Below, in pieces: positions 1 to 64,000 of a DNA stretch of 64,000 bases. The stretch spans positions 124,001 to 188,000 of the forward strand of contig CADAYE010000001.1 of the NCBI GenBank assembly GCA_902792085.1, in the 5' to 3' direction. The position numbers and the translations under genes are program-made. Numbering within the stretch: position 1 is the stretch's first letter; each line of letters starts with the position of its first letter. The notes beneath the pieces are model-generated. The model had not been told where the DNA came from. It was given only the letters and a program-made list of their open reading frames with translations, and ran no database searches. The stretch is from an uncultured bacterium. GTDB lineage: Bacteria; Cyanobacteriota; Vampirovibrionia; Gastranaerophilales; Gastranaerophilaceae.

Positions 1-942
1 AATTATAATAATGATTGGTCAGGTCAATTTACAGGTAAAGACGGTGTTTATAGTGTAGAAGATTTTTTAAATAATAAACAAGCGCAAGAAAATGCCCAAA
101 AAGCATTTAAGCAAGCGCAATGGCGTTATTTGCAAAATTCAGGTGCTACAAAATACTTGGGACAAACAATTAATGGAATTAAAATAACTCCAGCAGCCTT
201 ATTAGGAGGAGCACATATCGGAGGGCATGTTAAAGTTAGTGATTATGTGCATAGTGGAGGGAAAATTGACGGTAAAGATGCCAATGGAGTACCTGTAAGT
301 GAGTATATGCACAGATTTCAAGATTATGATGTTTCAGGTATTACAGGATTGAAATTTGATAATATCTCAGAAAATATTAATCAACAATCTGTTGTTACTC
401 AAGAGCCACATGAAACTAATAGTGTTCCTACTCCAAACAATATAAACTCAGATACTAATAATGCTCTATTCAAATTATTTGCAGAATACAACGCTTACCA
501 ACAAAACAACCTTCCTGATCTAAATGATTTGATGGTCAACCCTATTGAACAACAAATTCAAAAAACAAATCCATGGGATATGATCCCAATGGCTATACCT
601 GAAAGTTTAAGACAACCTTCAGGTGTTCCAACAGGTCAGGCTGCAAATTTTGATATCAATCAACTTGCAAATATGTTAGGAATTCAATTACCTGATGTAC
701 AATCTACAAATCAACCTAAACAGGATTCAGGCTTATTCGGTTACACAAATCCATTAACTGGCAGCAATCATATATACACAAGAGAAGAAGTTGGTGCGAT
801 GACTACGGATGAATTTGCCAAACATGAAAAAGAAATTGATGCACAAACAAGAGCATTCAATGGTACAATGCCGACCAATGGTGACATGCAGCGAGAAGCA
901 ATAAAACTGCGCCTCGCATTAAACGGCAACGCCTCCAATTAG
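1..942 (+). CDS. 3' part of a secreted-type or phage-like protein, family uncertain
   Basis: The reading frame is open from base 1, so the gene begins upstream of the window; 313 residues are visible. The first ~90 residues hold a motif chain (WSGQFTGKDGVYSVEDFLN, then TINGIKITPAALLGGAHIGG, then a YMHRFQDYDVSG stretch). I recall this layout from peptidoglycan-binding or phage/secretion-linked proteins, where such a unit precedes a variable tail. The rest is rich in Asn, Gln, Pro and Thr, with low complexity and no membrane segment, ending in KLRLALNGNASN. No catalytic residues could be assigned. It ends with TAG, and another frame carrying a typical C-terminal tail motif follows at 966-1091. 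Function unknown. Confidence 0.6.
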   Translation, partial: NYNNDWSGQFTGKDGVYSVEDFLNNKQAQENAQKAFKQAQWRYLQNSGATKYLGQTINGIKITPAALLGGAHIGGHVKVSDYVHSGGKIDGKDANGVPVSEYMHRFQDYDVSGITGLKFDNISENINQQSVVTQEPHETNSVPTPNNINSDTNNALFKLFAEYNAYQQNNLPDLNDLMVNPIEQQIQKTNPWDMIPMAIPESLRQPSGVPTGQAANFDINQLANMLGIQLPDVQSTNQPKQDSGLFGYTNPLTGSNHIYTREEVGAMTTDEFAKHEKEIDAQTRAFNGTMPTNGDMQREAIKLRLALNGNASN

Positions 943-965
943 TAAAAATATTCATTTTTACATAA

Positions 966-1091
966 TTGTCGGTCTGGTACTACGTACCTGCCTCTGCTCG
1001 GCTTGGTGGCGGTGTTGTGTATGTAAATTCATATACCCGTTCCGATGGAACACAAGTTAAAGGTTACTACCGTTCAAAACCGAGATTTTAA
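966..1091 (+). pseudogene. Orphan C-terminal tail (YTRSDGT..GYYRS motif), gene remnant
   Basis: A short frame without a start codon opens after a TAA at 963 and ends at TAA 1089-1091. Its end reads VYVNSYTRSDGTQVKGYYRS, a tail I recognise as a recurrent C-terminus of surface or phage-type proteins. It is in another frame than the preceding gene and separated from it by a stop, so it is either the displaced tail of that gene after a frameshift or a leftover of a lost neighbour. It includes the stretch CCTCTGCTCGG, which recurs in the modules next to tRNA-Glu. Confidence 0.4.
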
Positions 1092-1162
1092 ATTCATATC
1101 CATTAAATTAATGATGTGAAATTGTTGATTTTAGCCTAAAATAGTGTAAAATATAATAGATT

Positions 1163-1260
1163 TCTCCCCTTATGAGGGGAGAATACAAAAGGGGTGCTAT
1201 TCCGTCAGGTAAAAATTACAAAATGGCACCCATCCCTATCCCTTCCCTCGAAGGGAAGGG
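1163..1260. repeat. Two REP-like palindromes
   Basis: TCTCCCCT-tatg-AGGGGAGA (1163-1182) and CCCTTCCCT-cga-AGGGAAGGG (1240-1260) are C/G-rich palindromes in an AT-rich gap. The same kind of palindrome, flanked by 'cacccatcc'-like text, recurs at 9112, 11747, 15393, 32383 and near 61610. They are intergenic dispersed repeats; the second ends 24 nt before the helicase start. Confidence 0.55.
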
Positions 1261-1284
1261 AATTAAGATAAAAAGGGGAATCTT

Positions 1285-4200
1285 ATGTTACAGGAAGCAA
1301 CAAAAGCACTAAATTCAGCATTTAATAACAGTTTTATTAAGAAAATCAGTCAATATCTTCACGATTGTGTGCGTGAGGAGGTTAAAAGTTCAACTTTCCG
1401 AAACCTCAAAGGTGATAAAGATAACAAGTGGATTTTCTTAAAAGAAAAAGAAACTTTACTTACAAACGGTCTTGAATATTTAAAACTTGACGGGGCAAAC
1501 CCGAATTTGACCGAACTTATGATTCAGAGTGAAAATAATTCAAGAGATAAATACCTCATTTACGGTTATATGTTTTTGGTTGGCAGAAACGGAAAATCTA
1601 AGCGTCGTAATGAGTTTTTGACCCCGCTTTTGTATGTTCCGTGCAAATTGGAGCGAAACGGCGTAAATATAAATTGTATTCGTCAGGAAGATATTTTGTC
1701 TTTAAATACCGGCGCTTTGGCATCTTTGATGAAAAAAAGTGATGATGACGATGAAGTGGATTCTTTTTTGGAAGGTATTTTGGATGTTGTTCCTGATTTA
1801 CCTATTACAAAAGAAAAAATGGATATTTTCCTGACCACATTAAAATCACTTATTCCTGATGTTGAGATTGCTCTTGATAATAGCGAAGATGCAGATGAAG
1901 ATAATGTTTCAAGAGATGAAACACCTGATTATTCAAATGTTGAAATAAACGGTGATAATTTAGACGAAATAATTGAAGATGATATTCAACAGCAAAAACA
2001 AAAATATGAGGGGGATCTCAAAAAACTTTGTGTAACTTATCAAAGCGCAATTATTTTGACAAAACGCCCGACAGTTACGGCAGGTGTTTTGCACGAACTT
2101 TTGCAAATCGCAGAAAAACCAAGCGGAGTTTATCGTGAAACTACTTTATCAGTTATAAATGATGAATATAATCAGGCGGTTGAAAGAAACACAGTTAAAG
2201 ATGACAATACTCCTTTCTATCCGATTACTCCATTGTCTTTGAGTGATTCGCAGGAAAGAGTAATTAAAAATATTGAAAACAATAAATTTATTGCGGTTCA
2301 AGGACCTCCGGGAACAGGAAAATCTCAGACTATTGTAAACCTTGCTGCACACCTGATAGCAAACGGAAAAACAGTTTTAATTGCTTCCCGTATGGATAAG
2401 GCTGTGGATGTTGTTGCTGACCGCTTAAATGGTCTTGGGGCTCCGTATCTTGCGTTGAGGGCTGGAAGATTAAATTACCAAAGACAATTAAGTAATCAAC
2501 TCAAAGATTTGACTAATAATAAAATTAATCTTGATGATGATGTAGAAGATTATATTTTTGCAGATGTTGATGATATGAAAAAACATCTCGATATTATCCG
2601 TGAAACCGAACAAAAATGTGAAAATATTATAAAACTTGAGAAAAAATGGCACGATTTGAGAGATGAAATTAAAGAAAACTCTATGGCTGTCGGCGATATG
2701 CAGTATATTAAACGACCGCTTAAAAAATCCGAAATTGATAATATAAATGATGTTATCAAAACTTTGACGGAAAATATGGAAAAAGCAGGATTTTTTGCAG
2801 GTTTAAAAAATATGTCAAGTTTAAGACAACTCAAAAAAATTCTCGACTTAAAAGATTTTGAGGTTGAAAGTGAAAATTTAGATCGTCTGAAAGTCGAACT
2901 TGATTTTATTACTCAAAAGTGGCAGTTAAGAAAAATTGAAGCGGATATTCAAAAAATCGGTAATCTTCATGTCATGATGGAGCAAATTCGTCAACTCAAA
3001 AGAAAACAGAAATCTTTGGCAATAAATATCCTCAAAAGTTCTCGCCGTGAAGCGTTGAAATCACTTTTGCGTGATGCAAAAAAAGTTCGCAGAATAAAAA
3101 TTCATTCAAAATCACTTGTAAGTAACAGAAGAAAAAATTCTGAAAATATACTTGAAACAGAAGATTTCAAACCGTTATTAGAGGCATTCCCGTGCTGGTG
3201 TGTTACTACTTATGCGGTATCTGACAGTTTGCCTTTAAAACCCGGAATGTTTGATGTTGCAATTATTGATGAGGCTTCGCAGTGCGATATTGCAAGTTGT
3301 TTCCCGATTATGTACCGTGCCAAAAAATCGGTTATCGTAGGAGATGATAAACAATTACCGCACCTGTCTTTCCTTGAAAAAGCCAAAGAACAATCATTTT
3401 TAAGTCAATACGGAATCCCTGACAAGTATCAATTGATGTGGAGATTCAGAACAAATTCCATGTTTGATTTGGCAGATTACTATTCAATGAATTCTGTTAT
3501 GCTTGATGAGCATTTTAGAAGCCTTCCGCCTATAATCAATTTTTCTAACCGTGAATTTTATTCTGACAGAATAAGAGTTATGCGCAAGGACAAACTTGAT
3601 GAAAAAGTTTTGGATTTGGTCAAAGTTCAAGACGGAAAAGTTGATTCTGATGCAACAAGAAACCTGCCTGAAGTTGAAGAACTTGTCAAAGTTTTGCATG
3701 AAATTATTGTGGAAGACGAAAAAAATAACCCTGATAATCCGACAACCATCGGGATAATTTCACCTTTTAGAGCGCAGGTTGAACAACTGAAAATTTCTGT
3801 ACCAAAAGTTTTGTCTGATTACATGATTAAAAAACACCAAATTGAAATTGGTACGGCGCATACCTTTCAGGGTGATGAAAGAGATATAATGCTTATTTCA
3901 TGGGGCTTTGCAAACAATTCTCATCCGCAGAGCATTACATTTATTCAGAAACCTAATTTGTTTAATGTTGCGATTACAAGAGCGAAAAATAAATGTATAA
4001 ACTTTGTTTCTCACGATATTGAAACAATGTCAGAAGGGCATTTCAGAAATTATATTTCTTATATCAAAGAGTATTTGGAGCGCAAACGTGCGCTTGCAAA
4101 TGACGAAATAGATGCAAATATTTATAAAAACTCATTTGAGCGTGAAGTTGCCGATGAAATTCGTAAACTTGACCATCATGTACTCGCAGGGGTAGATATT

Positions 4201-4404
4201 GCAGGTTTGAGTGCGGATTTGGTTGTAGATGACAAGTTTATACTTGAAATTGACGGCGTTGAGGACAAGCAAAAGTCTAATATTTCAAATATGAAAAAGC
4301 AATCTATACTTGAGCGAAGCGGATATAAAGTTAAACGCATAACCTTCAGAGAATGGCAATATTCACCAAAGGCTTGTTTAGACAGAGTTTTGACACTTGA
4401 ATAA
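1285..4404 (+). CDS. SF1 (Upf1/Dna2-like) helicase fused to a C-terminal PD-(D/E)XK-type nuclease domain
   Basis: 1039 residues. Walker A GPPGTGKS lies at residues 340-347, after an unfamiliar N-terminal region with an acidic stretch. The helicase core continues with Walker B (IIDEASQ, Asp662-Glu663), then GDDKQLPHLSF, LDEHFRS, and motifs V/VI (GTAHTFQGDERD, FNVAITRAKN), as in AAA_11/AAA_12 helicases. A charged, probably coiled-coil insert fills residues ~430-620. The last ~100 residues (FEREVADEIRKL, ADLVVDDKFILEIDG, then a Vsr-like end) match DUF559/MTES_1575-type endonuclease folds. SD AAAAGGGG sits 7-8 nt before ATG. It stands alone in its transcription unit. Such fusions occur in DNA repair and in anti-phage or restriction-like systems; the sequence does not decide which. 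Confidence 0.85.
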   Translation: MLQEATKALNSAFNNSFIKKISQYLHDCVREEVKSSTFRNLKGDKDNKWIFLKEKETLLTNGLEYLKLDGANPNLTELMIQSENNSRDKYLIYGYMFLVGRNGKSKRRNEFLTPLLYVPCKLERNGVNINCIRQEDILSLNTGALASLMKKSDDDDEVDSFLEGILDVVPDLPITKEKMDIFLTTLKSLIPDVEIALDNSEDADEDNVSRDETPDYSNVEINGDNLDEIIEDDIQQQKQKYEGDLKKLCVTYQSAIILTKRPTVTAGVLHELLQIAEKPSGVYRETTLSVINDEYNQAVERNTVKDDNTPFYPITPLSLSDSQERVIKNIENNKFIAVQGPPGTGKSQTIVNLAAHLIANGKTVLIASRMDKAVDVVADRLNGLGAPYLALRAGRLNYQRQLSNQLKDLTNNKINLDDDVEDYIFADVDDMKKHLDIIRETEQKCENIIKLEKKWHDLRDEIKENSMAVGDMQYIKRPLKKSEIDNINDVIKTLTENMEKAGFFAGLKNMSSLRQLKKILDLKDFEVESENLDRLKVELDFITQKWQLRKIEADIQKIGNLHVMMEQIRQLKRKQKSLAINILKSSRREALKSLLRDAKKVRRIKIHSKSLVSNRRKNSENILETEDFKPLLEAFPCWCVTTYAVSDSLPLKPGMFDVAIIDEASQCDIASCFPIMYRAKKSVIVGDDKQLPHLSFLEKAKEQSFLSQYGIPDKYQLMWRFRTNSMFDLADYYSMNSVMLDEHFRSLPPIINFSNREFYSDRIRVMRKDKLDEKVLDLVKVQDGKVDSDATRNLPEVEELVKVLHEIIVEDEKNNPDNPTTIGIISPFRAQVEQLKISVPKVLSDYMIKKHQIEIGTAHTFQGDERDIMLISWGFANNSHPQSITFIQKPNLFNVAITRAKNKCINFVSHDIETMSEGHFRNYISYIKEYLERKRALANDEIDANIYKNSFEREVADEIRKLDHHVLAGVDIAGLSADLVVDDKFILEIDGVEDKQKSNISNMKKQSILERSGYKVKRITFREWQYSPKACLDRVLTLE

Positions 4405-4501
4405 CTCAAAGTCAATAAGTTCGTTCAGATATAAAATCTCTGTTCTCTGTTAAAGGAATAAGTTTTGTTATTGCGCACATGAGCGAAACAATCTAACCAT
4501 T

Positions 4502-4720
4502 TTACTTGCTTGTATCATTGAATATAATTTCAAAACCAAGAAGTTCTGCTATCATTTGAACTTCTGAATATGGCATTGTTCCTCTGCTCAATTTATTTGA
4601 AACAGATGCAAGAGTATATTTTTTCCCTGCGTGTTCAGACAACATTTCAGCGAGTTTAGTTATAGTCATTCCTCTTAATGCCAACATTGATTTTATTTGT
4701 TCTTTTGCACTTCTTTTCAT
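4502..4720 (-). CDS. Small HTH DNA-binding protein
   Basis: 72 residues from the ATG at 4718-4720, chosen because it aligns with the start of a paralogue at 62048-62254; an upstream ATG at 4756 would add 12 residues. Neither start has a clear SD. The core (SMLALRGMTITKLAEML, then ASVSNKLSRGTMPYSEV) is a compact helix-turn-helix of XRE/SinR type with almost nothing else, ending in an IAELLGFEI helix. The protein is small enough to be a lone regulator or a phage- or plasmid-type repressor. It faces away from the gene at 4854. AT-rich sequence with no other gene lies upstream. Confidence 0.65.
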   Translation of the reverse strand: MKRSAKEQIKSMLALRGMTITKLAEMLSEHAGKKYTLASVSNKLSRGTMPYSEVQMIAELLGFEIIFNDTSK

Positions 4721-4853
4721 ATTTTTTATTATACAAATTTGTTTATATGTTAACATATATGATAATGAAATATATAATTATCTATGTAAATGAGAATATA
4801 TTATCATTTATATAGATATATATTAAGCATAATTTAACATTTATGAGGCTAAT

Positions 4854-5075
4854 ATGTGCAAAACAAATGTAAACAAACAAGCGGAATTTATTACATCCGA
4901 ATTGTATAAAATTTCAGATATGACAAGGGTTATATATGAATCAATAAGTTATAATGCTGACAATGGAATAGATTGCAGTCATATTTTTGAAATAATTGAA
5001 ATATTAAACAATAAAATTGAAAATCTGATTGAAATTAGCAAAACGCAAGAATGTGTATTGACAAATATAACTTAG
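4854..5075 (+). CDS. Small hypothetical protein, paralogue of 57249-57455
   Basis: 73 residues, predicted all-helical, no signal peptide or membrane segment. It shares a pattern with the 68-aa protein at 57249-57455: a Lys/Ala/Glu N-terminus, then a two-residue variant of 'D(N)-I/G-x-D-C-S/T-H-(I/L)' followed by an 'EI(I)xxKxE' helix. That similarity over the whole length supports a real gene. SD 'gaggcta' precedes the ATG. Its 3' end overlaps the convergent Cys-rich gene by 4 nt. Function unknown. Confidence 0.55.
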   Translation: MCKTNVNKQAEFITSELYKISDMTRVIYESISYNADNGIDCSHIFEIIEILNNKIENLIEISKTQECVLTNIT

Positions 5076-5314
5076 GCGGTTTTTCTTTGTTTTTGCGGCA
5101 CACCGACAGTTGCAATAAGTGTTTCAATTACGCGGGGCATCTGACAGATAAACGAATAATGTCCCTGTGAAAGCGAACATTTTTTGCAGTCACAATTAAT
5201 TTCATAACATTCAAGCGCCTGCTGAGTCCAATTTTGAGTAATAGAATCAGAAATTTCTTCGTTTGCAGGCGAATAAAATTCATCCTCCAAGTCTAAATCA
5301 AGCCATTGTTCCAT
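5072..5314 (-). CDS. Small Cys-rich protein with C-x6-C-x-C-x2-C...C pattern
   Basis: 80 residues. An acidic N-terminus is followed by W(T)xxAxECY, then cysteines spaced C-x6-C-x-C-x2-C, and a later CQM, ending VxETLxxxxGxP. The gene at 20544-20819 encodes the same pattern, so this is a conserved family rather than a chance frame. Four to five closely spaced cysteines suggest zinc or an iron-sulfur cluster (inference). SD AAGGGGC lies 7-8 nt before ATG. Cytoplasmic, since no signal peptide is seen. I do not recognise a named family. Confidence 0.7.
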   Translation of the reverse strand: MEQWLDLDLEDEFYSPANEEISDSITQNWTQQALECYEINCDCKKCSLSQGHYSFICQMPRVIETLIATVGVPQKQRKTA

Positions 5315-5393
5315 AAGATGCCCCTTGTAATTCCTGCCCCAATATAATTATTTACGATATGAACAAGGTTTTTATCCTATATTTGTATGAGAT

Positions 5394-6287
5394 TTATCTC
5401 AAAGCGTTCCAAAAATATCTCTTAACTTTATCAACAAATGTTGCAGGGAAGATTTCATGCGGTTCGATAACCGAAATATCGTAATCTTCAGGCTGAGTTG
5501 CTCTTTGGTATTTCAAATCTGTTTTACCAAAAAGCATTACATAGCCGACTTTGTAGCCGTCAGGAATTTCCAAATACTGACACAGGTCAGGGATTAATTT
5601 CAGAGCAATTTCCGCAAATCCGCACCACAAAGTTCCGACTCCCAAACTTTGAGCGTAAAGTTCAAAGTAACTTAATAAAATTATCGGGTCAACAGGTGCG
5701 CACGGTGCAGTTACAGGCACAGACACAACCAACATGTGCGGTGCGCCTCTGAAAATTACATCTTTGCCGTCTATAAATTGTTGTTTGAATTTTTCAAATT
5801 TCTTTGATACAGGAAGCCATTTGTTTGATAAAAGTGCTTTTTTGATAGTATTATTAGTTCTGTTTCTGAATCTGTTCATAACTTCAATATCATCAATGAG
5901 TGCGATATGGAGTTTATGGTTATTACAGCCTGTCGGAGAATATTTGAGCATATCTTTGAGTTTTTGCATAGTCGCTTTGTCAAGATTTTCCTGCCTGTAA
6001 CTTCTTATACTTTTTCTGTGCTGAATAAGGTTCAAAACCTGTTCATCCGTTGGCAAATTATTATCACAAATGTCTGAATCCTCAGGCTTTTTGTCGCATA
6101 TTGAAATTGCACCGGCAGGACAAATTGCTAAACAATGCTGGCATTTCATACAATATTGTTCATTCCCCGATTTTACAAGCGGAAAACCTTCTTTATCAAA
6201 TTCTATAATTCCTGTACCACAGTCATCAGAACATTTACCGCAATGAATACATTTTTCCCTGTCCACAACAAAATTTAATTCTGACAT
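5394..6287 (-). CDS. Ferredoxin-nitroreductase fusion
   Basis: 297 residues. The N-terminal ~75 residues hold two [4Fe-4S] motifs (CIHCGKCSDDC and CMKCQHCLAICPAG). From ~88 on, a nitroreductase/FMN-binding domain begins with RKSIRSYRQENL, continues with SPTGCNNH, and has an Ala/Pro-rich core (GAPHMLVVS, LGVGTLWCGFAE). Such fusions use a ferredoxin-like module to feed electrons to FMN in anaerobes; the substrate is not evident. SD AGAGGAG is 7 nt before ATG. Last gene of a four-gene operon (11 nt after the membrane protein gene), so its redox activity may serve the aminotransferase/hydrolase pathway. Confidence 0.88.
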   Translation of the reverse strand: MSELNFVVDREKCIHCGKCSDDCGTGIIEFDKEGFPLVKSGNEQYCMKCQHCLAICPAGAISICDKKPEDSDICDNNLPTDEQVLNLIQHRKSIRSYRQENLDKATMQKLKDMLKYSPTGCNNHKLHIALIDDIEVMNRFRNRTNNTIKKALLSNKWLPVSKKFEKFKQQFIDGKDVIFRGAPHMLVVSVPVTAPCAPVDPIILLSYFELYAQSLGVGTLWCGFAEIALKLIPDLCQYLEIPDGYKVGYVMLFGKTDLKYQRATQPEDYDISVIEPHEIFPATFVDKVKRYFWNALR

Positions 6288-6298
6288 AATTTACTCCT

Positions 6299-6631
6299 CT
6301 ATTTTAAACACAAAACCGCAAGACTTGCGCAAAAGCATAAAATCTGGATAAATGTGTATATTTTTAATGTTTCATATTTTACAAGTTTTCCGATTATAAA
6401 TGGCGAAATTACACACAAAATCAAAAACATTGACCAAAAATTACGATTTACTATAATATCTGAAATAATATAAATGCTCAATGCAAGCATATATGGAATC
6501 ATTCCGCCTGCAATTACATATCCGTAAACGGCTTTGTTTTTCGGATTTTCAAATTTGTGGAATAATCCTGCACATAGCACAAGTATTGCAACTATGTTTA
6601 AAATTATAGTTGTAAGCGTAATTATATTCAT
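6299..6631 (-). CDS. Small membrane protein, unknown function
   Basis: 110 residues with about four hydrophobic helices (e.g. TIILNIVAILVLCAGLF near the N-terminus; a second pair around residues 40-80; a last one near FIQILCFCASLAVL). Its ATG overlaps the stop of the upstream hydrolase gene (ATGA at 6628-6631), a strong sign of translational coupling. No family recognised. Part of the aminotransferase-hydrolase-membrane-nitroreductase operon. Confidence 0.7.
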   Translation of the reverse strand: MNIITLTTIILNIVAILVLCAGLFHKFENPKNKAVYGYVIAGGMIPYMLALSIYIISDIIVNRNFWSMFLILCVISPFIIGKLVKYETLKIYTFIQILCFCASLAVLCLK

Positions 6632-7464
6632 ACTGTTTGTAGTTCTCTCTGTTGTGTTTTTTGTGGTGTAAATTCGTCTAAAAATTCTTTTACCGTGTTC
6701 ATTACAAATTCTTTTTCGTTATCGTAAAGTACCATGTGATAACTGTCATTGAGTTCAACATATTTTTTAATCTTTGATGAAACTCCTTCTAAAACAACTT
6801 TTGCTCCTTTTGTGCTTGAAAGATTATCATATTTTGAATGGATACACAAAATCGGACAAGTCACATTTTTAAGATTTTTTCTGACATTTTTTGATAATTT
6901 CAAAAGTCCGTCAACACAATTCAACGGGTAATTGTCCATGCTTATATTTGCTTTCGCGGTAATTTTTGCAAGACTTTTTCTTGTGCGTTCGTTTTTAACC
7001 CCAAAACAATCGTCTTCAGGAAAAGTATAATAAAATCTTATTATTGTACTTAAAGCGAACGGCAAAAGTGAAATTGTCCATGGGATACAAAAACCGTCCA
7101 AAAATAAAGTCGTAGAAAGTGCAATAATTCCTGTCAAATCCTTATTATGTTCACCCAAATATACTGCCATTGCAGCACCCAAACACAAGCCCGAAACAAA
7201 AAACCGGTTATAATTTTTTCTCAAATTTGTGTATTTATTTTGAGCAAATTCGCACCAATCCTGCCATGTAACAGTTTCAATTTCGCTTATTCTGTCGCCA
7301 TGTCCCGGAAATGAGTAGCAAAAAACATCATACCCGTTTTTAAACAAAAAATCACCGTATTTTTTCATCTCAAACGGACTGCCTGTCAAACCGTGAAACA
7401 ACAGTACGGCTTTATCTGTTTCAGAGTCGTTATGTATAAGTTCAAAATCTATACTTTCGGGCAC
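6628..7464 (-). CDS. Alpha/beta hydrolase (carboxylesterase / serine-aminopeptidase S33-like)
   Basis: 278 residues. The oxyanion strand LLFHGLTGSPFEM opens the fold, and SFPGHGDR follows. The nucleophile elbow is GLCLGAA, that is G-x-C-x-G with Cys where Ser is usual; read the cysteine as the candidate nucleophile. The acid is likely in CIHSKYDNLSS (Asp) and the base in DSYHMVLYD (His). This layout resembles carboxylesterase Est30/YvaK-type enzymes. No signal peptide. GTG start at 7464 immediately follows the TAA of the aminotransferase gene, with GAGG about 10 nt upstream; the stop overlaps the next ATG. Confidence 0.82.
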   Translation of the reverse strand: MPESIDFELIHNDSETDKAVLLFHGLTGSPFEMKKYGDFLFKNGYDVFCYSFPGHGDRISEIETVTWQDWCEFAQNKYTNLRKNYNRFFVSGLCLGAAMAVYLGEHNKDLTGIIALSTTLFLDGFCIPWTISLLPFALSTIIRFYYTFPEDDCFGVKNERTRKSLAKITAKANISMDNYPLNCVDGLLKLSKNVRKNLKNVTCPILCIHSKYDNLSSTKGAKVVLEGVSSKIKKYVELNDSYHMVLYDNEKEFVMNTVKEFLDEFTPQKTQQRELQTV

Positions 7465-8895
7465 TTATGACAACCTCGTAAATAATTGGTCTATAAGTTC
7501 AATAGCCATATCAATTTCTTCATAAGAAATAGTAACGGCAGGAACAAGAGTAATAGAGTTGTTATAGTGGCTTCCTTTGTTAAGTATAATACCGCATTTT
7601 CTTCCTCTGTATGTCAAATCCCCTTTAAGACCTTCTGCCAAAATATCATGGCAAAGTTTTGAGTCAGGTGTGTAGCCGTCTTCTGTTACACATTCAATTC
7701 TCAAAGCAAGCCCCAAACCATCAACTGTACCGATTCTTTTGTGTTTTCTTTCCAATGATTTCAAACCGTCAAGGAAGTATTTACCTTTGTTTGCAACCTG
7801 AGTTTCAAAATCTTCTTCTTCAAAGGTTTTCATAACTTCGTATCCTGCTCTCATACCAATAGGATTGTTGCAGAATGTTGAGTGAGTTCTGCCGTTTGGC
7901 CATACTTCAGGATTAATAATTTCTTCTCTTGCCCACATACCTGCAAGCGGATTTAAACCGTTAGTAAGTGATTTACCAAATGTAATAACATCAGGTTTAA
8001 CATCAAAATGTTCAATAGACCAAAGTTTACCTGTTCTATAGAAGCCCATTTGTATTTCGTCTGCCACAAAAAGTACACCGAAATCGTCTAAAACTTTTTT
8101 GAGTTCTTTAAAGTATCCTTTTGGCGGAACAATATAACCGCCTGAACCCTGAACAGGTTCAACAAAGAATGCGCCGAAAGCACAGTCTTTTGTAGAATGG
8201 TCATATAAGCCGGCACAATTATCTTCAAATTCGCGTCTTAATTGTTGTACGCAATAGTAATTGCAGGAATCACATTTTTTGCCGTAAGGACATCTGAAAC
8301 AATACGGATAAGGTACAAAATGCGCCTCATCACCAAAATGTCCAAACGGTTTTCTGTATCTGTAACCTGCAGTTAAGCAACTTGCACCCAATGTTCTGCC
8401 ATGAAATCCGCCAAAAAATGAAAATACTCTGTTTTTGTGAGTGTAATTTCTGACTAATTTCAAAGCGTCTTCGGTTGCCTGTGAACCGCCTACATTGTAT
8501 TGAACGCGACCCTTATATCCAAATCTTTCAATATTTGCTTTTGCAATTTTTTCTGATAATAAAACTTTGTAATCATATAAAAAGTGAGATGAAATTTGAG
8601 GTAATGTATCTATCTGGTCAACAACGGCATCTCTTATACGTTGATTTTTATAACCCAAATTACATGCCGCAAACCACATTTCCAAATCTAAATATGGTGT
8701 GTCTTCAGAGTCATACATATAGACTCCGTTGCAATCCTTAAATACTTTCGGAATAGGGTCTGCATAAACTTTATCACCGTGAGAACAGTATTCTTTACCT
8801 ATTTCACGCAACTCATCATCAGTATAATTGATGTTTTCTGCTGTTTTAACCCCATTTACATTTTCAATATTTGTTTTAATTTCTAATACACTCAT
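7465..8895 (-). CDS. Class III PLP-dependent aminotransferase (omega-aminotransferase type)
   Basis: 476 residues. Features of the class III fold: NVGGSQATEDALKLVR (cofactor region), SFFGGFHGRTLGA, FVEPVQGSGGY, FVADEIQMGFYRTG (Asp-Glu of the PLP site), and ITFGKSLTNGLNPLAGM with the Schiff-base Lys. A Cys cluster (CFRCPYGKKCDSCNYYC) sits between the cofactor loop and the middle domain; such clusters occur in part of the GABA/putrescine/ornithine-type enzymes. The substrate cannot be read. I chose the ATG at 8895 because AGGGATGG lies ~8 nt upstream; the ATG at 8904 (3 residues longer) has AGGG directly abutting. First gene of the four-gene operon. Confidence 0.87.
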   Translation of the reverse strand: MSVLEIKTNIENVNGVKTAENINYTDDELREIGKEYCSHGDKVYADPIPKVFKDCNGVYMYDSEDTPYLDLEMWFAACNLGYKNQRIRDAVVDQIDTLPQISSHFLYDYKVLLSEKIAKANIERFGYKGRVQYNVGGSQATEDALKLVRNYTHKNRVFSFFGGFHGRTLGASCLTAGYRYRKPFGHFGDEAHFVPYPYCFRCPYGKKCDSCNYYCVQQLRREFEDNCAGLYDHSTKDCAFGAFFVEPVQGSGGYIVPPKGYFKELKKVLDDFGVLFVADEIQMGFYRTGKLWSIEHFDVKPDVITFGKSLTNGLNPLAGMWAREEIINPEVWPNGRTHSTFCNNPIGMRAGYEVMKTFEEEDFETQVANKGKYFLDGLKSLERKHKRIGTVDGLGLALRIECVTEDGYTPDSKLCHDILAEGLKGDLTYRGRKCGIILNKGSHYNNSITLVPAVTISYEEIDMAIELIDQLFTRLS

Positions 8896-9007
8896 ATTTT
8901 CCATCCCTATTCAAATAGTGTTATTTATACATTTCCATTTTTTATTCTACCACTAAAAAATCAAAAAAAAATTTTTTGCTAATTAATATTACAAAAGTGT
9001 AAAAAAA

Positions 9008-9097
9008 TTATTGCATTTCATAGAAAACAGTAAAAGATTCTGTGGTCGAAAGTTTTGCTCTGCCACCGTGTATCGGCACAAATACAAACCCTGCAAC
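9008..9097 (-). pseudogene. 3'-terminal fragment of a paralogue of the 9493-10233 gene
   Basis: Reading the minus strand, 29 codons plus TAA repeat the last 29 residues of the neighbouring gene (..GFVFVPIHGGRAKL.. to the C-terminus). Seven codons differ in the DNA and all seven differences are synonymous. Upstream of the match the frame meets a stop and repeat sequence begins. So this is the end of a second gene copy whose body has been lost, probably after repeat insertion. Confidence 0.75.
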
Positions 9098-9492
9098 TTA
9101 CATATTAATTTCCCTTCCCTAAGTAGGGAAGGGGTAGGGATGGGTTTTGATTTGATTTCTCAGCCTGATTATTCCATACCCAACCTAACCTCCCCTACCA
9201 AGAGGAGGAACAAGTTTTCCTTCCTAAGGGGGAGGGAGAGGGTTAAATAAAATAATAATAAGTAGTGAATATGTCGGGTTTCAACCAAACAAAAAATACA
9301 AAAAGAGGCTTTTAAGATTTTGAAACACTCTGTTAAAATTACCATACAATATGATTGGGGTGAGACCCTAAAACAAGTTCAGGGTGATAGTATAACTATC
9401 AGTTCAGAATGACAAAAGCCCCCTTTTTAGAATAAGTAAGTTAGAGTCCCTACCCCAACGCTTGCTCGTTAGGCGCAAAGACAACTTACTTA
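9098..9492. other. Intergenic repeat-rich stretch
   Basis: No gene is credible here. It holds a REP-like palindrome (CCCTTCCCT/AGGGAAGGG, 9112-9133), C/G-rich relatives at ~9196-9240, and a short dispersed repeat at ~9360-9395 ('accctaaaacaagttcaggg', compare 33763-33790). A perfect 12-bp inverted repeat, AATAAGTAAGTT (9431-9442) and AACTTACTTATT (9483-9494), touches the stop codon of the next gene and could act as its terminator. Confidence 0.6.
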
Positions 9493-10233
9493 TTATTGCA
9501 TTTCATAGAATACTGTAAAAGATTCAGTGGTAGAAAGTTTTGCTCTCCCGCCGTGTATCGGCACAAATACAAATCCTGCAACATAAAAAGTAATATTGCC
9601 TGCCTGATACAACGGATAAACCCAAATTGAACGATTTGCTCCCGTTTTTGAAACATGACCGTGAAGATTTATTTCTTTACCCTCATTATCAATATAAAAA
9701 TTACCAATTTTTAAACACTCGGGAACTCCCATTTTATCGGAAGCCGAAATCAGTTCCACCCTGCCAAAAACAGTTGTTCCTTTTTCAAATTTTTTACCTA
9801 AAATTTCAAAATCCTGTGTAGCAATAAACGGGATAACAGAACCCTCAATAAGTTCTTTTGTTGATTTTATTTGTTTTGCAAGTTGTATATGAACCGGAAT
9901 TCTTTGTTTTGTAAAATCATATTTTGTTTTCGGTTTTATTTTACGGACTTTTGACAAATCAATCTGTTTTTCAAGAAAATAATCATCAAAATATTCTTTC
10001 TTTGGCAAAGCATAATTCGACGCATTGGCAACAAAATCTTTGTCAATGAGTTCATCTTCAATCGGAATATAATGGTATTCTCCTCTTTCATATATTCCGA
10101 GTTTGAATATGGAATTGTTGCCGTCTGCATAAATATTCGGGTCTAAAAGTTCATCTCTGATAGGCTCTGAATTTTGTGCAAATGCAGGTGTGCAAAATAT
10201 TATTAATGCTATGGTCAAAAACAGTTTTTTCAT
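9493..10233 (-). CDS. Exported protein of unknown function
   Basis: 246 residues with a clear signal peptide (MKKLFLTIALIIFCTPAFA, cleavage after AFA). The mature part has a basic central region, then a beta-rich C-terminus (VIPFIATQDFEILGKKFEKG.., GTTVFGRVELI.., YVAGFVFVPIHGG). The 'xxGTxxxGxV' strand pattern resembles beta-domains that regulate exposure in envelope proteins, but I do not assign a family. Third gene of an operon (HAD phosphatase, M48-like protein, this gene), 1 nt after the stop of the M48-like gene and without its own SD, so it is likely translationally coupled. A remnant of a duplicate of its 3' end lies at 9008-9097. Confidence 0.75.
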   Translation of the reverse strand: MKKLFLTIALIIFCTPAFAQNSEPIRDELLDPNIYADGNNSIFKLGIYERGEYHYIPIEDELIDKDFVANASNYALPKKEYFDDYFLEKQIDLSKVRKIKPKTKYDFTKQRIPVHIQLAKQIKSTKELIEGSVIPFIATQDFEILGKKFEKGTTVFGRVELISASDKMGVPECLKIGNFYIDNEGKEINLHGHVSKTGANRSIWVYPLYQAGNITFYVAGFVFVPIHGGRAKLSTTESFTVFYEMQ

Positions 10234-10234
10234 A

Positions 10235-10936
10235 TTAGTATTTGTAATTTACTTTTCTTGTAGAACCTGATTTTACTTTTTCTAATAATAACATGCGATT
10301 TTTTCTTGATGTAAGTAAAAAGTTCTGGTAGTAAATATTATCTTTGTATTCGTTTTCAACAAGAATTGACGGATATTTTGTATAAATATATTCATAAATA
10401 AGCATCATACGGCGTGATGCAAGTGTGTGATTTGAAAATGCATCAAATCTGTATTGTTTCCCGATTTTATTGAAAATAGTAATCAATGCAAGCGGATTAT
10501 ATCCTGCATTAACCATTAAATCTACTGCCGACTTGTCTGCTTTGAGGTCATATTTATTCGGTGCAACCCAATAATTTAAGATTGAAACATAACCTCTTAA
10601 TGCCCCTTCATAAGTATCAACACCGTGCGCAATTGAGTGGCTTAAGATTGCTGCAAGTTCATTATCATCATCAATATATGGCAAGACAGTCGGTTTTACC
10701 CAAACTATTCTGTTGACTGAACTCACATCTGTCCAGATATCTCTTGTGTAAACTCTGTTTATTGCCATGAATATAAGTCTTTTTTCTATACGATTTGAAT
10801 TTAAAATCTTAAATCCGACTTCGTTCATTCGGGTTTGAAGTTCGTCTGTTGTTTTTACATCCCACGCATAAGACGGTTTTGCAACTGATACAATCATCAT
10901 CAAAATAAGGCCTATAATAAATAATATTTTTTTCAT
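10235..10936 (-). CDS. M48-like exported protein with lost catalytic glutamate
   Basis: 233 residues with a signal peptide (MKKILFIIGLILMMIVSVAKPSYA). The fold matches M48 (BepA/YcaL-like): ELAAILSHSIAH, then YDLKADKSAVDLMVNAGYNP and SNHTLASRRMM. But HExxH is HSIAH at residues 100-104, so the catalytic Glu is Ser, and the third-ligand Glu of the 'ExxAD' motif is Asp (DLKAD). It is therefore probably not a peptidase; it may act as a chaperone or scaffold at the envelope (inference). SD AAGGGG precedes the ATG; it begins 1 nt after the stop of the phosphatase gene. Confidence 0.78.
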   Translation of the reverse strand: MKKILFIIGLILMMIVSVAKPSYAWDVKTTDELQTRMNEVGFKILNSNRIEKRLIFMAINRVYTRDIWTDVSSVNRIVWVKPTVLPYIDDDNELAAILSHSIAHGVDTYEGALRGYVSILNYWVAPNKYDLKADKSAVDLMVNAGYNPLALITIFNKIGKQYRFDAFSNHTLASRRMMLIYEYIYTKYPSILVENEYKDNIYYQNFLLTSRKNRMLLLEKVKSGSTRKVNYKY

Positions 10937-10937
10937 T

Positions 10938-11573
10938 TTATACCCCTTCTTCTAACTTTTCTATAATACTACTAAAAGTTTCAAAATAGTGATGCTTTAT
11001 TACATTTTTTTCACAATATTTATGTAAATTTTTTGTTGCAAAGAGAACATCTGCTTTGCTTGCAATACACAAATCGCTTGTTCCGTCTCCTATGTAACAG
11101 AATTTATTTTCTTTAACTTTGTCACATTTGCACATTCCTGCTTTTTTGTCGCAGTTTGGGTTGTGATACGGAAATTCTATTTTGAATTTGTTGTTTTCAT
11201 AAACCAAATGGTTTGCAAAAACAGGAATATCTTTGAGGTTTAACCGTTCAAGAGTTTTGTAAATAAACAGGTCAAACCCGTCACTCAAAACAGTAAATTT
11301 TATATTTTTTTCTTTTATGTATTTAATAAAATCCAAAAAAGTTTGGTCAATTTCAATATTTTCAATGTAATCGTTGAGTTGTTTCGGGGTAATTTCAGGC
11401 AAAAGTCCAACCTGAATGATTGCGTTTTCCATAGACGAAATTTTCCCATCAATCCAAAGTTTTTCGGATTCAAGCCATTTGTCGCCGGTGTAGAGTTCAA
11501 AGAATGTGTTTACCGCATCAGATTTGGTAATCGTTCCGTCAAAATCACAATATATTGCCCTGATTTCTTTCAT
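10938..11573 (-). CDS. mtnX: HAD-IB phosphatase, MtnX/phosphoserine-phosphatase-like
   Basis: 211 residues. HAD motif I YCDFDGTITKSDAV, motif II VLSDGFD, a basic patch and motif IV YIGDGTSDLCIASKAD. A Cys-rich insert (NPNCDKKAGMCKCDK) sits in the middle. This pattern is that of MtnX-type 2-hydroxy-3-keto-5-methylthiopentenyl-1-P phosphatases of methionine salvage; a phosphoserine phosphatase-like role cannot be excluded. No SD; a -10 box (TATAAT on the minus strand, 11580-11585) ends 6 nt before ATG, so the mRNA is likely leaderless. First gene of a three-gene operon. Confidence 0.75.
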   Translation of the reverse strand: MKEIRAIYCDFDGTITKSDAVNTFFELYTGDKWLESEKLWIDGKISSMENAIIQVGLLPEITPKQLNDYIENIEIDQTFLDFIKYIKEKNIKFTVLSDGFDLFIYKTLERLNLKDIPVFANHLVYENNKFKIEFPYHNPNCDKKAGMCKCDKVKENKFCYIGDGTSDLCIASKADVLFATKNLHKYCEKNVIKHHYFETFSSIIEKLEEGV

Positions 11574-11579
11574 GATTAG

Positions 11580-11585
11580 ATTATA
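11580..11585 (-). promoter_or_regulatory. -10 box of a leaderless promoter
   Basis: TATAAT on the minus strand ends 6 nt before the ATG of the HAD phosphatase gene, which has no SD. Transcription would start at or within 1-2 nt of the ATG. The -35 is not convincing. Confidence 0.5.
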
Positions 11586-11692
11586 GTATAAAAATTAATT
11601 TCTATCTTTTAAAAGAAAAATTTTTGCTATTGCATATAAGTTATACTCTCTTTACTTTTGTATTGAATTTACCAAAATGGTAATATAAAAAA

Positions 11693-11892
11693 GGTAACTA
11701 TATAGGAGTTACCACAAAAATAGGTTAAAATCAGCACCCACCCCAACCCTCCCTCGTGAGGGAGGGAGAAATTTCAAATTGAACGAGAAATTTCAAATTG
11801 AACAGAATGTGAAATTTAGAAATTTGGATGGGTGATTCCCCGTTAGGGATAATAGTTTTGCCAAAATTTTGTGGTAAATAATATATAATTGC
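11693..11892. mobile_element. ~200-bp dispersed repeat, copy 1
   Basis: Nearly the same sequence as 32329-32512. It starts with GGTAACT-7 nt-AGTTACC, contains the palindrome CCCTCCCTC-gt-GAGGGAGGG (11747-11766) and an AT-rich end with 'atatataattgc'. This copy has an extra ~19-bp internal tandem unit. There is no coding capacity, as expected of a MITE or REP-type element. It lies in the gap before the 12033 gene. Confidence 0.75.
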
Positions 11893-11997
11893 CATAAAAA
11901 ATATTATCGGTATATAAATATAATAAATGTTGCTCCACAGGGTCGTAATAACATGTTACTGTAAGATAGTATATAATTACCAAAAATCCTTAAAGAT

Positions 11998-12026
11998 TTG
12001 CTAATTTAAATCAAAAAAGTTATTAT
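11998..12026 (+). promoter_or_regulatory. Promoter of 12033 gene, leaderless type
   Basis: TTGCTA (11998-12003), a 17-nt spacer, TATTAT (12021-12026), then 6 nt to the ATG at 12033; no SD. This is the same 6-nt geometry as at 11580, 13407 and 57543. Confidence 0.6.
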
Positions 12027-12032
12027 ATAAAA

Positions 12033-12851
12033 ATGGATGATGAGATAGATAACAGGACTTTTCGCGATTTCACCGAAGCGGAAATAGACTCAAAACTTCA
12101 GGCTGATGTTGAATTGCATAACAAAAAGGTGAAACGCAATATTATAATTGCGGTAATTTTATTGTTATTTTTGTTTAGGGGAACTGTTATTTATTGGGCA
12201 AAGTTTGGGATAGCGATTCCAACTCGTTATACCAAAGAGTATATTGATGTTACAAAAGAGCCTGTTCAGACGAATTATACAGAGGCTGAAAAGAAGAAGA
12301 AAAAATTTGTTTATCATTCTTTGATAAACAAAGGAACAATGGAGATAACCCCTCAGGCGCATTATGTAATTTCAGGCAAAGTTATTGCTTATAACCATGA
12401 TTTTCTTTTTATTTCAAAGTTTTTTGACAGTGCTGCTTTATATGATTTGGGAACAGCGTGGGGCAAACTTGCAGACAAAAAACTTTTGAAAAAGTATGTA
12501 AAAGTTTACAGCGAAAAAGTTCAATTGACCGGTGCAAGACGGCTGAATTGGAGTTGGCACAGTGATATTCCGTATTCGGAAGAATATATAACCTCACATC
12601 TTTCTCACACTCATATAATTCCTGCAAACCGTAATATAATGGCTGCAATGTTAAAACTTCGTGATTATCAGGATTTCAAACTTGAGGGTGAACTTGTAGA
12701 TATGACTGCAAAAGATACACGAGAGAATAAGATTTATATGTATAAAACAAGTCTTTCCCGAACTGATACGGACAGAACAAGCAGAGGTTTTGGCGCCTGT
12801 GAAACAATGTATGTAACAAAAGTTCAAATTGGTAATAAGATTTATGAATAA
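12033..12851 (+). CDS. Single-pass membrane protein of unknown function
   Basis: 272 residues. A charged cytoplasmic N-terminus (~36 residues) precedes a membrane helix (NIIIAVILLLFLFRGTVI, ~residues 36-53). The outer part has motifs ISGKVIAYN, NWSWHSDIP, SHLSHTHIIP, ELVDM and SRTDTDRTSRGFGACE. The SxxRxDxxxGxGACE end is a pattern I recall in several bacterial hypothetical envelope proteins, but no activity is known to me. It has its own promoter just upstream and no SD, and is followed by a long intergenic region with tRNA-Ser. Confidence 0.72.
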   Translation: MDDEIDNRTFRDFTEAEIDSKLQADVELHNKKVKRNIIIAVILLLFLFRGTVIYWAKFGIAIPTRYTKEYIDVTKEPVQTNYTEAEKKKKKFVYHSLINKGTMEITPQAHYVISGKVIAYNHDFLFISKFFDSAALYDLGTAWGKLADKKLLKKYVKVYSEKVQLTGARRLNWSWHSDIPYSEEYITSHLSHTHIIPANRNIMAAMLKLRDYQDFKLEGELVDMTAKDTRENKIYMYKTSLSRTDTDRTSRGFGACETMYVTKVQIGNKIYE

Positions 12852-12944
12852 ATTTTGCTTAAAATTTGAGAAATTGTATTTTGTATGTTCAATTTTCTAA
12901 TAGCAATTTGTTGGGTTCTTTTAAATTCACTAAATTTTCGCAAA

Positions 12945-12980
12945 ATAGAAAGCAGATAGATAAAACTATCTGCTTTCTAT
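12945..12980. terminator. Perfect 15-bp hairpin at the outer end of the tRNA-Ser module
   Basis: ATAGAAAGCAGATAG, six-nt loop, CTATCTGCTTTCTAT. On the minus strand it follows the displaced tRNA-Ser end and is followed by 'tattttg', so it probably is the terminator that once ended tRNA-Ser. Confidence 0.6.
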
Positions 12981-12981
12981 C

Positions 12982-13171
12982 AGGAGGAGGTGGGATTCTG
13001 TCACGGCGCTCGCCTTCGATGTGACTTCGCGTCTTGCTTTTAGTTGCAAGTGTGCAACAAGCAAGACGGCTCCGCACTTGGCTCGCTTGTTCAACCCACA
13101 AAACAGGGGGGGGCTCATCCTCACCTCACTCATTGCAATAAAAAATCACCCTTTCGGGTGGTTTTAAATGG
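12982..13171 (-). mobile_element. 190-bp structured module bounded by tRNA-Ser 3' ends
   Basis: The 17-bp AGGAGGAGGTGGGATTC at 12982-12998 repeats exactly the tRNA-Ser stretch from position 73 to the T-loop (13172-13188). The intervening DNA is GC-rich for this genome. It holds a long hairpin at 13030-13068 (CGTCTTGCTT... AAGCAAGACG with an inner GTTGCA/TGCAAC stem), a partial T-arm copy (TCAACCCA, 13091-13098) and the current tRNA-Ser terminator. Same build as the two modules beside tRNA-Glu, so it is probably a miniature integrated element. Confidence 0.55.
13139..13165 (-). terminator. Rho-independent terminator of tRNA-Ser
   Basis: On the minus strand: CACCC-gaaa-GGGTG followed by ATTTTTT, starting just after the tRNA-Ser 3' end. 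Confidence 0.65.
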
Positions 13172-13258
13172 AGGAGGAGGTGGGATTCGAACCCACGGAA
13201 CGCTTGCACGTTCGACAGTTTTCAAGACTGCTCCGATCAACCGCTCTGGCACTCCTCC
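13172..13258 (-). tRNA. tRNA-Ser(UGA)
   Basis: Minus-strand cloverleaf: acceptor GGAGGAG/CTCCTCC, anticodon stem-loop CAGTC-TTGAAAA-CTG with anticodon TGA, a long variable arm (GAACGTGCAAGCGTTC) typical of Ser, and T-arm GTGGG-TTCGAAT-CCCAC. CCA is not encoded. The base at position 73 reads U, unusual for bacterial tRNA-Ser (G73 expected). A copy of positions ~57-73 lies 190 bp away at 12982. Confidence 0.93.
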
Positions 13259-13384
13259 AAAACTCGTTGTTTCGTGTAGTTCTATTCTATATTATAAATA
13301 TTCCTTGTCAAGTTATTAAAACTAAAAGAAATTTTATGTTTTTAAAATTTTTCTATGATTAATAAATAAATACTTGTAACAATT

Positions 13385-13412
13385 TTGCGATAAAAATGTT
13401 TTAGGCTAAAAT
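13385..13412 (+). promoter_or_regulatory. Promoter of DUF4127 gene, leaderless type
   Basis: TTGCGA (13385-13390), 16-nt spacer, TAAAAT (13407-13412), then 6 nt to ATG at 13419, and no SD. Confidence 0.6.
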
Positions 13413-13418
13413 CGTATC

Positions 13419-14753
13419 ATGAAGATTGCGTTTTTACCGATAGATAACAGACCTGTTTGTTATACAATGCCTGAAATAATTTCAGGCATTGATGATTGCG
13501 TGGAATTTTCTATTCCGCCAAGAAATTTACTTGGAGATTTGACAAAAACGGCTGATATTGACGGTATTTTTAAATGGCTCGAAAATCTATCCGAACAAGA
13601 TGTTATTATAATGTCGCTTGATACTTTGATTTATGGCGGACTTATACCCTCACGCAGAGGGAAAGAAACCTTGGGGGAATTAAAATTACGGCTTGAAAAA
13701 CTTAAAAAACTCCTACTGTCAAAAGGTGCAAAAATTTATGCTTTCTCAAGCATAATGAGAATTTCAAATAATAATTATAATGAGGAAGAAAAAGAATACT
13801 GGGGGCAATACGGAAAGAAAATTTTTGAATATTCTTTTAATTTGCACAAAAACGGTTTTGCTCAGACTGATGTACCGTCTGAAATTATAAAGGATTACTT
13901 TGAAACAAGAAAGCGTAATTTTGAGGTAAACAAAATTTATCTTGACTGGCAAAAAGAGGGAGTTTTTGAATTTTTGGTATTTTCAAAAGATGATTGCGCA
14001 CAATTTGGGCTGAATGTGAAAGAAGCACAGGAACTTGAAAATTTAGGCGGATTTACCAAAACAGGCGCAGATGAAATTCCTTTAAGTCTTTTATCAAGAG
14101 CGCTAAATAAAAAACTCAAAATTTTTCCTGTGTTTTTAGAACCTGAATATAAAAATTTAATTTCAAATTACGAAGATGTTTCGGTTGAAAATTCGGTCAA
14201 AGGTCAGATTGAACTTGCCGGATGCGAAGTTTGTGCAGATGAAGATAATGCGGATTTGATATTGTATATCAATAATTTTATAAAGCATCAGGGCGAAATT
14301 GTTATGAAAGTCGATACAAAAAGTTTTGACAGAGAATTTAAAACTCCTGAGAAACCATATATGATTGCAGATGTACGATTTGCAAACGGCAGTGACAACG
14401 GATTTATTCAGGCATTGTTTAAAAATAAGATTTCAGATAAATATTTTTACGGTTACAGTGCCTGGAATACTACGGCAAATACTTTGGGGAGTTTAATTTG
14501 CGGTGCAAAGTTTAAATACTTCGCTCAAAAATATAACAGAGCAAATTTTGAAAAACTACAGATAACAAGATTTGCAGATGATTGGGCATATCAGGCAAAT
14601 GTTCGTCAAATGCTGAAAAAAACAGATGAAAATGAACTGAAAATTTTGATGAAAGAATTTGAAACCGTATTAGGTAATGTATTTAATTCAAAGATTGATT
14701 TAAAATATTCATATCCATGGCACAGATTATTTGAGGTAGAAATTTGGATTTAA
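13419..14753 (+). CDS. DUF4127 family protein
   Basis: 444 residues. The N-terminus (KIAFLPIDNRPVCYTMPE) and MSLDTLIYGGLIPSRRG are signatures of DUF4127, a conserved cytoplasmic family without a described function. YSAWNTTANTLG and the end FADDWAYQANVRQ also fit it. The N-terminal half looks like a Rossmann-type fold. No signal peptide. Family length is usually ~500, so this copy is a little short. A promoter lies 6 nt before the start. Overlaps the following transporter gene by 10 nt. Confidence 0.82.
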   Translation: MKIAFLPIDNRPVCYTMPEIISGIDDCVEFSIPPRNLLGDLTKTADIDGIFKWLENLSEQDVIIMSLDTLIYGGLIPSRRGKETLGELKLRLEKLKKLLLSKGAKIYAFSSIMRISNNNYNEEEKEYWGQYGKKIFEYSFNLHKNGFAQTDVPSEIIKDYFETRKRNFEVNKIYLDWQKEGVFEFLVFSKDDCAQFGLNVKEAQELENLGGFTKTGADEIPLSLLSRALNKKLKIFPVFLEPEYKNLISNYEDVSVENSVKGQIELAGCEVCADEDNADLILYINNFIKHQGEIVMKVDTKSFDREFKTPEKPYMIADVRFANGSDNGFIQALFKNKISDKYFYGYSAWNTTANTLGSLICGAKFKYFAQKYNRANFEKLQITRFADDWAYQANVRQMLKKTDENELKILMKEFETVLGNVFNSKIDLKYSYPWHRLFEVEIWI

Positions 14754-15286
14754 TTGATATAATTTTGTTATCAGTCGCTTTGGGAATGGATTGCCTGATT
14801 GTTTCTTTTTCACAGGGTTTAATATTCAAATCACAGCGCAGAAAAAACTCCCTCAAACTTGCATTGACAATGGGTTTATTTCAGGGCTTGATGCCGATAA
14901 TCGGTTATATTGCAACGCATAAAATTTATGATTTTCTTGTTCCATATAGCAAGTGGCTTGTATTTTCAATTTTTATGTTGTTAGGCTTAAATTTTATTGT
15001 TCAAAGTTTTAAGCGTGAAATTTGTGAAAAAATTAATTGTATTGATTTAAAATGTTTAATCGGGTTAGGGATTGCAACAAGTATTGATGCGTTGATATCA
15101 GGTGCAAGTTTAAGACTTACTCATACGGTTTTGTGGCTTGCGTGTTTAATTATCGGTTTAGGTTCTTTTTCAATGTCACTAACAGGTTTTTGGACAGGTA
15201 ATTTTATATCAAATATCAGACCAAAACTTTTGCACATTTTAGGCGGATTAATTTTAATTGCTCTTGCAATTAAATCATTGTTATAA
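14744..15286 (+). CDS. mntP: MntP-like manganese efflux pump
   Basis: 180 residues with six hydrophobic helices. The first carries the conserved ALGMDCLIVSFSQG (cation-binding Asp of MntP, DUF204) and the fourth carries the paired GIATSIDALISG. Usual MntP length is 185-190. The family exports Mn(II). TTG start at 14744 with GAGGT 6 nt upstream; overlaps the DUF4127 gene by 10 nt, so both are cotranscribed. No yybP-ykoY riboswitch was seen upstream. Confidence 0.85.
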   Translation: MDLIDIILLSVALGMDCLIVSFSQGLIFKSQRRKNSLKLALTMGLFQGLMPIIGYIATHKIYDFLVPYSKWLVFSIFMLLGLNFIVQSFKREICEKINCIDLKCLIGLGIATSIDALISGASLRLTHTVLWLACLIIGLGSFSMSLTGFWTGNFISNIRPKLLHILGGLILIALAIKSLL

Positions 15287-15463
15287 TTTAAGGCAATGAC
15301 ATGCTACTGTAAATTAGCATATAATTACATAAATTTTATCAATATAACCTCTCCAACAATCTGTATGACAACAAGTTGCCTACATCTTGTATCCTCTCCT
15401 GCTTGCAGGAGAGGAAAATCTATTTGGCTAATTAAATATATAAATACCTTATTTAAATAAGTT
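15287..15463. repeat. Intergenic repeats after mntP
   Basis: Contains a motif with 'atgctactgtaaattagcat' resembling 11951-11971, and the REP-like palindrome CCTCTCCTGC-tt-GCAGGAGAGG (15393-15414). It separates two convergent operons, so it may serve as a bidirectional terminator. Confidence 0.4.
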
Positions 15464-15934
15464 TTATTTATGGTATGTTTCGCCTTTAATTATTTTGAAT
15501 GCGCGGTATAACTGTTCAACAAGTATCAGTCTTGCAAATTCGTGCAGAAAAGTCATTTTTGACATACTCATTTTTAGATTTGCTCTTTGCGAAACATTTT
15601 CTCCGATACCGCAAGAAGAACCGATTACAAAAACAATTTCCTGAGTACCTGAGTTTGTCAGTTCTTCAATTTTTTTTGCAAATTCTTCACTTGAAAATTC
15701 TTTACCCGAAATTTCCATAGTGACTACAAAATCAGTCGGTTTGATATTTGATAAAATCTTTTCGCCTTCTGATAACAAAACTTTATTTGTCAGATTTTCG
15801 TCTTTTATTTCAATCGGATTAATTTCTGTGACATTGATTTGCGCATAAGGAGTGAGCCGTTTTAAAAATTTGTCAATGCCTGATTTTAAAAATTTTTCTT
15901 TAATTTTTCCAAGTGCAATAATTTTAATTTTCAA
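15464..15934 (-). CDS. rlmH: 23S rRNA (pseudouridine-1915-N3)-methyltransferase RlmH
   Basis: 156 residues. A SPOUT-fold methyltransferase: FVIGSSCGIG forms the SAM-binding knot, then SKMTFLHEFARLILVEQLYRA and the end KGETYHK, which are typical of RlmH. TTG at 15934 gives the family's standard N-terminus (MKIKIIALGK); a GTG at 15949 would add five residues. The SD is weak. It overlaps the mscS-type gene end, so translation is probably coupled. Confidence 0.9.
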   Translation of the reverse strand: MKIKIIALGKIKEKFLKSGIDKFLKRLTPYAQINVTEINPIEIKDENLTNKVLLSEGEKILSNIKPTDFVVTMEISGKEFSSEEFAKKIEELTNSGTQEIVFVIGSSCGIGENVSQRANLKMSMSKMTFLHEFARLILVEQLYRAFKIIKGETYHK

Positions 15935-16754
15935 TTTTTGAATTGTCACTTTCTATATAAATTGACCTTGACGGGAATGCAAAATCTATACCATTTTCTC
16001 TGAAAGATTCAACAACCTGTTCGATAAATTCCCCTCTGACTTTTAAAAATTTGAAATAAGAGCCGGTTTTTACATAGCCCATAAATCGGATATTGATTGA
16101 ACTGTCTCCCAAATCGTGAATGGCAATAGTAAAATCGTTATGGATTTCTTTGTGATCTTTTCCGATTTTGTCGAGAAGTTGTTTTGCCTGTTTTATTTTT
16201 TCATCCGTTGTTGAATATGTAACACCGAAAGTCACTTTCAGAAGTCGTTTACGCGCCTGAGAAACATTTGTGACGATGGCATTTGCAGCCATATTATTCG
16301 GAATGGTGTTTAAGAAATTATCCAAATCTCTTATTTTTGTTGAGCGTATTGTAATATCCTCAACATAACCTTCAATTCCGTTTACTTTTACATAATCTCC
16401 GATTTTATAAACTTTATCCGATAAAAGTGATATGCTGCCGAAAACATCTGCTAAAGTGTCTTTTGCTGCCATACCTACTGCTAAACCACCTATTCCGAAA
16501 CCTGCAATAATAGATGACATTGAGTAACCGTGAGTTTGCAAAAGTCCTGTTATAGCAAGGAATATCAACACAATTTTTATGATTTTGATAATTATAGGCA
16601 TGAACCTCAAAAGCGGAGAATTTGATTCCTGAGTCTGTATTTTGGTTCGGATTTTTTTATCTACAATATTTATTATCTTAAAAAGTATCAGTATAAATAT
16701 TACATTTAAGCCTATTGCGATTAATTCAGATTGAAGTTTCGGGTCAAGTGACAT
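15924..16754 (-). CDS. MscS-family mechanosensitive channel
   Basis: 276 residues. Three hydrophobic helices: ~10-27, ~50-70, and the pore helix TM3 ending in GIGGLAVGMAAKDTLADVFGSISLL, as in MscS. The cytoplasmic beta domain follows (GDYVKVNGIEGYVEDITIRSTKIRD). Inner-membrane small-conductance channel that releases solutes on osmotic downshift. SD GAGGATA 6 nt before ATG. Length close to E. coli MscS (286). Confidence 0.92.
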   Translation of the reverse strand: MSLDPKLQSELIAIGLNVIFILILFKIINIVDKKIRTKIQTQESNSPLLRFMPIIIKIIKIVLIFLAITGLLQTHGYSMSSIIAGFGIGGLAVGMAAKDTLADVFGSISLLSDKVYKIGDYVKVNGIEGYVEDITIRSTKIRDLDNFLNTIPNNMAANAIVTNVSQARKRLLKVTFGVTYSTTDEKIKQAKQLLDKIGKDHKEIHNDFTIAIHDLGDSSINIRFMGYVKTGSYFKFLKVRGEFIEQVVESFRENGIDFAFPSRSIYIESDNSKIEN

Positions 16755-16816
16755 TGTTTGTATCCTCGTAAATTTATGTATGTTATAATTTTATTATAAA
16801 AGAAAAATATTTAAAT

Positions 16817-18784
16817 ATGTTGGATTTTTTGAGAGAGAATAAAAAAGTAATAATAGCGGTATCCTTGGGCTTATGCCTGTGTGCAGGTATTGCATTTGAG
16901 CGTTTATATCAGCCAAGCGCCAAGACTCTAAAAATTTATTCTCAAGGATTAGAAGATTACAATTCAAAAGATTATTCAAATGCTTACTATTTATTTTCAA
17001 GAGTGGGTTATTTTTCAAAACTGAAACCTGTCGCTCTTTATCGTCAGGCATTGTGCGCTCATGCCCTTGGAGATGAAGCATCAGAGGTTGATGCTTATAC
17101 TTCGTTATTCAAATATTTCCCGACAAGTCATTTGAGTACGGAAGCAAAGTACAAAACAGCACAACTTATTATTGATTTGAATCCGCAAAAAGCAAAAAGA
17201 TATTTTAATGAAATAATTTTATCAGGTGCTGATGAAGATTATAAAGTTGCATCAGAATACTACAAATCAAGAATTGAATCTGAAAATCCGAAAACAAAAT
17301 TTAAAAAATCTGATATAGAAAAAGGATTTAGAAATTATCTTACAAAGTATCCAAACGGCAGACTTGCACTTCAGGTTGCAAAGAATTGGGAAATATACAA
17401 TCCTGCAATGAGTTCATCGGATTATACTCTTGTCGGGAAGGCTTTAATGCTTTCAGGGATGTATAATGATGCGGAAAAAGTTTTAAACAGAGCAGATACA
17501 AAAGATAATTGGGCAGTTGCAGGTTTAAATTCTTTTAAACTCGGTAATAAGGTTAAGGCAAACAGTCTTACTATTATCGGGGTATCAAAATATGCAAAAA
17601 ATGCAGAGAAAGAGGATTATAAAGCAATAGTTGATGAATATGTAAATCATAGTAACAATGCTTATGATTCGGCTTCTGAACTTTTAAAAATTGCACATGG
17701 CGAAAATAAAGATTATATTTGGAACTTAAAATGTAAAAATGCCCCAAAATCAGATAAATACGCTTGTTATGAAGAATTATACGCATCATACCCCAATGGC
17801 GATTATGCCCAGAATGCAATGATAAAAACCATGATAGGCAGGCTTTTGAATAAAAATTATGCAGGTGCAAAAATTGTTGCAGACGATTTTATAATTAAAT
17901 ATCCTGATAGTGAAAATCTTGATATGGTAATGTTTTGGCGGGCAAAAATTGAGCAGAAATATACCCACAACCCGAATTATGAAATTTTTTACCGCAATGT
18001 AATAAATAATTTCCCTGATTCTTACTTTGCATACAGGGCATTTTGGATTGTTCAGGGAATAAATTCTTCTGTGATGAATGCAAAACTTGAATATAAAAAG
18101 ATAGAATACCCTTATAAATACCCTCCAAAAGGGAGTGTTTTATATAATCTTATTTTGGTAAATGATTACGATATGATAAATAAATATACAAAAGACGGAT
18201 TTATAAAAAGTTGGGTTCAATATAAGAAAAATAATTATGTATCGTCATCTTATACCGCCCAAAAGGCTATGGATAAGTTAAAAAACAAACCACCAAAAGA
18301 TGACCCTCGCTGGCGTCTTGTTTATCCTTTACATTATTTTAAACAGGTAGAGAATAATGCAGGACATTTTAAAAATGATACGGCGCTTATTATGGCTATT
18401 ATAAAAGAAGAAAGCCATTTCAATCCTTATGCGCAATCAGGAGTAGGAGCAATAGGTTTAATGCAATTAATGCCTGAAACAGCACACGAGGTAGGTGAAA
18501 GAAACGGGTATCAATTTAATACCACGGATTTGTTTAATCCGGAATTTAATGTAAAACTTGGAAATATTTATTATTCACAGTTAAGAAATGCACTTGATAA
18601 CAAAGATATTTCTGCAATTGCGTCATATAACGGAGGTATCGGTTCGGTTCAAAGATGGAAAGAAAATCTTGAATACACTGATACAGATGAATTTGTTGAA
18701 CAGATTCCTTATGACGAAACAAAAAATTATGTCTATAAGGTTATGAAAAGTTATTGGAATTACACAAGAGTTTATCAAAAATAA
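16817..18784 (+). CDS. Soluble lytic murein transglycosylase (Slt-like)
   Basis: 655 residues. An N-terminal signal anchor (VIIAVSLGLCLCAGIAF, ~residues 12-28) is followed by TPR/superhelical repeats (~35-500). The C-terminal LT domain of family 1 has IMAIIKEESHFNPYAQSGVG (catalytic Glu in the EESHF motif), GAIGLMQLMPETA and NIYYSQLRN, then ASYNGGIGSVQRW. It cleaves peptidoglycan glycan strands in the periplasm. No SD is evident. 4 nt before ubiE/menG, so it is likely cotranscribed. Confidence 0.9.
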   Translation: MLDFLRENKKVIIAVSLGLCLCAGIAFERLYQPSAKTLKIYSQGLEDYNSKDYSNAYYLFSRVGYFSKLKPVALYRQALCAHALGDEASEVDAYTSLFKYFPTSHLSTEAKYKTAQLIIDLNPQKAKRYFNEIILSGADEDYKVASEYYKSRIESENPKTKFKKSDIEKGFRNYLTKYPNGRLALQVAKNWEIYNPAMSSSDYTLVGKALMLSGMYNDAEKVLNRADTKDNWAVAGLNSFKLGNKVKANSLTIIGVSKYAKNAEKEDYKAIVDEYVNHSNNAYDSASELLKIAHGENKDYIWNLKCKNAPKSDKYACYEELYASYPNGDYAQNAMIKTMIGRLLNKNYAGAKIVADDFIIKYPDSENLDMVMFWRAKIEQKYTHNPNYEIFYRNVINNFPDSYFAYRAFWIVQGINSSVMNAKLEYKKIEYPYKYPPKGSVLYNLILVNDYDMINKYTKDGFIKSWVQYKKNNYVSSSYTAQKAMDKLKNKPPKDDPRWRLVYPLHYFKQVENNAGHFKNDTALIMAIIKEESHFNPYAQSGVGAIGLMQLMPETAHEVGERNGYQFNTTDLFNPEFNVKLGNIYYSQLRNALDNKDISAIASYNGGIGSVQRWKENLEYTDTDEFVEQIPYDETKNYVYKVMKSYWNYTRVYQK

Positions 18785-18788
18785 GACT

Positions 18789-19463
18789 ATGACTTGCGAT
18801 AAAACCCCTCAAAAAATTACAAAAATATTTGATGAAATATCAGGCTATTATGACAAAATGAATAACTTTATTTCGCTTGGTACTCATTATTTTATAAAGA
18901 AAATTGCGCTCAAAAGTCTAAAAATTAAACAAAACTCTTATATTTTGGATATTTGCTGCGGAACGGGTGATTTTACGCAAATTATTGATAAAATTGAGCC
19001 GAGAGCAAAAGTTATCGGACTTGATAATTCTGTTGAAATGCTAAAACTTGCAAAACAAAAAAATCCGCAAAAAGTCTTTATGCAGGGTGATTGTACTGAA
19101 CTAAAGTTTAAAGATAATGAATTTGATTATGTTACGGTCGGTTTTGGTTTGAGAAATGTTGAAAACCGTTACAAAGCAATATCAGAAATTTACCGAACAT
19201 TAAAAACGGGCGGAAAGTTTATACATCTTGATTTTGGCAAGCATGGATTCGGGGGAAAAATATTTGATATCATTGTTCTTTTTGCAATTAATACAGTAGG
19301 TCGGTGTTGCAAGGCCGACAATTATAAATATCTTATTCGGTCAAAAAACGAATACCCCGAACCGCAAGAACTTATTAAGGAATTTGAAACTCATGGGTTT
19401 AAACTTGTCAAACGGCGGGATTTTTTATTCGGTGCGGTATCATATCAAATTTTGGAAAAATAA
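18789..19463 (+). CDS. ubiE: Demethylmenaquinone / ubiquinone methyltransferase (UbiE/MenG)
   Basis: 224 residues. KIFDEISGYYDKMNNFISLG is the UbiE N-terminal signature. SAM motif LDICCGTGDF, then LDNSVEMLKLAK and VTVGFGLRNVENR; the end has FGAVSYQIL. Methylates the quinone ring; menaquinone is likely in an anaerobe. Cytoplasmic; weak SD. Directly follows the transglycosylase gene. Confidence 0.93.
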   Translation: MTCDKTPQKITKIFDEISGYYDKMNNFISLGTHYFIKKIALKSLKIKQNSYILDICCGTGDFTQIIDKIEPRAKVIGLDNSVEMLKLAKQKNPQKVFMQGDCTELKFKDNEFDYVTVGFGLRNVENRYKAISEIYRTLKTGGKFIHLDFGKHGFGGKIFDIIVLFAINTVGRCCKADNYKYLIRSKNEYPEPQELIKEFETHGFKLVKRRDFLFGAVSYQILEK

Positions 19464-19517
19464 TAACAAACAAAGAATTTAAAAAAACTTAAATAATTAA
19501 GAAATAATATACAATAC

Positions 19518-19919
19518 TTAAACTACTCTGTAATCTTTGCATCCGCAAAAAACACCTGTAATTGCATTTATTGTTTTTTGCACAATTTTGCAATCACTTT
19601 CATTAGGCAGAATTTCAACATTAACAACAGCGATATTACGCTCAAGACAGGTTTTGAGATCAATGTTTTTGATATTATCACTTCTGCTTGCTATTACTCT
19701 CAAATTTGGAAACATATTTATCACATCCGCACTGATTATTGATGGAGTATAAATATTTAAAATGCTTGTTTGTTCCAAATCATTTTTGTCAAGTTCTCTG
19801 ACGGTCTTCCTATTAAGACTGTTTGAAATCAGTTTTATGTCAAAGTTGTGTGTTGATTTTTTTTCAAAAAATGGTTTTTCACTTTCTCTGTAATCAAAAA
19901 ATAACATTTTGCAGGTCAT
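19518..19919 (-). CDS. Stand-alone N-terminal half of a D-2-hydroxyacid dehydrogenase-like protein
   Basis: 133 residues that resemble the first part of D-lactate dehydrogenase-type enzymes (2-Hacid_dh catalytic domain): FFDYRESEKPFF, then LNIYTPSIISADVINMFPNL and RVIASRSDNIKNIDLKTCLERNIAVVNVE. It stops before the NAD-binding domain. The reading frame is intact with a clean stop, so it is a truncated stand-alone domain rather than a visible frameshift; it may be a decayed gene. SD AAGGAG upstream ('aaaaaaggagccttt'). Confidence 0.6.
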   Translation of the reverse strand: MTCKMLFFDYRESEKPFFEKKSTHNFDIKLISNSLNRKTVRELDKNDLEQTSILNIYTPSIISADVINMFPNLRVIASRSDNIKNIDLKTCLERNIAVVNVEILPNESDCKIVQKTINAITGVFCGCKDYRVV

Positions 19920-20047
19920 AAAGGCTCCTTTTTTATCGATAATCTAAGAATTTTATATAATTTTCTATCACTCATAAGGCTAATATTTAAGAATAAATAT
20001 TAACAAAATAGGTAGTGAAATGCGGTATTAAAATTGTTATATTGAAA

Positions 20048-20216
20048 ATGCAAGTATTTTGTACTCACAACGCCAAGTTACACTGCGACTTCAGCAGACA
20101 TGCAACAATGGGGCAGAGTACAAACACGGATGATAATTTTGCCAGATGATGCATGACTTGACAAATTTGTCTCCGTAAAAAAGGCATGGCTTTTGGGATA
20201 TAAGTCATGCCTTTTT
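20048..20216 (+). ncRNA. Candidate structured RNA ending in a terminator
   Basis: A 9-bp perfect long-range stem, TTTGTACTC (20058-20066) with GAGTACAAA (20116-20124), encloses 49 nt with an inner CTGC/GCAG hairpin. About 55 nt later a strong Rho-independent terminator ends the unit. The stretch is GC-richer than its surroundings. A 34-codon frame (ATG at 20048 to TGA) overlaps it but has no SD, so I favour an RNA. It does not match 4.5S, 6S, RNase P or common riboswitches that I know. Confidence 0.4.
20177..20216 (+). terminator. Rho-independent terminator
   Basis: AAAAAGGCATG (20178-20188) pairs with CATGCCTTTTT (20206-20216). Confidence 0.75.
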
Positions 20217-20288
20217 GCCCTGAGCATGCCTTATTTTTAGAAAATTATTGAATATTTTACAAAACTTAATAATAGTAAAATCATGCTA

Positions 20289-20382
20289 AAACCATGTATT
20301 GACATGGTTTCAAGCAACCTAACCGTGCCTAAAAGCATGTATTGACATGGTTTCAGGCTAATTAAAATTGTGCTAAAGCCTG
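20289..20382 (+). repeat. Tandem hairpins in the leader of the Cys-rich gene
   Basis: CATGTATTGACATGGTTTCA occurs at 20293-20312 and 20336-20355. Each folds as a hairpin with an ATTG loop (the first is AAACCATGT/ACATGGTTT). A third hairpin follows (CAGGCT/AGCCTG, 20354-20382). They lie ~140-230 nt before the Cys-rich gene. Confidence 0.6.
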
Positions 20383-20518
20383 CACGAACAAGGGTTTAAG
20401 GGTATGTTACAAAACTTAACAAGCACATGATTTACTCTTGAAAAAATAATCTTATTTTCTATAATGTAGTTATAGAGTTGTAAGTCATTGATTTGACGGG
20501 CTTTAGGGGAGATATGTA

Positions 20519-20560
20519 ATGTATCCTTTTAGTGGATATGTACATGTTAAGTACGCTTAA
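20519..20560 (+). CDS. 13-codon upstream leader peptide (candidate)
   Basis: ATG at 20519 with SD AGGGGAGA 6-7 nt upstream, encoding MYPFSGYVHVKYA then TAA. It overlaps the start of the Cys-rich gene in another frame. It has the best SD of this region while the main gene has none, so the pair may be translationally coupled or attenuated. Confidence 0.4.
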   Translation: MYPFSGYVHVKYA

Positions 20561-20819
20561 TAAATGGAGATTATATAAATTGTTAAGAAGTAGAGATATG
20601 GGAAGAGCAGTAGCAGTAAGACGCTGGACAGAAACTGCTGTTGAATGTTATAAAAGGGGTTGTAACTGCGAAGGTTGTTTTTATCAGAAATTTTTCAGCG
20701 GTTCACCGCAAAAATGTCAAATGAAAGCATCTGTTTTGGAACTTGTCAGAACAATAGGTACACCTAATGTTGAATTACCTCAAATTTTGCCTGACGAAGT
20801 AAAAGAAGAAATTCTTTAA
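20544..20819 (+). CDS. Small Cys-rich protein, paralogue of 5072-5314
   Basis: 91 residues from ATG 20544. GTG 20532 and ATG 20538 are alternatives. None has a good SD ('agtgga' only), and the leader peptide at 20519 overlaps. The core shows W-T-x2-A-V-ECY, cysteines at C-x6-C-x-C-x2-C, then KCQMK, ending VLELVRTIGTP. This is the same pattern as the protein at 5072-5314. A metal-binding role is inferred from the Cys spacing. Basic N-terminus, unlike the acidic one of its paralogue. Confidence 0.7.
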   Translation: MLSTLNKWRLYKLLRSRDMGRAVAVRRWTETAVECYKRGCNCEGCFYQKFFSGSPQKCQMKASVLELVRTIGTPNVELPQILPDEVKEEIL

Positions 20820-20891
20820 TCGAATTTAATGTAATCATTGTAATATTTGACTATTTGGGTAAAATTGCTTGTTATTTTGTATTTTACCCCC

Positions 20892-20920
20892 TTTAAAAAT
20901 AAGCGTGAATATGTTATAAT
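20892..20920 (+). promoter_or_regulatory. Likely promoter of hpf
   Basis: TTTAAA (20892-20897), 17-nt spacer, TATAAT (20915-20920), 33 nt before the ATG. Confidence 0.45.
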
Positions 20921-20953
20921 GACAAAGCGACATGTGAAAAATCGGAGGTAATT

Positions 20954-21313
20954 ATGCACATTCATGTTAACGGTAAAAATATTGAAATTACCGATGCTAT
21001 CAAGGCTTATGTAAAAGAAAAAATCGGCAAAGTTGCTGCTCGTTATGACCAAATTCAGGGTATTGATGTTGTTTTGACGGTTATCAAGAATCCGTCTGCA
21101 GAAGGTAAACATATAGCAGAGCTTACCTGCAAAACAAATTCAGGAACTATTCATAGTGAAGAAGCCGCTGAATCAATGTATGCAAGCATCGATTTGTTAG
21201 CAGATAAATTTGCGAGACAAATTACAAAATTCAAAGATAAAAATATTTCTTCAAGTAAAGAATCTATCCGTAATGTAATTGAAACACCGGAAGAAGAAGC
21301 AGAAGAAGTATAA
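20954..21313 (+). CDS. hpf: Ribosome hibernation promoting factor (HPF/RaiA family)
   Basis: 119 residues. The N-terminal S30AE fold is clear (HIHVNGKNIEITDAIKAYV, VAARYDQIQG, AELTCKTNSGTIHSEE, MYASIDLLADKF). Short form: the C-terminal dimerisation domain of long HPF is missing. It would bind the 30S decoding site and stabilise idle ribosomes. SD GGAGGT 5 nt before ATG. Single gene between a promoter and a strong terminator. Confidence 0.93.
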   Translation: MHIHVNGKNIEITDAIKAYVKEKIGKVAARYDQIQGIDVVLTVIKNPSAEGKHIAELTCKTNSGTIHSEEAAESMYASIDLLADKFARQITKFKDKNISSSKESIRNVIETPEEEAEEV

Positions 21314-21332
21314 GATTAAAATTATTAAAAGG

Positions 21333-21366
21333 AAAAAACGGGAATTTATTAAAATTCCCGTTTTTT
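21333..21366. terminator. Bidirectional terminator between hpf and ferritin gene
   Basis: AAAAAACGGGAATTT - 4 nt - AAATTCCCGTTTTTT, symmetrical with T-tracts on both strands. Confidence 0.85.
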
Positions 21367-21380
21367 GTATATTATTTTCG

Positions 21381-21412
21381 TAACGAACTATTCACTACTC
21401 ACTATTCACTTA
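21381..21412. repeat. STAGTGA-type repeat, copy a
   Basis: 'ctattcactactcactattcac' text shared with repeats at 21948-22050, 23295-23405 and 24031-24129. Confidence 0.5.
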
Positions 21413-21417
21413 ATTTT

Positions 21418-21930
21418 TTATCCGATAACAGGCGGATTGAATACTCTTGTTGCAAGTTCTTTGTCCAAAGCCAAAATACCTTGTTTATCTTGGCCGATAA
21501 GTTCAAGTTTTGCAAGAACTCCGCCTACACTTGCTTCTTCTTCTACCTGTTCCTTTATGTACCAGTTTAAAAATATTAGTGCAGCTCTGTCTTTTACTTC
21601 GTCTGCGACATCGGCAAGAGCATTGATTCTTGAAGTTACATATTCTTCATGTTCAAGAACCTGTCTAAAGATTTCAACAGGAGTTGTTCCTTTGATTTCC
21701 GGTTTATCTATTGCAAAAAGTTCAATGCTTCCACCTCTTTCAAGTACATAGTTATACATACCTTCTGCGTGTGCTTTTTCTTCCTGCATCTGAATATCAA
21801 ACCAATTTACAAAGCCTTCAAGATTCATTTCCGAAAATTTTGCCTTCATTGCCATGTATAGATATTCTGAGTAATACTCTTTGTTAATCTGGTCGTTAAA
21901 TGCAGATTCCATTTTTTTGTCGATTGCCAT
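21418..21930 (-). CDS. ftn: Bacterial ferritin
   Basis: 170 residues, four-helix bundle. Ferroxidase ligands: Glu in NKEYYSEYLYMAM, Glu and His in MQEEKAHAEGM, Glu in LEHEEYV, and Glu in KEQVEEEASV. Stores iron and removes Fe(II). SD AAGGAGG is perfect, 5 nt before ATG. Flanked by the 'STAGTGA' repeats and next to the flavodiiron gene, both fitting oxidative defence in an anaerobe. Confidence 0.95.
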   Translation of the reverse strand: MAIDKKMESAFNDQINKEYYSEYLYMAMKAKFSEMNLEGFVNWFDIQMQEEKAHAEGMYNYVLERGGSIELFAIDKPEIKGTTPVEIFRQVLEHEEYVTSRINALADVADEVKDRAALIFLNWYIKEQVEEEASVGGVLAKLELIGQDKQGILALDKELATRVFNPPVIG

Positions 21931-21947
21931 ATTTGCCTCCTTTTTAT

Positions 21948-22050
21948 GAGTGAGTAGTGAATTGTGTATAGTGAATAGTCGGTTTCGGCCCTAAAGCACA
22001 TTTTGCTGTTCATAATTCTGAAACCGGTCTATTCACTTTTCACTACTCGC
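21948..22050. repeat. Inverted-repeat element, copy b
   Basis: 'gagtagtgaa...tagtgaatag' at the left end and 'ctattcact...cactactcgc' at the right, with an inner CGGTTTC/GAAACCG stem, forming one ~100-nt hairpin. It overlaps the last codons and TAG stop of the flavodiiron gene, so it probably supplied that C-terminus. Confidence 0.6.
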
Positions 22051-23251
22051 TAATTGTTCTAACAATTTCTTTTGCGAGTGTTTCAAGTTCTTCTCTTTGA
22101 GTTTGTTTAACAGAAGATTTGACTGTAATCTTGTTTCCGATAATTTCTGTATTTTTCCATTTTGAAACAATTTCTGTTATGAGGTTTCCTGCCGTTATTG
22201 CCCACGAACCGTTTTCGATTACTGCTATTTTGCGGTTTTGAATATTGTGTGCAGTCAAATCATTTAGCAGATTTTCCATATTAACAAATATTCCCATGTT
22301 GTAAGTTGTTGTTGCAAAAACGATATGAGAATATTTAAACGCATCAGATACAATATAAGACGGGTGTGTAACGGATGCATCATACATTTTGATATCTTTT
22401 ACTCCTAATTTTGCAAGTTCACCTGCAAGAATTTCAGCACAATTTTGAGTATTGCCATAAACTGATGTATATGGTATCAAAACGGATTGAATTTCCGGTT
22501 CATAAACAGACCATTTTTGGTATTTGTCAATAAATACATTTAAATCTTTTCTCCAAACATAACCGTGCAAAGGACAAATCATTTCAATATCAAGTCCTTG
22601 CGCTTTTTTAAGAAGCATTTGAACCTGTGGTCCGTATTTGCCGACAATGTTTGTATAATAGCGTCTTGCTTCGTCCATATATCTGTGGTCAAAATCCACT
22701 TCATCCGCAAAAATATTTCCGTCAATTGCACCGAAACTTCCGAAAGCATCGGCAGAGAATAAAATTTTGTCTGTCGTGTCATAAGTTACCATAACTTCAG
22801 GCCAGTGAACCATAGGAGCCATAACGAAAGTAAATTTGTGTTTCCCTGTTTCTAAAGTGTCCCCCTCTTTTACAATCACAAATTGTTCATTTGGGATTTC
22901 AAAATCAAAAAATTGCCCCAGCATCGTTTGAGTTTTTGTGTTGCAGACAATTTTTATGTTCGGATATTTGTTCACAAGATTTTCGATTTCAGCACAATGG
23001 TCAGGTTCCATGTGGTTTATGATTAAATAATCCAAATTTCTTCCGTTTAAGATGTGAGCCACATTTTCAAAGAATTGATGTGAAACTGCTTTATCCACTG
23101 TATCAAGTAAAACTGTTTTATCATCTAAAATTAGGTATGAATTATATGAAACTCCAAGAGGGACATCATATACGCCTTCGAAAAGTGATATTCTCCTGTC
23201 ATTTGCTCCAACCCAGTGTAAATCGTTTGTAATTTGCTTTGTATTATACAT
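22043..23251 (-). CDS. A-type flavoprotein / flavodiiron protein (FprA-like)
   Basis: 402 residues. The metallo-beta-lactamase-like domain has the diiron ligands NHMEPDHCAE (His80, Glu82, Asp84, His85), with further ligands in HWPEVMVTY and CPLHGYVW. The C-terminal ~140 residues are a flavodoxin domain (PYTSVYGNTQNCAE, ATTTYNMGIF, VIENGSWAITAG). Reduces O2 or NO to protect anaerobes. ATG at 23251 is preceded by AAGGAGAG. The last codons lie inside a repeat element. Confidence 0.94.
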   Translation of the reverse strand: MYNTKQITNDLHWVGANDRRISLFEGVYDVPLGVSYNSYLILDDKTVLLDTVDKAVSHQFFENVAHILNGRNLDYLIINHMEPDHCAEIENLVNKYPNIKIVCNTKTQTMLGQFFDFEIPNEQFVIVKEGDTLETGKHKFTFVMAPMVHWPEVMVTYDTTDKILFSADAFGSFGAIDGNIFADEVDFDHRYMDEARRYYTNIVGKYGPQVQMLLKKAQGLDIEMICPLHGYVWRKDLNVFIDKYQKWSVYEPEIQSVLIPYTSVYGNTQNCAEILAGELAKLGVKDIKMYDASVTHPSYIVSDAFKYSHIVFATTTYNMGIFVNMENLLNDLTAHNIQNRKIAVIENGSWAITAGNLITEIVSKWKNTEIIGNKITVKSSVKQTQREELETLAKEIVRTISE

Positions 23252-23294
23252 TATTCTCTCCTTAGTAATGAGTTCATAATAACACAAAATATCA

Positions 23295-23405
23295 GAAGTG
23301 AGTAGCAAGTAGTGAGTAGTAAAAAGGTCTTTACAAATTTAACAGTTGCAAAATGTGCGTTAACACCAAAACCGACTGTTTACTATTCACAATTCACTTC
23401 TCACT
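23295..23405. repeat. STAGTGA-type inverted-repeat element, copy c
   Basis: 'agtgagtagtaaaaaggtc' at one end and 'gactgtttactattcac..cttctcactac' at the other, between the flavodiiron gene and the HTH gene at 23516. Confidence 0.5.
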
Positions 23406-23515
23406 ACATATTTTCCTTTACATTTCTTCATGATTACATGAAAATAATTTGCCACACACATGAAAATGTAATAGTATTGTAATTGATAGAGTGTTGTTTT
23501 ATAGGGATAGGTAAA

Positions 23516-24028
23516 ATGTTAAAAGAAAAAACGAATGAGAGAACTTTGACTCCGCAGGAAGTCAGAACTATTTTAAAAACAGACAATAAAGAGATTGTTG
23601 AACTTTGCAAAAAAGCATCTATCAGACCAAAGAAAAATGAAAAAGGTTATACTTATTTTTCTTATGATGAAGTAAAAAATTTGCGCAAAGTTCAGGCTCA
23701 AATCAACGGAACAACTGATGCATCCGCAAAATCAACTGCAGTTGCTGTTGCTGCTCCTGCTAATCCTGCTATCAGAAGCATTTTAAATTCTTTACAGGAT
23801 TTGGAAACAAAATTAAGTGAAAGAATTTCAAAAGTTATTGATGAAAAACTTGAAGGTATGGATGATGTAGTTGTTGAACTTATCAGATGCAAAACCGATA
23901 ATGAAACTCTGAAACAAAAAATCGTTGATTTGAATAAAGAAATTTATCAACTGAAAAATGAAGTAAACAGTTACAAATCCGTAGGTTTCGGTTTATACAG
24001 AAAAAAAGAAATCTATATTTGGGAATAA
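23516..24028 (+). CDS. MerR-like HTH protein with coiled coil
   Basis: 170 residues. N-terminal ~60 residues form a winged-helix of MerR type (LTPQEVRTILKTDNKEIVELC, then YTYFSYDEVKNLRKV). A low-complexity Ala linker is followed by coiled coil (LQDLETKLSERISKVIDEKL, then DNETLKQKIVDLNKE) and a short tail VGFGLYRKKEIYIW. DNA binding with oligomerisation is inferred. Start ATG 23516 with GGGATAGG upstream; TTG/ATG options at 23483 lack an SD. Downstream of the flavodiiron gene on the other strand; its target is not evident. Confidence 0.7.
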   Translation: MLKEKTNERTLTPQEVRTILKTDNKEIVELCKKASIRPKKNEKGYTYFSYDEVKNLRKVQAQINGTTDASAKSTAVAVAAPANPAIRSILNSLQDLETKLSERISKVIDEKLEGMDDVVVELIRCKTDNETLKQKIVDLNKEIYQLKNEVNSYKSVGFGLYRKKEIYIWE

Positions 24029-24030
24029 GT

Positions 24031-24129
24031 ATATAAGTGAATAGTGAATGGTGAATGGTCAGTTTTGGCTGTTAATATTTGATCGTTTTTGAAAATATTT
24101 ATCTCATATATCAAATTCACAATTCACTT
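24031..24129. repeat. STAGTGA-type repeat, copy d
   Basis: 'gtgaatagtgaatggtgaatggtc' and 'caaattcacaattcactttt' flank an AT-rich centre, just before recA. Confidence 0.45.
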
Positions 24130-24155
24130 TTCGCGTATAAAGAGAGGATATTAAA

Positions 24156-25172
24156 ATGGCAACGAAAGAAGCACCGGAAGTAAATATTAGTGAAGAAAGA
24201 AATAAAGCACTCAAACTTGCGATAGACAAAATTGAAAAAGATTTTGGTAAAGGTTCAATTATGAAACTTGGAGATAAACCTACCGTAAGTGTTGATTCTA
24301 TCCCGACAGGTGCGTTATCTTTAGATGTTGCCTTGGGTATCGGCGGTATTCCGAGAGGTCGTATTATTGAAGTTTACGGTCCTGAATCGTCAGGTAAAAC
24401 AACTCTTGCGCAGCATATTGTTGCCGAATGTCAGAAAAAAGGTGGGATTGCCGCTTATGTAGATGCAGAGCATGCTCTTGACCCTGAGTATGCAAGAAAT
24501 TTAGGGGTAGATGTTGATAATTTGCTCATTTCTCAGCCTGATACGGGGGAACAGGCTCTTGATATTACAGAAGAACTTGTTCGTTCGGGTGCTGTTGATA
24601 TTGTTGTTGTTGATTCGGTTGCGGCGCTTGTTCCGAAAGCCGAAATTGAAGGCTCGATGGAAGATCAGCAGATGGGCTTGCAGGCTCGTTTAATGTCAAA
24701 AGCGTTGAGAAAGTTAACAGGTATTATTGGTAAAACCAATACGACAGTTATTTTTATTAACCAATTAAGAATGAAAATTGGTGTTATGTACGGAAATCCT
24801 GAAACTACAACAGGCGGAAATGCCTTGAAATATTATTCATCAGTTCGTATGGAAATCAGAAAAACCGAAACTTTAAAAGGTGATGATGGTGAAGTAGGGA
24901 TTCATGTTCGTGTAAGAGTATTGAAAAATAAAGTTGCCCCACCATTTAGGTCTGCCGAATTTGATATTATTTTTGGCAAAGGGATTTCAAAAATCGGTAA
25001 TATTCTTGATGTTGCCGTAAATCTTGATATTGTAAATAAAGCCGGAGCATGGTTTAGTTTTAATGAAGAAAAACTTGGACAAGGCAGAGAAAAGGCTAAA
25101 GAATATCTTGAACAAAATCCGGATATTCTGGCTCAGGTTGAAACACTTGTAAGAGAAAAACTTGCCGAATAA
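24156..25172 (+). CDS. recA: Recombinase RecA
   Basis: 338 residues, normal length. Walker [11 protein letters not shown], Walker [22 protein letters not shown], and the L2 region with [28 protein letters not shown]-terminal NFEE-type tail. Forms the ssDNA filament for recombination and LexA cleavage. SD AGAGAGGAT 8 nt before ATG. No SOS box was found upstream. No intein. A repeat element precedes it. Confidence 0.97.
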
Positions 25173-25328
25173 CAGCATTATTAAGAAATGTAAATACAAA
25201 TTTTTTGTCTGTAATTCAATTATAGATTGAAACTTTGCATGTTGCTAATATTTTTTCTATTTCATGGTAGCAATTAAAAAAATGTTCTGACTTAAAAAAA
25301 GAAAAAGCAAATAATAGGAGGCAAAAAT

Positions 25329-26636
25329 ATGCAAATTAGTGCAATCAGAAATTTTAATTACGGTCAGTCTTTAATGGCTCATAAGGCAGTGGAAAATCCT
25401 CAGCCTGAACAAAAACCTGTTCAAGATGAAGGTTTAACTGCTTCATTGTATTTTACAGGCAGTAAAAAAGGAAAAAGTTCAAATTTAATGCGTAATGCAA
25501 CAATGGCAGGTGTTGGTTCATTGTTATTATTAACAGCAGCTCCGTCATTAACAAGTTGCGAAAAAGATTCTGCTAGTGCAACTGCTGTCGCAATATCCAA
25601 TGCAACAGCAAGTGCGAATGCATCTGCAACAGTAAACATTCACCCAAGAGGTTGTTGTTGTGAATCTTGCAGAAACGGTAAAGATACTGTTTTCATTCAT
25701 GAACCGGGTGATACTCAGTATATTTATGTTCCTCAACCGGGTGATACTGTTTATTTACCGGGTGATACAGTAAAACTTCCTGGTGATACAGTAAAACTCC
25801 CTGGTGATACCGTTTATTTACCGGGTGATACAATTCATCACCATGACACAACTTATATTGAAGTACCAAAAGAAATTCCTGTTTATGTTTATGTTGATAC
25901 CGGAAGTTACCATGTAACTCATGATACAATTACAAAATGGATTGACAGATGGCAAAAACCGATTCCTTTGGATACATTGGATAAATGGGCTGATAAATTT
26001 GATATTGACGGAGTAACACCTGGCAGAAATAATATCGTAAATTATCAAGCAATTCGTGAGTGGGAATACGGTGAAAGATTTGTTGCAAACATGAATCAAT
26101 TAGAATCTTCTAAGAATATCCTTGTTTATGACAGAGAAGATTTAGATTGGCTTGGTAATCACAAAGGCTGGGGTAAAGATGTTTACAGAATACCTACATC
26201 AAACTTTAAAATCCAGACTTACAGCGGAAAAACTTTAAATTCTCCAAAAGGTATCTTCTTTGAAACTTATGTAAATCCATGGGATCAGAATACATCAATT
26301 TATGATAATAACTTAGTACAGAGATACTTCTTCCAAACTGCAGGGAACAAGGTAAATGTTTACTCTTATGATGCTAAAACAGGCTTATATAGAGAAGACG
26401 GTGAATTTAGTAAAGGATACTTGGATAAATCATCTGTTGGAAGTAACATCTTGTTAACGGATCTTATTGCATCTGATCCTGAAATCAAATGGAGCAATAA
26501 CCCTGCTTATTCTACTGAAGACCATATGGTAGGTGTTAAAGTTGTTACAGTAAACGATGAAGAACTTAAACTTCTTTATGTAAGAGCAAAAGATGATGAA
26601 TACGCTGAACAACATTATGGTGTAGCAAGTAACTAA
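25329..26636 (+). CDS. Tagged surface-type protein with LPGDTV repeats
   Basis: 435 residues. N-terminal tag QISAIRNFNYGQS followed by LYFTGSKKGK. A hydrophobic segment GVGSLLLLTAAPSLTSC resembles a lipobox (LTSC at ~residues 72-75). Then an Ala/Ser stretch, a CCCESC cluster, and about five copies of (L)PGDTV-x around residues 135-165, an extended beta or fibre-like region. The C-terminal half (YVNPWDQNTSIYDNNLVQRY) is unfamiliar. A perfect SD (AGGAGG) supports the long start, although an internal Met just before the lipobox would give a classic lipoprotein signal. Function unknown; probably extracellular. Confidence 0.65.
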   Translation: MQISAIRNFNYGQSLMAHKAVENPQPEQKPVQDEGLTASLYFTGSKKGKSSNLMRNATMAGVGSLLLLTAAPSLTSCEKDSASATAVAISNATASANASATVNIHPRGCCCESCRNGKDTVFIHEPGDTQYIYVPQPGDTVYLPGDTVKLPGDTVKLPGDTVYLPGDTIHHHDTTYIEVPKEIPVYVYVDTGSYHVTHDTITKWIDRWQKPIPLDTLDKWADKFDIDGVTPGRNNIVNYQAIREWEYGERFVANMNQLESSKNILVYDREDLDWLGNHKGWGKDVYRIPTSNFKIQTYSGKTLNSPKGIFFETYVNPWDQNTSIYDNNLVQRYFFQTAGNKVNVYSYDAKTGLYREDGEFSKGYLDKSSVGSNILLTDLIASDPEIKWSNNPAYSTEDHMVGVKVVTVNDEELKLLYVRAKDDEYAEQHYGVASN

Positions 26637-26660
26637 GGCAAATAAAATAAACACAAACGG

Positions 26661-26694
26661 AAAAAAGACCCCTGTCATAAGGGGTCTTTTTTTG
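26661..26694 (+). terminator. Rho-independent terminator
   Basis: AAAAAAGACCCCT-gtcata-AGGGGTCTTTTTTT. Confidence 0.9.
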
Positions 26695-26772
26695 TAAATA
26701 TTTTTTACTCATATTAGCAAAAAAGTTTTTTATGTGTTTTGATATATATACAGAACTATTATTCGGGATAAT

Positions 26773-28686
26773 ATGCACATAAACAGAATCAGCAATTATT
26801 CTCCGCAAAAAATTTACTTCCGGCGGAGATTAACAAAAGACGAAGAACAGGATTATAAAAATAACGGAATTAAACCTGCTCTTGATTATCTTGGTACAAA
26901 AGAAGTCGCAATGATTTTGCACGGAACTTCCTACCCTGAAAGCAGATTAGAGCAAAATAATAAAATAAATAATGATATCGGTGTTGGTTCTCCTTATGGT
27001 AAAGTTGCAGCTCAGCTTATGCCGTTTGAAATTTTGCATGGTTTTACCTGTAATCAGTTAGGACCAATAGGAGAACTCAATTCAGTCAGAGAGTATTCCC
27101 CTTATAAATCTTCTGTCGGAAGCAAAAATTATTTATTTATAGATTTTAATAAACTTACCGAAAATAAATACGGACATTTGTTACAATCAACTGATATAAC
27201 AGGCATTGTATCTCCTGTCACAAAATCTGATGATAATTATGCTTATTCGGATTTTCCTGAAGCATTTGCAAATTATGATAATCTAATAAAAAAGGCATAT
27301 TTAAATTTTACAAAAAAATTAGAGCAAAAAGATGTTCGTGCAATCCAAATGTCAAATGAATTTGCTCAATTTATGGAAGATAAACCGGAAACAGAAATCT
27401 ATGCGCTATTTTATATTCTAAAAGATTTGTACGGAACTGATGATTATACAAAATGGAAAGAAATTGACAGAAATTTACCCAAAAATCTTGAAAATGAAGA
27501 CGATTATGAGTCCCATTTCAGAAAAGAACAACTAAGGTTAAAAACAGGTACAAAATATGAAGAATACTGTTTTGGTCAATATCTTCTTGATAAGCAAATA
27601 AAAGAAAATACTGATTTAAGAAAAGAATACGGATTTAAATATATAAGTGATATGCTTGTCGGATTTTCTCCTGCTGATGAATGGGCTCATCAGGATTTAT
27701 TTTTAAAAGATTATGCAATCGGCTGTCCTTATGGCGGACCAAATGGCGGGATACAAAAGTGGAATGTCCCTGTGCTTGACCCTAAAAAATTATTTAATGA
27801 TGATGGAACATTAGGAAGTGCAGGCATATATTTGAAAACAAAACTTGATGATGCACTTGATAATTTTGATAATGTCAGAATTGACCATGTTTTAGGGCTT
27901 GTTGATCCGTATATTTATTCAAAAGACGGTTACAGACAAGGAAATATCAATGATATGCCTGATATTGACCCTGATAAGAATTATCAAAAAGTGTTGAGTA
28001 AAATTATTCTGCCGACTTTGGAAGAACACGGAATTGATAAATATACTCCGGTTTGGGAAGATTTGGTTACGGAAACTCCGACATTTTTAAGAGTTTACTA
28101 TCAGGAAAACGGATTACCCGGGATTACACCTTTGGAATATAAAAGAGGGGAATATTACAAAGATACAAAAAATTGGGCATTAGTCGGTTCTCACGATAGT
28201 GATCCTGCGCAAAAAATGATTAAAAAAGATTGGGTAAGAGCAAACGAAGCGTGGAATCCGATGTATCTTGCAGGAATTTTGAATGCATCACACGACAGCA
28301 GTGAATACTGCAAAAAAATTGCAAATGATGACAGCGAAAGAGTCAAAGCAAAATTTGCCGAACTTTTTATGTTAGGTGATAAAGTTCAGATTTCATTTGC
28401 AGACTTTTTCGGAATAGACAAAACTTATAACGAAGGCGGTCATGATGAAAATCCGAATAATTGGAAGTTACGCCTTAATAATGATTACGAGGATAGTTAC
28501 TATAAAAATTTGTCATCAGAGCACCCGACTGCAATAAATGTGCCGGAAGTTTTAAAACTTGCAGTTCAAGGCAGAGCGGATATGAAAATTGCACAAGGCG
28601 CTCATTCGCATGAAGTTTGGGATGAAGCCGGAAAAATCTTGTTTGTGCTTGATAAATACGCTCAAATTTTGAAAGAAAAAGAATAA
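26773..28686 (+). CDS. Divergent 4-alpha-glucanotransferase (GH77, MalQ-like)
   Basis: 637 residues. Begins with the tag HINRISNYSPQKIYFRR, like the preceding gene. The GH77 catalytic sites are present but diverged: VRIDHVLG (nucleophile Asp; MalQ has RIDHF), VWEDLVTETP (acid/base Glu; MalQ has EDLG), GSHDSDP (MalQ has HDNxT). PGITPLEYKRG replaces the usual PGMxxLqF. It should transfer alpha-glucan chains, probably in glycogen metabolism. The N-terminal third is family-atypical. No SD before ATG. Confidence 0.75.
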   Translation: MHINRISNYSPQKIYFRRRLTKDEEQDYKNNGIKPALDYLGTKEVAMILHGTSYPESRLEQNNKINNDIGVGSPYGKVAAQLMPFEILHGFTCNQLGPIGELNSVREYSPYKSSVGSKNYLFIDFNKLTENKYGHLLQSTDITGIVSPVTKSDDNYAYSDFPEAFANYDNLIKKAYLNFTKKLEQKDVRAIQMSNEFAQFMEDKPETEIYALFYILKDLYGTDDYTKWKEIDRNLPKNLENEDDYESHFRKEQLRLKTGTKYEEYCFGQYLLDKQIKENTDLRKEYGFKYISDMLVGFSPADEWAHQDLFLKDYAIGCPYGGPNGGIQKWNVPVLDPKKLFNDDGTLGSAGIYLKTKLDDALDNFDNVRIDHVLGLVDPYIYSKDGYRQGNINDMPDIDPDKNYQKVLSKIILPTLEEHGIDKYTPVWEDLVTETPTFLRVYYQENGLPGITPLEYKRGEYYKDTKNWALVGSHDSDPAQKMIKKDWVRANEAWNPMYLAGILNASHDSSEYCKKIANDDSERVKAKFAELFMLGDKVQISFADFFGIDKTYNEGGHDENPNNWKLRLNNDYEDSYYKNLSSEHPTAINVPEVLKLAVQGRADMKIAQGAHSHEVWDEAGKILFVLDKYAQILKEKE

Positions 28687-28758
28687 ATTATTTGTTTGGA
28701 TTTCAGCCTGACTTGTTATATTTTTCGGTTATAATTATTTTGAAAAGAGGGATTTTTT

Positions 28759-30621
28759 ATGGCTGAAACAGACAGAATTTTTGAATTAACCGAAAAATAT
28801 TTTACTTCACAAAATAAAAATGAAATTGAAACAGAATTAAAAAAACTGCTTTCGCCTTATGACAAGGATTCGATAGGGATTGCTCAAATGAACCCAAAAG
28901 TTGGCGATATAGAATATAACTCAAGAAAAATTGTCCAATATATAAATTTTGCTCAAAGTATCGGGCTTGATTTGGTTGTTTTTCCTGAACTTATTTTGAC
29001 AGGGTTCCCACTTGAAAATTCAATAGAAAATCATCCGATTATTGCAAATGAATGTATAAAATGGCTTAATGAAATTGCAAAAATTACGACTAAAACAACG
29101 GCACTTGTTGGGTTTGTCGAGCCTTATGAAGATAAATTTCATGATTCCGTTGCGGTTCTGAATGGGGGTAAAATTACTGATGTTATAAGGAGAAAATCTC
29201 TGCCAAATAATTCTGAATTTAATGATTTTAATTGTATTACAACTTTTAATTCTTCCAATAATGTAATTATCGTAAATGGGATAAAATATGGAATTTTAAT
29301 TGGAGAAGATTTCGATTTTGAACAAAATGCAGATTTAATTATAAATATTTGTGCTGTTCCGACAAAAATCAAAAATGAACAAATTAAACACAGTTTTATG
29401 TCATCTTTGGCACAAAAATATTCAGTTCCGTTAGTTTATGTAAATCAGGTTGGGTCAATTGATGGGGCATCTTTTGACGGGACAAGCAGGGTTTTTGATA
29501 AGGACGGAAAACTTTTTGCTTGTGCAAAATCTTTTGAAGAACAGTTTTTGATAGTTAATCCGGCTAAAAATTTAGGTAAAATATATCCGTCTGTAATCCT
29601 GTCGAATAATGATAATAAGTCGCAATTCAGTCTTGATTATGAACCTGATATGGAAAGAACATATAAGACTTTGGTTCAGGGAATAAAAGATTATTTTGGC
29701 AAAACAGGTTTTAAGCGTGCGGTTTTGGGATTGTCAGGCGGGCTTGATTCAACTGTCTGCGCAGTTTTATTAACTGATGCGTTAGGGAAAGAAAATGTTT
29801 TCGGGGTAAGTATGCCGTCAAAAATTACTTCCCAAACAAGCAAAGATGATGCACAGGTTTTGGCGCAAAATCTGGGAATAGGTTTTACGATTGCACCTAT
29901 AAAAGATATGTTTGATACCACAAATAATTGTTTGCAAAATCTCTTTGCAGATGTTGAAAAACATTGGGATAACAGATATAAACAGTCGTTTACTGCAGAT
30001 AATATTCAGGCGCGTTCAAGAGCGATGTTTTTATGGGGAGTCAGTAACGAATTTGGCAATTGTCTGCCGATTGCAACTTCTGACAAGTCAGAAGCATATA
30101 TGGGGTATGCAACGATTAATGGCGATATGTCAGGCGGATTTGCTCCGATTGCTGATATTACAAAGACAAAACTTTTTGCACTTGCAAGATGGCTGAATAA
30201 TAACAGAGAACAAAAAAATGCTATTCCGCAAAGTGTTATTGATAAAAGACCTGGTGCAGAACTGGCGATTGACCCGAAAACAAATAAACCTTTGATTGCC
30301 GAAGATGCGCTTATGCCGTACGAATTTTTAGACGAAGTAATCTGGCGGATTGAAAATAAAAAAGAAAATTATAATGTTATGCTAAAATCAGAGTTTTTAT
30401 ATGAAAAGAACCACTCTGTTACAAAAGAACAAAAAACAATGTGGCTTGATAAATTTTATCGCAGAATGGCAACGGCTTTATATAAAAAATCAATAATGCC
30501 CCCGTTTGTAATTGTTGATTCTCCTTCATACAATTCAAAACAGCCGATAACCTCCTGTGGTGTAAATTATAAAGGTTTTGAGCAAAAAGAAATTGAACAA
30601 AAAATTCAACAGTGGTTATAA
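28759..30621 (+). CDS. nadE: NAD+ synthetase with degenerate glutaminase domain
   Basis: 620 residues. N-terminal nitrilase-type domain (~30-290): Glu77 (FPELILTGFP) and Lys146 (RRKSLPN) of the triad remain, but the nucleophile Cys (ICED in the family) is Gly182 (LIGEDFDF). C-terminal ammonia-dependent synthetase domain has SGGLDSTVCAVLL (PP-loop), a KSEAYMGYATINGD core and the tail KRPGAELAIDP. So glutamine hydrolysis is probably lost while NAD synthesis from NH3 remains. SD AGAGGG before ATG; terminator follows. Confidence 0.9.
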   Translation: MAETDRIFELTEKYFTSQNKNEIETELKKLLSPYDKDSIGIAQMNPKVGDIEYNSRKIVQYINFAQSIGLDLVVFPELILTGFPLENSIENHPIIANECIKWLNEIAKITTKTTALVGFVEPYEDKFHDSVAVLNGGKITDVIRRKSLPNNSEFNDFNCITTFNSSNNVIIVNGIKYGILIGEDFDFEQNADLIINICAVPTKIKNEQIKHSFMSSLAQKYSVPLVYVNQVGSIDGASFDGTSRVFDKDGKLFACAKSFEEQFLIVNPAKNLGKIYPSVILSNNDNKSQFSLDYEPDMERTYKTLVQGIKDYFGKTGFKRAVLGLSGGLDSTVCAVLLTDALGKENVFGVSMPSKITSQTSKDDAQVLAQNLGIGFTIAPIKDMFDTTNNCLQNLFADVEKHWDNRYKQSFTADNIQARSRAMFLWGVSNEFGNCLPIATSDKSEAYMGYATINGDMSGGFAPIADITKTKLFALARWLNNNREQKNAIPQSVIDKRPGAELAIDPKTNKPLIAEDALMPYEFLDEVIWRIENKKENYNVMLKSEFLYEKNHSVTKEQKTMWLDKFYRRMATALYKKSIMPPFVIVDSPSYNSKQPITSCGVNYKGFEQKEIEQKIQQWL

Positions 30622-30628
30622 TAGGAAA

Positions 30629-30658
30629 CGACCTCCTTTTTTAAGGGAGGTCGCTTTT
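30629..30658 (+). terminator. Terminator of nadE
   Basis: CGACCTCC - loop - GGAGGTCG followed by CTTTTTA. Confidence 0.8.
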
Positions 30659-30685
30659 TATATATAATCCGAACTTCACTCTATT

Positions 30686-32128
30686 TTATTTTTTTAGTTT
30701 TAATTTTTGTCCCGGTTCAATGATTACTACATAATTGTCTGCTTCGTAGTGTAAGTCATTGATTTCCATAAGTTCTTTTGTGTGTCTTAATATTTCAACA
30801 TTTGACGGAGTATAATCTGCTTTGTCTTTGTTTAATTCTTTGAGGTGTGCTTTTGCAATGTTCCAGACACAGTCGCCTTTTACTACTTCGTATTCATCTC
30901 CGCTGACTGTTGCAGGCTCACGCTTGTTTTCTGCATCGTTTACTTTTGCGACTTCTTCAGCTTCTTTCTTTTCTTCTTCAGTTGCCGGAGTTTTTGTTTC
31001 GTCAATCTTGTCTGTTTTATTAGTTTTATCGGCGTCAGTAACTTCGTCAGTTTCGTTGTCTGTATCTGTTCCAACAGGTGCCGGAACTACTTTGGTTGAA
31101 TCAGTTATTGTTTCGTCATTATCTGTTTTTTGGGCATCGGTTTCTTCAACAACTTCTGTTTCAATTTCCGGAATATTATCATCTTCTTCTGTTGCTTCTA
31201 ATTTTGGCATAAATGCTTTTGAAGGACCTACTGTTGCCGGATTATTTTTTCCGGAAAATCTGTCTGCAACATAAGCCCATATTCCTGCTGCGACTACAAC
31301 TACGGCAGTAGCGGCAAATGACCATTTACCTTTTGGAGTTTTTGCAAATGATTTGAATTTTGTCCAACCTGATGAGAGTGCTTTTTTAGCCTTACCAAAT
31401 AAACCTTTTATAGAACCCCAGATGCCTTTAGATTCTTTTGTCGTTTCTCCTAACGCTTCGGTATCTGTTAAACCATGTTCAATGAATGCGGATGCCGATT
31501 CTTGTGCTGATTTTGCAGTTCTGCTTAAACCTAAATTATTGTCAATTACACTTGGATTTAATGGAGTTTTTTGAGATAATGCCTGTTCAACTTCTCTTTT
31601 AACGAATATGCCCATTGATTCTTGTGCAGATTTTGGAGTTCTTCCGATGCCCAGCATATTGTCGGTAAATTCCTGTAAACCCTGTGATGCAGGGATAGTA
31701 TGTTGTCTTACTATACTTCCTGCTTTAAATGCTTCTGCAGATTCTTGAGCAGATTTCGCTGCTCTGTCTAACCCTAAATTGTGGTCAATAACGCTTGGAT
31801 TCAATGGAGTTCTTTGGGATAATACTTGTGAAACATCATGTTTTGCAAAAACTCCGAAAGATTCCTGAGCGGATTTTGGTGTTCTGTCTAATCCCAAGTT
31901 ATGGTCAATAACACTTGAATTGAGTTGAGTTCTCTGTCCAAATGTTTGTTCTACTCTTTGTTTTGCTTGAGCGGCTTTTTGTTTTGCCTGTCTTGCTTTC
32001 TCCTGTGCAAGTTCTCTTGCTTTTCTGACATCTGCAAGAGTTTTTTTAGGTTTTGCACCTTTTCTGTCATAAGTATGCAAGTTTCCATCACCATAGCCGT
32101 TGCTACGGAGATTCCCGATTTTACTCAT
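30686..32128 (-). CDS. Repeat protein with membrane segment and C-terminal LysM domain
   Basis: 480 residues. About five repeats with core LNPSVIDHNLGLDR-x2-KSAQES-x3-F at residues ~60-210 (an AQTK/KAQAQ coiled stretch comes first). A membrane helix WSFAATAVVVVAAGIWAYVA at ~270-290 separates the repeats from a long acidic Thr/Glu/Asp-rich linker (~300-420). The last ~60 residues form a LysM-like domain (YEVVKGDCVWNIAKAHL ... EPGQKLKLK), which binds peptidoglycan. So the repeats face the cytoplasm and LysM the wall (or the reverse, by topology). SD AAGGGGA. Function unknown; probably envelope anchoring. Confidence 0.75.
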   Translation of the reverse strand: MSKIGNLRSNGYGDGNLHTYDRKGAKPKKTLADVRKARELAQEKARQAKQKAAQAKQRVEQTFGQRTQLNSSVIDHNLGLDRTPKSAQESFGVFAKHDVSQVLSQRTPLNPSVIDHNLGLDRAAKSAQESAEAFKAGSIVRQHTIPASQGLQEFTDNMLGIGRTPKSAQESMGIFVKREVEQALSQKTPLNPSVIDNNLGLSRTAKSAQESASAFIEHGLTDTEALGETTKESKGIWGSIKGLFGKAKKALSSGWTKFKSFAKTPKGKWSFAATAVVVVAAGIWAYVADRFSGKNNPATVGPSKAFMPKLEATEEDDNIPEIETEVVEETDAQKTDNDETITDSTKVVPAPVGTDTDNETDEVTDADKTNKTDKIDETKTPATEEEKKEAEEVAKVNDAENKREPATVSGDEYEVVKGDCVWNIAKAHLKELNKDKADYTPSNVEILRHTKELMEINDLHYEADNYVVIIEPGQKLKLKK

Positions 32129-32328
32129 CTTAATTTCCCCTTAATTTTTATCCCCTGTGTATATATAAAGTATTTTGTGTTTAAAAAATTGATAAACTTT
32201 ATATTTTTTTTAACATTTGTTAATATTTAATTTAAAGATCTCTATTAGTAGGCATTATGGTTTTGCCCTATTTGGGGATTTTAAAAATATAAAAATGAGT
32301 AAATAGTATATATATTTATATTCCTATA

Positions 32329-32512
32329 GGTAACTATATAGGAGTTACCAAAAAAATAAGTTAAAATCAGCACCCACCCCAACCCTCCCTCGTGAGGGAG
32401 GGAGAAATTTCAAATTGAACAGAATGTGAAATTTAGAAATTTGGGTGGGTGGTGATTCCCCGTTAGGGATAATCGTTTTGCCAAAATTTAGTGATAAATA
32501 ATATATAATTGC
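32329..32512. mobile_element. ~185-bp dispersed repeat, copy 2
   Basis: Matches 11693-11892 over its length apart from one ~19-bp unit and few substitutions: GGTAACT...AGTTACC head, CCCTCCCTC/GAGGGAGGG palindrome (32383-32402), 'gattccccgttagggataat', and tail 'atatataattgc'. Intergenic, no coding frame. Confidence 0.75.
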
Positions 32513-32544
32513 TTTCCTATAATATGTATTATGTAAACTTGTTC

Positions 32545-32573
32545 TTGACAAATGTGTGCTTACATCCGACAAT
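32545..32573 (+). promoter_or_regulatory. Candidate promoter of gcvT
   Basis: TTGACA (32545-32550), 17-nt spacer, GACAAT (32568-32573). No glycine riboswitch is recognisable between it and the start. Confidence 0.45.
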
Positions 32574-32600
32574 AAAAACAGTTTAGGGGATATTAAAATT

Positions 32601-33701
32601 ATGGTTAAACAAACTTATTTGCATGATAAACATGTTGTACTTGGTGCAAAGATGGTTGATTTTGCACTTTGGCACATGCCTGTTCAGTACACATCAATTA
32701 TCGAAGAACACAAAACAGTAAGAGAAAATGTCGGAGTTTTTGATGTTTCTCATATGGGAGAAGTTTTTATATCGGGCAAAGATGCAACAGAATTTTTAAA
32801 CAAAGTCGTTCCGCAAAGTATTGACAGACTGCCTTACGAAAAAGCCGTTTACTGCCAATTGACAAAAGAAAATGGTGGTTTGATCGATGATTTGATTATT
32901 TATAAAACCGGTATTGAAAGTTATCTTATTATTTGTAACGCATCACGAGTAGATGAAGATATAAATTGGCTTTCATTAAACGCAAAAGGACTTGATGTTA
33001 AAATAGATAATCAGTCGCATAATTACTCACTCCTTGCAATACAGGGACCAAAAGCGATAGATTTGATGCGTAAAATGGGCTATGATATTCAGGAGCAAAA
33101 ATCTTTTACAATAAAATCTGCAACCATAGAGGGTTTAAAACTTCTAGTTTCCCGCACTGGATACACAGGCGAAGATGGTTTTGAAATTCTTGTAGAAAAT
33201 GATTTATCCGAATTTTTATGGGACAAAATTTTAGAAAAAGGACAGGAATTTGGAATTAAGCCTATCGGACTTGGAGCGAGAGATACTCTCAGGCTTGAAG
33301 CAGGTTTGCATCTATACGGAAATGATTTAAACGAAACTACTACACCTATTGAAGCAGGATTAAGTTGGTCAATTCCGAAAGATAAAACCCAAAATTACAA
33401 CGGTAAAGATGTAATTTTGAATCAAATTCAAAATGGTGTTGAAAAAAAACTTATCGGATTTGAAATGTTAGATCGTAATATACCGCGTCACGAATACGAG
33501 ATATATTTTAAAGGTGAAAAAGTCGGGGAAGTTACAAGTGGTGGAGTTGCTCCGACAGCAGGCAAAAATATCGGAATGGGTTATGTAAAGAATTTACCCG
33601 AAATTTGCACGGATTCTATTATTCAAGTTATGATAAGAGAAAAATTACATGATGCAAAAGTGGTCAAAAGACCGTTTGTTCAAAAAAGGAATAGAGTATA
33701 A
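32601..33701 (+). CDS. gcvT: Aminomethyltransferase (glycine cleavage T protein)
   Basis: 366 residues, usual length. Begins with VKQTYLHDKHVVLGAKMVDFALWHMPVQY; FDVSHMGEV, YCQLTKENGGLIDDLI and SRTGYTGEDGFEI are typical of GcvT. Transfers the methylene group from lipoyl-H protein to THF. ATG 32601 with TAGGGGA upstream; an in-frame ATG at 32556 has no SD. First gene of gcvT-gcvH-gcvPA. A short dispersed repeat separates it from gcvH. Confidence 0.96.
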   Translation: MVKQTYLHDKHVVLGAKMVDFALWHMPVQYTSIIEEHKTVRENVGVFDVSHMGEVFISGKDATEFLNKVVPQSIDRLPYEKAVYCQLTKENGGLIDDLIIYKTGIESYLIICNASRVDEDINWLSLNAKGLDVKIDNQSHNYSLLAIQGPKAIDLMRKMGYDIQEQKSFTIKSATIEGLKLLVSRTGYTGEDGFEILVENDLSEFLWDKILEKGQEFGIKPIGLGARDTLRLEAGLHLYGNDLNETTTPIEAGLSWSIPKDKTQNYNGKDVILNQIQNGVEKKLIGFEMLDRNIPRHEYEIYFKGEKVGEVTSGGVAPTAGKNIGMGYVKNLPEICTDSIIQVMIREKLHDAKVVKRPFVQKRNRV

Positions 33702-33762
33702 TAATTAAAATTTTTGTCAATCTGAATTTATTTCAGAATCTTAAAAATTTTAATTATTGATA

Positions 33763-33792
33763 AGATCCTGAAACAAGTTCAGGATGACAATT
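33763..33792. repeat. Short dispersed repeat
   Basis: 'cctgaaacaagttcaggat' forms a small palindrome. A near copy lies at ~9363-9390 (accctaaaacaagttcaggg). It lies between gcvT and gcvH. Confidence 0.45.
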
Positions 33793-33807
33793 ATAAGGAG
33801 TATGATG

Positions 33808-34188
33808 ATGAGTTACAAAGATGAAATGTATTGCACAAAATCTCATGAATATGTTGTAAAAGAAGACGGGAAATATGTAATTGGTTTAACCGATTATGCT
33901 ATCGAACAATTAGGCGATATAGTATTTTTGGAATTGCCATCTGTAGGTGATGAATTTGAAAAAGGTGAAACTTTTGCAAATATTGAATCAGTCAAAGCAG
34001 CATCCGAAATTTATATGCCAATTAGCGGTAAAATTGTTGAAATCAATGAGGAACTTCCTGATGCACCGGAAAAATTAAACGAAGATTGCTACGAAGGCGG
34101 ATGGCTTGTAAAAATCGAATCAGATGCACAGGAAAGCGAATTTGATGATTTATTAACTTATGATGATTACAAATCAGAATTGGAATAA
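33808..34188 (+). CDS. gcvH: Glycine cleavage H protein
   Basis: 126 residues. Lipoyl lysine is in NIESVKAASEIY. YCTKSHEYVVKEDGKYVIGLTDYA and EINEELPDAPEKLNEDCYEGGWL are diagnostic. ATG 33808 is chosen because AAGGAG lies 7 nt upstream; two in-frame ATGs directly before are too close. Carries the aminomethyl group between P, T and L proteins. 2 nt before gcvPA. Confidence 0.95.
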   Translation: MSYKDEMYCTKSHEYVVKEDGKYVIGLTDYAIEQLGDIVFLELPSVGDEFEKGETFANIESVKAASEIYMPISGKIVEINEELPDAPEKLNEDCYEGGWLVKIESDAQESEFDDLLTYDDYKSELE

Positions 34189-34190
34189 TT

Positions 34191-35432
34191 ATGAAAAATT
34201 TTTTAGTACATAACGATGACACAATAAAACAAATGTGTGCAGAAATCGGCATTAATGGTGTAGAAGATTTATTTAGACAAATTCCTCAGGATATAAGAAT
34301 GAAGGAACTTAATTTGCCTGACGGGTTAAGTGAAATGGAAACTCAAAGACTGGTAAAAAAACTTGCCAAAGAAAATAAATCCGATTACATCAACTTTATG
34401 GGCGGAGGAATTTATAACAAATTTATTCCTGCCTGCATTGGTCAGGTCGCAAACAGATTTGAATTTAATACCGCATACACACCCTATCAGCCTGAAATTT
34501 CACAGGGCACTCTGCAGGTTATGTACGAATTTCAGACAATGATTTGTCGTCTGACAGGAATGGATATTTCAAACGCAACTGTTTATGATGGGGGAACGGC
34601 TTGTGCTGAAGCAATTTTAATGGCTTGCCGTATTTCAAAGAAATACAAAGTCTGTGTTTTAAATTCTCTCAACCCTGAATACAAAGAAGTAGTCAAAACC
34701 TACACATACTCACAAAATATTGAAGTAAATTGGGTTGATGAAATTCCGCAGGATGTAAAAGATTATGCCTGCGTACTTGTTCAGACTCCTGATTATTACG
34801 GTGAAATTCTTGAAATTAAGAAAAATGAAGATTGTTTACTTGTTGTTTGCACAGATGTTTCAACCCTTTCAATATTGAAACCGCCGAGTGAATACGGTGC
34901 AGATATTGTTGTCGGAGATATTCAGACTTTGGGAATTCCGATGAACTTTGGCGGTCCGAGTGCAGGGTTTGTGGCTTGCAGGGAAAAATTTATGCGTCAA
35001 CTTCCCGGTCGTCTTGCAGGCAGAACGGTAGATAAAGACGGTAAACAAGCATTCTGTCTTACTATACAAACAAGAGAGCAGCATATAAAAAGAGAAAAAG
35101 CGACAAGCAATATCTGCTCAAATCAGGCGTTAATCGGGCTTTGCGCTAATCTTTATCTTTCGGTTATGGGAGAAAAAGGATTTTATCAGGCAGGTTATTT
35201 ATCAACTCTAAACGCTCACAAACTTGCTGAAAAATTGCAGAACAAAGGAATAAAAGTTTTAAATAAAAATTTCTTCAATGAATTTGTTATAGAAGTTGAC
35301 AATTCAGACAAATTCTTATCTGATTTGGAACAAAAGGGAATTTTGGGCGGAATAAGACTTGATGAACACAAAATTCTTGTTGCCGTAACGGAAATGATTA
35401 CGGATGAAGATATTGAAATTTATCTACAATAA
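34191..35432 (+). CDS. gcvPA: Glycine dehydrogenase subunit 1 (P protein alpha)
   Basis: 413 residues. IPACIGQVANRFEFNTAYTPYQPEISQG, YDGGTACAEAILMA and SAGFVACREKFMRQLPGRLAG are typical of GcvPA. The family is usually 440-450 residues, so the end is slightly short. It works as a heterodimer with GcvPB, which carries PLP; no gcvPB follows here: the next gene is convergent and overlaps by 9 nt. Confidence 0.93.
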   Translation: MKNFLVHNDDTIKQMCAEIGINGVEDLFRQIPQDIRMKELNLPDGLSEMETQRLVKKLAKENKSDYINFMGGGIYNKFIPACIGQVANRFEFNTAYTPYQPEISQGTLQVMYEFQTMICRLTGMDISNATVYDGGTACAEAILMACRISKKYKVCVLNSLNPEYKEVVKTYTYSQNIEVNWVDEIPQDVKDYACVLVQTPDYYGEILEIKKNEDCLLVVCTDVSTLSILKPPSEYGADIVVGDIQTLGIPMNFGGPSAGFVACREKFMRQLPGRLAGRTVDKDGKQAFCLTIQTREQHIKREKATSNICSNQALIGLCANLYLSVMGEKGFYQAGYLSTLNAHKLAEKLQNKGIKVLNKNFFNEFVIEVDNSDKFLSDLEQKGILGGIRLDEHKILVAVTEMITDEDIEIYLQ

Positions 35433-36368
35433 AACACTGTCAACAAGCGGTTTTATGATATTTAGAGCATCTTCTGTTATATTATGATTTGTCCAAAAAT
35501 CGCTGCGCTCAATATATTTTTTAACAATTTTTCTTGCATAAGAACCTACTGCAACTGCGTTATAATTTATACCGCACATCTGTGCAAGTTCTGTTGTTTT
35601 TGAATTTGTTCCGCCTGAAAGCATTAAATATACGGGTAATTTTGCATTTTGCACAATTTCAGCGGTTGCAACGGCTTGCAAAGTCGTTTTATAATCATCA
35701 TCTCCGCCACTCATTGGGAATCCGTCAGCCTGAATTATTGTTGAATAAGGCTCTCTGACATCAATCATTTTTTTTATTCGTTCAATTAACGCTTCGTCAC
35801 CTAATTTCCCTCTGCTGATGCAAATACTTAAAATTCCGTCAAAATTATCATTTATATACTTCCATTTTGTAAAAATTTCGTTTTCATCCTGTCCTATCAC
35901 ATGAAATTCCAGACAGTCTATTCCTTTTTTAATAAGTTGAGGCAGAATTTCGTCAAGATTTTTTTCTTCGGGGGTATAAGATATAGCACCTCTTGGACAA
36001 ACCCTCCAACATCTTCCGCAACCGATACATTTAGATTTTTTCACTTTTGCATAATGAATTGCACCCTGAGGACAAACAGATTCACAAGAACCGCAATTTA
36101 TGCACCTGTTGTAATCTATAACCGCCTTATTACAGTGAGGGTCACTTTTAATTCCCACGCTCACGCTTATATAAGCATCATATATATTTGCACTGTGCAA
36201 AGTGTTTAATACCGCATCAACAACTTCTTCATTTGCAGATAAATCAAAAAATCTGCATCCTGCGATTGCATACAGATACACAAGCCTGCTTATGCTCTCT
36301 ACATCTTCATTCCCTGCCCCGCAAACAAGTTTGAAACAATGCTTTTCTTCCAATAAATCTTTTAACAT
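35424..36368 (-). CDS. ldpA: LdpA-like iron-sulfur protein
   Basis: 314 residues. The N-terminus (HCFKLVCGAGNEDVESISRL, then YAIAGCRFFDLSANEEVVD) and two [4Fe-4S] motifs (CINCGSCESVCPQG and CIGCGRCWRVCPRG at ~90-130), followed by an LdpA_C-type barrel-like domain, match cyanobacterial LdpA, which takes part in redox input to the circadian clock. No Kai genes are seen here, so its role must be other or more ancient. Cytoplasmic. Convergent with gcvPA and 2 nt downstream of the PBP-A-like gene, probably cotranscribed. Confidence 0.72.
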   Translation of the reverse strand: MLKDLLEEKHCFKLVCGAGNEDVESISRLVYLYAIAGCRFFDLSANEEVVDAVLNTLHSANIYDAYISVSVGIKSDPHCNKAVIDYNRCINCGSCESVCPQGAIHYAKVKKSKCIGCGRCWRVCPRGAISYTPEEKNLDEILPQLIKKGIDCLEFHVIGQDENEIFTKWKYINDNFDGILSICISRGKLGDEALIERIKKMIDVREPYSTIIQADGFPMSGGDDDYKTTLQAVATAEIVQNAKLPVYLMLSGGTNSKTTELAQMCGINYNAVAVGSYARKIVKKYIERSDFWTNHNITEDALNIIKPLVDSVLL

Positions 36369-36370
36369 TG

Positions 36371-37546
36371 TTATCTCACCATATATTTATATATAATTTC
36401 GGATGCTTTTACAATAAAATCTTTACCCTGCGGTGCATTGTGAGGTCTATGAGCAAGTATCACAACAATATAGCGTTTGCCTGTCGGAGTAACAACAATT
36501 CCGGCATCTCCAAGCACTTTACCTATATCACCTGTTTTGTGATAAAAGACAGAACCTTTGCCTAAACCTGCCTGAATCAGTCTGTCATTATGAACATGAC
36601 TCATATAATCATAAATTTTATTTCTTGATGCATCAGTTAAAAATTTCTCATTCAGGTCAATGTTATATAACATTTGTGCTATTTCTTTTGCGGTGGAATG
36701 ATTTGTTCCTCTCATATCAGGAAGCCAAGTATGAATTTCCGTATTTTTTAATCCCCAATCTCTTACAGACTGATTAACCGTATTCATACCGCCAATTTGG
36801 GACATAATCATATTTGTAGCGGAATTATCGGATTCAGTAATCATTACCTGAGCAAGTTTATCAACAGTAAATGGGGTATTTCCTGCCATATACTGCAAGT
36901 TTCCTGAACCCTCACTTCTGTAATACTCCGTAAGAAGAATTGTGTCATCAAGCGCAACTTCACCGTTTTCAATTGATTTAAACAGATCAATCAAAACAGG
37001 GATTTTTATTATACTTGCAACCGGATAAATTTTTGAAGCGTTTATATCTACATAATTTTGGGTTTCATAATCCCAGACATAAATTGCAGGTTTTACCATC
37101 GGATATTCTTCCATAAGCCTCAAAAGTTCACCCTGCAAAGATGGTATATTTACACCCTCAATAATTGAATTCATTTGCGCATCCTTTGAATCTAAAGGAT
37201 AAGAAAATTTGCGTTCGCCCAAATACCAATTATTTGAAAGATAATTAGTCACAGGAAATGCAATCTGATACAAATTCTGCGAAATATTTTTGTAAGGAGT
37301 CGGAGCAAATACGGATTGTTTCATTGTACTGAAAGAATAAGGCATAAATATCATCAATAAACCAAGCACTATCAAACTTGACAAAAGAAAACGCAACGGA
37401 TTTTTCTTTCTTTTTCGTGCTTTTATTTTGCGTTTACGCATCTGCGAATAACTATATATTTTCCCTGAAGTTCTTACATCAGAAACCGTATTTGAAGTGT
37501 AAGAAGAATAATTTGAATAATTATAATCCCTTGCTAACTTCGGCAT
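36371..37546 (-). CDS. PBP-A / class A beta-lactamase-like serine hydrolase
   Basis: 391 residues. Basic N-terminus, single membrane anchor FLLSSLIVLGLLMIFMPYSF (~53-72), then the transpeptidase-type fold: SIIK (Ser178-Lys181), SDN (Ser239-Asn241), KTG (Lys337-Gly339). The omega-loop region reads LPDMRGTNHSTAKEIAQML and lacks the Glu166 of true class A beta-lactamases, as in cyanobacterial PBP-A, a D-Ala-D-Ala carboxypeptidase. Likely acts on peptidoglycan at the outer face of the inner membrane. ATG 37546 with AAGGGGTGG upstream. Confidence 0.83.
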   Translation of the reverse strand: MPKLARDYNYSNYSSYTSNTVSDVRTSGKIYSYSQMRKRKIKARKRKKNPLRFLLSSLIVLGLLMIFMPYSFSTMKQSVFAPTPYKNISQNLYQIAFPVTNYLSNNWYLGERKFSYPLDSKDAQMNSIIEGVNIPSLQGELLRLMEEYPMVKPAIYVWDYETQNYVDINASKIYPVASIIKIPVLIDLFKSIENGEVALDDTILLTEYYRSEGSGNLQYMAGNTPFTVDKLAQVMITESDNSATNMIMSQIGGMNTVNQSVRDWGLKNTEIHTWLPDMRGTNHSTAKEIAQMLYNIDLNEKFLTDASRNKIYDYMSHVHNDRLIQAGLGKGSVFYHKTGDIGKVLGDAGIVVTPTGKRYIVVILAHRPHNAPQGKDFIVKASEIIYKYMVR

Positions 37547-37612
37547 CAAAATCCACCCCTTCTATTGTTCCTGTTACTATTGTAACTTTTGACAAAAATG
37601 AGTGCAAATTTA

Positions 37613-38626
37613 TTACACAGATTTTACATTATTCATTTGTTTCTTCGAAATAAAATTTTCAACATTAGAGAAAATAAGAGGATAAATTGCTGTTACAAAA
37701 AATCCCAGCGCAAACATTGACGGCAAAGCGACTCTGAAATGTGATTCATGTATTATAAAATAATTATTTACCGGATAAAAAATGCTATAAAAAACACTCG
37801 CCCCAACTATACCTCTTATTACTCTTGTCTTTATACTTCCGCTTTTTGCATCAAACGGGAAAAATCTTTTGCATAATAATACCCCGTTGACTAATCCCAT
37901 AACCCAACCGCAGAACAATACGGCAACATATCTTGCATGATACGGATTTACAAGTAGTTTTCCGTTTACATAATCCAAAGGATAACTTTTTAAAATTACA
38001 TACAGTAATGTACCCAAAATTGTCATATCAAAAATTGCGAGCAAATATAAATATCTGTTTTTATTTTTTTTGCACCATTTTAAAATATAGTGCATTACAA
38101 AAACAAATACCAATCCGGATAACAAACCGATTAAAACATCCTGAGGGGTATGAACACCGAGATAAGTTCTTGAAAATGCTATTGTAAGAATTAATAACAC
38201 AATCAAAGTTGCAATAAATTTTCTTTTTCTCAGTAAAAATGCAATTCCGCCCCAACTTGTGGCAGAAATCATACAATGCCCGCTCGGGAATGAATACCCA
38301 TGCGCCATTGCAAGGGCAGATGCCACAGGTTTTATTTTGTCACTCAATATCCATGGTCTATATATACACGCAGAAGTTTTAAATAATTGCATAAATAATA
38401 TTCCGCACGAATTTAATCCGAATAAATACAACCCTGCTTCAGAATCAATACACCAATAAATTATACTTATCACAAGTGTTGGGATAAGTATTTCGCCAAA
38501 CATTGTAATATGCAAAAATAAATTCTCAAATACAGGCCCTAAATGTGTTCTCAAATTTTGAACCCATAAAAGATAATCAATTTGAGGATTTAACCAATTC
38601 GGATCAGATAAAAATTCATGTATCAT
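37613..38626 (-). CDS. PAP2-family membrane phosphatase
   Basis: 337 residues with ~9-10 hydrophobic helices. The three PAP2 motifs are present: KTSACIYRP, YSFPSGHCMIS and SRTYLGVHTPQD. Periplasmic-face lipid phosphatase of the undecaprenyl-pyrophosphate or phosphatidate type. ATG 38626 has AGTGGAG upstream; a TTG at 38713 adds 29 residues without SD. C-terminal part has extra membrane helices beyond the phosphatase core. Confidence 0.87.
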   Translation of the reverse strand: MIHEFLSDPNWLNPQIDYLLWVQNLRTHLGPVFENLFLHITMFGEILIPTLVISIIYWCIDSEAGLYLFGLNSCGILFMQLFKTSACIYRPWILSDKIKPVASALAMAHGYSFPSGHCMISATSWGGIAFLLRKRKFIATLIVLLILTIAFSRTYLGVHTPQDVLIGLLSGLVFVFVMHYILKWCKKNKNRYLYLLAIFDMTILGTLLYVILKSYPLDYVNGKLLVNPYHARYVAVLFCGWVMGLVNGVLLCKRFFPFDAKSGSIKTRVIRGIVGASVFYSIFYPVNNYFIIHESHFRVALPSMFALGFFVTAIYPLIFSNVENFISKKQMNNVKSV

Positions 38627-38782
38627 AGCAAAAACTCCACTTCCTACAATTACAATAGCATAAAATTTGAAAAATACAAAGAAAAAAGGCACTGAAATAT
38701 ATTCAGCACCCAAGAAGATTGATTATGATGGATGATTCGATTTAAAATTCCCCTAAATTTTTCCCTGTTATTTAAAAATTGT

Positions 38783-38811
38783 ATAACTCAATTTTCGCTT
38801 TCGTGAGTTAT
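38783..38811. terminator. Hairpin between dnaB and PAP2 gene
   Basis: ATAACTCA - 13 nt - TGAGTTAT with AT-rich flanks on both sides; probable terminator of the dnaB transcript. Confidence 0.45.
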
Positions 38812-38918
38812 TTATTTTTTTCCCAAAATCTTTTGATTTAATATCCCTTACATTTATATAAACAATTTTTGTTTTTAAAAATTGCTATATTTTTATATAT
38901 TGTTAAGAAATATTAATA

Positions 38919-40310
38919 TTAAAACGCATCAAAAGAATCATTAAGCGGATTTTTAAATTTTGTAATATTTGATTGGAACAGCAATTTGACGGTATCGACA
39001 GGACCGTTTCTGTGTTTTGCAATAATTACTTCTGACAATCCTTTTGAATTTGCTTTAATCGCTTCTTCTTCCTCTGATTCTTCTGCTTTTGCATAATAAT
39101 CCGCACGATAAATAAACATTACGATATCAGCATCCTGTTCGATTGAACCGGATTCTCTCAAGTCTGAAAGCATAGGTCGTTTATCATTTCTGCTTTCAAC
39201 CTGACGGGATAATTGCGAAAGCGCAATTACAGGGACATCAAGTTCCTTTGCCAAAATCTTTAAACCTCTTGAAATAGCGGAAATCTGTTGCAATCTGTCC
39301 TCCTTGCCCGAACTTTCCATAAGTTGAAGGTAATCGATTACAACCAAGCCCAAATCTTTTACCTGAGATTTCAGACGGCGCAATTTTGTACGAATATCAG
39401 TGAGAGTACAACCGCCAGAATCGTCAATATAAATCTTTGCCTGATTAAAATCTTCCATGGCATCAGTTAGTTTTTCCCAGTCTTTTTGAAGCATTTGCCC
39501 AGTCTTTACTCTTTGTGAGTCAACTTCTGCATGTGAACATAACATTCTTTGAACAAGTTGCCCGGCTGACATTTCAAGAGAAAATATACAAACAGGAACT
39601 TTTTCATTAATCGCTACATTTTGAGCAATATTTAAAGCCAATGCCGTTTTCCCCATCGCAGGGCGAGCGGCAAGAATGATTAAATCCGATTTATTTAAAC
39701 CATTCAGGAGCATATCAAGTTTGTCAAAACCCGTACGAACACCTGATAATTCATCTTTATGATTGCAACGATATTCTATTTTATCATATGCACTCAAAAC
39801 CAAATCTTTTACGGGAACAAGGTCTGAAGTTGTTTTGTTTGCGCTTATGTCATAAATCAGTTTTTCTGCCTGTTCTATTGAAGCATCACTTGGTTCAAGG
39901 TCATAACCTTTACCTACAATTTCGGCACCGGCACTAATCAGAGCGCGTTTAATTGCTTTTTCCTTAATAATTTTGGCATAATAAGCAACATTTGTAGTTG
40001 TGATTGTATTTTCCGCCAAATCGTTTATATAAGCACGACCGCCTACTGCATCAAGTTTCCCACTATAATTTAAAACTTCAGAAACAGAAACAATATCTAT
40101 ATTGTCATTGTTATTAAAAAGTTCAATCATTGCCTCGTATATATATCTGTGAGCAGGTTTGTAAAAACACCCTGCATCAAGAGAATCGGAAACCTTTGCA
40201 AGACATGACGGATTGACCAAAACGGCACCCAATATTGCTTCTTCAGCCTCTATATTTTGCGGTATTAAATTCTCATCTGTTTCTTTTTTCTTTGCTTTTA
40301 CTGCCGGCAT
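38919..40310 (-). CDS. dnaB: Replicative DNA helicase DnaB
   Basis: 463 residues. N-terminal DnaB domain (PQNIEAEEAILGAVLVNPS) and RecA-like core with ARPAMGKTALALNIA (Walker A), VVIDYLQLM (Walker B) and LSQLSRQVESRNDKRP, then DADIVMFIYR. Hexameric helicase at the fork. No intein. ATG 40310 with GGGGGA 6 nt upstream. Stands between the membrane phosphatase and the 620-aa gene. Confidence 0.97.
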   Translation of the reverse strand: MPAVKAKKKETDENLIPQNIEAEEAILGAVLVNPSCLAKVSDSLDAGCFYKPAHRYIYEAMIELFNNNDNIDIVSVSEVLNYSGKLDAVGGRAYINDLAENTITTTNVAYYAKIIKEKAIKRALISAGAEIVGKGYDLEPSDASIEQAEKLIYDISANKTTSDLVPVKDLVLSAYDKIEYRCNHKDELSGVRTGFDKLDMLLNGLNKSDLIILAARPAMGKTALALNIAQNVAINEKVPVCIFSLEMSAGQLVQRMLCSHAEVDSQRVKTGQMLQKDWEKLTDAMEDFNQAKIYIDDSGGCTLTDIRTKLRRLKSQVKDLGLVVIDYLQLMESSGKEDRLQQISAISRGLKILAKELDVPVIALSQLSRQVESRNDKRPMLSDLRESGSIEQDADIVMFIYRADYYAKAEESEEEEAIKANSKGLSEVIIAKHRNGPVDTVKLLFQSNITKFKNPLNDSFDAF

Positions 40311-40388
40311 AATTTCCCCCATTTGTTTTTACATGATAATACATAAATATTTGTCAGCAAAAAAAGAATCATAAATCGTTACAAAAAA

Positions 40389-42251
40389 TTATGCGTTGAA
40401 TGTCTTGAATGAAGATTCAACATTTTTAGAAATAACTTTTTGGACTGCATCCATTTCTGTTTGGATAGCATTCTGTTCTGTATCAAGTTGTTTGAGTTTG
40501 AGTTCTAAATTCTTATCCTGAACCTGAATGATTTCAATTTTAGCATTGACATTCTGAACCATCTGATCGTATTGCGCTTTGTCATAATAATATTGATTCA
40601 TTGCCTGATTGTATGCAACATCATCACTTTCTGTTGTGCAGGTAAGATTGTATGTTGTGCCTACACCATTAATGTTGTATGTTGTTATATCACCAATAAC
40701 AGGTTCAGAGTATTGTGGTTTATTCTTTTGCCAGTCTTCTACTGCTGTGTCATAACCTTTCTTATCATTTAATGTAAATGTCTGAATATCGTTATCAATT
40801 GATAACAATATTGTTTTAAGAGTATTGTAATCCGTAACCTGAAGGTTTCCTGTATTATATAAATCTATTGCTCTTATTAAGTCTATCGCTTTTTGTTCTA
40901 CAGTTTTATTTTCAATTGAGCCATTTGAATCAACATAATAATTGCTTAATAATTTTTGTGTATCTGTAGGATTATCTTGTTTTATATAGTAATCACTCAT
41001 TAATTTATCAGTTTCGGTTGTAGTATCCGTATGAGCAGATGCCAAAATTGTATAATATTTAGATTTACCTTCCGGCTGAACTCCGTATTTTACTGCATTC
41101 GATACAGGAATCATATTGTCGGCCATATTATTATCATATATTGCAGTTCTTCTCACATCATCATACTTGACAGTAACATCACTACTCCCATTTGATATGG
41201 AACTATTAAATGATTGAGGATAAGAGTTAGAATTTACTGTGCCATCAGAATTAAGTGATAAATTAAGCATATATGCCAATACATGTTTATAACATTTAAT
41301 ATCACCATTTAAAGCACGACGGCGGCAACCGTCTGTTGCAACAATATAATCATTAAATAATTGTGGACTTGAATATGAATCGACATAATCGCTTAGTTTT
41401 GGTTCCATACTTGCCCATATTTCAGCAGCGTTTTTCTGTGCGTCTGTTCTTATGTCGCCTTGAGTTGTATTTGATGTAATATCATTATCATCAAATATAG
41501 TGATAGTTTGGTATCTTCCTGTTGCATCCTGAGTAAGTTTAGCCTGAGCATTTTTAATCTCTCTTGATTCAGTTGTTTCTCCAAATACATATTGTTTGAT
41601 ACCGCTTAAAGATGCCCCTGTTTTTTGGTTGTAATCAGCATTTTGTAATTCTTTAAGGCTGTATAAGACTGCTTCATAAGAGCCTGTTGAAGAATTTCTC
41701 TGATAGCGTACAAGCCAATCATCGGTTGCATACTTTTCAGATGCCATTGCAACATATTGCTGTTCGACCGCCAGCTTTCTTTTTCTCTCTTCTTCGGACA
41801 TCGCTACTACTACTTCGTAAGGAATACCAGCCTTCGTGAATTTATTAATAGAGTAATCATTATTTCCGGCTTTCTGTAATTCAACAGTGCCGATATTATA
41901 TTTGTCATTAGTTTTTGTAACTATAGAAGTACCGTTCACAACCATATTGTGTGACGGAATTTCCTGAACATAATTGAGCATATATAACCCTGATTTTGCG
42001 GTATTTTTTGTCGCAACAAGGGAAGTGATAGTATTTTTTGCACTACCATCATTAAAAGTATAAGTAATTTTTGTATAGTCCGCAGTTGATGGCGGAACAG
42101 GAACTGCCATTGATGTCAGTTGGCTATAATAGTTAGAAGATTCGTTTGACAATGTGGTACGTTGTTGGTTAATTTGTTGACCTTCGTACTCAACATTGGT
42201 CTTGCGAGCCGTCAAACTCAGAAATCTGGCTTGTGAAGCTGACATTCCCAT
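40389..42251 (-). CDS. 620-aa protein of unknown family with terminal coiled coil
   Basis: Begins MGMSASQARFLSLTARKTN, continues with a helical N-terminus (INQQRTTLSNESSNYYSQL), a long middle region with beta-type repeats, many Asn/Thr/Tyr and no cysteine cluster, and ends in a coiled coil (KIEIIQVQDKNLELKLKQL) with the tail SKNVESSFKTFNA. Helical ends around a variable middle recall flagellin/hook or type III-type secreted structural proteins, but no sequence match is claimed. No signal peptide. SD AAGGAC 11 nt before ATG. I recall similar N-termini as recurrent in Gastranaerophilales. Confidence 0.6.
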   Translation of the reverse strand: MGMSASQARFLSLTARKTNVEYEGQQINQQRTTLSNESSNYYSQLTSMAVPVPPSTADYTKITYTFNDGSAKNTITSLVATKNTAKSGLYMLNYVQEIPSHNMVVNGTSIVTKTNDKYNIGTVELQKAGNNDYSINKFTKAGIPYEVVVAMSEEERKRKLAVEQQYVAMASEKYATDDWLVRYQRNSSTGSYEAVLYSLKELQNADYNQKTGASLSGIKQYVFGETTESREIKNAQAKLTQDATGRYQTITIFDDNDITSNTTQGDIRTDAQKNAAEIWASMEPKLSDYVDSYSSPQLFNDYIVATDGCRRRALNGDIKCYKHVLAYMLNLSLNSDGTVNSNSYPQSFNSSISNGSSDVTVKYDDVRRTAIYDNNMADNMIPVSNAVKYGVQPEGKSKYYTILASAHTDTTTETDKLMSDYYIKQDNPTDTQKLLSNYYVDSNGSIENKTVEQKAIDLIRAIDLYNTGNLQVTDYNTLKTILLSIDNDIQTFTLNDKKGYDTAVEDWQKNKPQYSEPVIGDITTYNINGVGTTYNLTCTTESDDVAYNQAMNQYYYDKAQYDQMVQNVNAKIEIIQVQDKNLELKLKQLDTEQNAIQTEMDAVQKVISKNVESSFKTFNA

Positions 42252-42360
42252 GTTTTGCGCAGTCCTTTCCTATATAATTACTCTATAATTGGTGCGTCGG
42301 CACATGACTGCCAAATCTTTATAGTATCAGGACATATTGTTACATAAGTTTACAGTACTT

Positions 42361-43128
42361 TTATAAACTGTAAACACTCAATTCTTCAATTCTTTTTTGT
42401 GCATAAAAATTATTTATATAATTCTTTTTTTTGCAATATTTTAACCACATAATTTCAAATTCTACAGCTTTTTTTATACCTGTTTCCGAATTTGTATTTA
42501 AAATTGCATCCGAATCAAATACAATTCTTCTTGTTTCGTAATTTGACAGATATTCATCTTTTACCGATTTCAAAAAGGCTGTCGTTTGTGGACGAATACC
42601 CCCTCCGACAACAAAATCTTTTTTATGTTCTGCAACTTTTTTAGAAACAATTTTTACAATATTAAGCATTGATTCAGAATTAATGTTATTAAGAAACATT
42701 CCAAACGATTTTGTCATATCATCTCTGCCAAGAATAATTCCTTTTATATAATCCATATCGGAACAGGAAAGTATATTTTCAAGGTTATTATATGCTGTAA
42801 TTGTTTCAATATTTATATATAAGTTTATAACTTTTAAACTATCGTCATATACACTTTTACAGGCATCAACAAATTTTTTTAGAGAATATTCCGTTTCTAT
42901 CATTGGCGCAATCAAAGATGTTGCACCTGCTTCTTTTGCAATATAAATATCTGTCAGAGCATCGCAACCGCCAACTTTTATCGTAAAATTTAATCCTATA
43001 TCTGTTGATAATAGTTTTAATTCTTTTAACTGTGCAAATGTCGTAACTTCAGATGCCATATCGGCACGCAAAGCAACGACACCATATTGCTCTTTTAATT
43101 CTTTTATTAATTCCTTAATATCATTCAT
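42361..43128 (-). CDS. HpcH/HpaI-type aldolase / citrate lyase-like protein
   Basis: 255 residues. TIM-barrel of the pyruvate/PEP-aldolase superfamily: ALRADMASEVTTF, then GATSLIAPMIETEYSL, LYINIETITAYNNLENIL and IKGIILGRDDMTKSFG; the last resembles the E..G..D metal-site pattern of HpcH/HpaI. Last gene of the exopolysaccharide operon, so it may make or modify a sugar-acid precursor (inference). ATG 43128 gives the best N-terminus and avoids overlap; an upstream ATG at 43152 overlaps the Wzz-like gene by 20 nt. Confidence 0.65.
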   Translation of the reverse strand: MNDIKELIKELKEQYGVVALRADMASEVTTFAQLKELKLLSTDIGLNFTIKVGGCDALTDIYIAKEAGATSLIAPMIETEYSLKKFVDACKSVYDDSLKVINLYINIETITAYNNLENILSCSDMDYIKGIILGRDDMTKSFGMFLNNINSESMLNIVKIVSKKVAEHKKDFVVGGGIRPQTTAFLKSVKDEYLSNYETRRIVFDSDAILNTNSETGIKKAVEFEIMWLKYCKKKNYINNFYAQKRIEELSVYSL

Positions 43129-43132
43129 AATC

Positions 43133-44482
43133 TTAATCTGCAAGAATTTCATATATAATATTCTTGTTCATACTTTCAAGGATATGTTTTACTAATTTAT
43201 AGTCTTCTCTGCCTGTTTTACTTATTTTTTCGAATAAAACAACATTATCAATATTTTTTACCGAAGTTTTAAATGAAGGAGAGATTTCTGCCTTTATTGG
43301 TATAAGATTGACAAAATTTTTCAATTTTTCTTTTACGCTGTCAGATATATCTTCAAAATAAACTAATGCCGTTTTCTTATCAGAATTTGATATAAGTTCC
43401 GCACACAGTCTGTTAAATTCCTTATCTAAATCATAAATAACATCATTTCCAAGCATTGAATATGATAATTTTTTATCAGTTAATTCTTTATATACAACCC
43501 CGATAAGCGAGAATATTACACCAAAAACAATACCTAATAATATATTCGTAAATAATTTCGGAGAAGAATATTCCCAATCTCTGAGTTTTGTAGGCTTACT
43601 TATGACAAAAACTTTTGATGAATCAGACATTTCATCTACTAATTTTGCCCATTCTAATTTTGAAGCAAGTTGAGATACTCTTGCAGAACTTTCAGTAATA
43701 CCGATTCTTGATTTCTCACCTGCAATATATTGCCCTTTTATATTTGAAATTACATTTTGTGCAGAACGGGAAAAAGTACTCATTGCAGTTAAATTACCGG
43801 TACCTGCGAGAGATTGAGTCGGCAATCCGCCTGCTGTTTTTACCTGATTATCCAAGTCCGCTTTTGCTTTTTTATATTCTGCTTCCAATAATGCTTTATC
43901 GGATTTTGATTTGATATTATTTATTTGTTTATGTAATGCAATGTAATTCTTAATTATTGAAACTACAACACTATATGCCAAATCTTTATTTTTACTTGTG
44001 TAAGAAATATGTAATACTTTAGTTCCTTTTTTAGACTCAATTTCCGGACCTTTTTTGATAAACTTTTTTGTTGTTATATATTCACCTGTTTTTTTAGTTG
44101 GAATAATTCCATATAATTTTTTATATCTTAAATTATTTTCTTTAATGACTTTATCCATTACAAGAGGAGATTGTATAAGTTCTATTTCATTTGCCAAAGG
44201 ATCAGCAGCTCCTAATAATGAACCCATACTTCCGGCATCTTCAATTGCATAAGGATTAATTTCAAGGAAATTTGTACTATTTGCCTTATTTATGTATAAA
44301 TCTGCAGTTACAGTCCATTTTTTAGGTAATATAAATGCCAGTAAAATGAAAAATAGCAAAGTAAATGTGAATATTTTTGCAATATAAAATTTTCGGTTCC
44401 ATAATGTCAAAAATATATTTTTCAAATTTATGGTTAGTTCTTCATCAAACTCTGAACATTCTTTATTATTTAATTGTTCCAT
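43133..44482 (-). CDS. Wzz-type polysaccharide chain-length determinant
   Basis: 449 residues. Cytoplasmic N-terminus, TM1 (IFTFTLLFFILLAFIL, ~38-53), periplasmic domain with coiled coil (LEAEYKKAKADLDNQVKTAG), a Pro-rich TM2 region (PKLFTNILLGIVFGVIFSLIG, ~308-328), and a ~110-residue C-terminal tail. This is the Wzz/GumC copolymerase layout; the tail lacks a clear tyrosine-kinase Walker motif. Controls polymer length with the Wzy-like protein. Inner membrane. Confidence 0.85.
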   Translation of the reverse strand: MEQLNNKECSEFDEELTINLKNIFLTLWNRKFYIAKIFTFTLLFFILLAFILPKKWTVTADLYINKANSTNFLEINPYAIEDAGSMGSLLGAADPLANEIELIQSPLVMDKVIKENNLRYKKLYGIIPTKKTGEYITTKKFIKKGPEIESKKGTKVLHISYTSKNKDLAYSVVVSIIKNYIALHKQINNIKSKSDKALLEAEYKKAKADLDNQVKTAGGLPTQSLAGTGNLTAMSTFSRSAQNVISNIKGQYIAGEKSRIGITESSARVSQLASKLEWAKLVDEMSDSSKVFVISKPTKLRDWEYSSPKLFTNILLGIVFGVIFSLIGVVYKELTDKKLSYSMLGNDVIYDLDKEFNRLCAELISNSDKKTALVYFEDISDSVKEKLKNFVNLIPIKAEISPSFKTSVKNIDNVVLFEKISKTGREDYKLVKHILESMNKNIIYEILAD

Positions 44483-44526
44483 AATTTCTCCTTGTAGTAA
44501 TAATTATTCCTATTCTTTTAGTATCA

Positions 44527-45777
44527 TCAATTTAATATTTTATCAACCATTTGTAAAAATTTTTCTTTTCTTTCGTCTAATATTGATTTTCTGTTTTGAA
44601 TAACAGAAATTATTTCATTTCTATTTTCTGAAAGTTCTTTATACAGTTGCGTAAATTTTTCGTAGTAATTATTATCTTCTAAATTTACTGAAAATTTTTC
44701 CTGCCCGTATTGAGCCAATGCCCCGACATTTTTATGAACATAATAATCGGAAAACGCAAGACTGATTGTCGGAACATCTTCTCCCATAGCGAAAATAATA
44801 GGATGGTGTTTCATCGTTATACACATTTTTGAATCTGCTATTACACGGCGAATTTTTCTGAAATCCAAATTAAATTCATATACTTTTATCCTGTCATTAG
44901 GATATTTTTTCAAATAATCGTCAAAAGAATCCGTATCAGTTTGAGTCATTGGAATGAAAACAATATTATAGTTCGTGTTATCAATTATATAATTTACAAT
45001 TTTATTTATTTTATCAATATAAATTTCTTTTTGTTTTCCTTTCATACCCCAATAGTGGAAATTAAGTGTTATATAATTGTCGCAATCAATTTGTCTTTCT
45101 TCTGATTTTGGACTATGCAGAGCATCATCATGAGTTGCAAAACAATGTTCACCTTTTATTCCTATTTTTTCTAAATCTTTAAGTGAAAATTCCTCATCTC
45201 GGACAGTAATCACATTAACCGATTTAAAAGCCCATTTTGCAAACAACTCATTATATATTCCATTCCAGACACCAATTGTTTGCCCGCTCATTACAACAGG
45301 AGTTTTAAATATCTTACACAATAGACATATTAATATTCCATCCCATAATCTTGATAATGTTTTACCCGTTAAAAATCCTCCGCCACAATAATAAAACAAA
45401 CTTGCTTCTTTTAATTGCTGCAAAAATTTTACACTTCGCGGATTTAAAAATAATGGCGGTAAATCATATTTTACCAAATAAGAATTAAATAATATCCAAA
45501 GAGATTTTAATAAAAATACCGGAATTGTCCATATTTTGCCAAAAGAATATATATTGAATGGAAGTCCCTGATTAAAAAATGCTGTTCTGGACGCATAGTC
45601 ATGAAAAAATTTGGGGTGTATATCTTTTGAATGATTAACATCCGGAGTTAAATTTATAATTTGATATTGCGGATATCTTTTTGTAAGAAGTTCAAGAGTT
45701 GCCTCACATTGTGCCTCGTCTCCAAGATTTGTATATCCGTATCCGCCTGTAACTAATATATTTCTGCTTTTTTTCAT
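44527..45777 (-). CDS. Polysaccharide pyruvyl transferase family protein (CsaB-like)
   Basis: 416 residues. NILVTGGYGYTNLGDEAQ (donor pocket), YCGGGFLTG, the central YITLNFHYWG.., VFIPMTQTDTDS, MCITMKHHPIIFAMGEDVPTIS and a C-terminal helix. Adds a pyruvyl ketal from PEP to a cell-surface sugar. ATG at 45777 overlaps the stop of the preceding gene (TAATG), with GGAGAAA upstream. The pair with an F420-hydrogenase-beta-like gene is a known neighbourhood in such clusters. Confidence 0.87.
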   Translation of the reverse strand: MKKSRNILVTGGYGYTNLGDEAQCEATLELLTKRYPQYQIINLTPDVNHSKDIHPKFFHDYASRTAFFNQGLPFNIYSFGKIWTIPVFLLKSLWILFNSYLVKYDLPPLFLNPRSVKFLQQLKEASLFYYCGGGFLTGKTLSRLWDGILICLLCKIFKTPVVMSGQTIGVWNGIYNELFAKWAFKSVNVITVRDEEFSLKDLEKIGIKGEHCFATHDDALHSPKSEERQIDCDNYITLNFHYWGMKGKQKEIYIDKINKIVNYIIDNTNYNIVFIPMTQTDTDSFDDYLKKYPNDRIKVYEFNLDFRKIRRVIADSKMCITMKHHPIIFAMGEDVPTISLAFSDYYVHKNVGALAQYGQEKFSVNLEDNNYYEKFTQLYKELSENRNEIISVIQNRKSILDERKEKFLQMVDKILN

Positions 45778-47030
45778 TATATTTTCTCCAATAACCATGT
45801 AACGGCATTTATTATTTTCATTATATGATAAGTCACCTTAAATCCAAAATTTTTATACAAAAATTTTGAGCATCCTGAATTAATATAATATCTTAAAAAT
45901 CTTGACTTTCGATTTTTATTTGAATAAGGTTTTTGAGTAAATTTATATATAGCATCTGTCTGTTTATAAACGGGAGTAGGTCTTTGGTGGTCTTTCATTG
46001 TTTCATAATCAAGTTCTTCATACTCCAGACCGCAATTAAGAAATTCATTTAAAACTTCTTCATTTCTTATAACAAGAATTGATTTACCTTTTGCGTCTTC
46101 ATCTGCCCATTTGCCCCAGGCATCTTTGACGGAAATATCTGCTCCCACGCCCCAAAAATCAGGACAATACAGACAACTGTTCATTGCAAAATAATAAAAT
46201 CGCCAAAAACTTGTCCAACCGCTTTCGAAACGATTTTTATCCATAAGAGTTTTTTCTTTTGTATAGATATAATTTTTAAAATTATTTGCATCAGGTATTG
46301 TTTCATCTTTTGCCCGCATATTTATTTGCCACAAATCTTTATCCGAAAGTTTATTCACTTCTGTTAAAAAATCCGCAAATGTTGAATTAACATTATGAGA
46401 GCATATCAAAGCACAAGTGATAATTTTTATTTCACTAAAATTTTTATTTGAATTTAAAAGATTTTTTATTCCTCTTATCACACAGGGAGTTCCCGTCATA
46501 AAATATGTTTTTCCTTTTTCTAATTTCGACAGAACATCAGAAAAATCTATCGCCTGATATGTTGAACTTACATTTTCATTTATTTCTTCAATGGTCTCAG
46601 AAAGTCTTGCACCGTAATGCAAATCACCTCTTTTCCCCCAAAGTCTTTGCGTATGAATCATACCGTCAATTTTCCCCTGTTCCATAAGGTATGATGCAAG
46701 TTTTGTAACTGCTCCGCCGGAACAGCACTTTAATCTCTGCTCGTCATTATTATCCCACGCAACATAATATTTGCTATTTTCTAAACCATGTCTGTGAGGA
46801 AATTCCATTTTGGATAAGTCTTGTGCTATTGAAAATAATTTTTCTTTTTCCTGAGGGCAATATTTTAAACATTGACCGCAATTTTTACATTTTTCAAAGT
46901 CAATCACAGGATTAACTTCGCCATAATCATTGCGAACCATTTTTATTGCATCAAATTTACAAACTGTTTTACAAAGTCCGCAATTTATGCATAAATTATT
47001 TTTTACTGTTTTTTCAACCGTAGAACCCAT
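45777..47030 (-). CDS. Coenzyme F420 hydrogenase/dehydrogenase beta-subunit-like protein
   Basis: 417 residues. N-terminal two [4Fe-4S] motifs (CINCGLCKTVCKFDAI and CKNCGQCLKYCPQ), then the FrhB-type FAD/F420 fold (AWDNNDEQRLKCCSGGAVTK, YFMTGTPCVIRGIKNLL, DFWGVGADISVKDAWG). It is next to the pyruvyl transferase, as in many capsule clusters; the substrate is unknown and F420 use should not be assumed. Stop overlaps the next ATG. Confidence 0.85.
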   Translation of the reverse strand: MGSTVEKTVKNNLCINCGLCKTVCKFDAIKMVRNDYGEVNPVIDFEKCKNCGQCLKYCPQEKEKLFSIAQDLSKMEFPHRHGLENSKYYVAWDNNDEQRLKCCSGGAVTKLASYLMEQGKIDGMIHTQRLWGKRGDLHYGARLSETIEEINENVSSTYQAIDFSDVLSKLEKGKTYFMTGTPCVIRGIKNLLNSNKNFSEIKIITCALICSHNVNSTFADFLTEVNKLSDKDLWQINMRAKDETIPDANNFKNYIYTKEKTLMDKNRFESGWTSFWRFYYFAMNSCLYCPDFWGVGADISVKDAWGKWADEDAKGKSILVIRNEEVLNEFLNCGLEYEELDYETMKDHQRPTPVYKQTDAIYKFTQKPYSNKNRKSRFLRYYINSGCSKFLYKNFGFKVTYHIMKIINAVTWLLEKI

Positions 47031-47033
47031 TTA

Positions 47034-48302
47034 CTAACCTTTCTGCTTTAATATTTGATATTTGTTTATATAATAAACTCTGTGCAAAAACATAAATATA
47101 TGTGAAAACGCATATAAACAAGCAACCGAATATATATTTAACCTGTTAATTATATACAATATACACAAAGCAATTATGTGAATTATTCCTGCCATAATCC
47201 AACATTGATTTGTTTCTTTTATATACCCAAACGCCCCGATTAGCGGATAACCCATAGTTCCTGCAAGCATGTGGAACGGAACAATTATTGCAAATATTCT
47301 CAAAACTTTATAACTTTCAACAAGTTGCGGACCGTAAAATATAGATATAATTGGTTTTGAAAATAATAAAATGAATAATGATACACCCACACTGACAAAC
47401 AAAATTATTTTAAATACTTTCTTCCAAAATTTTATATCTTTATTTTTGGACATATAAGGGAAAAATGCGTTATAGAAAGGAATATACATAAAATATATCG
47501 CAAGATAAATCTTTTGTGCTGAAACATAATATGCAACCATTGTTGTCGAAACACATAAACCCAAAACAAACGCATTTGCACTTTGATACAGCGCAATAGA
47601 AACATTACCCAAAAAATATTCGCTGCTGTTTCTTAATTTCAACCACACTTCCTTAAATTTCGGTATATATAATTTTACACCAAAATGATGAATCGCAAGC
47701 CACACACTTGCAAGACCCGCAACCAAAATCCCGAGAGAATTAAATAATGGCACAAGATAATAGTCGTCTTGTCCCCTGATAAATGCAAATATGCACACAA
47801 GAGAAATAAATCTTGTCAAAACATTCAAATATGTTATGAATTTCATTTTTTCCATTCCCTGGAAAAACCATGTTGAAAGCAGGATATTTCCTAAAACAGA
47901 TAAAAATGTGAAATAATATATAACCCAGTCTTGTCTGAATTTTTCAAACCCGAATACTATAACAGACAAAATTAAAAAACTTATAAGCAAAAGTCCAAGA
48001 CGAGCGAACATAATGGAAGTATATATAGAAGAAACTTTGTGCGGGTTTTCTCTTTTTATTGCAAGTTCTCTGACGCCTGACTGGTTAAACCCAAAATCAA
48101 CAAACCTTGAAAAATAATCCATTATTGCCTGAGCAAAAAATATCAAACCGAATTTATCAACCGCAAGAACACGGGCTAAATAAGGCAGAGTAACAAAAGG
48201 TATAACATAATTTAAAATCTGAATTATACCCATTGCCGTAAAATTTTTGAATAAATTTTTCTTTTCTGCCGAGGCAGTCCGTGTTTTGTCTATAATATTC
48301 AT
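47034..48302 (-). CDS. wzx: Oligosaccharide flippase (Wzx/RfbX-like)
   Basis: 422 residues, ~12 hydrophobic helices throughout. FTAMGIIQILNYVIPFVTLPYLARVLAVDKFGLIFFAQAI is typical of MOP-superfamily flippases (only part quoted in the family pattern). It moves the lipid-linked repeat unit across the inner membrane. No obvious catalytic residues needed. Follows the glycosyltransferase-like gene. Confidence 0.9.
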   Translation of the reverse strand: MNIIDKTRTASAEKKNLFKNFTAMGIIQILNYVIPFVTLPYLARVLAVDKFGLIFFAQAIMDYFSRFVDFGFNQSGVRELAIKRENPHKVSSIYTSIMFARLGLLLISFLILSVIVFGFEKFRQDWVIYYFTFLSVLGNILLSTWFFQGMEKMKFITYLNVLTRFISLVCIFAFIRGQDDYYLVPLFNSLGILVAGLASVWLAIHHFGVKLYIPKFKEVWLKLRNSSEYFLGNVSIALYQSANAFVLGLCVSTTMVAYYVSAQKIYLAIYFMYIPFYNAFFPYMSKNKDIKFWKKVFKIILFVSVGVSLFILLFSKPIISIFYGPQLVESYKVLRIFAIIVPFHMLAGTMGYPLIGAFGYIKETNQCWIMAGIIHIIALCILYIINRLNIYSVACLYAFSHIFMFLHRVYYINKYQILKQKG

Positions 48303-48310
48303 TTTTATCC

Positions 48311-49462
48311 TTAAAAATGCGGTGCAATGTATTTTTTATATAAGTTTTTAATTGCTTCATAAGCATTCGGAATTCGTTTAATCGGATCGAGTTGCGCATA
48401 TCCCCAATATGAATTTGTAATATCTCTCAATTTGTTACAAGAATATTTAAAATGATTTATATCTTTAACATCAGATTTAACTTCGCAAACAGGAGATAAA
48501 ATATCCGCCCAGAATTTCGGATTCCAGTAATCTTCAAATATACTTATATAAGAATGTTCTTCAAATGATGCGTCAATATTGAATAAAGGTTTATATAAAT
48601 ATTCAATTTCTTTGTTAAAATATTGTGCTTCATACAGAACTGAAGTCGAGATACCAACAACTTTTTTAATCTTATCTGATGCCAAAAGCCCATATGTTGA
48701 ACGATTTGCTAATAATTCTATATATGGAGATTTATTTACCCAGTCATATATCATTTTTCGCTTTGTTCCTAAATAAGGATGCGGTAGATAGTATATTTTT
48801 GAATACTTTTCTTTTAATTCCTTTAACTTATCTTCAAAATGAGTTACATTCAAATATACTCCATCTTTTTCGACTGATTTATCGACAAGAGTTTGCCCGA
48901 TAAATAACGCAGAATTATCTTCCAAATCGGAATCCTGAATCATCCCGTTATATTCCATATATGTTTTCCAATAATTTGCATAGTAATAAAACTTTTCCTG
49001 AGGAATCTGATATTTTAATAACTGATTATAAATATCCTTGTTATTTGTACTTATTCCAAAAGCCAAATCATCAAACAATTTATATGAATGAAAGGCAAAA
49101 TCAATTACGGTTGTTCCAAAAGATGTCAACAAATCCGTAAGGGGTTTATACAATTCTATCCCAACGACTATTGTATTTTCGTCAAAAAATTGTTTTAGAT
49201 AATCTATTTGCTCTTGATTAAATTCTTTAGTATTGTATGTATTATAATTTTCTTTAATATTTGTAATTCCGCCTAATTCATAAAAGTTTTTGATAGAGAA
49301 ATTTTTATTTTGTTCATTTATAATATCTGCATAAACATCCACTTCACTATTTAATGCGCTTTCAATTATTGGTTTGAATAATTTAAATACCCATAAAGTA
49401 AATTTATTACTATGTTTTTTTGTATGGGCCAAAAAATCTGCTGTAAATATTATTTTCTTCAT
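48311..49462 (-). CDS. Predicted glycosyltransferase, unknown family (possible GT-B/GT52-like)
   Basis: 383 residues, no membrane segment. It has a Rossmann-like order: VGIELYKPLTDLL, ..VIDFAFHSYKLFDDLA, then YSKIYYLPHPYLG, YIELLANRSTYGLL and VVGISTSVLYEAQYFN. The 'LPHP ... ST(S)xL' pair recalls sialyltransferase-type GT52 or capsule-polymerase folds. I could not assign a family. Genomic position between the flippase and the Wzy-like gene supports a role in repeat-unit assembly. SD present ('aggtaagaa'). Confidence 0.5.
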   Translation of the reverse strand: MKKIIFTADFLAHTKKHSNKFTLWVFKLFKPIIESALNSEVDVYADIINEQNKNFSIKNFYELGGITNIKENYNTYNTKEFNQEQIDYLKQFFDENTIVVGIELYKPLTDLLTSFGTTVIDFAFHSYKLFDDLAFGISTNNKDIYNQLLKYQIPQEKFYYYANYWKTYMEYNGMIQDSDLEDNSALFIGQTLVDKSVEKDGVYLNVTHFEDKLKELKEKYSKIYYLPHPYLGTKRKMIYDWVNKSPYIELLANRSTYGLLASDKIKKVVGISTSVLYEAQYFNKEIEYLYKPLFNIDASFEEHSYISIFEDYWNPKFWADILSPVCEVKSDVKDINHFKYSCNKLRDITNSYWGYAQLDPIKRIPNAYEAIKNLYKKYIAPHF

Positions 49463-49473
49463 TTCTTACCTTT

Positions 49474-50865
49474 CTAGTTATTTAAATTTTTTCTGAATTT
49501 GTTGACATTCTTTAAATATAAACCGCTGATAACACCAAACAAACACCAAAAATAATGGCATGCAATAGTCGAATCGTAAATAGACAAACATACGAATATT
49601 AACAAAGTATATTTTATACCATTCAAAAAATTATAAATATCTCCATTTATAAATAAAAATTTTTTATTTATTTTTTTGTATATATTGTATATGAACATTG
49701 CAAAACAAATAAAACCAAGCGAACCTGTATCAACTAAAACTTTGAAAAATATAGAAGGATTTGCTGAAGTTGAATGAGATTGTGATATAAGTGCAGACAA
49801 ACTACCAGTTAATGGTAAAGGGGAGTTAGGCAGTTGTTTGTATAACTCAGTTGCTAATGAGCCACAACCAGTACCAAATATTGGATGGTGTAAATATATA
49901 ATAAACATATTTACATATGAAATTATTCTTGTAGCAAAAGAAGATTCAACATGTATAAGTAAATCAAAATTTTTAAATATCATCATACCAGAAATTATTC
50001 GAGATGTAATTGAATCATACAGTAATTCTACTTTGATTAGTAATATACTTATAATTAACAACATGGCAAATATTAAACAAGCTATTTTTATTATTTTTTT
50101 TATATTTATTTTATTTAACGCCAATAGACAAAATATATAAACTCCTACGGAAATAATAAGGTTAATAGGAGAACGAGTTAACAACAAAGAAATAAAAACA
50201 ATCGGAAATAGCATTTTTATAATTATATTTTGTATATTAATATGAATTACTTTATTTGATTTACTAATACTCATTGTTAATGGCATTAAACAAACCAAGA
50301 ACCACGCATAATGACTTGGTTCCTGAAATAATGACTGTATTCTGGGAAGAAAACCCATTTTATAACATAAAATATTAGATCTACCAGTAATAAATTTATA
50401 AAAAACTTCAAAAGAATATATATGCAATGAAAATATAATAAATTCAATGAAACCTGCTATCATAATAATTAGTAATGAAATTATAAATAATTTAACAATT
50501 TTTTTATTGCTAAATATAAATGGCAAGAATAATCCAATTAAATAAAATACAGCAAATGATAGAATATAAGTAACTATAATACTTAGAAGAAAACGCGGAA
50601 ATTCAATATGATGAGTCATTATATTAAAAAAAGCTCCTATCAGTGCAACAATAAAAAAACTTAATAACCAACGAACTTCTTTTAAATACTTAAAAGATTT
50701 TTCTAAAATCTCAAGGACTTTTTTTGAATTTAGAGAAAGTATAAAAATAATTAATAAAGTAATAGGAATAGACAATATTATAATACCTATACCTTCAGTA
50801 AAACACAGAGAAATTATTATTAATACATATAGTATAGGTATCAAGTTTATTTTTAATCTATTCAC
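49474..50865 (-). CDS. wzy: O-antigen/capsule polymerase-like membrane protein (Wzy)
   Basis: 463 residues with about 11 hydrophobic helices. The largest extramembrane loop (~residues 300-400) carries FGTGCGSLATELYKQ and LIHVESSFATR, similar in place to the Wzy/WaaL ligase-like periplasmic loops. Family sequence similarity is weak in such proteins; topology and position between glycosyltransferases and flippase suggest polymerase. Unusually AT-rich even for this window. Confidence 0.72.
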   Translation of the reverse strand: MNRLKINLIPILYVLIIISLCFTEGIGIIILSIPITLLIIFILSLNSKKVLEILEKSFKYLKEVRWLLSFFIVALIGAFFNIMTHHIEFPRFLLSIIVTYILSFAVFYLIGLFLPFIFSNKKIVKLFIISLLIIMIAGFIEFIIFSLHIYSFEVFYKFITGRSNILCYKMGFLPRIQSLFQEPSHYAWFLVCLMPLTMSISKSNKVIHINIQNIIIKMLFPIVFISLLLTRSPINLIISVGVYIFCLLALNKINIKKIIKIACLIFAMLLIISILLIKVELLYDSITSRIISGMMIFKNFDLLIHVESSFATRIISYVNMFIIYLHHPIFGTGCGSLATELYKQLPNSPLPLTGSLSALISQSHSTSANPSIFFKVLVDTGSLGFICFAMFIYNIYKKINKKFLFINGDIYNFLNGIKYTLLIFVCLSIYDSTIACHYFWCLFGVISGLYLKNVNKFRKNLNN

Positions 50866-51910
50866 CTAATACCTCCAATATTTGTTTTTTAATATTATCC
50901 TTATAATAAGTTTGTCCGTTTTCTTCTCCTTTTTTTATTAAATCCTTTAGTGCATTTTCATTTTTTAATAAATATTGTAATTTTATACACAAATCATTTG
51001 TATTATTTATTTGAAAATATTCGACACTATCCCCTCCAATTTCCCGGAATACTGGTATATTTGAACATAAGACAGGGACCCCAAAACTTTGTGCATCAAT
51101 CAAAGGTATTCCAAAACCTTCATATAAACTGGGGAATACAAATATCAAAGCATTTTTGTATAAAACTTTTAATTCTTCGTCGTTTAAATACCCAGTTAAT
51201 ATTATATTATTATTTATATTGAGTTCTTGGTTTTCTTTTCTGCCAACTATCACAAGTTTTTTATCGGTATTAATTTGTTTATAAGCTTCAATTAAAAAAC
51301 TAATATTTTTTCTTTTATTGATTGAACCAACAGATAATATATATTCTTTCTCTCTTATATCATATTTATCTAAAAATAATTTCTGTTCTTCATTTGATAA
51401 ACCTATTTTCGGATTTTCACCAAATGAAAAATAATTATATATGACCTTCACAAAACTTTCATCACATTTATAGAAATCTACAATTTCTTTTTTTACAGTT
51501 TCTGAGACAGTTATAATTTTATAAGCTAATCTTTTTATATTTGATATTACAAAATTTGCATAATTTTTCTTTATAACTCCCATCGTTTCAGGGAATTGGT
51601 TTGCCCATAAATCATGTAAAACAATATAATATTTAACTTTTGGTAATTTATAAAGAGGTGAATTTGTATTTGAAAAAATAACTGTATTGACTTGATTGAA
51701 ATAAATATAAAACGGGAATACAAGATTCACCCATAAAATGTACAAAAATCTTCTTAAATATGAATTTGAGATGCGTTCCAAAAAATATTTACGAGGCATT
51801 AAAATATCATAACCCAAATTCTGCATTATTTCATACAAGTTTTGAGTATATTGACCTATACCTGTCTTATTATATAAACTCAAACCATCTTCAATAATAA
51901 TTTTTTTCAT
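50858..51910 (-). CDS. Family 4 glycosyltransferase
   Basis: 350 residues, GT-B fold. SVGSINKRKNISFLIEAYKQI opens the C-terminal domain; FVFPSLYEGFGIPLIDAQSFGVPVLCSN contains the E-x7-D/E sugar-nucleotide site. N-terminal YVLHDLWANQFPETMG region. Adds one sugar to the lipid-linked repeat unit. Overlaps both neighbours by 4-8 nt, so the operon is tightly packed. Confidence 0.9.
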   Translation of the reverse strand: MKKIIIEDGLSLYNKTGIGQYTQNLYEIMQNLGYDILMPRKYFLERISNSYLRRFLYILWVNLVFPFYIYFNQVNTVIFSNTNSPLYKLPKVKYYIVLHDLWANQFPETMGVIKKNYANFVISNIKRLAYKIITVSETVKKEIVDFYKCDESFVKVIYNYFSFGENPKIGLSNEEQKLFLDKYDIREKEYILSVGSINKRKNISFLIEAYKQINTDKKLVIVGRKENQELNINNNIILTGYLNDEELKVLYKNALIFVFPSLYEGFGIPLIDAQSFGVPVLCSNIPVFREIGGDSVEYFQINNTNDLCIKLQYLLKNENALKDLIKKGEENGQTYYKDNIKKQILEVLGE

Positions 51911-52833
51911 TTTTGTACCTCATAATTAAAATACAAATCTTTTTTGAATTTAAAAAATCGGTATGTGTATCTTATTCTGCGATATAAATTAAATAAAGGA
52001 TTATAAAATTTTCTTTTTAATGGTTTATAAAAAGGAGATAGCTTATAATACTTATCCCAAATTTTAACATATGGAGTATTCCAATATCTCCAAGGTGTAA
52101 GAGTTACATAGTGAATGATAGTCAAATTATTTGCAGAAATTTCTTTTTTATTTTTAATTTGATAAAATTTCATAAAATTATGTTTTAAATAATAATCATA
52201 TAAAACTATATATTGATATTTTGGATGTAAGTGTAATATTTTTCTCCCAAATAAATAATTAAAAGTATCTTGTTCTGGACAACAGCATATATCTATATTG
52301 TTTTGATAATATTCTATAAATTTTTCTATAGTATATTCTTCTCTAATTTTTTTTGCATTAAACAAAATCATACCCGCATTAAAATAATTTTCTAAATCTG
52401 GATATAATTCATCTTGTAATACTAGTGTAATATCAGGCACAACACCTATATAATTATCTTTTAAATCAATATGATACATGTTATAAATGTCATTATTAAC
52501 AATAGCATCTGCATCTAAATACAAAACTTTATCATAATTTTTTATTAAATATGGAATATAGAATTTTAAAAATATAATATTTGACCAACGGGATTTATTA
52601 GGGAACTTACTATATTCAATACCAACATTTGTAATATTTATATGAGTATATTCTGTTTCCATTATTTTTAATTTAGTTTCATCATCTGGATATAAGCCAT
52701 CTGTTAAAACAAAAATATTATACAAAACATTTTCTCTTTGATTAGCTTTTATTGACGCAATAACAACACTTACTTGCATTGCATAATTTTTATCAGTTAT
52801 AAGGGCTATTGCGATATTATCATTACTTTTCAT
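51907..52833 (-). CDS. Family 8 glycosyltransferase
   Basis: 308 residues, GT-A fold. Start NIAIALITDKNYAMQVSVVIAS; DxD motif in LYLDADAIVNNDI; NAGMILFNAKKIREE; and the end HYVTLTPWRYWNT, as in LgtC/GT8 enzymes (usually HYxGxxKPW). Retaining galactosyl- or glucosyltransferase of the repeat unit. Overlaps the next gene by 4 nt. Confidence 0.9.
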   Translation of the reverse strand: MKSNDNIAIALITDKNYAMQVSVVIASIKANQRENVLYNIFVLTDGLYPDDETKLKIMETEYTHINITNVGIEYSKFPNKSRWSNIIFLKFYIPYLIKNYDKVLYLDADAIVNNDIYNMYHIDLKDNYIGVVPDITLVLQDELYPDLENYFNAGMILFNAKKIREEYTIEKFIEYYQNNIDICCCPEQDTFNYLFGRKILHLHPKYQYIVLYDYYLKHNFMKFYQIKNKKEISANNLTIIHYVTLTPWRYWNTPYVKIWDKYYKLSPFYKPLKRKFYNPLFNLYRRIRYTYRFFKFKKDLYFNYEVQK

Positions 52834-53944
52834 ATCTATATAACTCCTTATATTTTTCTTTTACTTTTCCAAATTCAAACAATTCTTCCACTCTTTTTCT
52901 TGCATTTCGACCATATTGCAAGCGAAGTTCATCATTATTTATCAATTCATTTATTGCATTTGTTAGTTGCTTAACATTTTTAGGTTCAACAGTCAAACCC
53001 GTTTCTTTATCAACTGAAACATAATTAACACCGTTTTTAAGCCAAGTATTAATAACAGGCTTAGAGTGCCTCATTGCCTCAATCTGTACAATTCCAAATG
53101 CTTCTACTCTTGTTACCGAAGGAAAAAGATATATATCACACGCTTCATAATAATTGTCCAATTCTTCATCAGGTAATCTGCCAACCAATACAACTTTTTC
53201 TTGCAAATTATTTTCTTCAATATATTGTTTAAAACTTTCTGTTAAAGGACCTGAGCCGGCAAGAAGCCAAATTGCATTTTCAACATTTTTCATTGCTTTC
53301 AGACCATATATAAATCCCTTATATTTAACATGGCGACCTAAAGAAAATAATATCTTCTTACCTTTAAATTTTTCTCTTATTTCATTAACTTTGTTATTAT
53401 TAACTGTGTAATTTAATGAAATCCCTTGCGGTACAACTACGCATTTGTCTGCAAACTCTTCTAACATTTGGGAATTATGTATAATATTTGGTGAAAGTAC
53501 ATGGATTTTATCGGCTTTCCTTAAAAATATTCTATACAACCACCAAAAATATTTCATATATTTATCAAATCCGACAATATCGCTGTGATATGTCACATAC
53601 AGTTTTCTATACTTTGGTCTGGCTATAAAAAATGCAATCATTCCAAATATAAATGGCATATGCATGTGTAGAATATCGGTTTTTACTTTTGATAAATTCC
53701 AAATTAATTGTGGAGAAATGTTGTTAGATGCAAATTCAAACAAATATTTTGCTCTTGTATATTTAACATCATTTTCTACAGACGATTTATCAATATTTGA
53801 ACAACACAAAACCTCTTTTTCAAATTCTTCATTTGGCATACTATTATTGATTTGATTAATTACCGCCTCTACACCACCAATATGCGGATAGGCATAACGA
53901 AAAATCTGAGTAACTTTTATTTTTGTGTTCTCATTATTGCCCAT
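52823..53944 (-). CDS. Family 4 glycosyltransferase
   Basis: 373 residues, GT-B fold. Donor-side YPHIGGVEAVINQI; FSLGRHVKYKGFIYGLKAMK; ACDIYLFPSVTRVEAFGIVQIEAM with the E-x7-E site. Likely a mannosyl- or glucosyltransferase acting early in repeat-unit assembly, next to the priming transferase. Start overlaps the preceding gene. Confidence 0.9.
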   Translation of the reverse strand: MGNNENTKIKVTQIFRYAYPHIGGVEAVINQINNSMPNEEFEKEVLCCSNIDKSSVENDVKYTRAKYLFEFASNNISPQLIWNLSKVKTDILHMHMPFIFGMIAFFIARPKYRKLYVTYHSDIVGFDKYMKYFWWLYRIFLRKADKIHVLSPNIIHNSQMLEEFADKCVVVPQGISLNYTVNNNKVNEIREKFKGKKILFSLGRHVKYKGFIYGLKAMKNVENAIWLLAGSGPLTESFKQYIEENNLQEKVVLVGRLPDEELDNYYEACDIYLFPSVTRVEAFGIVQIEAMRHSKPVINTWLKNGVNYVSVDKETGLTVEPKNVKQLTNAINELINNDELRLQYGRNARKRVEELFEFGKVKEKYKELYRYEK

Positions 53945-55299
53945 TACTTATGTCTCCCTCCGACAGCCAAGAATACTGCTTTTACGAGTATAGCAATTTC
54001 CCACATCACATTTCTGTGTTTTATGTAATATAAGTCGTGTTCAAGACGCTCTCTTTCTTCATCTACCGTAAATACAGGATTCATATTAATATGTGACCAT
54101 CCGGTCCAACCGGTTTTTACCCACATCCTGCAAGTATAATATGGAATTTGTTTTTTAAATATTTCGGCTTCGTCTGCCCATTCGGCTCTGGGACCTACTA
54201 TCGACATTTCACCTTTCAAAATATTTACCATTTGCGGAATTTCATCAAATCTTGCCTTTCGCACAAATCTGCAAAACGGTATAATTCTATCATCACCTTT
54301 GACAGACTCTGCATATTTTACATCAGTAGAATCCTTTGGGACATAGTCATTTACATACATTGTTCTCAATTTATAACATTCAAAAGTTTTTCCGCCTTTT
54401 CCTACCCTTGTCTGGGAGAAAAATGGGCTTGCGCCGTCAGTTAATTTTACTCTTATTGCAATGTATGCGGTAACAGGTAATGTAACAATTAAAATAATTG
54501 ATGCGGCAATTATATCATATACTCTTTTGCAAAAGTCATAAGCGTATGAACGATGTGTTGCAAACTGATAATATAATTCCGTTATTGTTTTTTCATCAAT
54601 ATAGTATTTTCCTGTTACCATTTCATAAAAATCAGGCATTTTGTATATAGCAACAGAACGAGGCGCAGTTATAATCAACTCCGTTGCCTGAGCAATAACT
54701 ACTATATCAATTTCATTTTCTTCTATAATTTGACTTAAATCATTGACATCTTTATATATTAGAACATCATCGTCCTGCGCAAATTCTTCATCAGTTTCGT
54801 TAACTTGAACGAATCCTGCAACTCTCATTCTTAAAGCCTTTTTACCCTGAATTTCATCTGCAATAACCTTTGCCCTGTGATCAGAACCCAAAATCAAAAT
54901 ATTTTTTTCTCTTTTAATTCTGAATAAATAAAAATGATAAAATGCCCTGTAAAGCCTTAAAATAACAAATATTGTAAGTATATTAAGCGCAATAAAATTT
55001 ATTGTTGAAGTTATCGATGATGCAAATATCAAAAGATATGCCGCAGGAATAACATGAGTCATTACAACACCTTCAAAAAGAAGATATGTATTTTTTGTAT
55101 TGATATTAAACTCACGAATCTTATAATTGCCTTTCAAATATAAAGTAACAAGACCTGCTAATACTGTCGTTATACACAAAATGACAACTGCTTTAGGTGT
55201 ATAATCAAAAATACTCGCCCATATAAATGTAGATAAACTTAATACAAAAAAATCAAATATAAACATTATCGTTGTCGATTTAGACAAACTTTTAAACAT
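53944..55299 (-). CDS. Undecaprenyl-phosphate sugar phosphotransferase (priming enzyme)
   Basis: 451 residues. Five N-terminal membrane helices, a Rossmann-like CoA_binding_3 region (REKNILILGSDHRAKVIAD), then the bacterial sugar transferase core: KRVYDIIAASIILIVTLPVTAYI, SPFFSQTRVGKGGKTFECYKLRTM, DEIPQMVNILKGEMSIVGPRAEW. This WbaP/WcaJ-type enzyme transfers hexose-1-P to undecaprenyl phosphate and starts the repeat unit. First gene of the main cluster operon; ~260 bp of AT-rich DNA without a clear promoter separates it from galE. Confidence 0.93.
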   Translation of the reverse strand: MFKSLSKSTTIMFIFDFFVLSLSTFIWASIFDYTPKAVVILCITTVLAGLVTLYLKGNYKIREFNINTKNTYLLFEGVVMTHVIPAAYLLIFASSITSTINFIALNILTIFVILRLYRAFYHFYLFRIKREKNILILGSDHRAKVIADEIQGKKALRMRVAGFVQVNETDEEFAQDDDVLIYKDVNDLSQIIEENEIDIVVIAQATELIITAPRSVAIYKMPDFYEMVTGKYYIDEKTITELYYQFATHRSYAYDFCKRVYDIIAASIILIVTLPVTAYIAIRVKLTDGASPFFSQTRVGKGGKTFECYKLRTMYVNDYVPKDSTDVKYAESVKGDDRIIPFCRFVRKARFDEIPQMVNILKGEMSIVGPRAEWADEAEIFKKQIPYYTCRMWVKTGWTGWSHINMNPVFTVDEERERLEHDLYYIKHRNVMWEIAILVKAVFLAVGGRHK

Positions 55300-55557
55300 T
55301 GTATCACTCCAATAATTTAGATTCTATAAAATATGTTTTTGATTGCTATTTTTTGTATATTCGGCAAAATATTACAAAAAAAATCAATTCTGTTGTTAAT
55401 ATTCGCAACAAGATACTAACATAAACATTAAAGATAAAATACAAAAAAAAGTGATGTTGATAAAAAACTTAACAAAGGAATATATAGACAAATAGGCTAT
55501 ACTAAAGTCTTATATCCATGTAATTTATTTTGTATTATTATATATATTTACTAAACT

Positions 55558-56565
55558 TTATTGAAAACTCTTCTCCCATTGATATGCCGTTTTAATGCTA
55601 TATTTTAAATTTTTTTGAGGATTCCAGTTCAAAACATTTTTAGCTTTTGAATTATCTGCAACCAAAACAGCAGGGTCACCTTCTCGTCTTGGGCATACAT
55701 TTACAGGAATATCTCGCTCTGTAACTTCTTCACAAGCCCTAAAAACTTCCTTTACGGTGTTGCCTTCATTTGTTCCTAAGTTGAAAAAGTCAGTTTCCCC
55801 TCCATTTTCAAGATATTTTAGAGCCAAAACATGAGCCTGCGCCAAATCTTCAACATTTATATAATCTCGCACACAAGTGCCGTCTTTTGTGTCATAGTCA
55901 CTTCCATACATTTCAAATGTTTTACCGCCTGAAAAAGTTGATTTTAAAATATTCGGGATCAAATGTGTTTCCGGGTTGTGCCATTCTCCTACTCTGTTGT
56001 CACTATCTGCACCTGCAACATTAAAGTATCTCAATCTCACGGATTTTAAACTATAAGCCCTGTCATAGTCATCCATAATTTTTTCAAGCATAAGTTTTGT
56101 CTGTCCGTATGTATTAATCGGATTTTGGGGATGTTTTTCATCTATCGGTGTGTAAATAGGTTCACCATAAGTTGCAGCGGTAGAAGAAAAAACAATCTTT
56201 CCTACGCTGTTATCAAGCATTGCATCTAAAAGATTCAAAGTCCCACATACATTATTCCTGTAATACTTTCTCGGATTTTTAACACTCTCACCGACTTGAG
56301 AAAACGCCGCAAAATGAACAACTGCCTCGATTTTTTCCTGCATAAATAAACTATCCAAATTTGCAGGATTTAATAAATCCCCTTTGTAAAATTTTACATT
56401 TCCGTATTTTTTTAATGTTTCAACTGTTTCAATATGACCTGTTGAAAGATTATCAAAAATTACAATATCATAACCTTGGTTTAAAAGAGCCAAAACACAA
56501 TGGCTTCCTATATACCCTGCTCCGCCTGTTACTAATATTTTCTCTTTAGAAAGACTCTCACTCAT
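55558..56565 (-). CDS. galE: UDP-glucose 4-epimerase
   Basis: 335 residues. VTGGAGYIGSHCVLALL binds NAD; SSTAATYGEP and YGQTKLMLEK give Ser, Tyr and Lys of the active site; DGTCVRDYINVEDLA is GalE-specific. Interconverts UDP-Glc and UDP-Gal, feeding the cluster. ATG 56565 with TTGGAG 8 nt upstream. It lies outside the tight operon but on the same strand. Confidence 0.95.
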   Translation of the reverse strand: MSESLSKEKILVTGGAGYIGSHCVLALLNQGYDIVIFDNLSTGHIETVETLKKYGNVKFYKGDLLNPANLDSLFMQEKIEAVVHFAAFSQVGESVKNPRKYYRNNVCGTLNLLDAMLDNSVGKIVFSSTAATYGEPIYTPIDEKHPQNPINTYGQTKLMLEKIMDDYDRAYSLKSVRLRYFNVAGADSDNRVGEWHNPETHLIPNILKSTFSGGKTFEMYGSDYDTKDGTCVRDYINVEDLAQAHVLALKYLENGGETDFFNLGTNEGNTVKEVFRACEEVTERDIPVNVCPRREGDPAVLVADNSKAKNVLNWNPQKNLKYSIKTAYQWEKSFQ

Positions 56566-56743
56566 TTTGTACTCCAATCATTATAATAATGCAAATCTCA
56601 ATTATATACTAATTCAATAAATTTAATATTGATCAAAATTCTCAAGTCAAATCGTATCATGAAAAATCGAAATAAACATATCTCTAATTGTACTCAAGAA
56701 AAAAAACTTAATAAAAGAAATAAAGCAGAACTAGTTTTCTTAT

Positions 56744-56938
56744 CGGCGGTAACGGGAATTGTCTTGAGTCGCTCGCTATAAACGGCATTACAGGTCACGA
56801 CCCTTGTCGTGCCCTTTCAGCCTCTGCTCGCTCCTCGCTGAACCCTATTGACAAGCCTTTCGGCTTGTACGGGTTCTCAAATCGCAACAATTATATCAGC
56901 CAATAAAAAAGACACGATAAACGTGTCTTTCTCATTGG
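56744..56938 (-). mobile_element. 195-bp tRNA-end module A
   Basis: Starts with CGGCGGTAACGGGAATTG (56744-56761), identical to positions ~56-73 of tRNA-Glu on the minus strand, followed by a structured GC-rich insert. The insert begins TCTTG and has CACGAC-cctt-GTCGTG and ACAAGCC-tttc-GGCTTGT hairpins and CCTCTGCTCG. A second T-arm piece, TGAACCC, lies at 56839-56845; the terminator hairpin at 56908-56930 ends the previous unit. Same layout as module B. Confidence 0.55.
56908..56930 (-). terminator. Terminator hairpin at module B/A junction
   Basis: Minus strand: AAAGACACG-tttat-CGTGTCTTTTTT, directly after the displaced tRNA end of module B. Confidence 0.7.
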
Positions 56939-57134
56939 CGGCGGTAACGGGAATTGTCTTGCAATCCTCGCATGGGACGGCTTCCGTGTCGGCAACCCTG
57001 TCAGCCGACCGCTTGAACATGTTGCCGACAACTTCAGCCTCTGCTCGGATTGCGCTGAACCCGAAAAGGGGCTAAATCCCACTGTTACACGCTAAATAAA
57101 AACGAGAATCCCAAATGGTATTCTCGTTTTTATT
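56939..57134 (-). mobile_element. 196-bp tRNA-end module B
   Basis: Starts with the same 18-bp tRNA-Glu end (56939-56956) plus TCTTG, as in module A. The insert contains a 10-bp inverted repeat TGTCGGCAAC/GTTGCCGACA (56987-57030 region), CCTCTGCTCGG, and TGAACCC at 57056-57062. It ends against the real tRNA-Glu with its own terminator (57096-57132). Confidence 0.55.
57096..57132 (-). terminator. Terminator of tRNA-Glu
   Basis: AAAAACGAGAAT - loop - ATTCTCGTTTTTAT, just after the tRNA 3' end on the minus strand. Confidence 0.8.
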
Positions 57135-57206
57135 CGGCGGTAACGGGAATTGAACCCGTGTTTGCAGAATGAGAATCTGCCGTCCTGACCACTAGACGAT
57201 ACCGCT
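57135..57206 (-). tRNA. tRNA-Glu(CUC)
   Basis: 72 nt on the minus strand. Anticodon stem-loop GCAGA-TTCTCAT-TCTGC with anticodon CTC; D-arm TCGTCTAGTGGTCAGGACG; T-arm ACGGG-TTCAATT-CCCGT; acceptor 3' strand TACCGCC and G73. The 5' side reads AGCGGTA, so pair 1-72 is A:C, a mismatch. CCA not encoded. Its 3' end from the T-loop on is repeated twice downstream at 195-196 bp steps. Confidence 0.92.
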
Positions 57207-57248
57207 ATTGATAATTAAATTATAGGTCGAAAATTATTTAATTCAAGA

Positions 57249-57455
57249 TTAAATCTCATAACATAATTCCTCATAATCACATATTGTTTTTTCAAATTTT
57301 TTGCTGATAATTTCTGCAAGTATGAGCAAATGCGTACAATCTTCAATATTATCTCTTGAACAAATATCTATGCTTTGCTTTAGACAAGTCAAAAGCATTT
57401 CAACATTATTCATTTCGTCATATATATATTCCGCTTTTTTTGTAAGTTTGCCCAT
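57249..57455 (-). CDS. Small hypothetical protein, paralogue of 4854-5075
   Basis: 68 residues, helical, no signal. Shares with the 4854 protein the N-terminal KKAEYIYDEM/QAEFITSEL helix, then IEDCTHLLILAEIISKKFEK versus IDCSHIFEIIEILNNKIEN. Weak SD 'ggaatag'. Divergent from the XRE gene at 57555, with a shared ~100-bp intergenic region. Function unknown; perhaps an accessory small-gene pair spread by duplication. Confidence 0.55.
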   Translation of the reverse strand: MGKLTKKAEYIYDEMNNVEMLLTCLKQSIDICSRDNIEDCTHLLILAEIISKKFEKTICDYEELCYEI

Positions 57456-57519
57456 ATTCTATTCCATATTAAATTTATATTATTACAATTATACTTGTAA
57501 TATTTACATAAATACCATA

Positions 57520-57548
57520 TTGTTATTTTTTTGTCAATAGTTAATAAT
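57520..57548 (+). promoter_or_regulatory. Promoter of the XRE gene, leaderless type
   Basis: TTGTTA (57520-57525), 17-nt spacer, AATAAT (57543-57548), then 6 nt to ATG 57555; no SD. Confidence 0.5.
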
Positions 57549-57554
57549 CAAAAT

Positions 57555-57764
57555 ATGAACACAAGAGCATTAGGTTTAAATATTAAAGCAGAAAGAAACA
57601 GAAAAGAACTTTCTCAGGAAAGACTCGGAGAATTGGTAAATCTGAGTACAAATTCTATAAGTTTAATTGAAAAAGGCAAGCAAATTCCTAACGCAATAAA
57701 CTTATATTTAATTGCCAAAGTTCTTGAAGTAGATATAAATGAATTATTTAAAGGAATTGAATAA
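57555..57764 (+). CDS. XRE-family HTH regulator
   Basis: 69 residues: LGLNIKAERNRKELSQERLGELVNLSTNSISLIEKGKQ is a classic Cro/C1 HTH, with only a short C-terminal helix (DINELFKG). Stop TAA overlaps the ATG of the protease gene (TAATG), so the two form one operon. A lone repressor of this kind often controls its own operon. Start ATG 57555 has no SD; a promoter sits 6 nt upstream. Confidence 0.85.
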   Translation: MNTRALGLNIKAERNRKELSQERLGELVNLSTNSISLIEKGKQIPNAINLYLIAKVLEVDINELFKGIE

Positions 57765-58342
57765 TGGGTATTATGAAAAAATTTTTGATATCACTATTAA
57801 TAATTTTCACGGGAATATTTTTCTTTGGCTTAAAATCATTTGCCGCAGGTAACTATGGCCCGCATTGGCAAAAACAGGTTATCAAAGTTTATATTGCAGA
57901 TGACAGTTATGCCGAAATGATGCAGAGAGCGTTCCAAAAATGGGTTGAAAAAAGTAACTCCCGATTAAAATTTGAATATGTAACAACCCCGCCTGCAGAT
58001 ATTGAAGTTGATTTTGCAGATGAAACAGACGGAACTGACGGCGATATTGGTTGTTATTCTTTAATTATAAAAGGTGGTGCAATTACTAAAGCAAATATAG
58101 TTATCGCTCCAAATCCTACTAAAAATTCAAATAATCTTATTTATACAGTAATGCTCCACGAAATCGGACACGCACTCGGATTAAATGATTCATCAAGAAA
58201 ATTGGGAATAATGAGTACACCTGTAACTGAAAATCAAGATATAATAAATACAGATATGCTAAGACTTTTTCATCTCAATGGCTGGACTTATATTGACAAA
58301 AATTCACCTGAACCTGCAGTAAAACAAACTACCGAAGATTAA
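57764..58342 (+). CDS. Secreted metzincin-type metalloprotease, Asp as third ligand
   Basis: 192 residues with a signal peptide (KKFLISLLIIFTGIFFFGLKSFA). The mature part has the metzincin zinc motif HEIGHALGLND (His132, Glu133, His136, Asp142 in place of the usual third His) and a Met-turn GIMS. Asp as third ligand is known from snapalysin-type enzymes. Translation is coupled to the XRE gene (TAATG) with AAGGA before ATG. Convergent with two matrixin-like genes; the 3' end overlaps the next by 14 nt. Confidence 0.8.
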   Translation: MGIMKKFLISLLIIFTGIFFFGLKSFAAGNYGPHWQKQVIKVYIADDSYAEMMQRAFQKWVEKSNSRLKFEYVTTPPADIEVDFADETDGTDGDIGCYSLIIKGGAITKANIVIAPNPTKNSNNLIYTVMLHEIGHALGLNDSSRKLGIMSTPVTENQDIINTDMLRLFHLNGWTYIDKNSPEPAVKQTTED

Positions 58343-58877
58343 TTCCGTAAAGTGAATACAATGCGCGGATATCATTAGTTCCGATTTCTTGCCGTATTGC
58401 AATGCCAAGATTTGTAGAAGCAAACATTATATCGTTGTAACCTTTTGAATGAGTAAGCCCCAAACAGTGACCGATTTCATGACGCATCACTGCATAAACT
58501 TGCGTATTACTTAACAAAAGACCTTTCGGTCGCCTTTTGGCAATATATATTCTTGAATGCATATTACCATTATGACGAAAGTTCTTTGTACAACCCATTG
58601 CTTCAGGACTTCCGCAGTAATCAGTCAAATCTTTTTCTATAAAAATTACATCAATATCCGAATCTTCTATTGATTTTGCACTTTTAAAAGCGATATAATT
58701 TTTACTTTTTCTCTGCCAATCATCAAACGCTTTTTTCATCAGACTTGTTTTATCATCACCCTGCGGAATATATACAGAAATATTTTGCGGATTACTCCAG
58801 CGCCAAACACTTTCTGCTTTTATCTGAAAATAAAAACCAAAAGCAATTAATAAAAAACATAAAAATATTTTTTTCAT
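58329..58877 (-). CDS. Secreted matrixin-like metalloprotease
   Basis: 182 residues. Signal peptide (KKIFLCFLLIAFGFYFQIKA); N-terminal IPQGDDKTSLMKKAFDDWQ, then zinc motif RHEIGHCLGLTH (His133, Glu134, His137, His143) and Met-turn DIMFAS. Four cysteines in the mature part (YCGSPEAMGCTK and others) may form disulfides. 1 nt after the stop of the upstream paralogue, so cotranscribed. Confidence 0.87.
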   Translation of the reverse strand: MKKIFLCFLLIAFGFYFQIKAESVWRWSNPQNISVYIPQGDDKTSLMKKAFDDWQRKSKNYIAFKSAKSIEDSDIDVIFIEKDLTDYCGSPEAMGCTKNFRHNGNMHSRIYIAKRRPKGLLLSNTQVYAVMRHEIGHCLGLTHSKGYNDIMFASTNLGIAIRQEIGTNDIRALYSLYGINLR

Positions 58878-58878
58878 A

Positions 58879-59472
58879 CTATTTTATTCCATATAATTCA
58901 TAAAGAGTTTTTACATCTTCCGGTTGAATTTCCTGAACTTCAGCCATTTCGGAATTTGTACCCTCATACATCAGGCTTTTTTTATCTTTTGAATGTTGAA
59001 GTCCCAATGCGTGACCAATTTCGTGCAGCATTATAGTATAAACCTGATTTTTCGTCATAGGTTTGCCGTTCATATCGTAAACTGAAATATATATTTTAAC
59101 TCCTAAAATTCTTTTGTTGCCGTGTACGGTTTTTGCAGAAACAAAAGAACAGCAGCCAAGTGCTTTATCGTTATGACATATTGCCCCCATCCCGGATTCA
59201 ATAAATACTACTTCCATATTTGCGGTACTTTTTGTTCCTACAAATTCAAAAGTAAAATTCCCGCCGGTATGTTTTTGCCAATCCATAAATGCGTGTTTCA
59301 TTGTCGTTGAGAGCATATCTTTTCGCGGAATATAAACTTTCAATCCCTGAGTTTTTATTAATACAGGCTTTGAATTGGGATTTGGCGGGGATGCCGGCAT
59401 AATTGCGCAAACATTTGTCTGAATTATAAAAAATAAAAATATTACAAAAATAACCGAAAAAATCTTTTTCAT
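58879..59472 (-). CDS. Secreted matrixin-like metalloprotease
   Basis: 197 residues. Signal peptide (KKIFSVIFVIFLFFIIQTNVCA), mature part with YIPRKDMLSTTMKHAFMDWQ, zinc motif LHEIGHALGLQH (His150, Glu151, His154, His160) and Met-turn SLMYEG. Paralogue of the next gene. The matrix-metalloprotease-like fold suggests degradation of proteins or peptides outside the cell; the substrate is unknown. Confidence 0.88.
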   Translation of the reverse strand: MKKIFSVIFVIFLFFIIQTNVCAIMPASPPNPNSKPVLIKTQGLKVYIPRKDMLSTTMKHAFMDWQKHTGGNFTFEFVGTKSTANMEVVFIESGMGAICHNDKALGCCSFVSAKTVHGNKRILGVKIYISVYDMNGKPMTKNQVYTIMLHEIGHALGLQHSKDKKSLMYEGTNSEMAEVQEIQPEDVKTLYELYGIK

Positions 59473-59599
59473 ATTAATATTATTTACTTTTTTTCAAAAA
59501 AAATAAGACTGTTTACAATTATACTTATTAAAAATTTACATAAATTGTGTTGAAAATAACAATAAAGTTAAACTATAATAAATTTTGACAGGGGATTTA

Positions 59600-61603
59600 A
59601 TGGCAAAAGAACTTTCAACAATAACAGAACACAAACCGGCACATAAAAAATATGTGTTGAAAAAACGAACACCGGAATGTAAAAATTATAAGGTAAATTA
59701 TTCGCAGGATTTGAACGAAAAACAACTTGAGACAGTAATGTTTAATGATGGTGCTTTACTTGTAATTGCAGGGGCAGGCTCAGGAAAAACCAAAACATTG
59801 ACCTATCGTGTTGCAAGGCTTATTGAAGATGGAACTGCGCCAAATAACATCTTATTACTGACTTTTACCAAAAAAGCCGCACACGAAATGTTATCAAGAG
59901 CATCACTTGTACTCGATGAACGCTGTGAAAAAGTTGCAGGAGGAACTTTTCACTCTTTTGCAAATATAATTTTGCGCAAATATGCTTCAGCGTTGAAACT
60001 AAAAAATAATTTTACAATAATGGACAGAAGCGATTGTGAGGACATAATAAACCATATTGTCGGACAAATGTTTCCCAAAAAAGAAAAAAGATTTCCTAAA
60101 AAATCAACTATTCTTGATATGTATTCAAAAAGTGTGAATAAAGTTATCCCGGCTAAAAAAATTATAGAGGAAGAATTTCCGCAATTTGAGCATTGCATTG
60201 ATAAAATTCTTGAGGTTCACAAAAATTATGTTGCTTATAAGCGTGAAAATTCAATTTTAGATTATGACGATTTGCTTGTATATTTAAAAATTCTTCTTGA
60301 AAATAATGACTCATTAAGGCAAAAAATTTCAGGCGAATACAAATATATTATGGTTGACGAATACCAAGACACAAATACTTTGCAGGCTGATGTAGTGAAA
60401 CTTTTGGCTTCTGTTCACGGAAACATTATGGCAGTAGGAGATGATGCTCAAAGTATTTATTCATTTAGAGGGGCAAACTATAAAAATATTTTTGATTTTC
60501 CAAAACTGTTTAAAAATACCAAAATAATTAAATTAGAACAAAATTACCGCAGTACTCAAAATATACTGAAATTAACCAATACAATTATCGGCAGAGCAAA
60601 GGAAAAATATGACAAAGAACTGTTTTCGCAAATTGAATCACCTGTCAAACCTGCACTGATTTGTGCAAAAAATACCCAGATGGAAGCAGATTTTATTTGT
60701 CAGAGAATTTTAGAACTTTTGGACGAAGATGTACCGCTATCGGATATTTGCGTACTTGCAAGAAACGCAAGAATGTCTTATTCATTGGAAATTGAACTTT
60801 CAAAACGATCAATACCGTTTAGAAAATTCGGCGGTCCAAAATTTATGGAAACTGCACACATCAAAGATGTTCTTTCTCATTTGAGAGTATTGGTTAATCC
60901 CGATGATGTAATAAGTTTTACAAGAATTTTGCTTCTCTTAAGAGGTGTCGGAAATGCTGCAGTTAATAATATTTTGCCTGTCATAAAGGGCAATTTTAAT
61001 CCTGATATAAAACTCTTACCGTCAAATAAAATGACAAGTCTTGCGCCTTTATTAAAAGTCCTGAATAAAGAACACTCTGTAATTGCGACAAAAAAGCCAT
61101 CCGAAATTATGGAAGAAATTATCAGATACTATCGCCCGATTTTGCGTGACAAATATGACGATTTTAATAAGCGTGAGAAGGATTTGGAGCATTTGCAATA
61201 CCTCTCAACACAATATAAAAATCTTGAGGACTTTTTAAGCGATATGGCTCTTGACCCGCCTGACTCCAGCGTTGAAGGGATGTATAAAAATAATATTGAT
61301 GACGAAGCACTGACGATTTCAACAATACACAGTGCAAAAGGTCTTGAATGGGACAGCGTATTTATAATTGGCGCAGTTGACGGCAGATTCCCAAGTGCTT
61401 ATTCGTTTAATTCTGAAGAAGAAATGGACGAGGAATTGCGCCTTATGTATGTTGCAACAACAAGAGCAAAAAATAATTTGTATATTTCGTACCCTGTCGA
61501 TATGTACGATTATTCAATGGGAATGGTACTATCTAAACCGTCAAGATTTTTGGATAAAATTCCTGACGATATTTTGGAAGTTTGGGATATTACGGAGGGG
61601 TAA
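59600..61603 (+). CDS. UvrD/PcrA-type SF1 DNA helicase
   Basis: 667 residues. Q-motif (LNEKQLETV), Walker A AGAGSGKTKTLTYRVARLI, LLTFTKKAAHEM, Walker B MVDEYQDTN, GDDAQSIYSFRGA, LEQNYRST, and the C-terminal motifs ISTIHSAKGLEWDSVFIIGAVDG and ELRLMYVATTRAKNNLYIS. Unwinds DNA 3'-5' in repair; Rep, PcrA or UvrD cannot be told apart here. Somewhat short for UvrD (~720), with a short C-terminus. ATG 59600 with AGGGGA upstream. Confidence 0.93.
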   Translation: MAKELSTITEHKPAHKKYVLKKRTPECKNYKVNYSQDLNEKQLETVMFNDGALLVIAGAGSGKTKTLTYRVARLIEDGTAPNNILLLTFTKKAAHEMLSRASLVLDERCEKVAGGTFHSFANIILRKYASALKLKNNFTIMDRSDCEDIINHIVGQMFPKKEKRFPKKSTILDMYSKSVNKVIPAKKIIEEEFPQFEHCIDKILEVHKNYVAYKRENSILDYDDLLVYLKILLENNDSLRQKISGEYKYIMVDEYQDTNTLQADVVKLLASVHGNIMAVGDDAQSIYSFRGANYKNIFDFPKLFKNTKIIKLEQNYRSTQNILKLTNTIIGRAKEKYDKELFSQIESPVKPALICAKNTQMEADFICQRILELLDEDVPLSDICVLARNARMSYSLEIELSKRSIPFRKFGGPKFMETAHIKDVLSHLRVLVNPDDVISFTRILLLLRGVGNAAVNNILPVIKGNFNPDIKLLPSNKMTSLAPLLKVLNKEHSVIATKKPSEIMEEIIRYYRPILRDKYDDFNKREKDLEHLQYLSTQYKNLEDFLSDMALDPPDSSVEGMYKNNIDDEALTISTIHSAKGLEWDSVFIIGAVDGRFPSAYSFNSEEEMDEELRLMYVATTRAKNNLYISYPVDMYDYSMGMVLSKPSRFLDKIPDDILEVWDITEG

Positions 61604-61607
61604 CAAC

Positions 61608-61672
61608 CCATCTCCCTTGGGGGAGAGAAATTTTTATTAATGAACATAGTAAATTTAGAAAAATGAGAGAGA
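61608..61672 (+). repeat. Degenerate third copy of the ~185-bp repeat family
   Basis: 'ctcccttgggggagagaaattttt..tgaacatagtaaatttagaaaaatgagagag' resembles the middle of 32383-32460 with substitutions. Confidence 0.4.
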
Positions 61673-61689
61673 GTTGTGTATTTAGCCTG

Positions 61690-61920
61690 TTATAATCCCT
61701 TAAAAATGTCCGAACACTTTACTTTCAACATCCCCAAAATAGGGAATAAATGCCTTTCTAATAAAACCCCATAAGCCTTTCCGTTTTCAATTTTATAAAG
61801 ATACGATTTACAAATACCTGTTTTTTGCGATAATTGAGCCACAGTAATATTTCTCTCTTTTCTTGCATTCCTGATTCTATTGCCAAGTGTTTTGAAAAGT
61901 CTTTCGTCTTTTTCGTTCGT
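61690..61920 (-). CDS. XRE-type HTH protein with ACG as first codon
   Basis: 76 codons plus TAA in one frame: LGNRIRNARKERNITVAQLSQ-x-TGICKSYLYKIENGKA is an XRE HTH, ending ILGMLKVKCSDIFKGL like the 57555 protein. The frame is closed upstream by TAA; the only codon with proper SD spacing (AAGGAG, 5 nt) is ACG 61918-61920, and no ATG, GTG or TTG occurs before codon ~24. So either an ACG start is used or the start has mutated. Divergent from the 62048 HTH gene. Confidence 0.6.
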   Translation of the reverse strand, partial: TNEKDERLFKTLGNRIRNARKERNITVAQLSQKTGICKSYLYKIENGKAYGVLLERHLFPILGMLKVKCSDIFKGL

Positions 61921-61951
61921 GTTTTCTCCTTATTATTTTATTTCATTAATA

Positions 61952-61963
61952 TGTCGAGCGACA
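61952..61963. promoter_or_regulatory. Palindromic operator candidate between divergent HTH genes
   Basis: TGTCG-ag-CGACA in the 127-bp region between two divergent HTH genes, with a further GATATC just after. A natural repressor site. Confidence 0.4.
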
Positions 61964-62047
61964 CGATATCATGTCTATATTTTATGTATTTGTTTCATAT
62001 TTGTCAATAATGCTACAATTTTGTGTCATAAGAAATGGGAGTGAAAT

Positions 62048-62254
62048 ATGTCATCAAAAGAAACAATAAAAATTTTGTTATACAAAAGGGGTATGACAAT
62101 CACAAAACTTGCACAAATACTAACAGAAACTACAGGACATAAATATACAAGACAAAGTATTTCAAATAAATTAGCGAGAAACTCTATAAGATATAATGAA
62201 ATGGAAATTATTGCAAAAATTCTCAATTATAAAATTGAATTTGTAGATTTATAA
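62048..62254 (+). CDS. Small HTH DNA-binding protein, paralogue of 4502-4720
   Basis: 68 residues. Same build as the 4502 gene: (K)ILLYKRGMTITKLAQIL, KYTRQSISNKLARNSIRYNEMEIIAKILNYKIEF. Compact XRE/SinR-like HTH without another domain. SD GGGAGTGAAAT before ATG. It lies between an operator candidate and the toxin-antitoxin-like locus and may regulate one or both (inference). Confidence 0.7.
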   Translation: MSSKETIKILLYKRGMTITKLAQILTETTGHKYTRQSISNKLARNSIRYNEMEIIAKILNYKIEFVDL

Positions 62255-62346
62255 AAATCTTTGAAAATTTAATAAAGCAGGGTAACTAAAACCTCCGACA
62301 CACAACGACCTGTAAAGTTGCAAAAGGTGAAAAGGAGGTGATGGCA

Positions 62347-62421
62347 TTGAACAATATAACAATAAAAGAAGCCCTAACACTCATAGGACTTCTTTTACAA
62401 ATTGTATCTGTGTTATTGTAG
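62347..62421 (+). CDS. 24-aa hydrophobic peptide, candidate type I toxin (Hol_Tox-like)
   Basis: MNNITIKEALTLIGLLLQ then IVSVLL: a polar N-terminus and one membrane helix, similar in pattern to holin-like toxins (xALxLxxxLxxxxxxLL). The SD AAGGAGGTG (62332-62340) is a perfect anti-SD match 6-7 nt before TTG 62347. The in-frame ATG at 62341 (26 aa) abuts the SD, so I favour TTG. Such peptides depolarise the membrane. Confidence 0.55.
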   Translation: MNNITIKEALTLIGLLLQIVSVLL

Positions 62422-62466
62422 TTGCATAGTCGGTTAAACTTTCGCGGAGTTTGACCGACTCCCTGC
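62360..62466 (-). ncRNA. Antisense RNA candidate, antitoxin of the type I locus
   Basis: Minus-strand unit of ~105 nt: near-consensus promoter at 62473-62501, predicted start ~62466, and a terminator hairpin at 62364-62397 (AAAGAAGTCCT/AGGGCTTCTTT, with one G-U) followed by TTTTATTGTT. It covers the toxin terminator and the 3' half of the peptide frame. Confidence 0.55.
62364..62397 (-). terminator. Terminator of the antisense RNA
   Basis: On the minus strand AAAGAAGTCCT - 9 nt - AGGGCTTCTTTTATTGTT. Confidence 0.6.
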
Positions 62467-62474
62467 TTTTTTAT
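62428..62474 (+). terminator. Terminator of toxin mRNA
   Basis: AGTCGGTtAAACT - loop - AGTTTgACCGACT, then CCCTGCTTTTTTATT. Confidence 0.8.
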
Positions 62475-62501
62475 TATAAACTATTATTATACGAATTTCA
62501 A
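62473..62501 (-). promoter_or_regulatory. Antisense promoter
   Basis: TTGAAA (62496-62501), exactly 17 nt, TATAAT (62473-62478), reading towards the toxin gene. Confidence 0.65.
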
Positions 62502-62522
62502 GTGCGATAAAAGGAAAATAAA

Positions 62523-62990
62523 ATGTTAGTAAAAATATATACGGACGGAGCATGTTCGGGAAACCCCGGCAAAGGGGGATACGGAACAATTTTAATGGCG
62601 CAGGATGAAGCGGGAAATATTCATAAAAAAGAACTCACACAAGGGTTTAAAAACACTACAAACAACAGGATGGAACTTCTTGCCGCTATTGTAGGACTTG
62701 AAGCGCTTAAAAAACCATGTGATGTTGAACTCACATCAGATTCAAAATATCTTGTAGATGCGTTTAATCAAAAATGGATTGACGGATGGATTAAAAAAGG
62801 CTGGAAAAATTCTCAAAAAGAACCGGTCAAGAACCGTGATTTGTGGGAACGGTTATTAAAAGCAAAAGAACCTCACAATGTCAAATTTATTTGGATAAAA
62901 GGACATGCCGGTCATGAATTTAACGAGCGTTGCGACCGTATGGCTGTTGAATCAGCAAACAGCGGCAATTTGCTTGAAGATAAATTTTAA
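62523..62990 (+). CDS. rnhA: Ribonuclease HI
   Basis: 155 residues, usual length. Catalytic residues: Asp8 (YTDGACSGNPG), Glu51 (NRMELLAAI), Asp73 (TSDSKYL) and the last Asp in NERCDRMAV; HAGHEFNE and WIKKGWKNSQKEPVKNRDLW are typical. Degrades RNA in RNA-DNA hybrids. SD AAAGGAAA ('aaaaggaaaataaa') before ATG. Its 3' end overlaps the convergent thioredoxin-like gene by 4 nt. Confidence 0.96.
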   Translation: MLVKIYTDGACSGNPGKGGYGTILMAQDEAGNIHKKELTQGFKNTTNNRMELLAAIVGLEALKKPCDVELTSDSKYLVDAFNQKWIDGWIKKGWKNSQKEPVKNRDLWERLLKAKEPHNVKFIWIKGHAGHEFNERCDRMAVESANSGNLLEDKF

Positions 62991-63289
62991 ACATATTTCA
63001 TCAATACATTAAGCAATTCACTTTTTTTGTGAAATCCGGAGAATTTTGCAATTTTTTTACCGTCTTTAAATAAAATAAAAGTCGGATAACCGTCTATTTG
63101 ATATTTGCTTACAATATTTGGACTTTCATCACCATCAACAATACCGATTCTTATATCAGAATTTTCAAATTCTTGAAGTTCAATTCTTTGTTTCATGCAA
63201 TAAGTACACCAAGTTGCATAAAATTCTATGAGTTTCAAGCCTGATTCTATTTCATTGTCAAAATTTTGTTCATTTAATTCAATAATCAT
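62987..63289 (-). CDS. Thioredoxin-like protein
   Basis: 100 residues. Active site FYATWCTYCMKQR, with CxxC = CTYC instead of the usual CGPC; then VDGDESPNIVSKYQIDGYPTFILFKDGKK (cis-Pro in GYPT) and FSGFHKKSEL. No signal peptide, so cytoplasmic. Altered dipeptide between the cysteines implies a shifted redox potential. ATG 63289 with GAGG upstream; GTG 63295 adds two residues. Confidence 0.88.
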   Translation of the reverse strand: MIIELNEQNFDNEIESGLKLIEFYATWCTYCMKQRIELQEFENSDIRIGIVDGDESPNIVSKYQIDGYPTFILFKDGKKIAKFSGFHKKSELLNVLMKYV

Positions 63290-63295
63290 AAACAC

Positions 63296-63608
63296 CTCAT
63301 ATAAACATTATACATGTTATTACAGTTAACAAACTTGCTCTACAGGACCCTCCAGTTAGGGGTATTTTAGGATACAAAAGAGACTTCTTGTTTACTTTTA
63401 ATCAGCCAAGAAATAAATGCATTGCCTTCATCTGAAAGGTTTAGCAGAGGGCGCAGATTTTTGAGCATAGCGAATTATATCTGCGAGTGAGGTTTGAATT
63501 AATATAACCGTCCCTAAAGATAATATTGTTTATGTATACATTTTTATCTTTTTAAGTTATAATTTTAACGGTAATAAACAGTTTTATTTTTGGAAAGGTT
63601 ATATATTT
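63296..63608. other. Intergenic region before ftsH
   Basis: No gene seen. A GC-richer stretch at ~63440-63495 folds around CGCAGAT (63452-63458) / ATCTGCG (63479-63485), similar in style to the tRNA-end modules but without a tRNA end. The final ~100 nt are AT-rich, presumably with the ftsH promoter, which I could not pin down. Confidence 0.4.
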
Positions 63609-64000
63609 ATGAATAAAAGTCAGTCAACGGGGTTATATGTGATACTTGCGATTATTGTTGCGGTGTTTTTATCAACAATTTTTATGACAGGACCTGTTAC
63701 AAACACATCAGAAATATCTTATACAAAATTTTTATCAATGCTTGAAAATAAAGAGTTTTCCCGTATTGAAAAATATGATGATATGATTATTGCAGTCCCG
63801 ATTGCTCAGCCAAAACAGGCAGAAAAATCAAAAGAAGATGCGATTAATTCTCCTTTTTTATTGCCTGACAATACAAACGGACAGGCTCCGTTGTTTCAGT
63901 ATAAAGTTCAAATTCCTTCAAAAGACGAAACGCTTATGGATAAGTTGAACGCATCAGGCGCTGATATTACTGTCAAAAAGGCGCAGGAATCAGGGCAGTT
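63609..64000 (+). CDS. ftsH: FtsH membrane-bound AAA+ protease (5' part)
   Basis: 130 residues are visible and the frame runs off the window. N-terminal membrane helix (GLYVILAIIVAVFLSTIFMTG, residues 8-28), then the FtsH extracytoplasmic domain (EISYTKFLSMLENKEFSRIE, VQIPSKDETLMDKLNASGADI). A Pro/Gln/Asn-rich insert (~60-95) in that domain is longer than in E. coli. ATP-dependent quality control of membrane proteins. SD GGAAAGG before ATG. The AAA and protease domains lie beyond the window. Confidence 0.85.
   Translation, partial: MNKSQSTGLYVILAIIVAVFLSTIFMTGPVTNTSEISYTKFLSMLENKEFSRIEKYDDMIIAVPIAQPKQAEKSKEDAINSPFLLPDNTNGQAPLFQYKVQIPSKDETLMDKLNASGADITVKKAQESGQ

Follow-up and report, generated by a model that had tools for sequence, protein, structure and literature searches.

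Results

Four genes with a -10 element next to the start codon

The window, a 64-kb stretch of DNA from a member of the Gastranaerophilales (Ca. Melainabacteria), contains four genes, at 11573(-), 12033(+), 13419(+) and 57555(+), for which a -10 hexamer ending exactly 6 nt before the ATG, no Shine-Dalgarno (SD) sequence and, in three cases, a fitting -35 element had originally been predicted (Table 1). Direct reading of the sequence bore this out: the hexamer is positioned as described in 4/4 genes, an SD core is absent in 4/4, and the -35-like hexamers are found at the predicted spacings (TTGCTA-17, TTGCGA-16 and TTGTTA-17). Two points had to be modified. The hexamer at 57555 does not follow the TANNNT pattern, but it does share five of the six letters of TATAAT, and the statement that most other genes possess clear SDs was too strong, as an SD core precedes 32 of the 59 genes called in the window. 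The 272-aa product of 12033(+) had no match in Pfam or NCBIfam. The regulator gene at 57555(+) has an SD-led in-frame start at codon 26, use of which would remove part of the helix-turn-helix domain; among the 15 hits obtained for this regulator, orthologs were not distinguishable from paralogs.

Table 1. Predicted leaderless genes of the window and the promoter-like elements preceding them.
Feature	Position	Strand	Remark
MtnX-like HAD-IB phosphatase gene	10938..11573	-	ATG at 11573; predicted leaderless
-10 element TATAAT	11580..11585	-	6 nt upstream of ATG 11573; read directly
-35-like TTGCTA	11998..12003	+	17 nt upstream of -10 TATTAT; read directly
-10 element TATTAT	12021..12026	+	6 nt upstream of ATG 12033; read directly
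Gene, 272-aa protein	12033..12851	+	predicted leaderless
-35-like TTGCGA	13385..13390	+	16 nt upstream of -10 TAAAAT; read directly
-10 element TAAAAT	13407..13412	+	6 nt upstream of ATG 13419; read directly
DUF4127 gene	13419..14753	+	PF13552, E 7e-107; predicted leaderless
-35-like TTGTTA	57520..57525	+	17 nt upstream of -10-like AATAAT; read directly
-10-like AATAAT	57543..57548	+	6 nt upstream of ATG 57555; read directly; the poorest match among the four hexamers
HTH_3 (Xre-type) regulator gene, 69 aa	57555..57764	+	PF01381, E 5e-13, residues 10-64; predicted leaderless

The -10 element peaks at a single position in the source genome

The spacing was compared between SD-led and non-SD genes in 453 kb (24%) of the source genome. 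An SD core was defined as AGGA, GGAG, GAGG or AAGG located 3-13 nt upstream of the start, and the strict -10 test asked for a hexamer with at least five of the six letters of TATAAT at exactly 6 nt from the start codon. The 16S rRNA, the source of the anti-SD sequence, was not found in the assembly. The comparison yielded a peak at one position, 6 nt, among non-SD genes only: the -10 element occurred there in 32 of 185 non-SD genes, with a mean of 6.1 for the seven flanking offsets (p=8e-11), and in 0/231 SD genes by the strict test or 1/231 by TANNNT. The excess over background suggests that leaderless genes account for about 6-7% of the sampled genes, or about one gene in fifteen; provided that the sample is representative, the whole genome would contain roughly 110 of them. 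Start codons of the pooled candidates are ATG in 65/67 and TTG in 2/67 cases.

In a genome of 33% GC such hexamers are common, and with 6 per 185 genes at the flanking offsets chance may account for roughly a fifth of the 32; an individual case, for example 57555, may likewise be a chance match. As an explanation of the class, however, chance or AT-richness is extremely improbable and was rejected. The count did not exceed 14 (mean 5.7) in 2000 trials with base-shuffled upstream DNA or 12 (mean 4.7) in 500 trials with a first-order Markov model, compared to the 32 observed, and a hexamer of this kind lies 6 nt upstream of only 1.7% of 2753 internal in-frame ATGs. The flanking offsets, the SD genes and the conservation of the element across species (see below) argue in the same direction.

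Wrongly assigned gene starts, the true start being SD-led and located elsewhere in the frame, are another explanation. SD-led in-frame starts close by had originally been named as a pattern that would refute the leaderless reading. Within 30 codons such starts are present, but they are rare, being found downstream in 5/74 and upstream in 1/74 candidates, and are commoner in the other non-SD genes (46 and 42 of 373). The peak persisted when only unambiguous starts were considered (22/78 non-SD compared to 0/152 SD genes). Together with the joint shift of -10 element and start among the orthologs of 12033 described below, these counts make misassigned starts a very improbable cause, and they were rejected as the origin of the class.

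Promoter marks outside the selected hexamer

T is the usual base just before a transcription start site. It occupies position -1 in 58/74 leaderless candidates, compared to 140/373 other non-SD genes, 224/491 SD genes, 36/72 non-SD genes whose hexamer lies at a different offset and 32/140 internal ATGs with such a hexamer. The TGn motif of extended -10 elements, at -14/-15, is present in 24/74 candidates versus 8/79 in the comparison set, and T is found at -35 and -34 in 51% and 58% of the candidates. None of these marks was used in selecting the candidates, and T at -1 and TGn fit a start of transcription on the A of the ATG. Downstream of the start codon, no preference for A was detected (0.423 versus 0.419), and gene lengths differ little (medians 272, 251 and 251).

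The AT-rich hexamer might alternatively be a translational rather than a promoter signal, acting through binding of ribosomal protein S1 or through lack of structure. S1 binding has been offered as an explanation for the AT-rich bias upstream of non-SD genes by Nakagawa et al. 2017 (PMC5397173), and S1 domains are encoded in the source genome. However, the hexamer is fixed at one position and accompanied by TGn and a weak -35 signal, and S1 binding should not require one exact position, so that we regard this explanation as highly unlikely.

Conservation of the start arrangement in orthologs

Protein family matches were sought for 35 of the 44 leaderless candidates. Ortholog starts were compared for pairs of 35-90% identity whose alignments spanned at least 60 residues and began no later than residue 8; pairs with the same upstream DNA were excluded. 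The arrangement predicted to be leaderless was found at 82% of 138 ortholog starts of the genome's own leaderless genes, at 1% of 204 for its SD genes and at 6% of 178 for the rest. Of the 138 starts, 110 belong to the DUF4127 gene and the AmmeMemoRadiSam pair; counted per gene, the leaderless fraction averages 0.56, being at least 50% in 9/15 genes and lower in six, four of which have a single ortholog. Mostly leaderless orthologs were also obtained for 3/46 SD genes and 6/42 others.

The placement of the -10 element upstream of dnaG is kept in 30/30 loci, and its columns are 98% identical; these loci are the 30 best matches among the 56 genomes that carry dnaG, and they all belong to the same genus. 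Upstream of the phosphatase gene at 11573, TATAAT is located 6-7 nt before the ATG in 12 of 13 loci of at least 65% identity (own locus included), the remaining one being SD-led, and distant orthologs are mostly SD-led or neither; 1 of the 30 loci in this set has no ATG within 12 codons. Of the 26 loci of 12033, 16 (the source locus among them) have an ATG within 12 codons and 10 do not; in 12 of the 16 the -10 element is located at 6-7 nt, and it moves along with the start over shifts of up to five codons. For the DUF4127 gene, 69 of 79 relatives, drawn from the best 80 of 319 loci with L025 left out, have a -10 element with at least four of six letters that ends exactly 6 nt before the start. 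A divergent gene is located 47-50 nt away in 39 relatives; a conserved block upstream of the DUF4127 gene was considered as an operator, which was rejected since the block holds the SD core of the divergent gene in 28 of the 39.

In some relatives the -10 element is located at 7 nt or more, and in one locus (L024) that of the radical SAM gene described below lies about 10 nt from the ATG. This would be consistent with very short leaders in some genes, transcription starting 1-5 nt before the ATG, a reading which is compatible with leaderless genes and differs from them in degree. Against it, the non-SD first-of-operon genes of the source genome (n=119) are concentrated at 6 nt (26, compared to 3 at 5 nt and 7 at 7 nt), and T is enriched at -1. 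We therefore consider short leaders unlikely, if less so than the explanations discussed above.

Distribution among relatives and control genomes

The peak at 6 nt recurred in other genomes, the -10 element being located there in 18/76 non-SD genes of three other genomes of the genus, in 17/152 of 15 genomes of the order and in 10/133 of a single genome of the class whose GC content is 45%. For 11 genomes from other orders of the class, pooled and scored by TANNNT, the count was 35/417, while the flanking offsets averaged 10.9 (p=1e-7); T at -1 is slightly enriched in this wider class (12/35 versus 110/417), and some of its single genomes are without a peak (0/37 in G116/G120 and 1/45 in G109). 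The excess at 6 nt corresponds to 3-10% of genes in the genus, the order and the other orders of the class pooled, and eight genomes of other classes gave no significant peak and an excess of 0.7%. In 50 kb of a Deinococcus deserti plasmid, a positive control that agrees in direction but is too small, TANNNT occurred at 6 nt in 3/39 annotated starts, with 0-1 at other offsets, and in 1/40 of our own gene calls; in a similarly small 50-kb stretch of E. coli, the negative control, the strict test gave 0/8 non-SD genes, but TANNNT was present at 6 nt in 2/38 genes.

A divergent gene pair around one -10 element

The AmmeMemoRadiSam genes, encoding a Memo-AMMECR1 fusion and its radical SAM partner, were collected from 30 of the 34 genomes in which the radical SAM enzyme is encoded. 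In 18 genomes they are divergent with their ATGs only 21-22 nt apart. The palindrome TATTATAATA, in which a -10 element can be read on both strands, is present in 17 of these 18, and the 12-bp sequence GTATTATAATAC in 14. When loci gathered in the analysis, leaving out E. coli and Deinococcus, were scanned for pairs of divergent ATGs separated by 8-60 nt and having a -10 element on both sides, the pair was recovered in 19 places in 18 genomes (twice in the source genome), along with three other pairs at 39, 45 and 57 nt. It appears rather likely that in the Gastranaerophilales both genes are leaderless and transcribed back to back from one shared, nearly palindromic -10 element. The gap would then consist of two discriminators and one -10 element, each -35 region lying within the first codons of the other gene.

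Discussion

The four genes and their class are very probably leaderless genes, with mRNAs beginning at the A of the ATG and lacking an SD. The support for this reading comes from sequence and evolution: the peak at 6 nt, its recurrence in other genomes, the gene-by-gene conservation and the marks not used in selection all speak for the regular leaderless class that had been proposed for this lineage. A housekeeping-type sigma factor would bind the TATAAT-like -10 element, aided by an extended TGn in about a third of the genes and a weak TT at -35, and the placement of the element would lead RNA polymerase to start on the A of the ATG. On the resulting mRNA, beginning with 5'-AUG, undissociated 70S ribosomes might enter at the terminal AUG in the absence of an SD, in analogy to other bacteria.

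Similar genes have been described as TA-led leaderless genes by Zheng et al. 2011 (PMC3160421), with TANNNT/TATAAT about 12 bp (from the first T) before the start codon and without an SD; where the genome is low in GC, the box has an A-rich middle and can be preceded by TG. The genes described here resemble them in the position of the -10 element, the missing SD, the A-rich middle and the occurrence of TG. That study reported leaderless genes in 207 of 953 bacterial genomes; Cyanobacteria are not among the groups it names and are instead listed with 'atypical' genes, 'Other Bacteria' are not broken down in its Table 2, and Melainabacteria do not appear in its text. In Deinococcus-Thermus, experiments demonstrated that ORFs preceded at a few bp by a -10 motif are expressed as leaderless genes through this motif (PMC12340547), there for about 30% of ORFs compared to about 6% here, as counted from the sequence. 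Among photosynthetic cyanobacteria, which belong to the same phylum, mapped leaderless mRNAs are few: Synechocystis 6803 has 51 (a figure cited in PMC9938897) and S. elongatus UTEX 2973 has 19 (PMC9938897, PMC6091082, PMC5397173). The other classes sampled here show an excess of 0.7%. This suggests that the leaderless set is larger in the present lineage than in those classes.

Divergent leaderless genes are known from Anabaena, where cvkR and cas12k are both leaderless and 82 nt apart (PMC9938897, PMC6091082, PMC5397173). In E. coli, bidirectional promoters with a symmetric -10 element have divergent starts that are most often separated by 18 bp, and spacings of 10 and 23 bp are common as well (PMC12825309). 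The AmmeMemoRadiSam pair would likewise share a -10 element, and its starts would be about 22 apart. In contrast to the E. coli promoters, in the main text of whose description 'leaderless' does not occur, both ends would be start codons here, and the intergenic gap is little more than a promoter core. If this arrangement is correct, RNA polymerase could occupy only one side at a time, tying the two products to each other and leaving no room for an untranslated region. The pair would represent a natural, conserved test object for two leaderless genes sharing one promoter.

Leaderless genes are known elsewhere as an uncommon way to start translation, and apparently they have not been described for gut Melainabacteria. 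The lineages with a regular leaderless set would now include non-photosynthetic gut relatives of the cyanobacteria, with the core replication gene dnaG among its members. As the promoters of such genes end where the genes begin, genome annotation that relies on the SD alone to place starts can overlook these genes or misplace their beginnings.

A probable leaderless class in the genome

The analysis was based on 453 kb, i.e. the window and 20 further stretches, which together make up 24% of the genome. Its home-made gene caller used coding hexamers and start codon type and left out upstream signals. An SD core (AGGA, GGAG, GAGG or AAGG, 3-13 nt before the start) precedes 231 of the 416 sample genes (55.5%), compared to 7% in the identical test farther upstream. 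A hexamer with at least five of the six TATAAT letters exactly 6 nt before the start (the strict test) was found at 32 of the 185 non-SD genes versus a flank mean of 6.1 (offsets 2-4 and 8-11, p=8e-11), and at none of the 231 SD genes. Base-shuffled upstream DNA reached a maximum of 14 in 2000 trials, unambiguous starts alone yielded 22/78 non-SD and 0/152 SD genes, and 1.7% of internal in-frame ATGs (n=2753) carry the hexamer at 6 nt. The regular leaderless class put forward by the original prediction was supported by a count of -10 hexamers 6 nt before ATG versus SD-led genes on this quarter of the genome, with an excess of about 26 genes, or 6.2% of all genes in the strict test.

A family scan took in 35 of the 44 leaderless candidates. 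Their products include DnaG, LepA, TsaD, RuvC, RibD, a CCA-adding-type enzyme, 5-formyltetrahydrofolate cyclo-ligase, a pseudouridine synthase, a TRAM-domain RNA methyltransferase, a MiaB/RimO-type radical SAM protein, LptF/G, MlaD, AgcS and FolC (scanned for residues 1-106). RNA or DNA is the substrate of several of them.

Promoter marks outside the selected positions

Among 67 candidates pooled over this genome, its genus and its order (background 34% T, 16% G), T occurs at -1 in 81%, at -15 in 60%, at -17 to -19 in 58-63%, at -34 in 58% and at -35 in 51%, and G at -14 in 48%. Adding one genome of the wider class gave 74 candidates with ATG starts, 58 of which have T at -1, versus 224/491 SD genes, 140/373 other non-SD genes, 36/72 non-SD genes whose hexamer sits at a different offset (p=0.0005) and 32/140 internal ATGs carrying the hexamer. 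TGn precedes the hexamer in 24/74 candidates versus 8/79 hexamers at other offsets. The marks at -1, -14/-15 and -35 fit those expected for a sigma-70-type promoter that would initiate on the A of the ATG.

Features of the window and conservation in relatives

The window belongs to an assembly of 1.92 Mb in 39 contigs. Reading confirmed all four predicted -10 hexamers, each ending 6 nt from its ATG, and at three sites also the -35-like hexamers, at a spacing of 16-17 nt. That most other genes have clear SDs held only narrowly, as 32 of the 59 called window genes, barely above half, have an SD core.

Coordinates of the putative leaderless genes and of the shared intergenic gap
Feature	Position	Strand	-10 hexamer	Remark
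MtnX-like HAD-IB phosphatase gene	ATG 11573	-	TATAAT	family search
272-aa protein gene	ATG 12033	+	TATTAT	no Pfam or NCBIfam match
DUF4127 protein gene	ATG 13419	+	TAAAAT	family search
Small Xre-type regulator gene	ATG 57555	+	AATAAT	family search
dnaG	L002:12689-14224 (G000:C1:32689-34224)			-10 at 6 nt from ATG
Gap of AmmeMemoRadiSam pair	L005:9145-9165 (G000:C1:89145-89165), outside the window	divergent		21 nt

The window also encodes a large helicase (1285-4404) whose C-terminal domain is an MTES_1575-type nuclease; the protein scored far under the cut-offs of the anti-phage models ProA and Hhe. The intergenic region 11766-11803 holds two exact tandem copies of GAGAAATTTCAAATTGAAC. The 17-nt AGGAGGAGGTGGGATTC forms an exact direct repeat (12982-12998 and 13172-13188, spacing 190 nt). 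Its second copy lies within the 3' end of a tRNA-Ser gene on the minus strand (13169-13258), located upstream of the DUF4127 gene; this might be what remains of an integrated element or of a partial copy of the tRNA.

Among the matches listed, the DUF4127 protein is closest to proteins of rumen bacteria, and nearly all relatives bearing a name are Candidatus Gastranaerophilales, Melainabacteria, Scatousia or Cyanobacteria bacterium, with one Fusobacterium sp. CAG:439. At least four of the six TATAAT letters stand exactly 6 nt before the start in 69 of 79 relatives (from the best 80 of 319, L025 omitted), and several of the others have a -10 at 5 or 7 nt, as judged by eye. At 39 of these relatives' loci (L021-L100), a gene for a ~223-aa protein is divergently oriented at a distance of 47-50 nt, and 28 of these genes have an SD core. 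The non-SD first genes of L021-L100 show a smaller second -10-like peak 18 nt before the start (49/545, against 14 at 17 nt and 25 at 19 nt), which may stem from a single orthologous gene counted repeatedly.

For dnaG, 30/30 loci have TG at -15/-14 and, at 6 nt, five of the six TATAAT letters. These loci include this genome's own, represent the best 30 of the 56 matching genomes and are all of the same genus. Column identity is 98% in the -10, 84-85% in the flanks on either side of the box, 72% at -29 to -20, 51% at -35 to -30 and 58% at -50 to -36. Orthologs of the phosphatase gene with at least 65% identity (own included) are leaderless by this pattern in 12/13 cases and SD-led in one, and more distant ones are leaderless in 1/17. 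The 272-aa protein gene shows the pattern in 12 of 16 loci with a nearby ATG, where the start shifts by as many as 5 codons, with the -10 following it; 10 of 26 loci lack an ATG within 12 codons.

When the 416 genes were compared with loci of the class, counting a -10 at 5-7 nt as leaderless, 82% of 138 ortholog starts were leaderless for the leaderless genes (15 genes), 1% of 204 for SD genes (46 genes) and 6% of 178 for the remainder (42 genes). The DUF4127 gene and the AmmeMemoRadiSam pair account for 110 of the 138 starts. Per gene, the mean leaderless fractions are 0.56, 0.03 and 0.16, and most orthologs are leaderless for 9/15, 3/46 and 6/42 genes, respectively.

The AmmeMemoRadiSam pair

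The Memo-AMMECR1 fusion and the radical SAM enzyme are encoded by divergent genes, and in the gap between these TATAAT can be read on either strand, 6 nt from one ATG and 7 nt from the other. Both genes appear to be leaderless and to share a palindromic -10 (GTATTATAATAC), a geometry in which the -35 of each would fall within the opposite gene. Of 59 genomes, this one among them, 34 have the radical SAM enzyme, and at 18 of the 30 loci read the genes form a close divergent pair (own included; 21 nt in 17, 22 nt in one). Of the genomes with the close pair, 17 belong to this genus and one to a different family of the order. TATTATAATA forms a perfect palindrome in 17/18 close pairs and the 12-bp GTATTATAATAC palindrome occurs in 14/18, a symmetry that might alternatively reflect a repressor operator. 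Two further loci have a gap of 49 nt, and in ten the Memo gene is more distant or absent from the short locus. In an additional relative (L024) the gap is 24 nt, which argues against a strict spacing rule and leaves some 10 nt between the -10 and the ATG of the radical SAM gene. As to a shared -10, symmetric bidirectional promoters are described in PMC12825309, their two starts being separated by 10, 18 or 23 bp, and the divergent leaderless pair of Anabaena reported in PMC9938897 is 82 nt apart. A second divergent pair, encoding a CxxCxxCC-domain and an MlaD-domain protein 45 nt apart (L005:1279-1323; G000:C1:81279-81323), likewise appears to be leaderless on both sides.

Range across the phylum

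The strict test scored 18/153 genes in three other genomes of the genus, 17/298 in 15 genomes of the order and 10/196 in one genome of the class at 45% GC. TANNNT was applied across the phylum, as it is better suited to GC-rich genomes. At 6 nt it was found at 37/185 non-SD genes of this genome (flank mean 8.9, excess 6.8% of all genes), 20/76 in the genus (5.1, 9.7%), 16/152 in the order (5.9, 3.4%) and 35/417 in 11 genomes of other orders of the class (10.9, p=1e-7, 3.9%). Outside the order, T at -1 is barely enriched (12/35 versus 110/417). Eight genomes of the phylum's other classes yielded 8/347 versus a flank mean of 4.6 (p=0.12, excess 0.7%), in line with the low numbers of leaderless mRNAs from mapping in two photosynthetic cyanobacteria, 51 in Synechocystis 6803 (as cited in PMC9938897) and 19 in S. 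elongatus UTEX 2973 (PMC6091082), but at odds with a remark in PMC5397173 that a high leaderless fraction was reported for Cyanobacteria. Sets outside the order comprise 40-196 genes, so that single genomes there are beyond judgement; the peak is absent from some small sets (G116/G120 0/37, G109 1/45).

Proposed mode of initiation

Leaderless genes with the same promoter type occur in many bacteria, as listed in Table 2 of PMC3160421, and the literature searched, with most subscription journals outside its scope, yielded no description for Melainabacteria, Gastranaerophilales or Vampirovibrio. Thus, the class is of a known kind and apparently undescribed in Gastranaerophilales. IF3 and S1 domains were found in this genome, so that neither of these parts of the initiation machinery is lacking. 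What the sequences show is a promoter-like signal in a fixed position, the absence of an SD core and conservation. The housekeeping sigma factor probably directs transcription from the A of the ATG, and, after the pattern of other bacteria, the ribosome would translate these mRNAs from a 5'-terminal AUG.

What the first reader, a model, noticed from the sequence alone, without database searches (positions are those of the whole stretch)
12945..13258. The same module type at tRNA-Ser
The 17-bp tRNA-Ser end (AGGAGGAGGTGGGATTC, position 73 into the T-loop) is repeated 190 bp downstream at 12982-12998, followed by a perfect 15-bp hairpin that looks like the tRNA's original terminator. The insert begins TGTC right after the T-loop piece, as at tRNA-Glu, and holds a 10+6-bp stacked hairpin at 13030-13068. 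The two loci share layout, size and the TGTC junction but little inner sequence, which argues for a common mechanism rather than one duplicated segment. The fragment starts exactly at position 73 in both cases.
Basis: partly seen in the sequence, partly recalled or inferred. Interest (0 to 1): 0.72.

Follow-up and report, generated by a model that had tools for sequence, protein, structure and literature searches.

The report
Hairpin cassettes inserted in tRNA T-loops
In gut bacteria related to cyanobacteria, small non-coding DNA cassettes have inserted again and again into the T-loop of many different tRNA genes, each bringing a spare copy of that tRNA's 3' end, so the genes keep working; the enzyme that moves them is unknown.

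Summary
The genome is a Candidatus Gastranaerophilales MAG. About 14 of its 42 tRNA/tmRNA genes carry, just downstream, a 170-200 bp non-coding module: own tRNA 3' end (T-loop to 73) and terminator; a short, partly inverted copy of that tRNA's T-arm; a conserved ~95-nt hairpin ending CAAGACA; then a second copy of the tRNA 3' end. A covariance model of the hairpin found hits in 48 of 59 relatives. Of 119 distinct copies fetched, 75 are followed by the 3' end of the gene just upstream (25 isoacceptors plus tmRNA), the copy starting at position 58 in 52. A relative with an empty tRNA-Ser site shows the insertion brought a new 3' end, CCA and terminator, and that the distal hairpin is the ancestral terminator. 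At tRNA-Val, related genomes have zero, one and two units. Near-identical hairpins occur at different tRNAs with different arms. Hairpin stems covary with few G-U pairs, pointing to folded DNA. Best reading: cassettes inserted by site-specific recombination at T-loops, probably as folded single strands. The recombinase is unidentified: RAYT, integron integrase, IS110, reverse transcriptase and known tRNA integrases were tested and not supported.

The parts
13169..13258 (-). tRNA-Ser(TGA); its present 3' end from T-loop to 73, plus an encoded CCA (13169-13171), came with the insertion
   Evidence: empty-site relative L219 has no encoded CCA
13138..13168 (-). terminator carried by the module (CACCCGAAAGGGTG + T-run); same type at this tRNA in L220, L222 and L091
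13106..13127 (-). inverted, imperfect copy of the tRNA T-arm and acceptor 3' strand (GAGGTGAGGATGAGCCCC on the tRNA strand)
13089..13099 (-). P1 3' arm, GTGGGTTGAAC, resembling the T-stem 5' strand of the same tRNA
12999..13088 (-). conserved hairpin unit (hp), ending ...GTGACA on the tRNA strand; reads TGTC on the + strand
   Evidence: 41.8 bits; structure
12982..12998 (-). second copy of the tRNA-Ser 3' end (position 57 to 73) = original chromosomal 3' end
   Evidence: empty site in L219
12945..12980 (-). ancestral tRNA-Ser terminator, 15-bp perfect stem
   Evidence: same terminator directly after tRNA-Ser in L219
57134..57207 (-). tRNA-Glu(CTC), host of two tandem modules
56955..57061 (-). 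hp of proximal tRNA-Glu module (86.1 bits)
56760..56844 (-). hp of distal tRNA-Glu module (81.9 bits)
56940..56956 (-). middle copy of tRNA-Glu T-loop to 73
56745..56761 (-). distal copy of tRNA-Glu T-loop to 73

Best explanation
These are non-coding integrative cassettes that target the T-loop of tRNA and tmRNA genes. Shown: a cassette reads [tRNA 3' end from about position 58 to 73, terminator, inverted T-arm copy, P1 hairpin whose 3' arm equals the T-stem 5' strand + TTC, ~95-nt hairpin hp, CAAGACA]. Inserted between T-loop positions ~57 and 58, it supplies a new 3' end and terminator and pushes the old ones distally, so the tRNA sequence stays intact. Further cassettes stack in tandem. Shown: near-identical hp units sit at different tRNAs with different tRNA-matched arms, so hp has moved between targets. 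Inferred: the moving form is single-stranded DNA. The inverted copy pairs with the tRNA 3' strand after hp to make a three-way junction (outer stem, P1 arm, hp arm) that mimics the double-stranded T-arm target, much as a folded integron attC mimics a double-stranded core site. A recombinase encoded elsewhere then joins ...AAGAC(A) to position 58. The enzyme is not identified.
For: Site and copies: 75 of 119 distinct hp are followed by at least 9 exact nt of the 3' end of the tRNA/tmRNA just upstream; first matched position 58 in 52 cases; 25 isoacceptors plus tmRNA; hp starts a median 71 nt after the gene. Empty site at tRNA-Ser. Zero, one and two units at tRNA-Val in G000, G004 and G002. Cassette order differs at tRNA-Ser: CCA-type terminator proximal in the window, distal in G016. 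hp 92-97% alike at different tRNAs, identity starting at GTTCGAGCG and ending at CAAGACA. Structure: 486 cells with two-sided changes against 130 in shuffles; G-U is 1.9% of standard pairs against 6.4% in tRNA stems. Inverted copy matches own tRNA better than others, mean 17.9 against 13.1. DNA folding gives the three-way junction in most of the 10 modules tried. Present in 48 of 59 relatives.
Against: No enzyme could be linked to the cassettes: module-rich G012 and G020 hold only two tyrosine recombinases, of XerC/XerD size, and no circular form was seen. About a quarter of the fetched hp are not beside a tRNA. The inverted copy is weak or missing in many modules: only 24 of 62 exceed the 95th percentile of mismatched flanks. 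Low G-U could partly reflect palindromes copied arm to arm during repair rather than selection on folded DNA. The single-strand step is entirely inferred.
Confidence: 0.58

Rival explanations
1. Satellites or scars of ordinary tyrosine-integrase elements: a phage/ICE integrase with a T-loop (class II) attachment site moves these cassettes in trans as double-stranded circles, and hp is an arm-binding region.
For: Position and restoration of the gene are as for tRNA-targeting integrases; identity needed across the 3' T-stem would explain tRNA-matched ends; tyrosine recombinases occur in all 40 genomes checked.
Against: Of 20 loci fetched around tyrosine recombinases (most of them larger phage/ICE-type integrases), six sit near a tRNA, yet none has an hp. 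One hp family serves 25 isoacceptors plus tmRNA, whereas known integrases serve one or a few. Module-rich G012 and G020 have no tyrosine recombinase beyond a XerC/XerD-like pair.
Confidence: 0.22
2. HUH (Y1) peel-and-paste transposition, like IS200/IS605 or REP/RAYT: hp is a subterminal end hairpin, GTTC is the target and CAAGAC the right cleavage site.
For: Insertion without target duplication next to a short fixed sequence (GTTC), DNA hairpin at the 3' end, and Y1 proteins in 20 of 40 genomes.
Against: The 180-200 aa RAYT genes inspected are mostly flanked by their own REPs of other sequence, typically starting GTAG. Module-rich G002, G009, G015, G021 and G033 lack a Y1 hit. The mechanism does not explain tRNA-matched inverted arms.
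Confidence: 0.15
3. The modules are functional structured RNAs made downstream of tRNAs, for example regulators or tRNA-like decoys, kept by selection rather than mobile.
For: Strong conserved structure and tRNA-like 3' end; consistent place downstream of tRNAs.
Against: A terminator precedes each module; G-U pairs are rare; presence differs between close relatives at the same tRNA; copies also lie inside phage and transposon gene clusters; no Rfam match at gathering threshold.
Confidence: 0.05

Closest known systems
Integron gene cassettes and attC sites
   Same: Tandem arrays at one entry point; cassette ends in a long variable DNA hairpin with conserved foot; exact junctions; folded-strand logic
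   Different: No protein cargo in the short form, no IntI (0 of 40 over cut-off), no RYYYAAC/GTTRRRY boxes (0 of 119); entry points are tRNA T-loops; arms match the target
tRNA-targeting integrative elements (phage, ICE, satellites) with tyrosine integrases
   Same: Crossover in the T-loop, gene 3' end restored, old 3' end displaced
   Different: 170-200 bp, non-coding, one hairpin family at 25 isoacceptors plus tmRNA; no hp at the integrase loci examined
REP elements / RAYT
   Same: Short palindromic DNA repeats, many per genome
   Different: RAYTs of this genus mostly have their own GTAG REPs; modules are longer and carry tRNA 3' ends
IS110/IS1111 with bridge RNA (PMC11208160)
   Same: Non-coding element part that matches the target
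   Different: No PF02371 protein in this genome with 23 hp copies, 2 of 18 genomes in all

Membership tests
Integron / attC cassette | Integron integrase IntI in the genome | tested here: not met
   TIGR02249: 0 of 40 genomes over cut-off; the best weak hits coincide with XerC/XerD-like loci
Integron / attC cassette | R'' RYYYAAC and R' GTTRRRY at the hairpin foot | tested here: not met
   0 of 119
Integron / attC cassette | Long imperfect DNA hairpin with variable terminal part, in tandem arrays | tested here: met
REP / RAYT | Same hairpin flanking the RAYT gene | tested here: not met
   RAYT flanks mostly carry other, GTAG-type REPs
IS200/IS605 | Y1 transposase present where copies are | tested here: not met
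   absent at E<=0.001 in several module-rich genomes; relics possible
IS110 / bridge-RNA element | IS110 recombinase present where copies are | tested here: not met
   2 of 18 genomes, not in own genome
Retroelement / group II intron | Reverse transcriptase present where copies are | tested here: not met
   5 of 18 genomes, not in own genome
tRNA-targeting integrative element | Insertion inside the tRNA 3' part that restores the gene | tested here: met
   empty site and junctions
tRNA-targeting integrative element | Encoded or linked tyrosine integrase | tested here: inconclusive
   none in the short cassettes; no hp near 20 fetched tyrosine-recombinase loci
tRNA-targeting integrative element | Circular intermediate | not testable with these tools
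   needs reads or PCR

The most novel reading that the evidence does not exclude
A new class of mobile DNA: a cassette that folds as a single strand into a three-way junction mimicking the double-stranded T-arm of one tRNA, and that can change target between tRNAs by replacing its target-matched arms around a constant recombination hairpin.
Probability: 0.4. Interest if true: 0.9.

Novelty: new variant of a known kind. Interest (0 to 1): 0.78.

Why it matters
tRNA 3' ends are the classic landing sites of mobile DNA, yet each integrase is generally tied to one or a few tRNAs. Here one hairpin family has used most tRNA types and tmRNA of a lineage, in units of under 200 bp without genes. It gives a natural series of targets and matched elements from which the rule of target choice can be read, suggests that folded single-strand recombination may exist outside integrons, and may explain some repeat-broken contig ends in these MAGs. 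The same sites are also used by transposons whose adaptor carries an integrase-like DNA-binding domain.

Tried and rejected
Rfam gave only the two tRNAs. RAYT as mobiliser: rejected, own REPs differ. IS110 and reverse transcriptase: absent from own genome. Integron integrase: none. Short ~180-aa tyrosine recombinases: only 2 of 20 loci have an hp nearby. Classical tRNA integrases: no hp. Scan of viral contigs: two related phages with an hp between genes, not at a tRNA. Phage and plasmid collections: no match. Paper searches on tRNA with attC, tycheposons, bridge RNA and Gastranaerophilales found no description of such elements. Relic of a lost tandem tRNA: rejected by the recurrence across tRNAs. 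Mu/Tn7-like transposons as source of the modules: rejected, they insert into or beside modules with 5-bp duplications, and the hp lacks their ends.

Full report
Setting. The window is G000:C1:124001-188000 of a 1.92 Mb, 39-contig genome. The best named relatives are rumen and gut MAGs of Candidatus Gastranaerophilales, Melainabacteria.

Observation. The 17-bp tRNA-Ser end is repeated 190 bp downstream and followed by a perfect 15-bp stem. tRNA-Glu carries two such units in tandem. Scanning all 41 tRNAs of the genome gave the same layout at Lys-CTT, Gly-TCC, Arg-TCT, Arg-CCT, Arg-ACG, Leu-CAA, Leu-GAG and others; Gln-TTG and tmRNA were added later. At tRNA-Leu-TAA the copy is exact but the insert lacks the conserved hairpin. 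A copy of the tRNA 3' end lies downstream at 9 of 41 tRNAs and upstream at 0 of 41 under one strict rule; one of the nine is due to a neighbouring tRNA.

Shared hairpin. Aligning the inserts revealed a common long imperfect hairpin of 85-107 nt: a variable foot stem, often with a tandem G-A mismatch, then GCGAGC against GCGAGC, GGC or GGG against its partner, and a variable apical stem, followed by CAAGACA. A covariance model (R1; structure set by hand from the fold of one member) gave 23 hits at E below 0.01 in this genome and hits in 48 of 59 relatives. In a phylum sample all 77 positive genomes belonged to the own family; weaker hits occur in other families of the order. The model includes the GTTC before and AAGACA after the hairpin, which favours T-arm contexts, but the upstream gene and the tRNA sequence after the hairpin are not part of it.

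Structure at DNA level. On 94 distinct relatives the structure has 486 two-sided changes against 130 in shuffles, and sliding controls collapse. This alignment was fitted to the model, so the seven-sequence alignment made without the model is the safer test: 32 two-sided changes against 9.5. Only 1.9% of standard pairs are G-U, against 6.4% in tRNA stems from the same loci. I read this as selection on folded DNA; arm-to-arm copying is an alternative.

Target. Of 119 distinct hairpins, 75 are followed directly by the 3' part of the tRNA or tmRNA just upstream, covering 25 isoacceptors plus tmRNA; the copy starts at position 58 in 52 of 75, and the hairpin starts a median 71 nt after the gene. 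The fetched copies were mostly the top-scoring ones.

Direction of the event. At tRNA-Ser the relative L219 (neighbour gene 97% identical) has the tRNA directly followed by the terminator that is distal in the window, without insert and without encoded CCA; in the window the proximal 3' end has CCA and another terminator. So the insertion brought the new 3' end. At tRNA-Val-GAC, G000 has the proximal part with a hairpin remnant, G004 one unit, and G002 two units with different hairpins, separated by a repeated ~94-bp stretch that runs from position 58 through the terminator to CAAGTTCG; both its borders follow the same CAAGTTCG. In G016 the order of cassette types at tRNA-Ser is the reverse of that in the window. 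These are the signs of a cassette array fed at the tRNA T-loop.

Target-matched arms. Between terminator and hairpin lies an inverted copy of the T-arm, often reaching into the acceptor strand, that matches the own tRNA better than others (17.9 against 13.1), typically with GTTCTC in place of GTTCGA. Pairing of the flanks across the hairpin is own-specific on average (10.7 against 7.4) but exceeds the 95th percentile in only 24 of 62. Folding ten modules as DNA gave an outer stem plus two arms in most. Hairpins at different tRNAs are up to 96-97% alike while the flanks are largely unrelated; the shared part begins at GTTCGAGCG and ends at CAAGACA.

Mechanism. The data show insertion at the T-loop with restoration, stacking, and movement between tRNAs. 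That the substrate is a folded single strand is inferred from the DNA-type covariation, the inverted copy and the analogy with attC (for attC see PMC3053210, abstract only). The enzyme is open. RAYT, integron integrase, IS110, reverse transcriptase and classical tRNA integrases were tested and are not supported. XerC/XerD-like proteins are present throughout but have no specific link.

A second system at the same place. A Mu/Tn7-like transposon (MuA/TnsB-like, TniB/TnsC-like, a 167-186 aa adaptor and a small HTH protein) lies directly downstream of a tRNA or tmRNA in most loci of its closest clade. In three loci examined it is inserted in or beside a module, with 5-bp duplications in two of them. 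Its adaptor has a constant start and a variable integrase core-binding domain without a catalytic domain. The nearest known case is TnsF (PMC10293859), which keeps part of a catalytic domain and targets comM. This deserves its own study.

Limits. All genomes are MAGs or species representatives without names, many hits lie at contig ends, no reads were available, and gene-content correlation could not be done at genome scale. 'About 14 of 42' counts complete, interrupted and remnant modules together, including tRNA-Val, tRNA-Tyr and the divergent one at tRNA-Leu-TAA.

Noticed in passing
G000:C1:113740-115431 (L336, L407), G000:C12:2130-3833 (L385), L379-L408: Mu/Tn7-like transposons directly downstream of tRNA/tmRNA genes in most loci of the closest clade (many different targets); adaptor protein with constant N-terminus and variable tyrosine-integrase core-binding domain lacking the catalytic part, a candidate T-arm target selector comparable to TnsF.
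   Followed up: partly
L214 (G000:C22, RAYT) about 1325-1356, 2209-2240, 2448-2479: Three copies of the tRNA-Ala 3' end (TGGAGGATAGGGGACTCG) without a tRNA gene, around a RAYT and an hp copy.
   Followed up: no
L210-L218: RAYT genes, mostly with classical GTAG-type REPs (GTAGGGTAGACTTTAGTCTACC, GTAGGTTGGGCATACTTGCCCAAC) in these Gastranaerophilales.
   Followed up: partly
L076 (G000:C7:9286 and 10012), L377, L378 (IMG/VR): Shorter relatives of the hairpin lie in or between genes of a Mu-like element and of tailed phages, not at tRNAs.
   Followed up: partly
L158, L168, L114, L115, L175: The hairpin also sits at the apex of other palindromic repeats (CCCTCGCCC...GGGCGGGTGAGGG; CATTGCGAG...GCAATC), again with an inverted flank.
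   Followed up: no
L299-L318: Most genomes hold single-domain tyrosine recombinases of about 180 aa, mostly away from tRNAs; possibly inversion enzymes.
   Followed up: partly
L029 (G000:C1, downstream of tRNA-Arg-TCT): 11 bases read N inside the hairpin foot, so this copy cannot be read fully.
   Followed up: no

Follow-up and report, generated by a model that had tools for sequence, protein, structure and literature searches.

The intact tRNA-Glu (CTC) gene on the minus strand of the window, i.e. the whole stretch of 64,000 nucleotides analysed here, anchors a short tandem array whose features are collected in Table 1. An 18-mer from its 3′ end, CGGCGGTAACGGGAATTG, is found three times on the minus strand in steps of 195 and 196 bp, once inside the gene itself (57135-57152) and twice as displaced copies at 56939 and 56744. 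This threefold repeat had been described in an earlier note on the same DNA and is confirmed. The statement of that note that each copy is followed by its own terminator is slightly too strong, because it applies to two of the three copies and no convincing terminator follows the distal one at 56744. The further landmarks named there are placed correctly: TGTC is the GACA of the core end CAAGACA, the CCTCTGCTCG hairpins correspond to CGAGCAGAGG, and TGAACCC is the T-arm 5′ copy. G+C amounts to about 50% in the modules compared to about 28% in the flanks. A scan of the 64-kb window with Rfam at the gathering threshold returned tRNAs only. The region 57764-59472 beside the tRNA-Glu gene encodes three small proteins that are predicted to be secreted and carry a zinc-protease motif of the HEIGHxLGL type.

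Modules of this kind share a common order. Read on the tRNA strand, the intact tRNA is followed by a terminator; a hairpin of the form GAGAACNN...NNGTTC; the segment T5s, which briefly repeats the 5′ half of the host T-arm and ends in GTTCRA; a folded core of ~95-110 nt; and the segment T3, in which the host tRNA recurs from position 59 onwards (56939-56954 after the core of unit A) up to its end, usually with a terminator behind it. The core can be written as GC-S1-GAGCAGA-GGC...GCC-GTTTATTGCGA-S1'-CAAGACA. It lies exactly between positions 58 and 59 in the T-loop of the copied tRNA or tmRNA T-arm, always in a single orientation, and excising GC...AAGACA restores the exact host T-arm in most cases, as read by eye. 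The hairpin partner of T5s is present in 88 of 95 modules. Since a unit comprises 3′ end, terminator, hairpin, T5s and core and is then followed by a 3′ end, the real tRNA stays complete; it is left with a full 3′ end and a terminator.

Table 1. Features of the tRNA-Glu array and of a related core in the window (window positions).
Feature	Position	Strand	Basis
tRNA-Glu (CTC), intact, anchor of the array	57134..57207	-	ARAGORN; Rfam 61.4 bits
Unit A terminator hairpin, directly after the real tRNA	57090..57139	-	inverted repeat I2, 88% complementary
Unit A T5s GGGTTCA, copy of the host T-arm 5′ half	57056..57062	-	sequence; host matching tested
Unit A folded core (GCGCAATCC GAGCAGAGGC ... GCCGTCCCATGCGA GGATTGC AAGACA)	56955..57055	-	covariance model match 56949-57062, 89.7 bits; covariation supports the fold
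First displaced tRNA-Glu 3′ end, 18 bp identical	56939..56956	-	sequence repeat
Unit B terminator hairpin	56899..56939	-	inverted repeat I4, 89% complementary
Unit B hairpin GAGAACCC-gtACAAGCCgaaaGGCTTGT-caata-GGGTTC, T5s partner	56840..56878	-	sequence
Unit B folded core (GCGAGGAGC GAGCAGAGGC ... GCCGTTTATAGCGA GCGACTC AAGACA)	56760..56838	-	covariance model match 56754-56845, 92 bits
Second, most distal displaced tRNA-Glu 3′ end, 18 bp identical	56744..56761	-	sequence repeat
Further core of the same family, 3′ of tRNA-Ser(UGA) 13169-13258(-)	12993..13097	-	covariance model, 41.5 bits

Conservation of the core is divided between sequence, in the internal loop GAGCAGA / GTTTATTGCGA, and pairing, in the stems. 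The stems covary strongly. In an alignment of 96 sequences 89.4% of the cells are paired compared to 67.1% after shuffling, and the covariation score reaches 0.448 versus 0.124 for shuffled sequences and at most 0.072 when the pairing partners are slid; this alignment was fitted to the model and is biased towards structure, the first eight sequences having been aligned by sequence alone.

A BLAST search of the 398-bp stretch against the genome of the window revealed the same pieces 3′ of tRNA-Gln, Leu, Arg and Lys, the core of unit B being 90% identical to that at tRNA-Gln. A motif search of the same genome added a tmRNA with two modules. Together with tRNA-Ser (Table 1), these loci answer positively the suggestion of the earlier note to inspect other tRNA ends. 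Using a covariance model built from an alignment of eight modules, about 22-27 core matches were found in this genome (27 at E<=1; best E 1e-26) and 0-28 in each of 46 genomes of the genus, which are draft MAGs of uncultured rumen Cyanobacteria, probably of Melainabacteria type. Matches extend through the order, and none of 17 genomes from other families of the class contained any. For 101 of 164 cores, a same-strand tRNA or tmRNA of one of 17 kinds ends 53-99 nt upstream (median 70); ~20 of the remaining cores are second units, and most others are cut by contig ends or lie within larger elements. The tests were run on related sequences and the counts do not represent independent events; the pattern is far beyond chance. 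An exact-pattern scan of viral contigs gave no match, and no matching element was found in the open-access literature.

The flanks of a core follow its host. In 95 modules, the T-stem base before GTTC in T5s is that of the host in 96% of cases versus 50% with shuffled hosts. For pairs of cores that are at least 85% identical and reside at tRNAs with different T-stems, T5s fits its own host in 349 of 352 comparisons and the other host in 80 of 352. Many tandem neighbours, in turn, have 90-121 nt of terminator, hairpin and T-arm copy in common and carry different cores. Near-identical cores at different tRNAs, host-fitting flanks and differing cores within an array point towards the core as the moving part and towards flanks that belong to the locus, which is the simplest reading. 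In recent cases the 3′ end and its terminator are nearly the same on either side; 19 of 87 modules reach an identity of at least 90% there, compared to about 1 of 300 random control pairs. No core-less T-arm copies occur within 900 nt at 95 loci, with the exception of a second-family copy (see below) and a neighbouring tRNA, and therefore arm copy and core arise together; the idea that cores land later in older, core-less tRNA scars was dropped for the same reason. Core-type palindromes are also found outside tRNA loci. On contig C7 of the same genome (L097 9285-9359 and 10011-10085) one lies in frame within tnsB, as an insert of 60 bp, and another between tnsB and tnsC; both are absent from two close homologues. 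As judged from sequence comparison, we regard the family as established, along with its fold, the precise 58|59 junction and the fact that it moves between tRNAs while the flanks fit the host.

The tRNA-Glu locus holds 0, 1 or 2 units in different species, a variation that the earlier note had proposed to look for along with empty sites. Module-free tRNA-Glu loci do exist, but none aligns base by base, the neighbourhoods being different or the contigs ending. One candidate for an empty site (G032) was discarded as unsafe, its contig stopping 75 nt past the tRNA, and no fresh insertion was observed among the assemblies compared. In the genome of the window unit A adjoins the tRNA and unit B lies behind it; two relatives have a B-like unit directly beside the tRNA, an order that would result from new units being added on the tRNA side. 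The A:C mismatch at tRNA position 1-72, for which the note had suggested replacement of the tRNA end as a possible origin, occurs at all 30 tRNA-Glu loci read and, since it is genus-wide and also present at loci without modules, does not stem from end replacement.

A second core family, CTCTCG...CTCGGCAGAGT, is represented by about 110 matches in 46 genomes, compared to 0 for the reversed pattern, with up to 29 matches in a single genome. It is found at both ends of tRNA genes: within T-arm copies (Glu, tmRNA), an anticodon-arm copy (Met) and D-arm copies (Ile, Leu, Pro, Val, Met, Thr), the latter located upstream of intact tRNAs. Hairpins outside tRNAs contain it as well. That the same architecture recurs with an unrelated core is an argument for a general process in these genomes that targets tRNA arms and duplicates one tRNA end. 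Loci of this family are L349-L378 and L185-L193, and three copies in ~111-bp steps lie at C19:6563-6827 of the genome studied. Larger dispersed repeats away from tRNAs hold a related or second-class core (GAGCCAAAGC ... GTCGATGGCGA; L016, L017, L020, L050, L051, L053, L055 and window positions 911-1002).

Overall, the modules are best explained, and probably correctly so, by a mobile folded core whose insertion into the T-loop is accompanied by duplication of the tRNA 3′ end and its terminator. Insertion would be site-specific at the T-loop, and the duplication of 3′ end and terminator would leave the host unharmed. With the newest unit nearest to the tRNA, polarised tandem arrays would result. 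The core itself would serve as a folded single-strand recombination or insertion site, similar to an integron attC site or a REP-type hairpin, and would be driven in trans by a putative enzyme, for which the conserved internal loop is the candidate recognition element. A tyrosine recombinase is a first guess for this enzyme, although a rather doubtful one. Gene conversion between resident modules could account for part of the sharing of cores.

The earlier note had read the array as miniature integrated elements bearing the mark of integrases that cross over in the T-loop. Mobility, targeting of tRNAs and a size too small for an enzyme gene are retained from this proposal; the plain integrase att pattern is not. 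Integrase elements at tRNA-Lys (L145), tRNA-Glu (L148) and tRNA-Arg (L281) have uninterrupted T-arm repeats, a module, where present, lying beyond the repeat, whereas in the modules the core interrupts the arm copy at 58|59. Because ordinary integrases leave uninterrupted repeats at the same tRNAs, the integrase reading is only partly supported, and plain att remnants were rejected as an origin of the modules. These are located outside the integrase elements and are present independently of them. The mini modules encode nothing, no integrase was found within them, and the integrases at the same tRNAs belong to separate elements with plain att sites. An autonomous parent with integrase and core ends was also considered and discarded, the larger core-ended elements being Tn7-like transposons inside modules. 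In detail, the model of miniature integrated elements assumes a circle of 3′ end, terminator, hairpin, T5s and core that a tyrosine recombinase integrates in trans at the T-loop, with the core as attP arm. Direct repeats of 3′ end and terminator, the T-loop crossover, the constant orientation, arrays with the newest unit proximal and the abundance of integrases at the same tRNAs are in accordance with it. We nevertheless consider it unlikely, as a circle that moved between tRNAs would equip its new tRNA with a foreign acceptor end, yet the flanks match their host in 349 of 352 comparisons. In addition, the model does not predict a T5s copy within the unit, the repeats of integrase elements at these tRNAs are plain, and the modules hold no integrase. 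If, alternatively, the modules were old residents of their tRNAs, with arrays growing by unequal recombination and cores swapped by gene conversion, the common flanks and different cores of tandem neighbours as well as the near-identical cores at different tRNAs would be accounted for. Conversion tracts would, however, have to stop at 58|59 nearly every time to give the same host match of 349/352, units are gained and lost at tRNA-Glu, and cores also insert in protein genes, which makes this scenario quite improbable.

The larger elements beside the cores are Tn7-like transposons situated inside modules. Their genes encode a ~570-aa TnsB (Mu-transposase-C/rve), a TniB-like AAA protein, a 138-aa HTH protein and a 183-aa protein with a tyrosine-recombinase SAM-like DNA-binding domain. 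The latter may be a target selector, with a precedent in TnsF, an inactivated tyrosine recombinase used for this purpose (PMC10293859). Such transposons lie 3′ of tRNA-Tyr and tRNA-Ile at C1:102966-115935 of the window's genome (L098, L341) and G004:C2:9110-28286 (L339, L277), and close TnsB relatives occur 3′ of at least ten kinds of tRNA or tmRNA. Their left end is found 57-94 nt after the T-loop with no fixed insertion distance, and clean 5-bp target duplications (CAAGC, TTTGT, ATAGT) are present; for the ATAGT insertion, the empty site is the tRNA-Leu module of the genome studied here. TniQ is absent from the eight genomes searched. Some core-ended elements carry defence genes (L280 (G020:C55) 1141-7440; L278 (G037:C25); L277 (G004:C2)), among them a CBASS operon (patatin, CD-NTase, E1/E2, JAB) and type I restriction-like and dGTPase-like genes, as assigned by eye.

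Modelled on the truncated crRNAs by which type V-K CASTs home (PMC11406308), the core could be the scaffold of a guide RNA and the following 16-18-nt copy of the tRNA 3′ end its guide, leading the transposon to tRNA genes. The order, scaffold and then guide, fits, TniQ-less TnsB/TnsC transposons do occur 3′ of many tRNAs, and all transposon right ends found fall in modules, although these were mostly found via core searches. Nevertheless, no Cas12k-like effector was seen among the transposon genes read, the distance from T-loop to insertion is spread over 57-94 nt, genomes at least 90% complete with 10-14 cores have no TnsB, and the distal copies of the tRNA 3′ end decay, so that we judge a guide function very unlikely. 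Still less credit can be given to a RAYT-type Y1 transposase that mobilises the cores as REP-like palindromes; there is hardly any chance of this. The genus does have Y1 transposases of RAYT size, one of them 0.75 kb from a core-like match in the genome of the window, but the palindromes around the RAYT genes (GTAGGGTAGACTTTAGTCTACC and similar) are their own and do not resemble the cores, and 22 of 34 good genomes, core-rich ones included, have no Y1 match. As its flanking palindromes differ from the cores, RAYT is largely refuted as the mobiliser. The RAYT-type Y1 genes with palindromes of their own are located at L431-L439.

Transfer RNA genes are among the commonest docking sites for bacterial mobile DNA. 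The elements known to us to use them encode an integrase and come with kilobases of cargo. In the present case, a fold of ~100 nt without genes apparently spreads among tRNA genes, inserting at one precise point and sparing each tRNA through a duplication that fits the host, and this spread calls for a new enzyme or mechanism. The 58|59 junction together with the covarying core provides a sequence handle for finding it. Further, the arrays serve as landing pads for Tn7-like transposons, some with defence systems, and may shape the sites of immunity islands in gut bacteria. It is a serious possibility, although short of probable, that the modules represent an undescribed mobile class in which non-coding hairpins target the loops of tRNA arms and duplicate one tRNA end so that the gene survives, building polarised arrays with flanks rewritten for each host; two unrelated core families would then use T-, anticodon and D-arms and both tRNA ends.

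Similar to phages, ICEs, IMEs and tycheposons, which move by tyrosine recombinases, the modules target the tRNA 3′ half, displace the 3′ end, restore the tRNA and accrete in tandem. They differ in being ~195 bp long and gene-free, in the core-split displaced arm and in flanks re-matched to each host tRNA; an uninterrupted att block at both ends is not found, the distal T-arm copy being split at 58|59. The truncated crRNA units of V-K CASTs likewise consist of a structured repeat and then a short tRNA match near Tn7-like transposons 3′ of tRNAs, whereas the modules lie outside the transposon end, also occur without a transposon, and are accompanied by no TniQ found and no Cas12k seen. With integron attC cassettes the modules have in common a folded palindrome with variable, covarying stems and conserved internal-loop positions, and presumably array polarity, the newest unit lying at the anchor. 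In contrast, they are anchored at many tRNA genes and consist of gene-free units with no linked integron integrase; no GTT/AAC R-box consensus was seen in the cores, judged by eye alone, and none of the mini modules read had an integrase linked to it. Rickettsia palindromic elements and REP/RAYT systems are also short mobile palindromes that occur in frame in protein genes, and an in-frame palindrome missing from homologues, a trait of the Rickettsia type, is found in tnsB on contig C7. The modules are distinguished from these by their specificity for tRNA arms, the duplication of one tRNA end and the lack of a GTAG-type head. We place them as a variant among mobile palindromes or elements that integrate at tRNAs; the chance that they form a new class is substantial.
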